Origin: Syntrophobacterales bacterium | GTDB lineage: Bacteria; Desulfobacterota; Syntrophobacteria; Syntrophobacterales; Thermodesulforhabdaceae | DNA: 36,136 nt | Assembly (NCBI GenBank): GCA_026992355.1 | Contig: JALXAE010000292.1 | Coordinates: 1-36,136, forward strand | Direction of reading: 5' to 3' | Shown here: one piece after another, positions 1-36,136 of the stretch | How the letters are laid out: each line of letters starts with the position of its first letter | How positions within the stretch are numbered: the stretch's first letter is position 1 | Made by a program: the position numbers and the translations under genes | Notes under the pieces: generated by a model | Databases searched by the model: none | The model's input: the letters and a program-made list of their open reading frames with translations, nothing else | What the model was told of the DNA's origin: nothing

Positions 1-1
1 G

Positions 2-886
2 CAATAAATCATCAAATGTTCTTAGCTGAAAGCCACCATGTCTGTTTTTCCTTAATATTGCTCCTCCTGATAACTCAACCAAATTTCGTATAGCAGCTTC
101 AGCTTGTGGAACTAGAATATGTATGGATTCAATATATTTTTCATCCAAAAACGCTGAAATACCCTTCTCAATCAATTCAATTTTTGATTTATCAAAAATT
201 GGACTTTTCAAAATATAATTAGAAATATCAGCAGGAGTAGGATTATATGTTTCTTTTAGCTTATTAAAAGAGTGTCTCAAGAAAAAGGATTCAATACCCA
301 TGTTTTGGGACATTTGGTGTATTATATTGCCCTCGAGATCATCTTCTATTCCACCAATAGTGGCGACTGGCCTACCCCTATCATCTTGTAATATCTTTGT
401 AAATAGAAATGAGATAGGGTAATTATTCGCAAGCTCAAGAACTTCCTGCTCTACTTTACCCCTTTGTGGTATAAAATGTATAGCAATACGTTTTAAAGAT
501 TCATCAAGACCACCTTTAATTATCGCTTCTAAATAAGCATTTAGCTTTTCCATTGGAATTTCAGTAGAATGAGAAAATGACTGCATGCTCTCAACAATTT
601 TAGGCCCGACCTCAGAAATCTTTTTCGACACTTCATCTGCTTTATCTCTAAGACCAAAATTCGAATATATGTTATAAAGATGTTGATACCAAGAGGAAGC
701 TATCACGGGAGCCTGCCCTTCACAAGCATTCTCAAAGCAATTGCCTACAAGTTCGATAATTCTCTTAACATCTTCATTTTTCCCAATTTTCCCAAAGTAA
801 TTGGCTAGGGGAATCCTTGCTGAGTCACATACCCACGGAGATTGCTGTCGCGATATTCTTTTTAATCTATCTTCTAACCCCCATAA
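2..886 (-). pseudogene. DUF4209-like protein, 5'-truncated and running off the window edge
   Basis: The minus strand is open from about 886 to the window edge and reads as a convincing protein. It includes ARIPLANYFGKIGKNEDVKR near the upstream end, then a segment with SFFLRHSFNKL, and near the window edge HILVPQAEAAIRNLVELSGG followed by GGFQLRTFDDLL. The late PQxEAAxRN segment and the final GG(F)Q...DDLL resemble DUF4209-type proteins, a family of unknown biochemical role, recalled without a search. There is no in-frame start codon upstream of the recognisable part, and the adjoining DNA carries an IS110-type transposase, so the 5' end was probably removed by insertion. The C-terminus continues beyond base 1. 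The upstream boundary is approximate; the frame stays open to about 960 but stops looking protein-like. Confidence 0.55.
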
Positions 887-889
887 CGT

Positions 890-2330
890 TTGTACGAGAC
901 AACAAAGATGAAACTTTGGAGGAAATAGGTCATAATAGCTTTTTTGTAATTAACAACCCAAGCCTTAGAAAGGAGGCTATTATAACCATGGGGAAGGATA
1001 GCACAATTTTATCAGTGGTTCACCCTATTTGTTGTGGATTGGATGTTCATAAGGAGAGTATTGTTGCTACATTGTTGTTCACGGATGCCGGAGGTGAGGA
1101 GCAGAGCGAAACAAGGGTGTTTGGGACATTTACTGACGAGTTAAAGAATCTGAGGCAATGGTTATTGAGACATCATTGTCCTGTGGTTGCTATGGAAAGT
1201 ACTGGTATTTATTGGCGTTGTGTACACAACGTTTTGGAGGGTCACGTTGAAGTCATTTTGGTTAATGCAAGGCATATTAAGAACGTACCTGGGTGAAAGA
1301 CGGACATAGAGGACAATAAATGGTTGGCGGGGTTGTTGAGACATGGTCTTGTACGTAGGAGTTTTATTCCTCCCAAGGATGTAAGGCAGTGGCGGGAGTT
1401 AAGCAGACTTCGCCAAAAGAACAGAGACACTCTTGGAGACTACAAGCGTCGTGTTCATAAGTTGTTTGAATTAGCCAATATCAAAATTGGCTCTGTAATG
1501 TCGGATTTGTTTGATGTTACCGGTTGCAATTTGATTGCTTTGTTGATGGATTGTCCGTGGGATATCACAGAGCAGGATATTAGGGAGTGTGTCAGGGGCA
1601 GTTTACAGGACAAAGTGAAGGAGTTGTATCGGAGTATACAGGGATTTTTCGAAAAGCATCATTGTTTTGAATTGACTAGTTTGATGCGTATCATTAGCAC
1701 TATTGAGGAAGAGAACAGAGGGATTGATGCAAGAATGAGGGAGTTGCTCAGTGAGCATCAAGAGTTAATTGAACGTATGGATGAAGTTCCTGGAATCAAT
1801 GAGCTCTCTGCCCATTACATCTTAAGTGAGCTTGGTCCCAAATTATATAGTTTTGCCACCGCTTAGGCATTGGCATCGTGGGCTGGATTGTGCCCTGGCA
1901 ACAATGAAACTGCAGGTAAGCGCTACAGTGACCACTCACCAGTGAAAAAACATCATCTAAAGACCATAATGATTGAAGTGGCTTGGACTGCTGTGAGGAA
2001 AAAAGGAACGTATTATAATGATAAATACTGGCGACTTCGCTATCGTTTGGGACCCAAAAAAGCTATTGTAGCTATAGCACATCGGTTCATAAAGGCCTTA
2101 CATTTCATCATAAAAAAGGACACCGTTACAAGGAGCTAGGAGATCAATATCTCTCAAAAAGGAGCAGGGCGAATAAACTAGGAAAGCTCAAACGTCAGAC
2201 AAAAGAGCTTGGTTTCGAGTTGGTTGCAGTCGCAAGCTCATAGAAGCAGAAACCATAAGACAACTAATTTGGAGGTCGATTCTGAAATGAAGCCGTAGAG
2301 TACGATGACTAACATGACCGGCAGTCATCT
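890..2330 (+). mobile_element. IS110-family insertion sequence, degenerate
   Basis: An IS110-type transposase reading frame occupies most of this stretch and abuts a truncated gene on the left. IS110 elements normally lack terminal inverted repeats and make no clear target duplication, so neither end can be fixed from one copy; both coordinates are estimates. The left end is placed where the minus-strand gene stops looking protein-like, and the right end shortly after the shifted C-terminal frame stops at 2243. No second copy is present in the window. Confidence 0.55.
988..2243 (+). pseudogene. IS110-family transposase, broken by two in-frame stops and a -1 frame break
   Basis: Translation should start at ATG 988 behind an AGGAGG-like site at 970-975. 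The N-terminal DEDD nuclease-like domain is seen in CGLDVHK, then MESTGIYW, then KTDIEDNKW. The C-terminal Ser-containing part is seen in SWAGLCPGNNETAGKR. Three lesions lie in the path. TGA at 1294-1296 sits between VPG and KTDIED, where relatives usually have Arg (CGA to TGA is one transition). TAG at 1864-1866 lies just before ALASWAG. Near the end, the zero frame stops at 2137-2139, but the family-like tail (YKELGDQYLSKR) continues in the -1 frame to TAG 2241-2243. The change of frame falls at A AAA AAG (2112-2118). Repaired length would be about 418 aa, normal for the family. Most likely inactive. Confidence 0.85.
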
Positions 2331-2533
2331 GCACAACGAATTGTCAGCCTGTTTACAGGACTACGTATATAAAAATTAAAGCCGCGGTGACTGCCTTGCA
2401 ACACCAAATAAAAGCCCAAACTCTTGAAATGGCGTAGCCAATGCGTAGTTTCATATAAAACAGTGAAAAGTTGGCTCTCTGGGATAATCTGTTTGGAAAA
2501 GCTCAGAATATTTTTAAGCTCAAACATTACTCC
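2244..2533. other. Gene-poor stretch between transposase and integrase remnant
   Basis: No reading frame here looks protein-coding, and no tRNA, array or strong hairpin was recognised. The first part is probably the non-coding right end of the IS element. The rest is probably scar DNA from loss of the recombinase gene whose tail follows. Confidence 0.4.
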
Positions 2534-2636
2534 ACAGGTGTTAATGGGTCATAAAAGTATAAAGACCACGATGATTTATACTCATGTTGTGAAAAATAAA
2601 GCTGCCAGAGTAATAAGCCTGCTGGATATGTAGATT
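2534..2636 (+). pseudogene. C-terminal remnant of an integron-integrase-like tyrosine recombinase
   Basis: The last ~34 codons of a plus-strand frame read VLMGHKSIKTTMIYTHVVKN and end in ISLLDM before a TAG at 2634-2636. The GH motif and the TTMIYTHV block hold the final active-site histidine and the tyrosine nucleophile of tyrosine recombinases. The TMIYTHV wording and the SLLD-type ending are most like integron integrases (IntI), known from family recall. The 110 bases upstream in the same frame do not resemble an integrase, so the catalytic core (RHR box) is absent. This is a leftover of a deleted gene. Confidence 0.6.
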
Positions 2637-2757
2637 TTATGATCATATTTTCAAAATTCTCCACCTTCAACGAAATAGCTCTCCACTATTTAAAGTACTA
2701 AATGACCTGCATTACTATTTCACAAACCACCATCTAGTTTAATCGTATGCTTTTTTC

Positions 2758-2786
2758 TTGACCATATCTGCTTCAAAATTTAAAAG
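2758..2786 (+). promoter_or_regulatory. Candidate sigma-70 promoter for cbiK
   Basis: TTGACC at 2758-2763, a 17-base spacer, and TAAAAG at 2781-2786. The expected transcription start, around 2793, coincides with the first base of the riboswitch P1 stem, which supports the assignment. Confidence 0.55.
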
Positions 2787-2792
2787 AGTGGC

Positions 2793-2970
2793 GTGTGGTG
2801 CCCGCATGGGCTTAAAAGGGAAGCTGGTGAGAATCCAGCACGGTCCCGGCCGCTGTGATAAGGGGACAAAAGCTGCAAAAAGCCACTGGCTTGTACTTTT
2901 CCACGAGAGAAGGCAAGCTGGGAAGGCGCAGTGAGTAGAATGATCCTTAGAGTCAGAAGACCTGCCACAC
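2793..2970 (+). ncRNA. Cobalamin riboswitch (aptamer)
   Basis: The order and wording of the conserved blocks match the adenosylcobalamin aptamer. They are AAAAGGGAA near 2814, GGTGAGAATCC near 2826, a CCGCTGTGA-type block near 2850, GCCACTGGC at the B12-box region near 2881, GGGAAGGCGC near 2920, and AGTCAGAAGACCTGCC at 2951-2966. The P1 stem can be drawn between GTGTGG (2793-2798) and CCACAC (2965-2970). Together with the terminator at 3041-3083 it should switch cbiK off when cobalamin is plentiful. Confidence 0.93.
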
Positions 2971-3040
2971 GGTGAAAGGTTATTACTGTATCCTGTCATG
3001 AGACAGGGTTAGAAAAAGGGTGAAGCAAACACGGGTGCAG

Positions 3041-3083
3041 CCCTTGTAACAAGGCTTGATACGGCCTGTTATGAGGGTTTTTT
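3041..3083 (+). terminator. Intrinsic terminator, riboswitch expression platform
   Basis: CCCTTGTAACA (3041-3051) pairs with TGTTATGAGGG (3067-3077) in an 11-bp stem with two G-U pairs. Six T residues follow at 3078-3083. It lies 42 bases before the cbiK start, as expected of a transcription-terminating riboswitch. An earlier hairpin, CCTGTC/GACAGG at 2992-3007, has no T-run and may take part in the alternative fold. Confidence 0.75.
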
Positions 3084-3124
3084 ATTTTCCGGTAATGGAA
3101 CTAAAAATTACAAGGAGGTTTGTT

Positions 3125-4102
3125 ATGAAACTTGTCAAATTGTTCTTTGGTTTGTGTGTTGCCTTCATGATGGTTTCTCATAACTTAAGTATGGCAATAG
3201 ACAAACCTGAGTCTAAAACAGCCATTGTCGTTGCAGCCTTTGGAACCACTTATCCAAAGGCACTTACATCACTGCTGAACATTAGAAATGCCATAGAAAA
3301 AGAATTTCCCAACACTAAAGTAAAAATGGCCTTCACTTCAAATATTATAAGAGAAATTTGGCACAAAAGACTAAATGACGAAAAATGGAAAAACAGACAA
3401 GACCTCCCAAAAGACATTTTCTATGTGAAAGGACCCCTTGCAACTATTGCTGATCTTCAGGACCAAGGATACAAAACAATAATTGTTCAACCTACTCACT
3501 TTTATGCTGGTGAAGAATTTATGGATCTAATGTCTTATATAAATGGGCTGAAGTCTATAAAAACCATAAAGCAAAAATATATGCCTTTTGAAAAATTAGT
3601 ACTCGGAAGACCTCTTACGGGTAAGTGGGGGCCAGAGCATGATTTTAATGAAGATTTGGAAAAAACTGCGATGGCTTTGAAAAAAGATGTTGAATACGCC
3701 AGAAAAAAGGATGCTGCTCTTGTGTATATGGGACATGGAAATGAATTTTTCTCAACGGGAGTTTACGCGCATCTACAGGAAATCATGAGAAAAATGTATG
3801 CACCGACCAAGATATTTATTGGCACTGTGGAAGGTTTCCCGTCTCTAGATGATGTTGTAAAAGGCCTTGTTCATTCAAAAGTAAAAAAAGTGGTTTTAAA
3901 ACCGCTCATGATGGTCGCTGGAGATCACGCTAACAACGACATGGCAGGTCCCGATAAAGATTCATGGAAATCAGTCTTTGAATCAAAAAACATAAAAGTG
4001 TACCCGGTTCTTGAAGGACTCGGCGAAAACCCAGAGATCGTAAAGCTTTTCTTAGAACATGTAAAAGACGCAGCAAAAGACAACGGTATTTCTCTAAAGT
4101 AA
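3125..4102 (+). CDS. cbiK: Periplasmic sirohydrochlorin cobaltochelatase (CbiK type)
   Basis: This 325-aa class II chelatase is expected to insert Co2+ into sirohydrochlorin, an early step of the anaerobic cobalamin route. Family-type motifs are AAFGTTYP (38-45), PTHFYAGEE with H125, YMGHGNEFF with H204, and VAGDHANNDM with H268; the histidines are the likely metal and catalytic ligands. Residues 1-24 form a signal peptide (Lys-rich start, hydrophobic core, cleavage after SMA), so it acts in the periplasm, as described for the Desulfovibrio CbiK-P form. The start chosen is ATG 3125 with AAGGAGG at 3112-3118. A longer in-frame start at 3056 would lie inside the terminator hairpin and is rejected. 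It stands alone downstream of a cobalamin riboswitch, with no other cobalamin gene in the window. Confidence 0.92.
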   Translation: MKLVKLFFGLCVAFMMVSHNLSMAIDKPESKTAIVVAAFGTTYPKALTSLLNIRNAIEKEFPNTKVKMAFTSNIIREIWHKRLNDEKWKNRQDLPKDIFYVKGPLATIADLQDQGYKTIIVQPTHFYAGEEFMDLMSYINGLKSIKTIKQKYMPFEKLVLGRPLTGKWGPEHDFNEDLEKTAMALKKDVEYARKKDAALVYMGHGNEFFSTGVYAHLQEIMRKMYAPTKIFIGTVEGFPSLDDVVKGLVHSKVKKVVLKPLMMVAGDHANNDMAGPDKDSWKSVFESKNIKVYPVLEGLGENPEIVKLFLEHVKDAAKDNGISLK

Positions 4103-4116
4103 CAACAACCACCAAA

Positions 4117-4145
4117 ATTAAAGGGGGGGATCCCCCCCCTTTAAT
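4117..4145. terminator. Inverted repeat, probable bidirectional terminator
   Basis: ATTAAAGGGGGGG (4117-4129) pairs with the C-rich arm ending TTTAAT at 4145, giving a very stable stem. It is flanked by an A-run on the left and a T/A-rich arm on the right. It lies between the convergent ends of cbiK (4102) and the minus-strand gene ending at 4260, so it could stop transcription from both sides. The T-tract outside the stem is short. Confidence 0.6.
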
Positions 4146-4259
4146 CCGACACCTTCATATTGGCAAAGAAATTTTTAATCTCTTCTCCAGACAATTCGAT
4201 CTTAGTCAAAATAAATTCAATAGCTATGCTGCGAAAAACCCATAAATTCTCAACTTATT

Positions 4260-6578
4260 TTACTCAGCCTCTGGACTACCGAGAAACCCCATACCTTCCT
4301 GATTATTTGCATCTTGTAAAACGTGCATAACCAAACCATTTGTCAGCTCACGTACGTTAATTACTTTGACTACCTTTGCGTACTTTTCAAACCCTGAAAC
4401 CATTTTTGCCATCTCATTTGGAGCTTCCATAAAAAAATTCTCATTAAAATAGCAATTTGGGTCATCGGGAAATATGGCAACTGGCACTATCTTAGCTTCT
4501 ATCAAATCGTTAAAAAAATGAGTGCCAAAGGATACCTCCGGAGTCATTCCCTCTGTTTCATAAGCTATTTCACCAAGAATAATTGCCCTATTTATGTCTT
4601 CATATCCTACCTTTACACCGAGATTAATGTCGTTACTTCCCCATCTGCCGGGTCCAAACAGAGCATATCTTCGATCTTCCATCCTACGGTTTATTTCACT
4701 TACAACACGTCCAATCTGAAGCTTCTCCTGATAGGATCCAATCTTTCGATATTCCTTTGGATCTACATAAACCACAAATTCAATGTTCATAACCCTGGCA
4801 TTGAACAATACCTTTCTGTTTACAAAAACTACTCTGTCTTTCTCTATGTCCCGAGGTATTGAAACTTCCGCAGGTTCATCCCTCCCAGCTAATGTTCTAC
4901 ACTGAAGCAGATATAGTTTCCCGTCTTCCCACGCAAATTCAACATCCACCGGGGAACCATAAGCACTCTCAAGCCTTTTCAAGATCTTTTTCATGAGATT
5001 TACGAAAACAGTATTTTTCAAGAAGTTATCAAAGGTAATGCACGCATTATCAATAGAATGAAGATCCGATTTAAACATCGGAGTTTTTAGATAACCGTCA
5101 ACATAGAACGAAAGAGCAAGATAGGCAGCATTAGAATCCATAAGGGGCAGAACCTTTGTGAAAGGTAAAGACTCCAGTTCTCCTGTTTTTAAGTTCAAAA
5201 GGTCCACCATCTTCTGAGAATATTTCATGATCTGGCGAGGTTCCACCTCCGGTCTCAAGAAGGGATGACTAAGAGAAACAAGACGAGCATAGTCAACTCC
5301 AATTCTGTCTACAGCTCTAGTGCCAAGCCCGAGAACGAGCCTGACAATACCATCTTCTTTTCTTATTTTCGGTGACCATCGATACATATTTCTGGAAAAG
5401 GCAACACCTGCGGCAAAGGGCAGAAAATAATCTCCATATTGCCGACCTACAACCTTCTGAACCAGAACCGCCATTTTTTCGTCAAAATCCAGTAAATTAT
5501 GATCCCGCCTGTAGAGTATAGGTCCTGGCCCGTAAGTACTCATGTGCACGCGTTTAAGCCCCCATATAAATTCTTCCAGTCGTTTTTCCAGAGGTCCTTG
5601 ATTGGCCACAAAAACCGAATCATATTTACCGGCAAAAGCATGACCAAAATTGTCCTCTAAAAGACTGGACGATCTCAAAATAAGAGGAGCTTCACCTACT
5701 CTTTCCAGAAACTCAGCAAAGGTCTCCTCTAAATCTGGAGGAAATTTGGCCTTGGCAAATAGTTCCGATATATGTTTGTAATCTTCTTCAATAGCTTCTC
5801 GAGATCTATATTTCTGAATTCGAAACTGATGCAGTTCATTGTATTCAATAAATTCAGAGAAAATACCTGAATTAAAATAGTAAGATTCAGGAATAGTAAT
5901 GTACTGCTCTAGCTCAGGGTCACGATCCTGCAATCTGGGGACAAGAATTCGATAAGCCAGCAGCATCCCTGCTGCCTTACCCCCAATAAAGCCCGGCCTT
6001 TTCGGTGTGCCATAAGTTCTGTCAATCAGCTCATCTATATCCCGTATGGTGATGTGTTTTTTTGCAACTCCAATAAATGGCAATTGATTGGAAATAAAGT
6101 GATTTATAAGAGCAACCCGTACTCCTTCGGCATCTTCCGGGTTTATATATAGATTACCTTCTGGAATAGAACAAAATTCTTTTAGGGCTTTGATTATTTT
6201 TCTGTGGCTCACTCCCTCTGTGTTTACAACCTTCCATAAATTCCTGAACCGATCCTTTTTTCTAACGAGGTTGATATAGTTTTCTATCTCCTCAGCAGAA
6301 AAATTTGTTGAAAAATACAGGTAGATAATAATGTCAGCAAGTTCACTACGATTAATACCAATTTTCTTGATTTCTGGTCTGTTTAACAGAGCCGAAACTT
6401 CTTCCTCTATTGCTTGTTCAGTTATAATTCCGTTGTCCTCGAGAGCATCAAGAAATGTGCTTCTCATCTCCCGAATCAACGATCTGTACCGGCAAATCTT
6501 CAACAACAAATCTGAAATCTTTAAAATGGAGGGTAAGCAGACAGACTTTTCATAATCAGCAGATATTTTACTCGACAT
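4260..6578 (-). CDS. PEP/pyruvate-binding (PPDK_N, ATP-grasp) protein without a phosphohistidine domain
   Basis: A 772-aa protein related to the nucleotide-binding half of phosphoenolpyruvate synthase and pyruvate phosphate dikinase. Residues 1-190 have no domain I recognise. The ATP-grasp part follows: IGGKAAGM (~199-205), LILRSSSLLEDNFGHAFAGK (~300-318) and YLLQCRTLAGRDEP (~556-569), all close to the family signatures. The swivelling phosphohistidine domain and the PEP-binding barrel of true dikinases are absent. They are replaced by ~200 residues carrying LFGPGRWGSNDINLG (~640-654), so the reaction is unknown. The start at ATG 6578 lies 5 bases after the gdhA stop; an in-frame GTG at 6593 would overlap gdhA. 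It is the second gene of an operon with gdhA. Confidence 0.75.
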   Translation of the reverse strand: MSSKISADYEKSVCLPSILKISDLLLKICRYRSLIREMRSTFLDALEDNGIITEQAIEEEVSALLNRPEIKKIGINRSELADIIIYLYFSTNFSAEEIENYINLVRKKDRFRNLWKVVNTEGVSHRKIIKALKEFCSIPEGNLYINPEDAEGVRVALINHFISNQLPFIGVAKKHITIRDIDELIDRTYGTPKRPGFIGGKAAGMLLAYRILVPRLQDRDPELEQYITIPESYYFNSGIFSEFIEYNELHQFRIQKYRSREAIEEDYKHISELFAKAKFPPDLEETFAEFLERVGEAPLILRSSSLLEDNFGHAFAGKYDSVFVANQGPLEKRLEEFIWGLKRVHMSTYGPGPILYRRDHNLLDFDEKMAVLVQKVVGRQYGDYFLPFAAGVAFSRNMYRWSPKIRKEDGIVRLVLGLGTRAVDRIGVDYARLVSLSHPFLRPEVEPRQIMKYSQKMVDLLNLKTGELESLPFTKVLPLMDSNAAYLALSFYVDGYLKTPMFKSDLHSIDNACITFDNFLKNTVFVNLMKKILKRLESAYGSPVDVEFAWEDGKLYLLQCRTLAGRDEPAEVSIPRDIEKDRVVFVNRKVLFNARVMNIEFVVYVDPKEYRKIGSYQEKLQIGRVVSEINRRMEDRRYALFGPGRWGSNDINLGVKVGYEDINRAIILGEIAYETEGMTPEVSFGTHFFNDLIEAKIVPVAIFPDDPNCYFNENFFMEAPNEMAKMVSGFEKYAKVVKVINVRELTNGLVMHVLQDANNQEGMGFLGSPEAE

Positions 6579-6583
6579 AAAAA

Positions 6584-7834
6584 CTAAACCCACCCTCTTA
6601 ACTTACAAGCTTCAGCAACCCTAGCCACGCTAACCAGATAAGCTGCCTCTCTCATGTTTACTTTCTCTTTAACGCTCATTTCCTTCACAGCCCTGAAAGC
6701 TCTTTTCATTGTTTCATCCAACCTCCAATGTACCTCCTTCTCTTCCCAGTAAAAATTGTACGTATTTTGCACCTGTTCAAAGTAGGATACCGTCACTCCA
6801 CCTGCGTTGGCTAGAAAATCTGGTAAAACTATAATCCCCTTGTCGAAAAGTATAGAATCAGCATCTGGGGTAGTGGGCCCGTTTGCAAGTTCACAAATTA
6901 TTCGAGCTTTAACATTGTCAGCGTTGTTCTCTGTTATCACATTTTCGAGAGCAGCAGGGAAAAGCACAGCGACATCTAATGAAAGCAGTTCATCGTTAGT
7001 TATCTGCTCACCATCACTATAACTTGCAACAGTACCATACAATTTTTTGTGTTCAATTAAGTCCTTAATCCTCAATCCCTTTGGATTATAAATCCCGCCT
7101 TTAGAATCAGAAACAGCCACAAGCTTTAAACCAAGCAGTTTTTCACCAAGGAGCGCCGCAAATTGTCCTGCATTGCCGAAACCCTGAATAGCCATCGTCT
7201 TCCCTTGCAGGCTTATACCCTCAACCTTAGCTGCTTCTCTCAGCACATAAATACCACCTCTGGCAGTAGCATCAAATCTTCCAGGAGATCCCCCAATTGA
7301 CAATGGTTTACCGGTTATAACCCCCGGATGATGACTCCTCACAATGGTTTCATACTCGTCCATCATCCATGCCATTATTTGTGGATTGGTATAGACGTCT
7401 GGAGCAGGGACATCTTTGTCCACTCCCAATACATCGGCAATAGCCCTGACGTATGCTCGAGCCAACCTTTCCTTTTCACCATCAGACATTTCTTTAGGAT
7501 TACAAACAATCCCGCCTTTGCCTCCTCCCAGTGGAATATCTACAACAGCAGTTTTCCATGTCATCCAAGCCGCGAGAGCGCGAACGGTATCAATCGTCTC
7601 ATCGGGATGCCACCTGATACCTCCTTTAGCCGGTCCCCTAGCCGTGTTATACTGCACCCTAAAAGCTTTAAATATTTTAGTCGATCCATCATCCATCTTT
7701 ATCGGCAGGGTACAATGATATTCCCTCATTGGCCATCTGAGAAATTCATGAGTTGCTGGGTCTAGGCCTAATCTTACAGCAGCTTTATCCAATTCATGTT
7801 GAGCAATTTTGAAGGGATTTAAACCTGATTCCAT
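6584..7834 (-). CDS. gdhA: Glutamate dehydrogenase
   Basis: A 416-aa Glu/Leu/Phe/Val dehydrogenase that interconverts glutamate and 2-oxoglutarate plus ammonia using NAD(P)H in the cytoplasm. The substrate domain shows [12 protein letters not shown], then [20 protein letters not shown] with the conserved lysines, then [19 protein letters not shown]. The Rossmann domain shows [27 protein letters not shown] and [21 protein letters not shown] follow, as in hexameric bacterial and archaeal enzymes. The length is typical. ATG 7834 has a strong AGGAGGGG site. Cofactor preference cannot be read with confidence. It is co-directional with the dikinase-like gene, with starts and stops 5 bases apart, which suggests linked control of nitrogen and pyruvate/PEP metabolism. 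Confidence 0.95.
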
Positions 7835-7857
7835 TTATAAGCCCCTCCTAATCATAG

Positions 7858-7887
7858 ATTACATTAAGTACGAGGTTGATTCGGCAA
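7858..7887 (-). promoter_or_regulatory. Weak candidate promoter for the gdhA operon
   Basis: On the minus strand, TTGCCG (7887-7882), an 18-base spacer and TGTAAT (7863-7858) lie 24 bases before the gdhA start. The match is modest and the spacing is at the upper end of the usual range. Confidence 0.3.
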
Positions 7888-7912
7888 TGCTCTACTATCC
7901 CATCGTCAACTG

Positions 7913-9673
7913 TCATCCTACCTTCCTAACCATTGCCACCAAAGAGGCTAAGTTATCTTTCAACAATTCCATCTGACTACGGAGATCTTCTGCTGATGAT
8001 GCCAATTCCTCGGCATAGGAAGCATTTTGTTGAACAACACTATCAATTTCTGAAACCGCTTTGTTAATTTGATCTACACCATCAGCCTGTTCTTGAGAAG
8101 CCACAGAAATTTCTCCCATAAGCTCCTGTATCTTTCTTGTGCTTTCGTCCACTTTACCAAAGGCCGTTTCAGTAGTTTTTACGTATTCCCTGCCTTCGTA
8201 GACTTTTTTAATGGTATTTTCTATAAGCTGAGAGGTATTCTTTGCGGCTTCTGCAGATCTCATGGCAAGAGTTCGAACCTCATCAGCCACCACTGCAAAT
8301 CCCGCTCCGGCTTCACCCGCTCTAGCAGCCTCAACCGCAGCATTAAGTGCAAGAAGATTGGTCTGAAAAGCTATCTCATCTATCGTTTTTACAATGTTTC
8401 CGGTTTCTTCACTTGCTTTGGTTATCTCCTCCATTGCCTTTACTAGAGAATTAACGGCCTCATTAGCTTCCTTCACCACTGTAGCCGTTTGTAAAACCAG
8501 ATTATTTGCCTGCCTGGCATTTTCCGAGTTTTGCTTTGCCATCGACGCCATTTCTTCTAGAGCGGAAGCAGTTTGTTCTATGGACGCTGCTTGTTGAGAG
8601 GCACCATCGGCAAGATTAGTCCCCGCTTCGGATATTTCCTGAGAAGCCCTATCAATCTTATCCGTAGTTTGTTCAAACACTTCTGTAACTTCATTCAATC
8701 TGCTAATCAATGTTCGACTTGTGGCTACACTCAATGCAACAATTAATACCACGCTAATCAAAAGAATGACAAATGTCATGATCATACCGTTTTTTGCATC
8801 AGACGCGATATTTTCCGACGTTTTGGCAAGGTGATCTCTCATGAGAGAAATTATCGTATTCAAATCGCCAATAATCTCCGTATAAACTTTAAAAACCTTT
8901 TTAGCTTCAAGCCCCTCATAAGAAGATCTTACAATTTTTAAAAAAATCGTTTCTCCCTTTTTCCATAAAGCCGAATTTTTCATGGATACGAATCTGTCTC
9001 TAACGTCACTTGGCATTGTTAAAATAGGCGAATTAACCGAGGCCTTAAATGTGCCCCAAGAGGAAACAAGAAAATTTAGTTGTTCATCTGTCGGTATTTT
9101 TTTAGATGCCACGAAGGAAGAACCTCGTCCTCTGAATCTCCCAAGATTCTCCTTTGCTATTTCGAGGAGAATCGAAGTTTCAAGATTAGCACCAATGCCA
9201 CCAATACTTTTTTGTGAGGCTATTTCTTTGTCAATCTTTATAATGTTGTCAATCAGGGCGGTATATCCTGCAAAAACCTTGTCAACGGATTGATGGCTGT
9301 TTACCATTTTCCGAAGATTTTTTAGCTCATCGAGAGCATCAAACAGCTTTTGCTTTATATTGTCTGATATGGCCGCCTTTTTTACAACTTCTGGTAAAAT
9401 ACCTACTGATTTATTCGTTGCGCTTCTCAGTTTTTCAATATCAGCTTTAGACGCCCCACCGGCTAGAAAAACTGCTGACATTCCTCTCTCTTTTTGAAGA
9501 TTCGTCATAATATCAGAAAGTTGTGCCATAAGCTTTACGTTAGATACCACATGCCTTGCAGTTTTAAGGTCTACCCACTTTGACTGAATTAATGGAATCG
9601 CAAAAGCTATCATCGCTATGATGGGAAGTAATGTTAAAACAAATACTCGTCGTCCAATAGTCCAGTTACTCAT
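7913..9673 (-). CDS. Methyl-accepting chemotaxis protein with NIT sensor domain
   Basis: A 586-aa transmembrane chemoreceptor. TM1 spans ~9-29 and TM2 ~298-318. The periplasmic part (~45-290) carries the nitrate/nitrite-sensing (NIT) hallmark [16 protein letters not shown]; related proteins are thought to sense nitrate or nitrite, so the ligand here is an inference. A HAMP domain is not obvious; a coiled coil leads directly into the signalling domain. The hairpin tip that contacts CheA/CheW is [20 protein letters not shown] followed by [13 protein letters not shown]. The C-terminus ends KVG without a CheR-tethering pentapeptide. ATG 9673 is chosen over ATG 9679 because GGGAGG sits at normal spacing only from 9673. 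No che or flagellar genes lie nearby. Confidence 0.93.
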
Positions 9674-10037
9674 AAGCATACACCTCCCCCTGATAATTAA
9701 GCCAGATCATTTGGTTATTTATCCAATTTCCCGCAAAAAAGCAGAATATGTCAATCATAATTCACATTATAAACAAGCAATCCATCCTAAATTTCGACAT
9801 TATGAAATAAAGACATTATTAAGATAAACATTGTAGTGCTTTCAGGAAATTGAGATAAACCAAATATAAAATACAATATCAGCCTCCTGACAAGCTTGAC
9901 ACATTTTCGGCAGGCTATAGAATGCTCAGACAAAATTTGTTGAGGCCGTATTTAAAATGGTGGTAATTGCTAAATCTACGGAGCAAAATCACGGGTGATT
10001 GTTCAAAATGAAAATACGCAGTTAAGGAGAGAATGGT
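9674..10037. other. Divergent intergenic region between chemoreceptor and carboxyltransferase
   Basis: AT-rich and without a credible gene. It should hold promoters for both flanking genes. A plus-strand promoter is listed separately at 9896-9923. On the minus side I saw TTGACA and TATAAT-like words but no pair at acceptable spacing. No strong hairpin or riboswitch was recognised. Confidence 0.5.
9896..9923 (+). promoter_or_regulatory. Candidate sigma-70 promoter for the carboxyltransferase gene
   Basis: TTGACA at 9896-9901, a 16-base spacer, then TAGAAT at 9918-9923. The -35 element is perfect and the -10 differs at one base. It lies about 115 bases before the start codon, leaving a ~107-base leader. 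Confidence 0.55.
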
Positions 10038-11591
10038 ATGGCAACGGTTGCTGAAAAAATCAAAGAACTCCGAGAACGAGAAGCCAAGATAAAGGAAATG
10101 GGCGGGCCAAAAGCGGTCGCCAAGCAACACGAACGAGGCAAGCTTACAGCAAGAGAACGCATTGAGTACTTTTTTGACCCCGGTACATTTCAGGAACTGG
10201 ATATTTTTGTGAAACATAGAGGTACTCTTTTTGGTTTGGACAAGATGGAAATTCCCGCAGATGGGGTTGTTACTGGGTACGGGAAAGTCAATGGTCGAGA
10301 AGTTTTTGCCTTTTCACAGGATTTCACCGCTAGAGCTGGAACACTCGGCGAAATGCACGCAAAAAAAATATGCAAGGTCATGGATCTTGCTCTAAAGGCC
10401 GGAAAACCTCTCGTAGGATTCAACGATTCTGGGGGCGCTCGAATTCAGGAAGGTGTGGATGCCCTCTCCGGCTACGGACAGATCTTTTACAGGAATGCCA
10501 TAGCCTCGGGAGTAATACCTCAAATTTCAGCAATAATGGGGCCATGCGCCGGAGGAGCCGTGTATTCACCGGCCATGACCGATTTCGTTTTCATGGTTAA
10601 AAACAGTAGTTATATGTTCATTACCGGACCAGATGTCATAAAATCCGTCTTAGGAGAAGTAATTACTCAGGAAGACCTTGGTGGTGCAATGGCTCACTGT
10701 TCAAAAAGCGGGGTTGCACACTTTGCCTGCGAAAACGACAAACATGCAATTGATATGATAAAACAATTGCTAAGCTACCTCCCTGACAACAACATAGAAG
10801 ACCCGCCCTATGTTGCTCCCAAAGATGATCCAAACAGAATCAGCCCAGCGTTGGATTCAATAATCCCGGATAATCCTATGGGAGCCTATGATGTAAAAGA
10901 TGTCATAAAAGAAATTGTCGATGATGGTGATTTCTTCGAAGTGCACGAATATTATGCTCAAAATATGGTTGTAGGATTTGCACGCCTTAATGGCCATGTA
11001 ATAGGAATAATAGCAAACCAGCCAAAGGTACTTGCAGGATGCCTTGACATTGATTCGTCAGACAAAGCAACTAGATTTATTCGCTTTTGTGACGCCTTTA
11101 ACATTCCTCTTTTGACTTTGGCTGATGTCCCAGGCTATTTGCCCGGCAAGCAGCAGGAATGGGGTGGTATAATCAGACACGGCGCAAAACTCCTGTGGTG
11201 TTATTCTGAAGCCACTGTACCCAAGATGACCTTAATTTTGAGAAAAGATTATGGCGGCTCATATTTAGCAATGTGCTCCAGAGATCTTGGCGCTGATTTA
11301 GTTTTTGCATGGCCTACTGCTGAAATTGCTGTCATGGGTGCAGAAGGAGCGGCGAATATCATCTTCCGTAAAGAAATTCAATCAGCTCCGGATCCAGAAG
11401 CAAAGAGAAAAGAAAAAATCGAAGAATACAGAAACCTTCTCTATAATCCCTATATCGCAGCTTCCAGAGGATATATCGATCGTGTCATAGTCCCAAGCGA
11501 GACTAGACCAAGGTTAATTGAGGCTCTAGAGCTACTAAAATCCAAAAAACAAGCACTACCTCCTAAAAAGCACGGTAATATACCTATGTAA
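10038..11591 (+). CDS. Acyl-CoA carboxyltransferase (propionyl-CoA / methylmalonyl-CoA type)
   Basis: A 517-aa biotin-dependent carboxyltransferase of the PccB/MmdA family. It moves CO2 between carboxybiotin and an acyl-CoA, most likely interconverting propionyl-CoA and methylmalonyl-CoA. The N-terminal crotonase fold shows HERGKLTARERI, GFNDSGGARIQEGVDAL and IMGPCAGGAVYSPAMTDF, with the GG pairs forming an oxyanion hole. The C-terminal half shows LADVPGYLPGKQQEWGGIIR and MGAEGAANIIFR. Length and ending (KHGNIPM) are typical of propionyl/methylmalonyl enzymes; other substrates such as glutaconyl-CoA cannot be excluded. ATG 10038 has AAGGAGA. It is a single-gene unit with its own promoter and terminator; no biotin carrier or decarboxylase subunit is in the window, so its partners must be elsewhere. 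Confidence 0.9.
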   Translation: MATVAEKIKELREREAKIKEMGGPKAVAKQHERGKLTARERIEYFFDPGTFQELDIFVKHRGTLFGLDKMEIPADGVVTGYGKVNGREVFAFSQDFTARAGTLGEMHAKKICKVMDLALKAGKPLVGFNDSGGARIQEGVDALSGYGQIFYRNAIASGVIPQISAIMGPCAGGAVYSPAMTDFVFMVKNSSYMFITGPDVIKSVLGEVITQEDLGGAMAHCSKSGVAHFACENDKHAIDMIKQLLSYLPDNNIEDPPYVAPKDDPNRISPALDSIIPDNPMGAYDVKDVIKEIVDDGDFFEVHEYYAQNMVVGFARLNGHVIGIIANQPKVLAGCLDIDSSDKATRFIRFCDAFNIPLLTLADVPGYLPGKQQEWGGIIRHGAKLLWCYSEATVPKMTLILRKDYGGSYLAMCSRDLGADLVFAWPTAEIAVMGAEGAANIIFRKEIQSAPDPEAKRKEKIEEYRNLLYNPYIAASRGYIDRVIVPSETRPRLIEALELLKSKKQALPPKKHGNIPM

Positions 11592-11607
11592 GAAAGGAAA
11601 TAACATT

Positions 11608-11634
11608 GAGGGCACGTCTTTGTGCCCTCTTTTT
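11608..11634 (+). terminator. Intrinsic terminator after the carboxyltransferase gene
   Basis: GAGGGCAC (11608-11615) pairs perfectly with GTGCCCTC (11622-11629) around a 6-base loop, followed by five T residues. It lies 16 bases after the stop codon. Confidence 0.88.
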
Positions 11635-11660
11635 GGATTATGCACCCTCAAGGAAATTAA

Positions 11661-12830
11661 ATGGAAGCTTTAAGCTGGCATAAATGGCTGGTTGATCTGA
11701 GGCGTTATTTCCACTCCCACCCGGAGCTTGGCTTTCAGGAGCACAAAACGTCCCAGAAAATTCGGGAAATCCTTGAAGAACTGGAGGTTAAGTACCATTA
11801 CCCCATTGCAGAAACGGGAATTGTTGCCTTCCTGGAAGCGGAAAATCCAGGTGTCACTCGAGCATTCAGAGCAGACATGGATGCACTTCCCATACAGGAA
11901 CAAAATAACGTTTCTTATAAGTCATGCCACAAAGGCATTATGCACGCTTGTGGTCATGATGGCCACATAACAATTGCTCTCGGGATCATAAAAAATCTGG
12001 TTGAAAATTCGTGGCAAAAAAAAGGAAAAGGCAGGATCTTGTTTTTCTTTCAGCCTGCTGAAGAAGGGGGTGGTGGAGCAGCAAAAATGCTTGATAGCGG
12101 GCTCTGGGACAATGAAAACCTGAAAGCCATCTATGCTTTTCACATGAATCCTGGCCTGGAACTTGGCAGTGTGGGAATAGCTTCTGGAATAAGCAATGCT
12201 GCATCGGAAATGTTTGAAATAAAAGTAATCGGATCGGGAGGACATGGGGCACACCCTCATGCAGCTACCGATACCATACTGGCGGCTTCAAATCTGATTG
12301 TGCAGCTGAATCACATTGTCTCAAGATCAGTAAATGCACTGGATTCAGCCGTTATATCGGTTGGAAGCATTCACGCCGGACAAGCACCCAATATATTGCC
12401 CTCAGAAACAGTCATAACCGGAACAATAAGAAGCTTTCGAAAAAAAGTGAAAGATGTCATACACACACGAATGTATGAAATATGCCAAGGAACAGAGGCT
12501 GCTTATAATTGTAAAGTGGAGCTATCAATTTCAGAGGGATACCCTGTCCTTGAAAACGATAAAAACCTTGTAAAACTGGTAAAAAAAATCGCGAGAAGGC
12601 TTCTTGGGAGAAATGCTGTAAGGGAAGAATCGCCCAGGATGGGATCTGAAGATTTCGCCTATTTTGCAAGAAAATGGCCTGGAGTTTTAATCTACCTTGG
12701 CTGTGCTTTTCCTGACGAATCCACAAAAAGGCTTTTACATTCTCCCTATTTCGATTTTGATGAAAGAGTCCTTGACATCGGGGTAAAGCTTGGAACGGAG
12801 ATACTTCTCTTTCATGATTCGGAAAATTAG
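11661..12830 (+). CDS. M20-family amidohydrolase (peptidase M20D-like)
   Basis: A 389-aa metal-dependent amidohydrolase of the M20D group, which includes hippurate, N-acyl-amino-acid and IAA-amino-acid hydrolases. Visible signatures are YFHSHPELGFQEHKTS (N-terminal), FRADMDALPIQEQN, GIMHACGHDGHITIALG (Cys and His metal ligands), FFQPAEEGGGGAAKML (catalytic Glu pair) and GSGGHGAHPHAATD in the lid/dimerisation domain, ending with a GSEDFAYFA block. The length is standard. The natural substrate cannot be told from sequence. ATG 11661 has an AAGGA site. No signal peptide is seen, so it is cytoplasmic. It lies downstream of a strong terminator and presumably has its own promoter. Its stop overlaps, by 4 bases, the stop of the convergent gene. 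Confidence 0.9.
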   Translation: MEALSWHKWLVDLRRYFHSHPELGFQEHKTSQKIREILEELEVKYHYPIAETGIVAFLEAENPGVTRAFRADMDALPIQEQNNVSYKSCHKGIMHACGHDGHITIALGIIKNLVENSWQKKGKGRILFFFQPAEEGGGGAAKMLDSGLWDNENLKAIYAFHMNPGLELGSVGIASGISNAASEMFEIKVIGSGGHGAHPHAATDTILAASNLIVQLNHIVSRSVNALDSAVISVGSIHAGQAPNILPSETVITGTIRSFRKKVKDVIHTRMYEICQGTEAAYNCKVELSISEGYPVLENDKNLVKLVKKIARRLLGRNAVREESPRMGSEDFAYFARKWPGVLIYLGCAFPDESTKRLLHSPYFDFDERVLDIGVKLGTEILLFHDSEN

Positions 12831-13300
12831 ATTCTCCGGAGAGAATAATTTCTCCCATTAATGCGTACAAGATATGTTTTTTCTTCTTCAGACCACTCCA
12901 AAAGGCGGGCAAATTCATAATAGGCAACACGACCAAAGCGGGCAACGAGGTTTTTCCGTGTAGCTTTGCAGTAAATAGCCGAATCATCCTTTATAAACAG
13001 TGTTTCGGGTCTCAGATCTTCGATTCTACCATCAGTTAGTTCAATCCTAACCCTTTTTACTTCTCCCGTATCAGATAATTCGATATGAACATATTTTACC
13101 CATAAAGGAGCATCAGCAACTCTAACGGGATGAACCTCTCCCTCGCACTTAACAAAATACCGGTTTCCATCCCGATACAGGCTTCGGCTGAGAAGTTTAA
13201 ACAAATCCCAATCGTTTACAGGATTTCCTTCACAGAACCAGTTCCCATTTTCATCTATGAAATAATCATATATGTGCTTCTGGTCTTTTGGTATGCTCAT
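12827..13300 (-). CDS. DUF1285-like small protein in the efp-epmA operon
   Basis: A 157-aa soluble protein. The N-terminal pattern FIDENGNWFCEGNPVNDWDL, then RDGNRYFVKCEGEVHPVRV and ADAPLWVKYV, resembles DUF1285, a family of unknown function; the link is by recalled pattern, not a search. It starts at ATG 13300, which overlaps the epmA stop as ATGA, with GGAGG and CGGAG upstream, so it is translationally coupled. A longer in-frame start at 13354 inside epmA is less likely. Its position as third gene after efp and epmA suggests a link with translation or EF-P modification, which is only an inference. Confidence 0.65.
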   Translation of the reverse strand: MSIPKDQKHIYDYFIDENGNWFCEGNPVNDWDLFKLLSRSLYRDGNRYFVKCEGEVHPVRVADAPLWVKYVHIELSDTGEVKRVRIELTDGRIEDLRPETLFIKDDSAIYCKATRKNLVARFGRVAYYEFARLLEWSEEEKTYLVRINGRNYSLRRI

Positions 13301-14205
13301 CTCCGAAATTCCTCCGAAAAAAGCACAACATCCTGGATGGACTCCATTCCACATAAAATCATAACCAACCTGTCAACCCCCAAAGCAATACCTGCAGAGT
13401 CTGGCATTGTTTCAAGAGCAATTAGGAAATCCTCTGGCATTCTCAAATCCGGAAGTCTTTTCCTTTTTCTTTCATGTAGAACTCTAACAAAACGTTCACG
13501 CTGTTCAACCGGATCGTTCAACTCGGAAAATCCGTTGGCTAGTTCGATTCCACCCCAGTAAACTTCAAACCGTTCACACACTCGGGTATCGCTGGCCTTT
13601 AATTTAGCAAGAGCCGCTTCAGATGCCGGATAATCTTTGATAATGCAAGGAGTTGGCCACCCTAGCTTGGGTTCAATCAATTCTACAAGATCCTTATAAA
13701 ACCTATCCTCGTCAAAGTTAACAACAGGATCCCAGCCCGCCCATCTAGAAAAGGCTTCTCTAACAGTCATCACATTCCACTTTTCATTATAAACCAATTT
13801 TCTCCCTTTAAAGTTTACCCCCCCTCGTAGTTCCAAAGCATCTCCAATATATCTTATCAAATCCTGACAATCGACCATGATGTCAATGTATGTGGCACCT
13901 GCTCTGTACCATTCAACTATAGTAAATTCGGGAAGGTGGTTGCGGCCGTATTCACCTTTTCTAAAAACCTTGCAAATCTGAAAAATTTTATTGTATCCGG
14001 AGGCTAACAATTTCTTCATGTGCAATTCTGGGCTTGTTATCAAATAGCCCAGATCACACTTAACGGGTTCAATATTCATCTCCGGTATAGGACTGGACAA
14101 TATGGCAGGTGTTTCAACTTCAAGGAAATCCCTCTCATAAAAAAAACGGCGAAGGGCATAAATAATATCCCTCCGCCTTTCCAAAACGCTTTTCTCAACC
14201 ATCAT
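13297..14205 (-). CDS. epmA: EF-P beta-lysylation ligase EpmA (PoxA/GenX)
   Basis: A 302-aa stand-alone class II lysyl-tRNA synthetase-like catalytic domain without the anticodon-binding part. In the EpmA family it activates (R)-beta-lysine with ATP and attaches it to the conserved lysine of EF-P. Class II motifs are visible: VETPAILSSPIPE near 40, YLITSPELHMKKLLASGYNK, FQICKVFRKGEYGRNHLPEF (motif 2), WGGIELANGFSELNDPVEQ, and the motif 3 block GIALGVDRLVMIL near the end. Its ATG at 14205 overlaps the efp stop as ATGA. Direct linkage to efp makes the substrate assignment strong. EpmB, the aminomutase that makes beta-lysine, is not in the window. Confidence 0.93.
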   Translation of the reverse strand: MMVEKSVLERRRDIIYALRRFFYERDFLEVETPAILSSPIPEMNIEPVKCDLGYLITSPELHMKKLLASGYNKIFQICKVFRKGEYGRNHLPEFTIVEWYRAGATYIDIMVDCQDLIRYIGDALELRGGVNFKGRKLVYNEKWNVMTVREAFSRWAGWDPVVNFDEDRFYKDLVELIEPKLGWPTPCIIKDYPASEAALAKLKASDTRVCERFEVYWGGIELANGFSELNDPVEQRERFVRVLHERKRKRLPDLRMPEDFLIALETMPDSAGIALGVDRLVMILCGMESIQDVVLFSEEFRR

Positions 14206-14777
14206 TTTGCTGAAGTTCTTTCAACGTAACTTCCGCTTCTTGTATCTATTTTCAGAACATCCCCTTCTTCTATAAAAAGGGGCACCTGTACCTTGTAACC
14301 TGTTTCAAGAGTCACCGGTTTCGTGGCACCAGATGCCGTATCACCCTTAACACCTGGTTCAGCCTTCACAACTTTTAATTCAACAAAATTGGGCAAAGAC
14401 AGCCCAATAGGTTTATCTTTGTAAAAAAGCATGTTAACTTTCAGGTTCTCTGTCAGGAAGTTTGTTACATCCCCGAGTTGCTCAGAGGTCATTTCAACCT
14501 GCTCGTATGTGGTCATATTCATGAAATAATATCTATCTCCATCTTTATAGAGATATTCAACTTCCTGTTCATCGATATCGGCTTCGACAAATTTATCACC
14601 TGACCTGTAAGTCTTATCAAACTGAACGCCAGTTATTAGATTTTTTAACCTACACTTATAAAGCGCTTGCCCTTTACCGGGTTTTGTAAATTCAAAATCG
14701 ACAATGAGGTAAGGCTCCCCATCAATTTCAAGTTTGAGCCCTTTTCTCAAATCGCTAGCACTTAAAGTTGCTCCCAT
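14202..14777 (-). CDS. efp: Translation elongation factor P
   Basis: A 191-aa EF-P, the tRNA-shaped factor that relieves ribosomes stalled at polyproline stretches. The KOW-like N-terminal domain carries the modification loop FEFTKPGKGQA; Lys35 is the site expected to be beta-lysylated by the adjacent epmA product. The two OB-fold domains follow, with VELKVVKAEPGVKGDTASG in the last and a normal C-terminus ending in SYVERTSAK. ATG 14777 follows an AGAGGATAGG site. It is the first gene of a three-gene operon joined by ATGA overlaps. Confidence 0.97.
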   Translation of the reverse strand: MGATLSASDLRKGLKLEIDGEPYLIVDFEFTKPGKGQALYKCRLKNLITGVQFDKTYRSGDKFVEADIDEQEVEYLYKDGDRYYFMNMTTYEQVEMTSEQLGDVTNFLTENLKVNMLFYKDKPIGLSLPNFVELKVVKAEPGVKGDTASGATKPVTLETGYKVQVPLFIEEGDVLKIDTRSGSYVERTSAK

Positions 14778-14833
14778 ATCCTATCCTCTTTTTTTGTTTC
14801 GTTATTATTCATTGAACTACCTGCATTTTGGGT

Positions 14834-14863
14834 ATAATAAGAATACTCGCTTTTAATGGTCAA
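14834..14863 (-). promoter_or_regulatory. Candidate sigma-70 promoter for efp-epmA-DUF1285-like
   Basis: On the minus strand, TTGACC (14863-14858), an 18-base spacer and TATTAT (14839-14834), about 57 bases before the efp start. Confidence 0.55.
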
Positions 14864-14905
14864 GTCCTTTAGATTTGTTAATCAACAATCAGGGAAATCT
14901 TTGCA

Positions 14906-15742
14906 ATGAAAAACGCTTCTTCCTACTGCAATTACAATGTAGCTTTCAAAGGCTATGACTCTATACGAAAACCTGTGGGCATTTCAGAAACTGTGGACCT
15001 TCTGAAGAAAGTAAAGGCTCAAACCCATGAGATAACTCTACTGGAAGGTGGATTTGGTACTGGAGCATGCACCGAAATAATCTGCAACCACGTAAAGGCA
15101 GTCTATGGGGTTGAAGGTTCGGAAGAAGGCTGCAGAAAGGCTCATTCGAAACTGTGTCAATGTTCAAATGTGTTTTTACTTCTTGGAAACATTCTAGCGC
15201 TTCCCTTTGTGGATAGCTCCTTTGATGCCTACATGGTTCACCAGGTCATCCATCATCTTAACTCGGCAGATAATTTTCGGGAACTTAAACTCTTTCTAAA
15301 AGAGGCATTCAGGGTTCTCAAATCTAACGGAATTATCATTATAAACACATGCACACCGGAACATATAGATCCCGATAATGGAGTTTTTTGGAGTTACAAA
15401 TTCATTCCCAAGGCTGCTGGTGAGTTGAAAAGAAGATATATCCCTCTTGATGAATTAAAAGAATCCCTTCGACAAGCTGGATTTACTGAAATAGACACCA
15501 AAAAGGCAACCGGTAGATTTTTTAAAGATTCCTACTATCAAAATCCTCTTAGTGTTACCGACATGGAGTTTTGCAAAGGAGACTCCGTGTATTGTTTCCT
15601 TACTGAGGAAGAAATCTCAAAAGCCAATGAACAAATAACTCAGGCTTGCAGAGATGGAAGTGTATTTGAAGAGATGGAAAGAGCGAATAAGAGGTTTGAA
15701 GACATTGGGGAAGCGGTTGTAGTTTACGGCCTTAAAAGATGA
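14906..15742 (+). CDS. Class I SAM-dependent methyltransferase
   Basis: A 278-aa protein with the SAM-binding Rossmann fold of the Methyltransf_11 type. Motif I is LLEGGFGTGACTE (~48-60), the acidic end of strand 2 is VYGVEGSEEG, motif II/III is LPFVDSSFDAYMVHQVIHHL, and RVLKSNGIIIINT is the post-III strand. The C-terminal 120 residues probably define the substrate, which I cannot identify. A small-molecule target is more likely than RNA because no RNA-binding domain is visible. It starts at ATG 14906 with a weak AGGGA site and is followed 36 bases later by enolase on the same strand. The upstream gap is shared with the divergent efp operon. Confidence 0.8.
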   Translation: MKNASSYCNYNVAFKGYDSIRKPVGISETVDLLKKVKAQTHEITLLEGGFGTGACTEIICNHVKAVYGVEGSEEGCRKAHSKLCQCSNVFLLLGNILALPFVDSSFDAYMVHQVIHHLNSADNFRELKLFLKEAFRVLKSNGIIIINTCTPEHIDPDNGVFWSYKFIPKAAGELKRRYIPLDELKESLRQAGFTEIDTKKATGRFFKDSYYQNPLSVTDMEFCKGDSVYCFLTEEEISKANEQITQACRDGSVFEEMERANKRFEDIGEAVVVYGLKR

Positions 15743-15769
15743 TTGTTAACCAACCTAACGAAAGAGTGA

Positions 15770-17062
<1,293 letters not shown>

Positions 17063-17075
17063 CTCACAGAGCAGT

Positions 17076-17105
17076 GGCGATGGCGGGCTCCATCCTGCTA
17101 TCGCC
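17076..17105 (+). other. Stable inverted repeat after eno
   Basis: A 12-bp stem with two G-U pairs (17076-17087 with 17094-17105) and a 6-base loop. It lies 14 bases after the eno stop. No T-run follows immediately, so it may act as a 3' stabiliser, or as an inefficient terminator helped by the TTTTT at 17116-17120. Confidence 0.45.
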
Positions 17106-17190
17106 CGAAAGAGAGATTTTTGCTATATTTTTTTGCTTTGCCAATTTCGGTTGTATTTGCAGGCAGTCTGTGCATCTGAGGAGGATAAGT

Positions 17191-18363
17191 ATGTCTAGCA
17201 GCAAAGGAAAAGGTACTCTCTGCGTGCAGGGAGTTCGAAAACCGACGGAATTTCCATGGGGAAGTGTAAATATACCGGCATGCTACACATCTACTTTTGC
17301 CTTCAAGAACACAAAATCACTGATTGAATACCTTGAAGGAAAATCGGAACACTTCATCTATACAAGGTATTCCAACCCTACTGTGGAGTTGGTGGAAGAA
17401 CAAATTGCAGAACTCGAAGGCGGAGAAAGATCAATTCTTTTTTCGTCTGGAATGGCGGCGTTGAGTACCACCTTTCTGGGGTTGTTAAACTCAGGAGATG
17501 AAATAATAAGCATTAGGGATGTATATGGAGGTACTTATCACTTATTTACATCTGCCCTTCCAAAGTGGAATATTAAGGTTAATTTTGTAAATTCATTTGA
17601 CGAAATTGAAAAGATCTACAACAAAAACTGTAAAGTACTTTTCTTTGAAACCCCTACAAATCCCCTCCTGAAAATTTACAGCCTTAAAGACGCGGCAAAG
17701 ATTGCTAAAGATTTTGGAATGCTATCTGTAATAGATAATACCTTTGCTACTCCTTACAACCAAAACCCGTTAAAATGGGGCATTGATATTGTTGTTCACA
17801 GCGGAACCAAATATCTAGGAGGACACAGCGATATTACATGCGGTGCAGTTGTTGGGCCGTCTGAATTACTGGAGCCAATTTATAAGATGAAGAAGGTTTT
17901 AGGCGGAAGTTTAGATCCTCATTCGGGTTATCTTCTATACAGGGGTATCAAAACGCTAGGTGCTAGAATGGCTCAGCACAACCAAAACGCAATGAAAATA
18001 GCCCAATACCTGGAAAGTCATCCAGCTGTTACCAATGTCTATTATCCTGGATTGGCTGCTCATAATGGTCATCAAATAGCTTGTGAACAAATGACGGGTT
18101 TTGGCGGCATGGTAACCTTTGAAGTGTCTTCAAGAGCCTCAGAAGTAGTTGACAGGTTAAAGACATTCATTCTTGCCGTAAGTCTTGGCGGGGTAGAAAG
18201 CTTAGTTTCCCAGCCTATCTATACCAGCCATTATGGAATACCGGAAACTGATTTACGTAAGATGGGAATAACACCAGAAATGATACGATTATCCATAGGA
18301 ATTGAAAATCCGGAGGATTTCATAGCGGACCTTGAGCAGGCCCTGCAAATTTTGACAGCATAA
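17191..18363 (+). CDS. PLP-dependent transsulfuration enzyme (cystathionine gamma-synthase/lyase family)
   Basis: A 390-aa Cys/Met-metabolism PLP enzyme. Visible are YTRYSNPTVELVEEQIAELE, FSSGMAALSTTFLGLLNSGD (phosphate cradle), DVYGGTYHLF, FFETPTNPLLKI, VIDNTFATPYNQNPLKWG (Asp contacting the PLP ring) and VVHSGTKYLGGHSD, whose Lys holds PLP. SLGGVESLVSQP near the end is the substrate-carboxylate loop. The family spans cystathionine gamma-synthase, gamma-lyase, beta-lyase and homocysteine synthase; I cannot decide between them. The start is ATG 17191, preceded by GAGGAGGAT; an in-frame start at 17074 would place the eno-side hairpin within the coding region and is rejected. The 3' end overlaps the convergent gene by 44 bases. 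Confidence 0.88.
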   Translation: MSSSKGKGTLCVQGVRKPTEFPWGSVNIPACYTSTFAFKNTKSLIEYLEGKSEHFIYTRYSNPTVELVEEQIAELEGGERSILFSSGMAALSTTFLGLLNSGDEIISIRDVYGGTYHLFTSALPKWNIKVNFVNSFDEIEKIYNKNCKVLFFETPTNPLLKIYSLKDAAKIAKDFGMLSVIDNTFATPYNQNPLKWGIDIVVHSGTKYLGGHSDITCGAVVGPSELLEPIYKMKKVLGGSLDPHSGYLLYRGIKTLGARMAQHNQNAMKIAQYLESHPAVTNVYYPGLAAHNGHQIACEQMTGFGGMVTFEVSSRASEVVDRLKTFILAVSLGGVESLVSQPIYTSHYGIPETDLRKMGITPEMIRLSIGIENPEDFIADLEQALQILTA

Positions 18364-19702
18364 TGGATATGAGAATATCTTTCCGATTATCTTGAGGCTT
18401 TTCAAGTACGTGTTTGTACAGATAATGCAAGATCTTTCCTACTTGCGGACCTTCTTTCAATCCCAAGATTTCCATGACATCATGGCCATTAATTGCCAGG
18501 TCCTTCACAGAAAACAGTCTATGACGCCTTATTTGCTCATAAATACGATCCCGTAGAACTTCAACTTCATGAATATCTGCACCGTTTTTTGTGCCGTGAG
18601 AAATTCTATCAGCCTTTATAAGCTCCAGAAAGTCGTCAATAAGGTCCTCCCCAAGGCGTGAAATAAGCCTTCTAATGGCGCTATCAGACCATCTGTCGAA
18701 ACCATAAACCATGTGATTACGAACTAATATACAAACATCATCAATCAAAGCCGAAGAAACACGCCACCGCGTTAAAACTTCCCGAGCTATTAGTTCACTT
18801 TCTTTTTCATGGCCATAAAAATGAAATTTACCTCCTTTGCGTATCCTGCATCTTGCCTTTCCAATGTCATGAAAAAGAGCAGCGAGGCGAACTCTTAGCT
18901 TGGGGGTAACGTTAGCAACTGTGTGCAAAATATGATAATAAATGGAATACTTATGAAATTCATTTTGCTTTTTTCTCCAGCCTTCCAGTATTTCGGGAAA
19001 AAAGTACGGGAAAGCATTTACCTTTCTAAGAATTTCAAAAGCCTCAAAAACCTCAGCACCGAGCAAAATTCTAAACATTTCTTCTCGTATGCGTTCGATA
19101 GCTACTCGGGAAATACCGGGTGCCACGGTCTTCATTGCTTGCAAGGTGGAGGGAACTATTTTAAAACCAAGCTCCGAAACAAACCTGGCCGCTCGAATAA
19201 TTCTAAGAGGATCTTCACTAAATCTCTCTTCTGGCTTAAGAACCGCCCTTAACTTCTTCCGCTTTAAATCTTTTATACCACGAAAGGGATCTAATAATTT
19301 TCCAGAAGGATACTCAACGGCCATAGCATTAATAGTGAAATCTCGCCTCGCAAGGTCAGATTCTATGTCCCCCGATTCTGTTGTTTTCCGAATGTCCGTA
19401 ACCTCTACAATGTACTTATCTACAATCACATCCAGTATCCCAAATCGAGCCCCTAACGGAATAGTTTTGAAACCAGATTTTTTCAAATCATCAAAGCTCG
19501 CATCTGTTGCTATGTCCCAATCCTTAGGGGGTTTACCCATCAGAAAATCACGCACAACACCCCCAACCAACCAGACAGAAAAACCTCGCTCCACAATCCA
19601 CTCAAAAAAGGAAACCAATTTTAATGGTATTGATAATTCCCCTATCTCAGTGGAAAATGCTAGAATATTTGTTCCTTTTGGGTATTCGTATTTCTGAGTC
19701 AT
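18320..19702 (-). CDS. cca: CCA-adding/poly(A) polymerase family tRNA nucleotidyltransferase with HD domain
   Basis: A 460-aa class II nucleotidyltransferase. The head domain has VWLVGGVVRDFLMGKPPKDW and DIATDA (metal-binding Asp pair), then ESDLARRDFTINAMAVEY, LLDPFRGIKDL and FSEDPLRIIRAARF. The C-terminal half carries an HD phosphohydrolase motif, LAALFHDIGKA, and GHEKESELIAREVL. It completes or repairs the tRNA 3' CCA; in lineages with split enzymes a relative may add only CC or only A, or may be poly(A) polymerase, and sequence reading cannot settle this. ATG 19702 has a GAGG site. Only 20 bases separate it from the divergent TauE gene. It overlaps the convergent transsulfuration gene by 44 bases. 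Confidence 0.88.
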   Translation of the reverse strand: MTQKYEYPKGTNILAFSTEIGELSIPLKLVSFFEWIVERGFSVWLVGGVVRDFLMGKPPKDWDIATDASFDDLKKSGFKTIPLGARFGILDVIVDKYIVEVTDIRKTTESGDIESDLARRDFTINAMAVEYPSGKLLDPFRGIKDLKRKKLRAVLKPEERFSEDPLRIIRAARFVSELGFKIVPSTLQAMKTVAPGISRVAIERIREEMFRILLGAEVFEAFEILRKVNAFPYFFPEILEGWRKKQNEFHKYSIYYHILHTVANVTPKLRVRLAALFHDIGKARCRIRKGGKFHFYGHEKESELIAREVLTRWRVSSALIDDVCILVRNHMVYGFDRWSDSAIRRLISRLGEDLIDDFLELIKADRISHGTKNGADIHEVEVLRDRIYEQIRRHRLFSVKDLAINGHDVMEILGLKEGPQVGKILHYLYKHVLEKPQDNRKDILISIMLSKFAGPAQGPL

Positions 19703-19722
19703 AACCTCAACAAGGAGTAAAG

Positions 19723-20658
19723 ATGGACATTCTTAATGTATTTAAATATCACTTTCACACATCTGGTGTAGATACTTACCTGTTTTTGCCACCCCTGGTT
19801 ATGCTTGTCATATCATCTTGTACTTCAATGGGTGGCGTATCCGGGGCATTTATTTTGCTTCCTTTTCAAATGAGTGTTCTCCATTACACAACTCCAGGGG
19901 TCAGCGCAACCAATTTCGTTTACAATATAATTTCTATTCCCGGTGGAGTATATCGCTATATTCGAGATGGTAAATTCTCCAAAGTAATCTTTATGGCTCT
20001 AATGGTGGGCACCTTACCCGGGGTTTTTCTTGGCTATTACATACGCATCAAATATCTTCCAGATCCACAAAAATTTAAACTGTTCGTTGGCTTTGTATTG
20101 ATATATCTTGGAACCAGAACATTACTAAGTGCGTATAGCGAAATAAGGCCAGGAAATAACCGGACAAACAAATTTCCACCCCACAAATCAGGACGCATAA
20201 CCGAGGAAAAATTTGGTATGAAATCAACTGTTTATTTCGACAATGAACCATACAGTTTTTCCGTTGTACCGATAGTATTAGCGTCTCTTATCGTCGGAGT
20301 AATAGGGGGCGCATACGGAATTGGAGGGGGAGCCCTTATGGCACCTTTTCTTGTGTCCGTAATAAAACTCCCCGTTTTTATTGTATCTGGAGCCTCCCTG
20401 TGCTCAACCTGGGTAACTTCAGTTGTTGCAGCACTATTTTATGCCTTTGGACCACTGACTACAGTAAAAGCAAATGCTTCACCGGATTGGCTATTAGGCA
20501 GTCTTTTTGGATTTGGAGGATTTCTGGGTATTTATATTGGAGCAAGACTGCAGCGCGTTGTGCCTGGAGTAATTATTAAAATTATACTGGGAGTAACCAT
20601 AACCGGTGTCGCGTTAAAATATTTGTGGCCTCTTGTTGATAATATCATTATGCGATAG
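19723..20658 (+). CDS. TauE/SafE family membrane permease
   Basis: A 311-aa integral membrane protein with about eight hydrophobic segments in two related halves, typical of TauE/SafE anion exporters (sulfite, sulfoacetate, sulfonates). The glycine-rich hallmarks of the two halves are SSCTSMGGVSGAFILLPFQM near the N-terminus and VGVIGGAYGIGGGALMAPFL near 190-210, each followed by a VSA(T)NF/SGASL-type turn. A ~50-residue hydrophilic loop (~145-180) separates them. The substrate is unknown; sulfite or a related sulfur anion would suit a sulfur-metabolising anaerobe. ATG 19723 follows AAGGAG. It is followed by a zinc-ribbon gene 13 bases later. Confidence 0.87.
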   Translation: MDILNVFKYHFHTSGVDTYLFLPPLVMLVISSCTSMGGVSGAFILLPFQMSVLHYTTPGVSATNFVYNIISIPGGVYRYIRDGKFSKVIFMALMVGTLPGVFLGYYIRIKYLPDPQKFKLFVGFVLIYLGTRTLLSAYSEIRPGNNRTNKFPPHKSGRITEEKFGMKSTVYFDNEPYSFSVVPIVLASLIVGVIGGAYGIGGGALMAPFLVSVIKLPVFIVSGASLCSTWVTSVVAALFYAFGPLTTVKANASPDWLLGSLFGFGGFLGIYIGARLQRVVPGVIIKIILGVTITGVALKYLWPLVDNIIMR

Positions 20659-20671
20659 GAGGCAGATAAAA

Positions 20672-20989
20672 ATGTTCTTCTTCATTGGCGGAATTCAGCC
20701 AAAGACTGTTACACTGGACGAGACTCCAAAAGTGTGCCCATCCTGCGGTTTGCAACAAGCTAAACTGAAAAGAATTGATCATTACTTTAGTTTGTTTTTT
20801 ATTCCTCTCTTCCGAGTAAAAAAAGGAGAACCCGTGCTCATGTGTGAAAACTGCAATTTTGTCGCATCTCCTGATCAGGCAGAAGCCTTAACCCACATAG
20901 CTCACCGCACCAAACAATACTGTCCGTCATGTGGTTATGTTTTGGATCCGTCATTTAACTATTGCCCCAGATGCGGAACAAAAGTATAA
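20672..20989 (+). CDS. Small double zinc-ribbon protein
   Basis: A 105-aa protein with four CxxC knuckles: CPSC and CENC make a first zinc ribbon, CPSC and CPRC a second at the C-terminus. Between the first two lies a hydrophobic stretch (HYFSLFFIPLFRVKKGEP) like that of membrane-associated zinc-ribbon proteins. ATG 20672 has AGGAGG with ideal spacing; a longer frame from 20633 overlaps the TauE gene and is rejected. No function can be assigned. Co-direction and tight spacing suggest an operon with the permease. Confidence 0.75.
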   Translation: MFFFIGGIQPKTVTLDETPKVCPSCGLQQAKLKRIDHYFSLFFIPLFRVKKGEPVLMCENCNFVASPDQAEALTHIAHRTKQYCPSCGYVLDPSFNYCPRCGTKV

Positions 20990-21037
20990 GCATGGGTGAA
21001 CAAATGCTACGCTAAATTTTTACAGGATGGTAGGCGT

Positions 21038-21769
21038 ATGAAACATAAATGTCAGGTTATACCTTTTCCACAGGTTGCAAGTCCCAACATAACGGAACTT
21101 TTAGAAGAATTCCTATACGATCAGTCATTAAGACTCAAAGAAGGAACTATGAGGCAATACCGGGTTGTTGTGGAACTTATGAGACACTGCCTGGATAGCT
21201 ATGGCCCAAATTTCCTCTCAGATGCTGAATACCAACTTTTTGAAAAATTATACAATTACAAAGGACTTGAGTTCTGCTCTGTATTTGGCGCTGAAAAAAT
21301 CATAGCGATCGTGCCCACATTTCTGGGCGAATTCATGATAAGAAAGGTTGCAGCCTCAGAGTCCCTTCTGAGATCATCTGGAACGGTAACAAAAAAACTA
21401 TCAAAATGGCTTGCTGAAAAGGGCTATGTGGGAAAAGCCAGAGCAAATAAGGCTATAAGGTTTGCAGCGGAAGCATCCAAGGTACTTCCCGCAGCAGAAA
21501 GATTAGCACGGCTTCTCTATGAATATGCACATAATCACACCCCAAGATTCTGGAGTGTGGAAATCGATGATTTTTTTACAATAGAGGAAATCTTGCCGGG
21601 AAGGTTGATTTTATCGAGTCTTTCATCAGAAATAGAACTGGTTGAAATCAGACTTCCTGACGAGATATTGAAACATTGTAAACCCGGCTGGCATGTAAAT
21701 CTCCTCCTGGGGAAAACCCCAAGAGGATGGCAAATAATAGAGACAGGTAATGTTTATCCGAACCTGTAG
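21038..21769 (+). CDS. Conserved hypothetical protein with SAM-like N-terminal segment
   Basis: A 243-aa soluble protein that I do not recognise. Residues ~15-50 (ELLEEFLYDQSLRLKEGTMR, then QYRVVVELMRHCL) look like the core-binding N-terminal domain of tyrosine recombinases, but no R-H-R-Y catalytic set is present. The middle is helical (RKVAASESLLRSSGTVTKKL), and the last ~70 residues look like a beta-rich domain (IEEILPGRLILSSL, GWHVNLLLGKTPRGWQII). ATG 21038 is chosen over GTG 20996 because an AGGATGG stretch precedes it. It is the third gene after the TauE permease and may be co-transcribed. It could be a domesticated DNA-binding protein; this is a guess. Confidence 0.55.
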   Translation: MKHKCQVIPFPQVASPNITELLEEFLYDQSLRLKEGTMRQYRVVVELMRHCLDSYGPNFLSDAEYQLFEKLYNYKGLEFCSVFGAEKIIAIVPTFLGEFMIRKVAASESLLRSSGTVTKKLSKWLAEKGYVGKARANKAIRFAAEASKVLPAAERLARLLYEYAHNHTPRFWSVEIDDFFTIEEILPGRLILSSLSSEIELVEIRLPDEILKHCKPGWHVNLLLGKTPRGWQIIETGNVYPNL

Positions 21770-21778
21770 TGAAACTAT

Positions 21779-22855
21779 TTAAATGTTACCTGCGCTCATC
21801 CTTTCCTTAAAAATCCTAGTGTAGGTCTCGCGCAGGCTGTCGGGTATATCTTTTTGCATTTCCTGGGGTTTTTCCTCCAAGCTTATAGCTTCTTCAGGAC
21901 AAGTAGGCACACACAATCCGCATCCTATACACCGGTCTTTGTCAAGAACAGCGTATTCATCACCCAGAGTGATTGCCTCCATCTGACATCTATCCACACA
22001 GGTTCCACATAAAACACACTTTTCGACATCTATATTGGCAAGATATCTGGACACAACAAAATAAGCCGGCTTTGGAAGTTTTTTGATATTTTTCAGAACC
22101 TGACAACAACACCCACAGCATGTGCAGATATTTACTATTCTTTTGCTATTAGATGGTTGCAAAACTCTGGCGTCTTTTTCTGCTTCCTCTAGAATCTTAA
22201 TCGCCTCTTCAGCACTTATTTTGCGACCAATTCCGTTGTCAATGTAATATTGAGCCCCAAGACCAAAAATAAGACAGGATTCCAATGGTCTTGAACACCC
22301 CTCCCCTGTGAGCTGATGTTCCTTCCTGCAAATGCAAGGAGCAACAGCAATAAGTTCCTGTTCTTCTACCAATTTTTTTGCCTCATCATAAGGCATTATG
22401 GATTGAACCGCGGATAGAGCGCCCGGAATTGGAACCACCCTAAGCTGAGGGGTTTTTAATTTAGTAAGATGTTGAAAGAAATAAGGAATATATTCCCTGA
22501 CATCTTTGACCAAATTTGGGTCAAGATCATTAACGTGATATTCCCAGATTCCAATTATGAACTGAGCAGTCATATACAGCCGATGTTCTCCCTTACGAAC
22601 CCTGAATATCAGACCCTTTTTAGCCATGTCTTCAAGCATTTTTGCAACGTCATCCCGATTCATGCCACTCCTGGTAGCTATTTCATTCACGCTTTCAGGT
22701 TTCAAAGTGAGACAACACGCAAGTCGAGCTTCATCAGGAGAAAACAACTTTTTCAGGATCCTCATCTCAACCCCATCAGGAGTTCTGGGAAATCCGGCCG
22801 GCAATTTATTCAAGTGCTCCGCAAGTTTTTCATAAACACCGTCGGTGTTCCTCAT
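21779..22855 (-). CDS. 4Fe-4S ferredoxin-type protein with N-terminal winged helix
   Basis: A 358-aa cytoplasmic protein. Residues ~30-95 form a winged-helix-like segment (CLTLKPESVNEIATRSGMNR, then DDVAKMLEDMAKKGLIFRV). The middle has a cysteine set CICRKEH...GCSRPLESC and CTCCGCCCQVL. The C-terminus has two classical 4Fe-4S clusters, CVLCGTCVDRCQMEA and CIGCGLCVPTCPEEA. This architecture is common in Desulfobacterota; its redox partner and role are not known to me. ATG 22855 has GGAGGAGGC. The promoter carries a palindromic operator inside its spacer, so the gene is probably repressor-controlled. The protein itself could be the DNA-binding factor. Confidence 0.8.
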   Translation of the reverse strand: MRNTDGVYEKLAEHLNKLPAGFPRTPDGVEMRILKKLFSPDEARLACCLTLKPESVNEIATRSGMNRDDVAKMLEDMAKKGLIFRVRKGEHRLYMTAQFIIGIWEYHVNDLDPNLVKDVREYIPYFFQHLTKLKTPQLRVVPIPGALSAVQSIMPYDEAKKLVEEQELIAVAPCICRKEHQLTGEGCSRPLESCLIFGLGAQYYIDNGIGRKISAEEAIKILEEAEKDARVLQPSNSKRIVNICTCCGCCCQVLKNIKKLPKPAYFVVSRYLANIDVEKCVLCGTCVDRCQMEAITLGDEYAVLDKDRCIGCGLCVPTCPEEAISLEEKPQEMQKDIPDSLRETYTRIFKERMSAGNI

Positions 22856-22869
22856 AACGCCTCCTCCAG

Positions 22870-22898
22870 ATTTTATGAATGATCATTCAATATGTCTA
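22870..22898 (-). promoter_or_regulatory. Promoter of the Fe-S protein gene with embedded operator
   Basis: On the minus strand TAGACA (22898-22893), a spacer of exactly 17 bases, and TAAAAT (22875-22870). The perfect 14-bp palindrome TGAATGATCATTCA (22876-22889) fills most of the spacer, directly abutting the -10 element. A dimeric repressor, for example of TetR type, bound here would block RNA polymerase. Confidence 0.6.
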
Positions 22899-23001
22899 TT
22901 CAGCTTTAACAAAAGAAGCCTTCTATATCAAACAAACAAATACGAAAAATTTCTTGCTGGAAAGAGTTTCAAACATTTTTGTATTTCAAAAATTTTGGCT
23001 A

Positions 23002-23030
23002 TTGGTTACATAGTTTAGGCATTTTAAAAA
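23002..23030 (+). promoter_or_regulatory. Weak candidate promoter for yedF-selD
   Basis: TTGGTT (23002-23007), 17 bases, TAAAAA (23025-23030), about 30 bases before the yedF start. The match is moderate. Confidence 0.3.
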
Positions 23031-23061
23031 GATAAAGTATAGGAGGGAGAGGATAGTGCTC

Positions 23062-23673
23062 ATGAGCGAGGTAATTCTTAATTGTAAAGGTCTTGCCTGT
23101 CCAGCACCAGTTCTTAAAACAAAAGAAGCAATTGAAAGGAAACAGCCGGAAAAGATAACGGTTATTGTGGACAATCCAGCAGCCAGAGAAAACGTTAAAA
23201 GAATTTTGGAAAAGTCGGGCTACATCTGCGAAATAAACGAATTGGAAAACGAATTCACCGTATCAGGAATCTTAAAAGGAGAAGGTATTGAGCAGGAAAG
23301 TTGTCCGGTATGTCTTAGCGATGCTTCCCAGACCAAAAAATTTCTAGTCCTTATAGGGACAAATAAACTAGGTTCTGGTAGCGATGAACTTTCCGAAAAA
23401 CTTATGATAAACTTCATATCAACCCTCAAAGAAATGCTACCCAACCTATGGCGTATTGTGTTTCTTAACTCTGGAGTCTTCTTAACAACGCAGGATTCCA
23501 AGGTTATTTCAACGTTGAAAGAACTTGAAGAAAGGGGTGTGTCCATTCTTGTTTGCGGTACGTGCCTAAACTTCTATGGAATTATGGACCAAAAAGAAAT
23601 AGGAGAAACAACGAACATGCTGGATATTGTTACTTCAATGGAAATCGCAGATAAGGTAATCTCCATCACCTGA
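23062..23673 (+). CDS. yedF: Selenium metabolism protein YedF (TusA-like/DsrE-like fusion)
   Basis: A 203-aa two-domain protein. Residues ~1-70 are a TusA/SirA-like fold with NCKGLACPAPVLKTKEAI, whose Cys-Pro is the sulfur- or selenium-carrying motif. Residues ~95-203 are DsrE-like, with VLIGTNKLGSGSDELSEKLM, RIVFLNSGV, and the late Cys motif LVCGTCLNFYG. This is the sulfurtransferase-like form that occurs beside selD in Sec-using bacteria and is thought to help selenium delivery. The start is ATG 23062 with GAGAGG at good spacing; GTG 23056 in the same frame also has an upstream AGGAGG and cannot be excluded. selD follows 12 bases after the stop. Confidence 0.9.
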   Translation: MSEVILNCKGLACPAPVLKTKEAIERKQPEKITVIVDNPAARENVKRILEKSGYICEINELENEFTVSGILKGEGIEQESCPVCLSDASQTKKFLVLIGTNKLGSGSDELSEKLMINFISTLKEMLPNLWRIVFLNSGVFLTTQDSKVISTLKELEERGVSILVCGTCLNFYGIMDQKEIGETTNMLDIVTSMEIADKVISIT

Positions 23674-23685
23674 CGACATGAGAAT

Positions 23686-24744
23686 ATGATGGAAACAAAA
23701 AGAAAAAACATAGAGCTGGCCAAGATGGTAAAAGCTGCTGGTTGAGCTGCCAAGGTGGGGCCAGGGGTCCTGGCTGAATTGTTAAAAGAATTGCCGTTTC
23801 GAGAAGACCCTCGTCTATTAGTTGGGCATGAACAATCAGATGATGCCGGTGTGTACATTTTGTCTGATGAAACGGCTATTGTGCAAACTATTGATTTTTT
23901 TACACCAATTGTAAATGATCCCTATGATTTCGGCCGTATAGCCGCTGCAAACGCTCTGAGCGACGTTTATGCCATGGGTGGTACCCCCATTACAGCAATG
24001 AACATCGTGTGTTTTCCCGTAAAACACTTAGACCTACATTATTTGAAAGAAATCCTAAAAGGCGGACTTAATAAAATTCATGAGGCCGGGGCAGTACTGG
24101 TTGGTGGACACAGCATTGAAGACGAAGAAATCAAATACGGATTATCAGTCACGGGGATTGTTCATCCAAACAAAGTTATTACAAATTCGGGCGCTAGACC
24201 TAACGATGCGTTGATCTTAACCAAACCAATCGGAACAGGAATTCTTGCCACCGGTCTCAAGGGTGGCATAATAACTGAAGATGATATGTTTGAAGCTATT
24301 GAATGGATGGCGGCTTTAAACAAAGAAGCATCTGAGATCATGCAAGACTACAGTGTTTCAGCCTGTACCGACATAACCGGATTTGGTCTTATTGGGCATA
24401 CGCTTGAGATGGCTCGGGCAAGTAGTGTCACAATTGAAATATCAGCCAGCCTGGTCCCTTTCTATCCAAAAGCTTATGAACTGGCTTCAATGGGAATAAT
24501 TCCAGCGGGGACATATTCCAACAAAAGCTTCTGCGAAAAGCTGGTGGCAATAGATCCTTCTCTGGACAAAATAATGTTAGATATCCTCACAGATCCACAA
24601 ACCTCGGGGGGGCTTTTAATAAGTGTAAAAGAACCAGAGGCTGAACTCATGGTAGAAAAATTAAAATCCAGAGGATTAATTTATTCATCCATCATAGGGA
24701 AAGTTAAAAAACAATCCGAGTTCAGCATCATTATTTCACCCTAA
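23686..24744 (+). CDS. selD: Selenide, water dikinase (selenophosphate synthetase), selenocysteine-containing
   Basis: A 352-residue enzyme making selenophosphate from selenide and ATP. From ATG 23686 the frame runs through TGA at 23743-23745 and reads [18 protein letters not shown]. This is the catalytic Sec/Cys position followed three residues later by the essential Lys of the family. So the UGA is selenocysteine 20, not a stop. Downstream are [26 protein letters not shown] and [14 protein letters not shown], which carry the Asp residues binding Mg-ATP, then [30 protein letters not shown] and [12 protein letters not shown] conventional reading starts falsely at GTG 23755, after the Sec codon, and loses the active site. 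It forms an operon with yedF. The stop lies 1 base from the convergent glgA stop. Confidence 0.95.
23746..23775 (+). promoter_or_regulatory. Bacterial SECIS-like hairpin in selD
   Basis: GCCAGG (23760-23765) pairs with CCTGGC (23769-23774) around a GGT loop, extendable by G-U at 23759/23775. The loop begins 21 bases after the UGA and opens with G, matching the published bacterial SECIS rules for SelB recognition (loop roughly 16-37 bases after the UGA, with a G among its first bases). It is the expected recoding signal. Confidence 0.7.
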
Positions 24745-24745
24745 A

Positions 24746-26218
24746 TCAGCTACTCAATATTGTCTCGTATAAATTAACGTATTTCCGAGCTGAACTGTCC
24801 CATGAAAAATCCTGCTTCATTCCTCTTTTCTGAATATCCACCCATTTTTCGGTTTCGAATAATTTGAAGGCTTTCTCCAATGCTTCCCAGAAATCCTTAT
24901 CGGAATAATTATAAAACTTGAAACCGGTTCCCTTTTCCGGAGCAGCTTTAACGTCAATAACGGAGTCTTCCAATCCTCCAGTTGCAAAAACGACGGGTAC
25001 TGTACCATATCTCAAGCTATACATCTGATTAAGACCACAGGGTTCAAAACGAGAAGGCATGAGGAAAATATCCGCACCTGCTTCAATACGATGAGCGAGG
25101 GCCTCATCAAAATCAAAAATTGCAGCGCATTGGCCAGAATATTGAGTGTTAAGCTTTCGGAAAAGGGCTTCAATATCTGGATTCCCCGTTCCCAGAACAA
25201 CCAGGGCTCCTCCACTGTCAAATATTTTTGGAGCTATCGAATATATGAGATCGTAACCCTTCTGATGCGTCATCCTGCCTATTATTGCGCAAAGTGGCCT
25301 ATCAATAAGATCAGGCATAAGTCCTAATTCTCGAAGGAGTTTTTTCTTGCAAACCCTTTTCCCCGCTAGGTTTTCTGCATCGTAAGGAGCAGGAATAAAG
25401 GGATCATTAGATGGATCCCATGTTTCAGCATCAATACCATTAAGTATTCCCGTAAGATGATCAGCCCTATTCCTTAAAACCCCGTCTAAACCGTACCCAT
25501 GCTCAGGCGTTTGGATTTGCTTTGCGTATGTTGGACTTACAGTACTTATGTAATCACTGCACACTATACCAGCTTTAAGGAAATTACACTGCCCCCAGTA
25601 TTCCATACCTTCCATGTTGAAAAAATGGTAGGGCAAGTGGGTAAGATCAAAGAAGATACCTGGAAATATCCCCTGAAAAGCAAGATTGTGTATGGTCAAA
25701 AGACTTTTTACCGAACCAAATCGTTCAACTGTTCTCCAGTGATAGACAAGATAAGGGGAAACAAGAGCAGCCTGCCAATCATGAATATGAAAGATATCCG
25801 GAATCCATTTTATGTGCATACAAAGGGAAAAGACGGCTCTGCAAAACAGAATAAACCGCTCTGCATTATCTTCATAATCACCTCGCTGTGGATCCGGATT
25901 TCCATAGAGATAACTTCTGTCAAAAAATTCGTCCTTCTCCAGGAAAAATACCTCTATTCCCTCCTCTGTCTTGCTCTTCCATATATATCCGGTAAAATGA
26001 TGCACACCTACCGGGATAAAAATTTTGTCTGAACAAAGTTCCAATTTGAACTTCGTTTGCTTTATAGCTCTATAAAGAGGTAAAAATATTTTCACATCGC
26101 AACCCTGTTTTTTTAGGGCCTTCGGTAAACTCCCAACAACATCAGCTAGTCCTCCAGTTTTTACAAATGGGATAGCTTCGGAGGCACACATTAATATACG
26201 CAGAACATCCTTTTTCAT
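24746..26218 (-). CDS. glgA: Glycogen synthase (ADP-glucose, GT5 family)
   Basis: A 490-aa bacterial-type glycogen/starch synthase that extends alpha-1,4-glucan from ADP-glucose. The N-terminal signature KTGGLADVVGSLPKAL contains the ADP-glucose-binding Lys. HIHDWQAALVSPYLVY, TIHNLAFQG, GILNGIDAETWDP and GRMTHQKGYDLI mark the Rossmann halves. SRFEPCGLNQMYSLRYGTVP holds the catalytic Glu, and GTGFKFYNY is also typical. The start is ATG 26218, with AGGAG at 10-base spacing; ATG 26248 in frame lies upstream of that site and is disfavoured. It is a lone glg gene here. Its 3' end meets selD tail to tail. Confidence 0.95.
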   Translation of the reverse strand: MKKDVLRILMCASEAIPFVKTGGLADVVGSLPKALKKQGCDVKIFLPLYRAIKQTKFKLELCSDKIFIPVGVHHFTGYIWKSKTEEGIEVFFLEKDEFFDRSYLYGNPDPQRGDYEDNAERFILFCRAVFSLCMHIKWIPDIFHIHDWQAALVSPYLVYHWRTVERFGSVKSLLTIHNLAFQGIFPGIFFDLTHLPYHFFNMEGMEYWGQCNFLKAGIVCSDYISTVSPTYAKQIQTPEHGYGLDGVLRNRADHLTGILNGIDAETWDPSNDPFIPAPYDAENLAGKRVCKKKLLRELGLMPDLIDRPLCAIIGRMTHQKGYDLIYSIAPKIFDSGGALVVLGTGNPDIEALFRKLNTQYSGQCAAIFDFDEALAHRIEAGADIFLMPSRFEPCGLNQMYSLRYGTVPVVFATGGLEDSVIDVKAAPEKGTGFKFYNYSDKDFWEALEKAFKLFETEKWVDIQKRGMKQDFSWDSSARKYVNLYETILSS

Positions 26219-26359
26219 TTCTTCTGCTCTCCTTTTTACTGTTTTCAATCAGAATAAGCCACTTTTCCTTTTATAACAACTCCCGGTTCATGATATATAA
26301 CTTCCCCGCAAAAAATGACAGATGCCAAAATTTTTCAAGATTTTAAAGGTTACCGAAGG

Positions 26360-27454
26360 ATGAACAGGCACAAGATTATCAGGCGCAAAACAAAAAAAAT
26401 CTACATAGGAAAAGTACCTGTTGGCGGTGATGCTCCCATTGTCGTTCAATCCATGACCAATACGGATACAAGAGACTGGCAGGCAACAGTTCAGCAAATA
26501 CACCGCCTCGAGGAACGTGGCTGTGAAATTGTGCGAGTTGCCGTCCCTGATATGGACGCGGCAGAGCAACTCCAAAAAATAAAAGCCAACATCTCAATTC
26601 CCATCATTGCCGACATTCATTTTGACCATCGGCTTGCCATAGCAGCATTAAACTCCAATGTTGACGGTCTGAGAATAAATCCCGGAAACATTGGAGACAG
26701 GAGCAAAATTAGGAAGATAGTTACACTGGCCAAAGACAAAAAAGTGCCTATAAGAATTGGTGTAAACAGCGGCTCTCTTGAAAAAGACCTTCTGAAAAAA
26801 TACGAACGCCCCAGTCCGGAAGCACTGGTAGAAAGTGCCCTAAGGCATGTAGCACTTTTAGAAGATCAAGGCTTTGATATGATAAAAATATCCATAAAAT
26901 CCTCGAATGTTATGGATACAATTGAGGCTTACCAAATTCTCTCCGAAAAAGTGGACTATCCATTACATCTTGGTATAACTGAAGCAGGTACCCTGGTACA
27001 GGGAACTGTAAAATCATCCGTAGGGCTTGGAATCCTACTCTATAATGGAATTGGTGACACCATAAGGGTTTCAATAACTGGTCCACCAGAAGATGAACTT
27101 CCCGTAGCATATGGAATTCTAAGAGCCCTCGGGCTTAGAAGCAGAGGCCCTGAAATAATTAGCTGTCCCACATGCGGGAGGACAGAAATTGATGTACTAA
27201 AACTAGCGCTGGAAGTCGAGAAAACCCTAGTTTCTTTAAAATCTCCTCTTAAAGTCGCCGTAATGGGGTGCGTGGTCAACGGTCCAGGAGAAGCAAAAGA
27301 GGCAGATATCGGCATTGCTGGTGGGCGAGGTAGCGGTATTATTTTCAAAAAGGGAAAGGTTTTAAAAAAGGTTAAAGAAGACGTGCTATTGCTTTGTTTG
27401 TTCGAACAAATAGAAGAAATGACGGGGGAAAAAATATTGTGTCGAAGCAATTGA
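26360..27454 (+). CDS. ispG: 4-hydroxy-3-methylbut-2-enyl diphosphate synthase
   Basis: A 364-aa GcpE/IspG, the penultimate enzyme of the MEP isoprenoid pathway, which reductively opens 2-C-methylerythritol 2,4-cyclodiphosphate. The TIM-barrel part shows IVVQSMTNTDTRDW, PIIADIHFDHRLA, LRINPGNIGD, RIGVNSGSLE and HLGITEAGT. The C-terminal [4Fe-4S] domain has ISCPTCGRTEIDV and MGCVVNGPGEAKEADIGIAG, giving the three Cys ligands, and lacks the inserted domain of plant-type enzymes. ATG 26360 follows AAAGG; the in-frame ATG 26315 has no ribosome site. The stop overlaps or abuts the start of the following RSH gene, so the two form an operon. Confidence 0.95.
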   Translation: MNRHKIIRRKTKKIYIGKVPVGGDAPIVVQSMTNTDTRDWQATVQQIHRLEERGCEIVRVAVPDMDAAEQLQKIKANISIPIIADIHFDHRLAIAALNSNVDGLRINPGNIGDRSKIRKIVTLAKDKKVPIRIGVNSGSLEKDLLKKYERPSPEALVESALRHVALLEDQGFDMIKISIKSSNVMDTIEAYQILSEKVDYPLHLGITEAGTLVQGTVKSSVGLGILLYNGIGDTIRVSITGPPEDELPVAYGILRALGLRSRGPEIISCPTCGRTEIDVLKLALEVEKTLVSLKSPLKVAVMGCVVNGPGEAKEADIGIAGGRGSGIIFKKGKVLKKVKEDVLLLCLFEQIEEMTGEKILCRSN

Positions 27455-29625
27455 TGTTTTTCGACATCGTAGATCGAATAGTTCAATACCACCCAGAAGC
27501 CAATGTGGAACTCCTGGAAAAGGCCTATATACTAGCAGCCCGAACAGCCCGTAAAGGACACCGCAACAGAAATGAGAAAATCTTTTTAGAACATCCCCTG
27601 GGGGTAGCATCCATTCTTACCGACATGCGATTGGATGAAGAAGCCGTTGCAGCAGGACTTTTACATAACGTCCTGGAAGAAAGCAAGCTAACACCTGAAG
27701 AAATTGCCAAGTATACAGACAGTTCTGTCTCGCTCATCGTGGAAGGCATATCACGATTAAACAAATTGACTTACAGTAAGAAAGAAGAACAGCAAGCCGA
27801 ATATCTCCGTAAAATGATTTTAGCGATCTCAAAGGATATAAGAGTTGTTCTTGTAAAGCTTGCCGATAGGATTCACACCATAAGACTGATTGATTCCAAA
27901 ATAGACCAACACTCAATAAATCTCGCTCAAGAAACTCTCGACATTTATGCTCCTCTTGCCGCTAGGCTGGGTATAGAATGGATAAAAAAAGAACTAGAAA
28001 ATGCTTCGTTTAAAATACTGGAACCTGATGCCTACCGCTACATCACCCAAAGACTTGCAAAGACGGAAGAAGAACGAACTGAACATATAGAACGCATCAA
28101 GTCTCTTTTGAGGGAGCTACTACAAGAGCATGGAATAAAAGGGCGAGTATTAGGACGTTCCAAGCATCTTTACAGCATTCACAGGAAAATGCTCAAAAGG
28201 CAAATAGACCTTAATAGAATCTACGACCTTGTAGCCTTTCGTATAATAGTTGATTCAATAAAAGACTGTTATGAAGTTCTAAGCATCATCCATTCAAAGT
28301 GGGAACCTGTACCTGGCAGATTTAAGGATTTCATAGCTCGCCCCAAACCAAACAGATATCAGTCCATTCATACTACTGTCATAGGCCCCGATGGTGAATT
28401 GATGGAAGTTCAAATCAGAACTGAAGAAATGGATAAGGTGGCTAATGAGGGTATCGCGGCTCACTGGGTTTATAAAGAAGGACGCCCTGTAGATCCAGCC
28501 CGCATAGAAGAAGCTCGCCGATATAGTTGGTTACGCCAGATATTGGAATGGAACAATAATCTTCAAAACACAAAGGAAATATTCAAATCAATAGATACTG
28601 ACCTCTTTCCCGAAGAGGTGTACGTCTTCACGCCGCAGGGAGAAATAAAGGTTCTGCCCAGAGGATCAACGCCTGTTGATTTCGCTTATCACATTCACAC
28701 AGAAGTAGGCCACAGGTGTGTTGGGGCCCGAGTGAACGGAAAACTGGTACCAATAAAATATGAGCTTCAAAGCGGTGATACAGTAGAAATTCTTACATCA
28801 AAGCAACAGCGACCCAGTCAGGACTGGCTCCAGTTTGTCAAGACATCAAAGGCCCGCAATCGAATTCGCCACTGGCTTAAAATGGCTGAGCAGGAACAGG
28901 CCATATCACTCGGCCGAGAAATGTGTGAGAAAGAATTCAAAAAGAAGGGGCTTCAATTCAGTGAGTTCATCAATTCTCAGGAGATGCTGGAGGTTGCACG
29001 GGCCTTTTCTTTAAAATCCGTCGACGATCTCCTTGCTGCGGTAGGATTCATGAAGATTTCACCCGGCCAAGTCCTGGGACGCCTGCTTCCCGAAGAAGAA
29101 AATGAACCTTCAAAAGAGGAAATATCTGAATCTTTAGAACATCAGGCAAAAGAACAAAAAAGAAAGCCTCTGACCATCAGCGAAGGCATAAAGGTCGTTG
29201 GTTCAGAAGATATCCTTACACGCCTTGCAAAATGCTGTACGCCCCTGCCCGGTGATCCCATCATAGGTTACATAACAAGAGGAAGGGGGGTTACAATTCA
29301 TAAAAAAACATGCAAACACATAAAATCGGCCGAACCGGAGCGGTTAATAGAAGTTGACTGGGACACAAGTGGAGAAGATCTCTATACAACTCCATTAAGA
29401 ATCTTATTCTCCAACAAAAAAGGGATGCTCGCTCACATAAGCAGCCTCCTCGGACAATTGGACGCAGAAATGCTCTCTGTTCAGGTAAAGTCTCTGCCAG
29501 ATGGTGTTCATGAGGGATTAGTAACGGTCGCAGTAAAAGACAGAGAGCATCTTAAAAAGCTAATTATGACCCTGAAAAGCGAAAAAGAAGTTTATGCTGT
29601 GGAAAGAGTTGCAGGAAATGCTTAG
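27439..29625 (+). CDS. RelA/SpoT homologue (bifunctional-type architecture, unusual active sites)
   Basis: A 728-aa long RSH protein with, in order, HD hydrolase domain (~20-180), ppGpp synthetase domain (~235-350), TGS (~395-455), helical and Cys-containing RIS domain (CCTPLPGDPIIGYITRGRG) and C-terminal ACT domain (~650-725). The synthetase keeps GRSKHLYSIHRKM, YDLVAFRIIVD and MEVQIRT but has NRYQSIH where the family has NGYQS(L/I)H. The hydrolase has LLHNVLEES instead of LLHDV(V/I)EDT, and ADRIHTIR instead of ADRLHNMR. Activities are therefore uncertain, though fold and length are normal. The start is GTG 27439 with GGGGGA about 10 bases upstream; ATG 27454, overlapping the ispG stop, is the alternative. 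It is co-transcribed with ispG. Confidence 0.9.
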   Translation: MSKQLMFFDIVDRIVQYHPEANVELLEKAYILAARTARKGHRNRNEKIFLEHPLGVASILTDMRLDEEAVAAGLLHNVLEESKLTPEEIAKYTDSSVSLIVEGISRLNKLTYSKKEEQQAEYLRKMILAISKDIRVVLVKLADRIHTIRLIDSKIDQHSINLAQETLDIYAPLAARLGIEWIKKELENASFKILEPDAYRYITQRLAKTEEERTEHIERIKSLLRELLQEHGIKGRVLGRSKHLYSIHRKMLKRQIDLNRIYDLVAFRIIVDSIKDCYEVLSIIHSKWEPVPGRFKDFIARPKPNRYQSIHTTVIGPDGELMEVQIRTEEMDKVANEGIAAHWVYKEGRPVDPARIEEARRYSWLRQILEWNNNLQNTKEIFKSIDTDLFPEEVYVFTPQGEIKVLPRGSTPVDFAYHIHTEVGHRCVGARVNGKLVPIKYELQSGDTVEILTSKQQRPSQDWLQFVKTSKARNRIRHWLKMAEQEQAISLGREMCEKEFKKKGLQFSEFINSQEMLEVARAFSLKSVDDLLAAVGFMKISPGQVLGRLLPEEENEPSKEEISESLEHQAKEQKRKPLTISEGIKVVGSEDILTRLAKCCTPLPGDPIIGYITRGRGVTIHKKTCKHIKSAEPERLIEVDWDTSGEDLYTTPLRILFSNKKGMLAHISSLLGQLDAEMLSVQVKSLPDGVHEGLVTVAVKDREHLKKLIMTLKSEKEVYAVERVAGNA

Positions 29626-29631
29626 TAAATT

Positions 29632-30618
29632 TCAATAGGTCGTGTATTCGCCGGAAAAAATTTGAACAATTATTTCCTCAACGGATGGTTCTTCAATTAC
29701 CATATCTTTGATTTTCAGCTCATTTAAAAGTGTGGCTGTTACCGAAGCAGCTTCACGCCTTGGAACTTTTACAATAGCTTTACCATTTTCAAAGTGTTCG
29801 ATCTCTCCCACAGTTTGTAACTGATCGGAAGAATATGGTTTTTCTAGAGTCATTTTTAATACCTTATATGGAGCAATCTTTTCGACCAAATCGTCTAGAG
29901 AACCATCGTATAGAATCCTTCCTTCATTTATCACCAAAATTCTTTTGCACAAAGCAACCACATCCTTCATATAATGGCTGGTAAGCAACACTGTAGCTCC
30001 ATGCCTCTTGTTATACTCTCTTATAAAATCATGTATTTTACGTTGCATCGTGATGTCCAAACCAATGGTGGGTTCATCCAGGAAAAGCACCGATGGGCGA
30101 TGGAGGAGAGCTGCGGTAAGCTCACATTTCATCCGTTCACCCAGAGATAACTTACGTACCTGTTTCTTCAATAAGGGATTTAGGTCGAGAAGTTCTGAAA
30201 ATTCTTCAAGGCTTGCGCGAAAATCGGCATCACTCAATTCATAAATGGCCTTATTCAACAAAAAGGTTTCCATCGGTGGAAGATCCCATATCAACTGGTT
30301 TTTTTGTCCCATGACAAGGGTTATGCTCTTTAGAAAAGAAGGCTCTCTTTCAAAAGGAACAAATCCGAGAACGGAAATTTTTCCCGACGATGGGTACAAT
30401 AACCCGGCAAGCATCTTTAAAGTGGTAGTCTTTCCAGCACCATTAGGCCCAAGAAACCCGACAATTTCTCCAGGTTCAATATTGAAACTTATATCTTTAA
30501 CAGCTTCAACCTGCCTGTACTGCCTCCTGAAAAGGCTTTTCAGGGAACCAAATAACCCCGGCTCTTTATGATGAACTTCGTAGAACTTGCTGAGATGTTC
30601 CACAACAATCGCACTCAA
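29632..30618 (-). CDS. ABC transporter ATP-binding protein (ABC-2 export type)
   Basis: A 328-aa ATPase. Walker A is GFLGPNGAGKTTTLKMLAG, the Q-loop is MGQKNQLIWDLPP, the signature is LSLGERMKCELTAALLHRPS (LSLGE replacing LSGGQ), Walker B is VLFLDEPTIGLD, and the H-loop is LLTSHYMKDV. The long insertion before the first beta sheet (GLFGSLKSLFRRQYRQVEAV) and the length match the COG4586 group of ABC-2 exporters. These usually sit beside two membrane permease genes, and none is here: polX is upstream and a convergent gene downstream. TTG 30618 with GAGGAG is the apparent start, 7 bases after the polX stop. Confidence 0.87.
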   Translation of the reverse strand: MSAIVVEHLSKFYEVHHKEPGLFGSLKSLFRRQYRQVEAVKDISFNIEPGEIVGFLGPNGAGKTTTLKMLAGLLYPSSGKISVLGFVPFEREPSFLKSITLVMGQKNQLIWDLPPMETFLLNKAIYELSDADFRASLEEFSELLDLNPLLKKQVRKLSLGERMKCELTAALLHRPSVLFLDEPTIGLDITMQRKIHDFIREYNKRHGATVLLTSHYMKDVVALCKRILVINEGRILYDGSLDDLVEKIAPYKVLKMTLEKPYSSDQLQTVGEIEHFENGKAIVKVPRREAASVTATLLNELKIKDMVIEEPSVEEIIVQIFSGEYTTY

Positions 30619-30625
30619 TGGCTCC

Positions 30626-32338
30626 TCACTTCAACCAGGGTTTGGATTGCATAATTTCTCTCATCGTTTCTCTACTTTGAGCGTTCCAGACATCTCCGGG
30701 TCCGAGCCACCCCTTTCTAGCAGTCATGATACCATAAGTTAAATCAAAATCGGCGGGTTTGTGTGCGTCCGGGTTAATAGCAACGGGAATAGATCTATCC
30801 CTGGCTTTTTTGCACCACCCCCAGCCTATATCGAGCCTGTGAGGATGAGCGTTCAATTCAAGAACTTTCGACTTTGCCTCAGCCACATCAAAAATCCTTT
30901 CCATTTCAACCTCGTAAGCATCGCGTCCGAGAAGAAGCCTTCCCGTTGGATGGCCCAGGATGGTAAGATAAGGGTTGTTCAATGCTCGTACCAGACGTGC
31001 CGTCATTGCATCTTTATCCATATTAAACCCACTGTGTATGGAACCAATTACAAAATCAAACTTTTCGAGAATTTCATCTTCATAATCAAGGGAACCATCT
31101 GGCAGAATATCAGACTCAATACCCCAGTAAATATCAATTTGAGGATACTTCTCCCGCAGCCTCACAACTTCGTCATACTGCTTCATGAGACGCCTTTCGT
31201 CCAGGCCACCAGCATAAAATGCGGATTTTGAATGATCGGATATGCCTACGTACTGGTATCCCATACGGATAGCCTCTTCAACTACATTCTCAAGAGACAG
31301 GGAACCATCGCTTGCCGACGTATGAACGTGAAAAATACCAACAATATCTTCGGGTTCTATCAGCCGAGGAGTGCTTCCATTGCGGGCTGCCTCAATTTCC
31401 CCCATATCCTCTCTAAGTTCGGGGGGAATGAAGGCAAGATCCAGCATCTCGTACACATCCTTTTCAGAATTAAAGGATAGCAAACTGTCGTTCTTCGAAA
31501 AAATTCCTGAGCTGGAGAACGTTAGGCCTTTGTCCGATGCTATTTTTTGTAACTTAACCACGTGATCTTTGCTACCGGTGTAATAAACAAGGCATGCAGC
31601 ATCAAAAGATTTGCTTATCCATACATCTATCCTTAAACCATCAAAAAAACCTTCTATATGGGTATCGGATATGCGCTTCATACCATCTAATAGCTTTTTT
31701 TTCTCTAGAATGTCGAAGAAAGCAGACTCTTCCCCGTAAACTAGAAAATCCACATCATCAGTTATCTCTTGAAACCTCCTTAGTCCTCCGACTAATCGTA
31801 CTGCTTGAAATATTCCTTTCAACTTTTCTCCAACAACCTGGGCAATTCTATATGCTTCCGGGGCACGTCTAAAGGCGCTATAGGTTCTTACAACCTCAAT
31901 ATTTTTCAGAATCTTCTCCTGGGTTTTAGCTCCAAAACCCTTCAAATCCGTGAGCCTATTTTCAAGACATGCATATTCGAGTTCTCCAAGAGTTGTTATA
32001 CCCAGCTCCTTGTAAAGAAGTTTTATCTTTTTAGGACCAAGTCCCGGTATATCAAGCAACTGAAAAAGCCCGGCGGGAAATCTAGATTTAAGCTTCTCGT
32101 AATCTTCAAAGGTCTCCTTTCTGCACCAGGTCTTTATTTGACGAGCGAGGGTTTTGCCTATACCTGGAATTCTTTCTAATTCATCTCGCTTTGCAATCTC
32201 ACATATATCATCTTCCAGCTTTTCCAGAGAACGAGCAGCACGATTGTAAGCCCTGGCTCGATACTCGTTATCATCAAGTATTTCAAGCATTACTGACATT
32301 TCAAAGAATATCTCGGCCAGCTTTTCATTGACTCTCAA
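30626..32338 (-). CDS. polX: Family X DNA polymerase / 3'-5' exonuclease PolX
   Basis: A 570-aa repair polymerase with C-terminal PHP domain. The N-terminal 8-kDa-like and helix-hairpin-helix parts have ARAYNRAARSLEKL, LERIPGIGKTLARQIKTW and LLDIPGLGPKKIKLLYKEL. The polymerase palm has VGGLRRFQEITDDVDFLV with the catalytic Asp pair, a third Asp in LRIDVWI, and YYTGSKDHVVKL. The motif reads GGLRR where the family usually has GSxRR. The PHP exonuclease has GIFHVHTSASDGS, GISDHSKSAFYAGG, IGSIHSGF, GHPTGRLLL and NPDAHKP. The start is called at TTG 32338, because AGGAGG at 32352-32347 lies 8 bases upstream; the longer frame from TTG 32359 would contain that site. Confidence 0.93.
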   Translation of the reverse strand: MRVNEKLAEIFFEMSVMLEILDDNEYRARAYNRAARSLEKLEDDICEIAKRDELERIPGIGKTLARQIKTWCRKETFEDYEKLKSRFPAGLFQLLDIPGLGPKKIKLLYKELGITTLGELEYACLENRLTDLKGFGAKTQEKILKNIEVVRTYSAFRRAPEAYRIAQVVGEKLKGIFQAVRLVGGLRRFQEITDDVDFLVYGEESAFFDILEKKKLLDGMKRISDTHIEGFFDGLRIDVWISKSFDAACLVYYTGSKDHVVKLQKIASDKGLTFSSSGIFSKNDSLLSFNSEKDVYEMLDLAFIPPELREDMGEIEAARNGSTPRLIEPEDIVGIFHVHTSASDGSLSLENVVEEAIRMGYQYVGISDHSKSAFYAGGLDERRLMKQYDEVVRLREKYPQIDIYWGIESDILPDGSLDYEDEILEKFDFVIGSIHSGFNMDKDAMTARLVRALNNPYLTILGHPTGRLLLGRDAYEVEMERIFDVAEAKSKVLELNAHPHRLDIGWGWCKKARDRSIPVAINPDAHKPADFDLTYGIMTARKGWLGPGDVWNAQSRETMREIMQSKPWLK

Positions 32339-32471
32339 CGCCAAGACCTCCTGACTCAACTGTTTCGGCCCTTACGCTACCACGAACATCCAGAAAAATC
32401 ACCAGAACAAAAACTAATTTAACAAAAAGTTAATCAGCCCAAGCAATTTAAAAATAGCTCTCAAAGATGGC

Positions 32472-33758
32472 TTAACCGTACAGTTTTAATACCCGAGGGA
32501 GGAACAAGGCCAATTGTGGAAATATAAGCAACAATAACAAAACCAGACTCATAGCAATTATAAAGGGCATTACTTCGCGGGCAGTATCTTCCAGGGGAAT
32601 TCTGGCTAGATTGGTGGTAACATAGAGATTTACAGCAACTGGTGGGGTAAACTGACCAATGGCAAGATTCAAAGTCATAATAATTCCAAACCAGAGAGGA
32701 TCCCAACCAAAATGTGAAATTATAGGAATCAATATTGGAAGGAATACATAATAAATTGAAATTGCATCCAAGAACATTCCAGCACAAAGAATCAAACAAT
32801 TTACCAATAAAAGTGCAATAAAGGATGAGTTGGAGAGGGTAAGGATTTCCTTCGCTAATTTGTCCATAACCCCCATTGTAGCCCCAGCCCAACTGAACAA
32901 TCCCGCAAGAGTTACTATCAGAAGCACTACCGCGGAAGATAAAGAAGCCTCTACTAAGGTATTATACAAATCCCTAAGGGTGAGAGTTTTGTAAACTACA
33001 AATCCCACAAATAACCCATAAAATACGGCAACCACTGCAGCCTCTGTGGCCGTAAAAACCCCTCCATATATGCCTCCAAGGATAACCAGCGGGGCAATTA
33101 ATCCCCAAAAAGCATCTTTAAAGGCTATGATTACATCCTGTATCGTTCCTTTTTCGTGTCCAATGTAGCCTTTTCTTCGGGATATGAAGTAAGTTGGAAC
33201 AATAAGTGAGAGGCCTGCCAGCGCCCCTGGTATAGCACCAGCAGCAAACAATGCCGGGATGGAAGTTGTTGTAATAACACCATAAAGAATAAGTGCGATG
33301 CTGGGTGGGACAATAATTGCCGTTGAACCAGCCGATGCAATTACAGCGGCTGCGAAACCCTTAGGATAATTTTTCCTGGCCATCTCGGGAATTAAAACTG
33401 CCCCTATAGCTGCAGCATCAGCAGGCCCAGAACCACTAATACCCCCAAAGAAAACACTTACCAGTATCGCCACAATAGCTATACCACCAGGAATACTACC
33501 TACAATCAAAGAAGCAAGATTAACAAGTCTTTTGGACACGCCGCTTTTTTCTAAAATCATTCCTGCAAGTATAAAAAAAGGAACAGCAAGTAGCGGATAT
33601 TTGGCGATGCCAGAATAAAAATTTGCGGAACATACAATAATGCCGAGATCATATTTCCAGAAAGCAAACAAAGCAACGACGCCAAGTGAAACAGCTATAG
33701 GTACACCCAAGAGCAGTAATAAAAACAGGGATCCAAATAAAATCAGGGATGATTCCAT
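32472..33758 (-). CDS. dctM: TRAP transporter large permease (DctM)
   Basis: A 428-aa polytopic membrane protein of the TRAP large-subunit family, with about 12 hydrophobic segments. Signature stretches include LLGVPIAVSLGVVAL at the start, AVPFFILAGMILEKSGVSKR, FGGISGSGPADAAAIGAVLI, IPEMARKNYPKGFAAAVIAS, PPSIALILYGVITTTSIPAL, and GQFTPPVAVNLYV near the end. It provides the ion-coupled (Na+ or H+) translocation path for a carboxylate or related ligand delivered by DctP. ATG 33758 lies 7 bases after the dctQ stop. It is the last gene of the dctP-dctQ-dctM operon. Confidence 0.95.
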   Translation of the reverse strand: MESSLILFGSLFLLLLLGVPIAVSLGVVALFAFWKYDLGIIVCSANFYSGIAKYPLLAVPFFILAGMILEKSGVSKRLVNLASLIVGSIPGGIAIVAILVSVFFGGISGSGPADAAAIGAVLIPEMARKNYPKGFAAAVIASAGSTAIIVPPSIALILYGVITTTSIPALFAAGAIPGALAGLSLIVPTYFISRRKGYIGHEKGTIQDVIIAFKDAFWGLIAPLVILGGIYGGVFTATEAAVVAVFYGLFVGFVVYKTLTLRDLYNTLVEASLSSAVVLLIVTLAGLFSWAGATMGVMDKLAKEILTLSNSSFIALLLVNCLILCAGMFLDAISIYYVFLPILIPIISHFGWDPLWFGIIMTLNLAIGQFTPPVAVNLYVTTNLARIPLEDTAREVMPFIIAMSLVLLLLLIFPQLALFLPRVLKLYG

Positions 33759-33765
33759 GACAGAA

Positions 33766-34245
33766 CTATTTTTCCATGTAATCCCGAATAGCCATCAAAG
33801 TGCTCTCAAGAACACGAAAAACAATAAAAAAAGCGCCAATGGGTAACGCAAGAGTATAAATCCACTGGGGAATCTGCAAAGCCTCGGAGAGAGTCCCAAG
33901 TGCGCGCTCATCACGAATCTGCAGTAATGAAAAATAGCCTATAATCAGAAAAATCAATATGCTTAGAAAAGAAGCAAAAATCGTTAAAATTAGTTGAACC
34001 GGCGGAGAAAAACGAATTTTGACAAATTCAACGCCAAGATGAAGTCCTCGTTTGAAAGCAGCAGCAGCTCCAAACAAAGTCAGATAAACCAAGCCAGCAA
34101 CTTCTATTTCCTCACTAAATGCGAAAGAATAATCTGTCAGATAGCGAACACAAATGTTAATGAAAGCCAATATTGCCATCAGTCCTAAGAGAATAGCACA
34201 AATAACTTCTTCAATATGATTCAAAACCGGTTTTTTGAACTGCAT
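33766..34245 (-). CDS. dctQ: TRAP transporter small permease (DctQ)
   Basis: A 159-aa membrane protein with four hydrophobic segments, as in TRAP small subunits. FINICVRYLTDYSFAFSEEI is the typical end of TM1 and the following loop. Then come YLTLFGAAAAFKRGLHLGVE and a final segment with PIGAFFIVFRVLEST. It pairs with DctM to form the permease. ATG 34245 is preferred; an in-frame TTG at 34257 has an AAGGA site 5 bases upstream and is a real alternative. It is separated from dctP by a 15-bp perfect hairpin. Confidence 0.9.
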   Translation of the reverse strand: MQFKKPVLNHIEEVICAILLGLMAILAFINICVRYLTDYSFAFSEEIEVAGLVYLTLFGAAAAFKRGLHLGVEFVKIRFSPPVQLILTIFASFLSILIFLIIGYFSLLQIRDERALGTLSEALQIPQWIYTLALPIGAFFIVFRVLESTLMAIRDYMEK

Positions 34246-34265
34246 TTTACTCTGCAAATTAATCC

Positions 34266-34305
34266 TTCTATCCCGGGTAAATCTAAAGAATTACCCGGGA
34301 TAGAA
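34266..34305 (-). other. Perfect 15-bp hairpin between dctP and dctQ
   Basis: TTCTATCCCGGGTAA at 34266-34280 pairs without mismatch with 34291-34305 around a 10-base loop. On the transcribed minus strand no T-run follows. It is more likely an mRNA 3'-stabiliser or processing site that keeps dctP message above dctQ-dctM than a full terminator. Confidence 0.7.
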
Positions 34306-34326
34306 ACTTGCACGAAGAATCAATGG

Positions 34327-35355
34327 TTATTTCCTGCCCACCAGCTTTTCAGCAGCCTCAACTAGTTCAACGCCAATTTTCTTTTTCCACTTACTGTAAA
34401 CATCAAGAGTTTCCTTGCGAAAGGCTTCTTTTTGTTGGTCCGTAAGCACCACAACTTTCATTCCATGTTGCTTCAGAATATCCAGTGCTTCCATCTTACC
34501 GGTAAGCCCCTTTCTGGCTCTGGATACTTCCCATGCACAGGCTTCTTCAGCAGCCTTTTTAATAATCTTTTTATCCTCCGGACTAAAGGTGTTCCATGTT
34601 TTCTTGCTTACACCAAGTATCAGTGGGTCAATTGCATAGTGCCAGATAGTAATATAGGGATGTACCTGCCATAGCTGGTAAGGAATAATCACTGCGTTAA
34701 CCGGGTTTTCCTGACCATCTACTGTTCCTTGCTGAAAGGCCGTTTGAGCTTCTCCCCAATTCATGTTGATAGGATTTGCTCCCAGGGCTCTAAAAATATC
34801 TATAAAAATGGGGGACCCTACCACACGAACCTTTAGACCCTTAAGATCATCTGGTTTCACTACGGGGTGTTTTCTATTGGTAAGTTCTCTGAAACCGTTT
34901 TCACCCCAGGCAAGACCAACCACGCCTTTTTCTTCAATCTTTTGAAACAGGATTTTACCCGGGGTTCCATTCTTTACAGCATCTACCTGTTCATAATTGT
35001 CAAAAAAGAAAGGCAATGCAAAGAGATTCAGTTCTGGCACCTGAGGTGACCAATTTATGGTTGACGCCAGGGCAAAATCCGCCACCCCTTGACGTAGCAG
35101 CAAAAACTCATTGGTTTGTTTCCCAGCGAACAGCTGACCCGCAAAATAGCACTTTATGTTTATTCTACCATTAGTTCTTTCCTTTACCAGATCTGCGAAC
35201 TTCTGAGCCGCCTCACCCCACGGCCCCTTAGGCCCAACCACAATACTCATCTTATACTCAGACTTATACTTCCCGCAGAACCCCCAGGAGGCGGGTAGCA
35301 ACAAAGAGAGTAGTAATACCCCTAAAATCAAAGTTACTGACCTTAAACCTTTCAT
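34327..35355 (-). CDS. dctP: TRAP transporter substrate-binding protein (DctP family)
   Basis: A 342-aa periplasmic binding protein. A signal peptide covers about residues 1-27 (Lys/Arg start, LGVLLLSLLLP core, cleavage near the ASWGFC region; the Cys could allow lipoprotein anchoring but the lipobox is imperfect). Family marks are GPKGPWGEAAQKFADLVKER, FALPFFFDNYEQVD, LKGLKVRVVGSPIFIDIFRA with the Arg that binds the ligand carboxylate, NPINMNWGEAQTAFQQGTVD and GQENPVNAVI. The ligand cannot be named; C4-dicarboxylates or other organic acids are usual. ATG 35355 has GGGGAGG. It is the first gene of the TRAP operon. Confidence 0.94.
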   Translation of the reverse strand: MKGLRSVTLILGVLLLSLLLPASWGFCGKYKSEYKMSIVVGPKGPWGEAAQKFADLVKERTNGRINIKCYFAGQLFAGKQTNEFLLLRQGVADFALASTINWSPQVPELNLFALPFFFDNYEQVDAVKNGTPGKILFQKIEEKGVVGLAWGENGFRELTNRKHPVVKPDDLKGLKVRVVGSPIFIDIFRALGANPINMNWGEAQTAFQQGTVDGQENPVNAVIIPYQLWQVHPYITIWHYAIDPLILGVSKKTWNTFSPEDKKIIKKAAEEACAWEVSRARKGLTGKMEALDILKQHGMKVVVLTDQQKEAFRKETLDVYSKWKKKIGVELVEAAEKLVGRK

Positions 35356-35867
35356 GGCAACCTCCCCTGATTATAGCTGTTATAGCAAGACAAATAATGA
35401 AACATAAAAAACATGTGCCAACGACCCCACTAATAGTCAAGCAACGAATGGAATCCCCATAAAGGATTTTTTGGAAAAAACCTTCGACTCATAAAGAAAA
35501 ATTCGTTCAATCCAAAATGAAAGAACAAATCAAAAACTGAAAATCCTAACGAACATGAAATCTGTCAATAAAATAATACTATTTGGAAAAAATTTATGTC
35601 ACGTCAATGATTTGTTGGAGTCACACACCCTCTTCTTGCGCAGGAGGGATTTTCCTATTTCATTTTGTTGATTCTCTGGGCTATTCGAAAAGAAACAACT
35701 ACAAGAATTCTAATTGACTGAAGCTGCAATAATTCAGAAATACCACACACCCAACTATTCAACAGGACAGTTGACGAAATTCGAACTCATCAATCCATTT
35801 TCTCAAAAAACGACCTATTCGAAAGCAAACTGAAATGAAATCTACTCAGAAATCTACCCACACTTCT
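35356..35867. other. AT-rich intergenic region, no gene seen
   Basis: 512 bases without a credible coding frame. It should hold the promoter of the TRAP operon (minus strand). Near it, a TGGCAC word resembles the -24 half of a sigma-54 promoter but has no matching -12 half, and a TATAAT near the start lacks a -35. A CCCTC/GAGGG stem at 35628-35648 with a following ATTTT could be a weak terminator on the plus strand, but no plus-strand gene precedes it. Confidence 0.45.
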
Positions 35868-36131
35868 CTACTTTTTTACCTCTTCTAAAGCATCCTTTAA
35901 TTGTTCCTTTTTAAAACCCACCACTATTTTGTTCCCTATGACAACCGTAGGAAATGTAAGTTCGGGATTTATTTTCTTAACTTCATTTATTATTTTTTCT
36001 CGTTCTTCTCCGCTAAGTGTATCAACATCCACGCAGTCAAAATCCACACCACATTCCTTCAAAAACTCTTTAGTATTTTTACAGTGAATACACGTGCTGA
36101 GAGCATACACCTTAACTTTGTTTTTCACCAC
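35868..36131 (-). CDS. Glutaredoxin-like small thiol oxidoreductase
   Basis: An 87-aa thioredoxin-fold protein. It has a strand-helix start, VKVYALSTCIHCKNTKEFL with the CxxC active site (Cys-Ile-His-Cys), then a cis-Pro region FPTVVIGNKIVVGFKKEQL typical of glutaredoxins and NrdH-like proteins. It would act as a dithiol reductant in the cytoplasm; the partner is unknown. GTG 36131 or GTG 36128 is the apparent start, but only a few bases remain before the window edge, so an upstream start or an operon partner cannot be excluded. Confidence 0.85.
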   Translation of the reverse strand: MVKNKVKVYALSTCIHCKNTKEFLKECGVDFDCVDVDTLSGEEREKIINEVKKINPELTFPTVVIGNKIVVGFKKEQLKDALEEVKK

Positions 36132-36136
36132 AAACC

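Follow-up and report, generated by a model that had tools for sequence, protein, structure and literature searches.

A cobalamin riboswitch precedes a solitary gene for a predicted exported CbiK-family chelatase in a Syntrophobacterales genome

The window analysed here is the whole 36,136-nucleotide stretch of contig JALXAE010000292.1 from a Syntrophobacterales bacterium (assembly GCA_026992355.1). Near its start it carries a riboswitch leader and a single gene for a CbiK-family protein with a predicted signal peptide. This confirms as a whole what the first-pass annotation of this DNA had described: a riboswitch, a terminator and an exported CbiK. The features, in window coordinates, are as follows.

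2758..2786, + strand: sigma-70-like promoter, a weak match read from the sequence (TTGACC at 2758-2763, 17 nt, TAAAAG at 2781-2786)
2779..2983, + strand: cobalamin riboswitch aptamer (RF00174)
3016..3045, + strand: predicted antiterminator, 3016-3021 pairing with 3040-3045 (folds of partial transcripts; AAGGG...CCCTT kept in four leaders)
3039..3083, + strand: intrinsic terminator, stem 3039-3079 and six T at 3078-3083 (minimum-energy fold)
3112..3119, + strand: ribosome-binding site aaggaggt, read from the sequence and kept in four leaders
3125..4102, + strand: CbiK-family chelatase of 325 residues, predicted to be exported (PF06180; predicted structure)
3125..3196, + strand: predicted Sec signal peptide, residues 1-24, with a positive start, a hydrophobic core and SMA before the presumed cut
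3356..3394, + strand: 13-residue insert relative to D. vulgaris CbiKP, IWHKRLNDEKWKN (alignment)
3515..3517, + strand: Glu131, equivalent of Salmonella Glu89 (alignment)
3734..3736, + strand: His204, equivalent of catalytic His145 of Salmonella CbiK (alignment)
3926..3928, + strand: His268, equivalent of catalytic His207 of Salmonella CbiK (alignment)

The leader matches the cobalamin riboswitch family RF00174 at 2779-2983 on the plus strand with 115.4 bits, well above the gathering score of 31.5 (E 1.9e-28), and the match runs over model positions 1-189, so that the aptamer is full, in line with the complete cobalamin aptamer and B12 control first read from the letters. Downstream of it an 11-bp terminator with six T residues had been described; the six T stand, at 3078-3083, while the minimum-energy fold of 3039-3079 replaces the 11 bp by a stem of 17 pairs interrupted by one bulge. 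The expression platform folds better than its shuffles (z -3.12), and in four of five partial transcripts ending at 3045-3070 residues 3016-3021 pair with 3040-3045, a pairing that would compete with the 5' arm of the terminator. The promoter at 2758-2786 is absent from the output of a consensus scan, as is the terminator at 3039-3083 from that of a simple terminator scan. The leader can be aligned with those of three related loci (L042, L043 and L044), each with a homologous gene downstream; judged by eye, the terminator arms differ across the four leaders yet stay mostly complementary, and a TTGAC box followed 16-18 nt on by a TAAAAG or TATAAA box is readable in all three related leaders. 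From this reading of the leader we regard control of the cbiK unit by the cobalamin riboswitch as almost certain. A riboswitch before cbiKP is already published: PMC11124144 describes a cobalamin riboswitch close to cbiKP for O. alaskensis, attributing one to D. vulgaris also, and PMC545781 places a B12 element upstream of cbiK-cbiL and btuCDF in Desulfovibrio.

The 325-residue product scores 258.9 bits against the CbiK family profile PF06180 (cut-off 26.2), and its structure model (pLDDT 92.3) has its best fold matches in D. vulgaris CbiKP, Salmonella CbiK and FetB. Its signal peptide, MKLVKLFFGLCVAFMMVSHNLSMA, was called by a home-made rule on hydrophobicity and start codons, used for signal peptides throughout, and agrees with the export signal proposed in the first-pass annotation. 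The cytoplasmic sirohydrochlorin cobaltochelatase of Salmonella (PDB 1qgo), which unlike the window CbiK presumably has no signal peptide, shares the fold and has its Glu89, His145 and His207 matched in the window protein; Glu89, which we take to be a site with a role in the Salmonella enzyme, corresponds to Glu131. Catalytic roles of the two histidines of the C-terminal half, His145 and His207, in CbiK class II chelatases are given in PMC7689651. The likeness to the periplasmic Desulfovibrio enzyme, also proposed earlier, is upheld by 2xvx/2xvz among the best matches: D. vulgaris CbiKP, a periplasmic cobaltochelatase, has the same fold and catalytic histidines, and is exported according to PMC4063343, as predicted for the window CbiK. 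The two proteins nevertheless share only ~30% identity and differ in the 13-residue insert of the window protein, in the exchange of His96/His103 for Met/Asn and in the window gene standing alone. The window CbiK, a class II chelatase with its catalytic histidines in place, is very probably exported and likely to be active, most likely as a sirohydrochlorin cobaltochelatase. It reaches 169.4 bits with the NCBIfam equivalog model NF047852 (SiroCoChCbiK), below the required 400. Nor do the genome's cytoplasmic CbiK (221.9) and two further CbiKs tested reach it, which means that this strict model fails to distinguish the window protein from them.

An alignment of 122 rows, restricted to those that have an FGT-type motif and, from the motif on, at least 230 residues, falls into two parts: 76 rows, the window included, are at least ~50% identical to the window protein, 46 rows, counting two reference chains, are at most 40% identical, and none lies between. 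The subfamily of 76 is 50-83% identical to the window protein over the mature part and has the 13-residue insert. The catalytic histidine pair is present in 76/76 subfamily rows and 46/46 others, the glutamate equivalent to Salmonella Glu89 in 75/76, including the window, and 46/46, and a signal peptide by the home-made rule in 74/76 and, the two reference chains excluded, in 34/44. The position of D. vulgaris His96, which together with His103 we take to be a haem ligand of CbiKP, holds His in 42 of the 46 others and in 3 of the 76 subfamily rows. CbiKP has reportedly been proposed as a haem-binding or haem-transport protein, and the same could be imagined for the window protein from the fold common to CbiKP and FetB, its export and the FecCD-type ABC importers often found beside its relatives. 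With Met at the His96 position in the window (not His in 73/76 subfamily rows) and Asn at that of His103, the protein lacks the haem-binding pair of CbiKP, and its gene is placed under control by B12, not haem or iron; we consider a haem-related function very improbable.

The gene lies between an IS110 transposase remnant (window 817-1296, + strand, 5' of the riboswitch) and a convergent PPDK_N gene downstream, and is therefore solitary, which bears out the earlier description of a lone gene; its three nearest relatives (L042, L043 and L044) are likewise solitary as far as their contigs extend. The carboxyltransferase gene at 10038-11591 shares 89-92% identity with its counterpart in each of the four same-family genomes, so the contig fits the genome, and this likeness, together with a composition like that of eight other contigs of the genome, makes bin contamination unlikely. 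A viral origin was rejected as well, none of 160 pattern-matching stretches in an IMG/VR scan encoding a relative. The four same-family genomes have no subfamily member (best identities to the window CbiK 37-40%). Among 59 genomes searched, a full-length match of at least 50% identity occurs only in the window's own (G000), G021, G025 and G043, and a Desulfohalobiaceae MAG holds a match at 77-78% identity. We take horizontal acquisition of the window cbiK to be the likely reading.

A search of the rest of the genome for a second, cytoplasmic CbiK or CbiX and for other riboswitch-controlled genes, as the first-pass annotation had suggested, was positive on both counts. Contig C89 encodes a CbiK without a signal peptide, predicted to be cytoplasmic, with its own cobalamin riboswitch upstream. 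The genome has five cobalamin riboswitches, the window's included, and two others precede a CobI/CbiL gene on C315 (methylase model over cut-off) and a TonB-dependent receptor gene on C85, for which 25 of the 25 NCBIfam matches listed are below cut-off. On contig C52 (G000) a cobalamin riboswitch stands before a gene for a radical SAM/SPASM protein (L012:6165-7538, - strand). Contig C170 holds cbiC, btuC-like and btuD-like genes together, and BtuF-like matches lie on C100 and, weakly, C17, the C100 protein scoring below the cut-offs of BtuF and other substrate-specific NCBIfam models. In a quick tree with Salmonella CbiK as outgroup, which samples 31 of the 76 subfamily rows and includes some long branches, the C89 CbiK clusters (98 SH-aLRT) with the CbiK proteins encoded by the four same-family genomes; all four of these have a signal peptide by the home-made rule, which suggests that the C89 protein probably lost its own. 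A cryptic or frameshifted signal peptide before it was looked for and rejected, with none in the three frames of its strand and a ribosome-binding site of its own.

How often an exported CbiK is the only copy was surveyed in the window's own genome together with 58 relatives, 59 in all, with CbiD alone standing for the de novo pathway. CbiD is found in 51/59. CbiX was dismissed as a hidden cytoplasmic chelatase, since it exceeds 80 bits in only 7/59 genomes, all of one genus, and other PF01903 matches reach at most 30.6 bits and lie at CbiK genes. Thirty-seven of the 59 genomes are good (at least 90% complete, at most 5% contaminated), and 28 of these have CbiD and no CbiX above 80 bits. In 18 of the 28, every CbiK has a signal peptide; five have both kinds (the window's included), one has only a CbiK without a signal peptide, whose start by eye resembles a broken one, two have fragments or unclear cases and two have none. 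Four of the 18 are single-contig genomes (G012, G017, G031 and G046), and less certain cases among them are G052, with a contig-edge fragment, and G031, with a second copy of weak call. Profile searches for CbiK and CbiX found neither in G014 and G041, good genomes with CbiD, and this group may therefore possess a cytoplasmic chelatase that goes unrecognised, such as one of CysG/Met8 type. Lack of a cobalt importer was rejected as a driving force, CbiM being present in 52/59 genomes, the window's included, and NicO in 5/59. The CbiM family also holds nickel importers; with CbiM/NikM-type importers in 52/59 genomes, a periplasmic detour is not forced.

These counts could also be met by an ordinary biosynthetic CbiK whose signal peptide is ineffective, or of which dual targeting keeps enough in the cytoplasm. 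Such an enzyme would explain a sole signal-peptide CbiK beside CbiD without any transport of sirohydrochlorin, and the signal was judged by the home-made rule only. Signal peptides nevertheless recur across two deep groups (74/76 and 34/44 rows), and PMC4063343 describes D. vulgaris CbiKP as periplasmic, so that we find this explanation quite improbable.

The genes around the subfamily cbiK were examined in the best 80 loci, kept from 274 relatives found in GTDB contigs; 51 subfamily loci have at least 3.5 kb of downstream sequence. Within 6 kb downstream on the same strand, these 51 have BtuF-like genes in 38, BtuC-like in 35, BtuD-like in 35 and a tetrapyrrole methylase in 31; all three Btu-like genes are missing from 13. 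The labels come from home-made profiles on sequence clusters, with one member each of nine clusters scanned against Pfam, and 'BtuCDF' is a name given by context to proteins that the profiles place in the FecCD, ABC_tran and Peripla_BP_2 classes. These classes serve haem and siderophores too, and importer genes are common beside cob/cbi genes, so adjacency is weak proof of what the importer carries. Eight methylases were scanned, all over cut-off: among six from subfamily loci four are CobI/CbiL and two CobA, and those of a sister-group operon and of C315 are CobI/CbiL. CbiL uses the product of CbiK. In a search scoring at most 50 candidates per genome, at least 30 of 38 subfamily genomes (a set without completeness values) have a cobalamin riboswitch no more than 2.5 kb upstream of the best cbiK match and on its strand, and at least 22 have one no more than 700 bp upstream; in three of the eight genomes without one, cbiK is within ~315 bases of the contig start. 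In the sister group all 17 signal-peptide cbiK loci scanned, out of 35 such loci, have a riboswitch upstream.

Several further genes recur at these loci. In 7 of the best 80 loci (L106, L107, L112, L114, L115, L119 and L121) cbiK and btuC are separated by genes for an ABC ATPase and an ABC-2 permease, a candidate tetrapyrrole exporter; in an eighth, L056, the pair stands after btuF, and no such pair was seen adjoining the window cbiK. The one ABC-2 permease scanned is over the cut-off of PF01061 and below those of NodJ/DrrB-type models. A protein of ~101 residues is encoded directly before cbiK at L070:7412-7717 (+ strand), with the same cluster in L053, L054 and L058; the L070 copy has no Pfam or NCBIfam match, and the distance from a cobalamin riboswitch to the cbiK downstream of it is 634-851 bases in these four genomes. 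A porin-like gene (e.g. L048:6656-7909, + strand), with a Pfam Porin_4 score below cut-off, is found directly before cbiK in six loci and directly after it in three, and in the L048 genome the riboswitch is upstream of the porin-like gene. A 350-residue permease recurrent in cbiK operons (L051:9781-10833, + strand), without a Pfam family and with one NCBIfam model only, far below cut-off, is perhaps the predicted cobalt transporter CbtX. BtuF-like proteins at L015:2446-3870 (+ strand) and L014:41-1465 (- strand) have a C-terminal extension that by eye resembles SLH repeats.

The first-pass annotation had favoured capture of cobalt or tetrapyrrole over simple biosynthesis. The exported protein would then bind or metalate external tetrapyrroles or corrinoid fragments, and the ABC importer would take up the product in a salvage route. 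B12-riboswitch control is common to the window cbiK and the TonB-dependent receptor gene on C85, and the porin-like gene directly before cbiK in six loci would suit uptake. FetB of Porphyromonas gingivalis (PDB 9b86), a homologue with the CbiK fold and 28% identity to the window CbiK, is another precedent, for which we know of no B12 riboswitch context. PMC13402209 describes FetB as acting on protoporphyrin and reports that it exchanges metal in porphyrins. Capture nevertheless leaves unexplained the cbiL or cobA directly downstream in some operons and the 18 of 28 good genomes with CbiD, no CbiX and only exported CbiK, and we judge it unlikely. The preference for capture is less supported, given BtuF-like genes in 38/51 loci, a methylase in 31/51 and a sole exported CbiK in 18/28 genomes: subfamily operons with importer and cbiL, and the sole exported copies, favour a biosynthesis-linked role, and together point to the B12 pathway, although they are compatible with capture too.

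A role in cobalamin supply seems to us reasonably probable, and the more specific proposal, a B12-repressed exported chelatase serving that supply, somewhat favoured on balance. At low cellular B12, read-through of the terminator would allow CbiK to be made; the enzyme would be exported to the periplasm and there insert cobalt into sirohydrochlorin that had left the cytoplasm, and the resulting cobalt-sirohydrochlorin (cobalt-factor II) would be brought back by a BtuCDF-like importer and methylated by CbiL. Because the native CbiK of this genome appears to be cytoplasmic, the window enzyme would provide an additional, probably horizontally acquired, periplasmic route. That the full route, with sirohydrochlorin passing out, being metalated by an exported CbiK and returning for CbiL, operates in many sulfate reducers and their kin is in keeping with the operons and with an exported CbiK as the sole copy, and is put forward tentatively, as a possibility rather than an expectation. 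A literature search covering few subscription papers found no paper stating that an exported cobaltochelatase is the sole one or that sirohydrochlorin goes out and back, no description of a subfamily with the insert and without a His96 equivalent, and no report of how frequently an exported CbiK is the only copy or of a native signal-peptide-free CbiK beside a probably acquired exported one.

To our knowledge the role of periplasmic CbiK is still open. The survey makes it testable, the natural test strains being those with a sole, signal-peptide CbiK, with CbiD and without CbiX. With the exported CbiK often the sole copy found in relatives, one may ask whether the B12 precursor receives its cobalt outside the cytoplasm. 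Were the out-and-back route true, cobalt for B12 would enter the cytoplasm as a tetrapyrrole complex, and if the exported CbiK is needed for B12 synthesis in these organisms, one step in the making of a core cofactor would take place beyond the cytoplasm.
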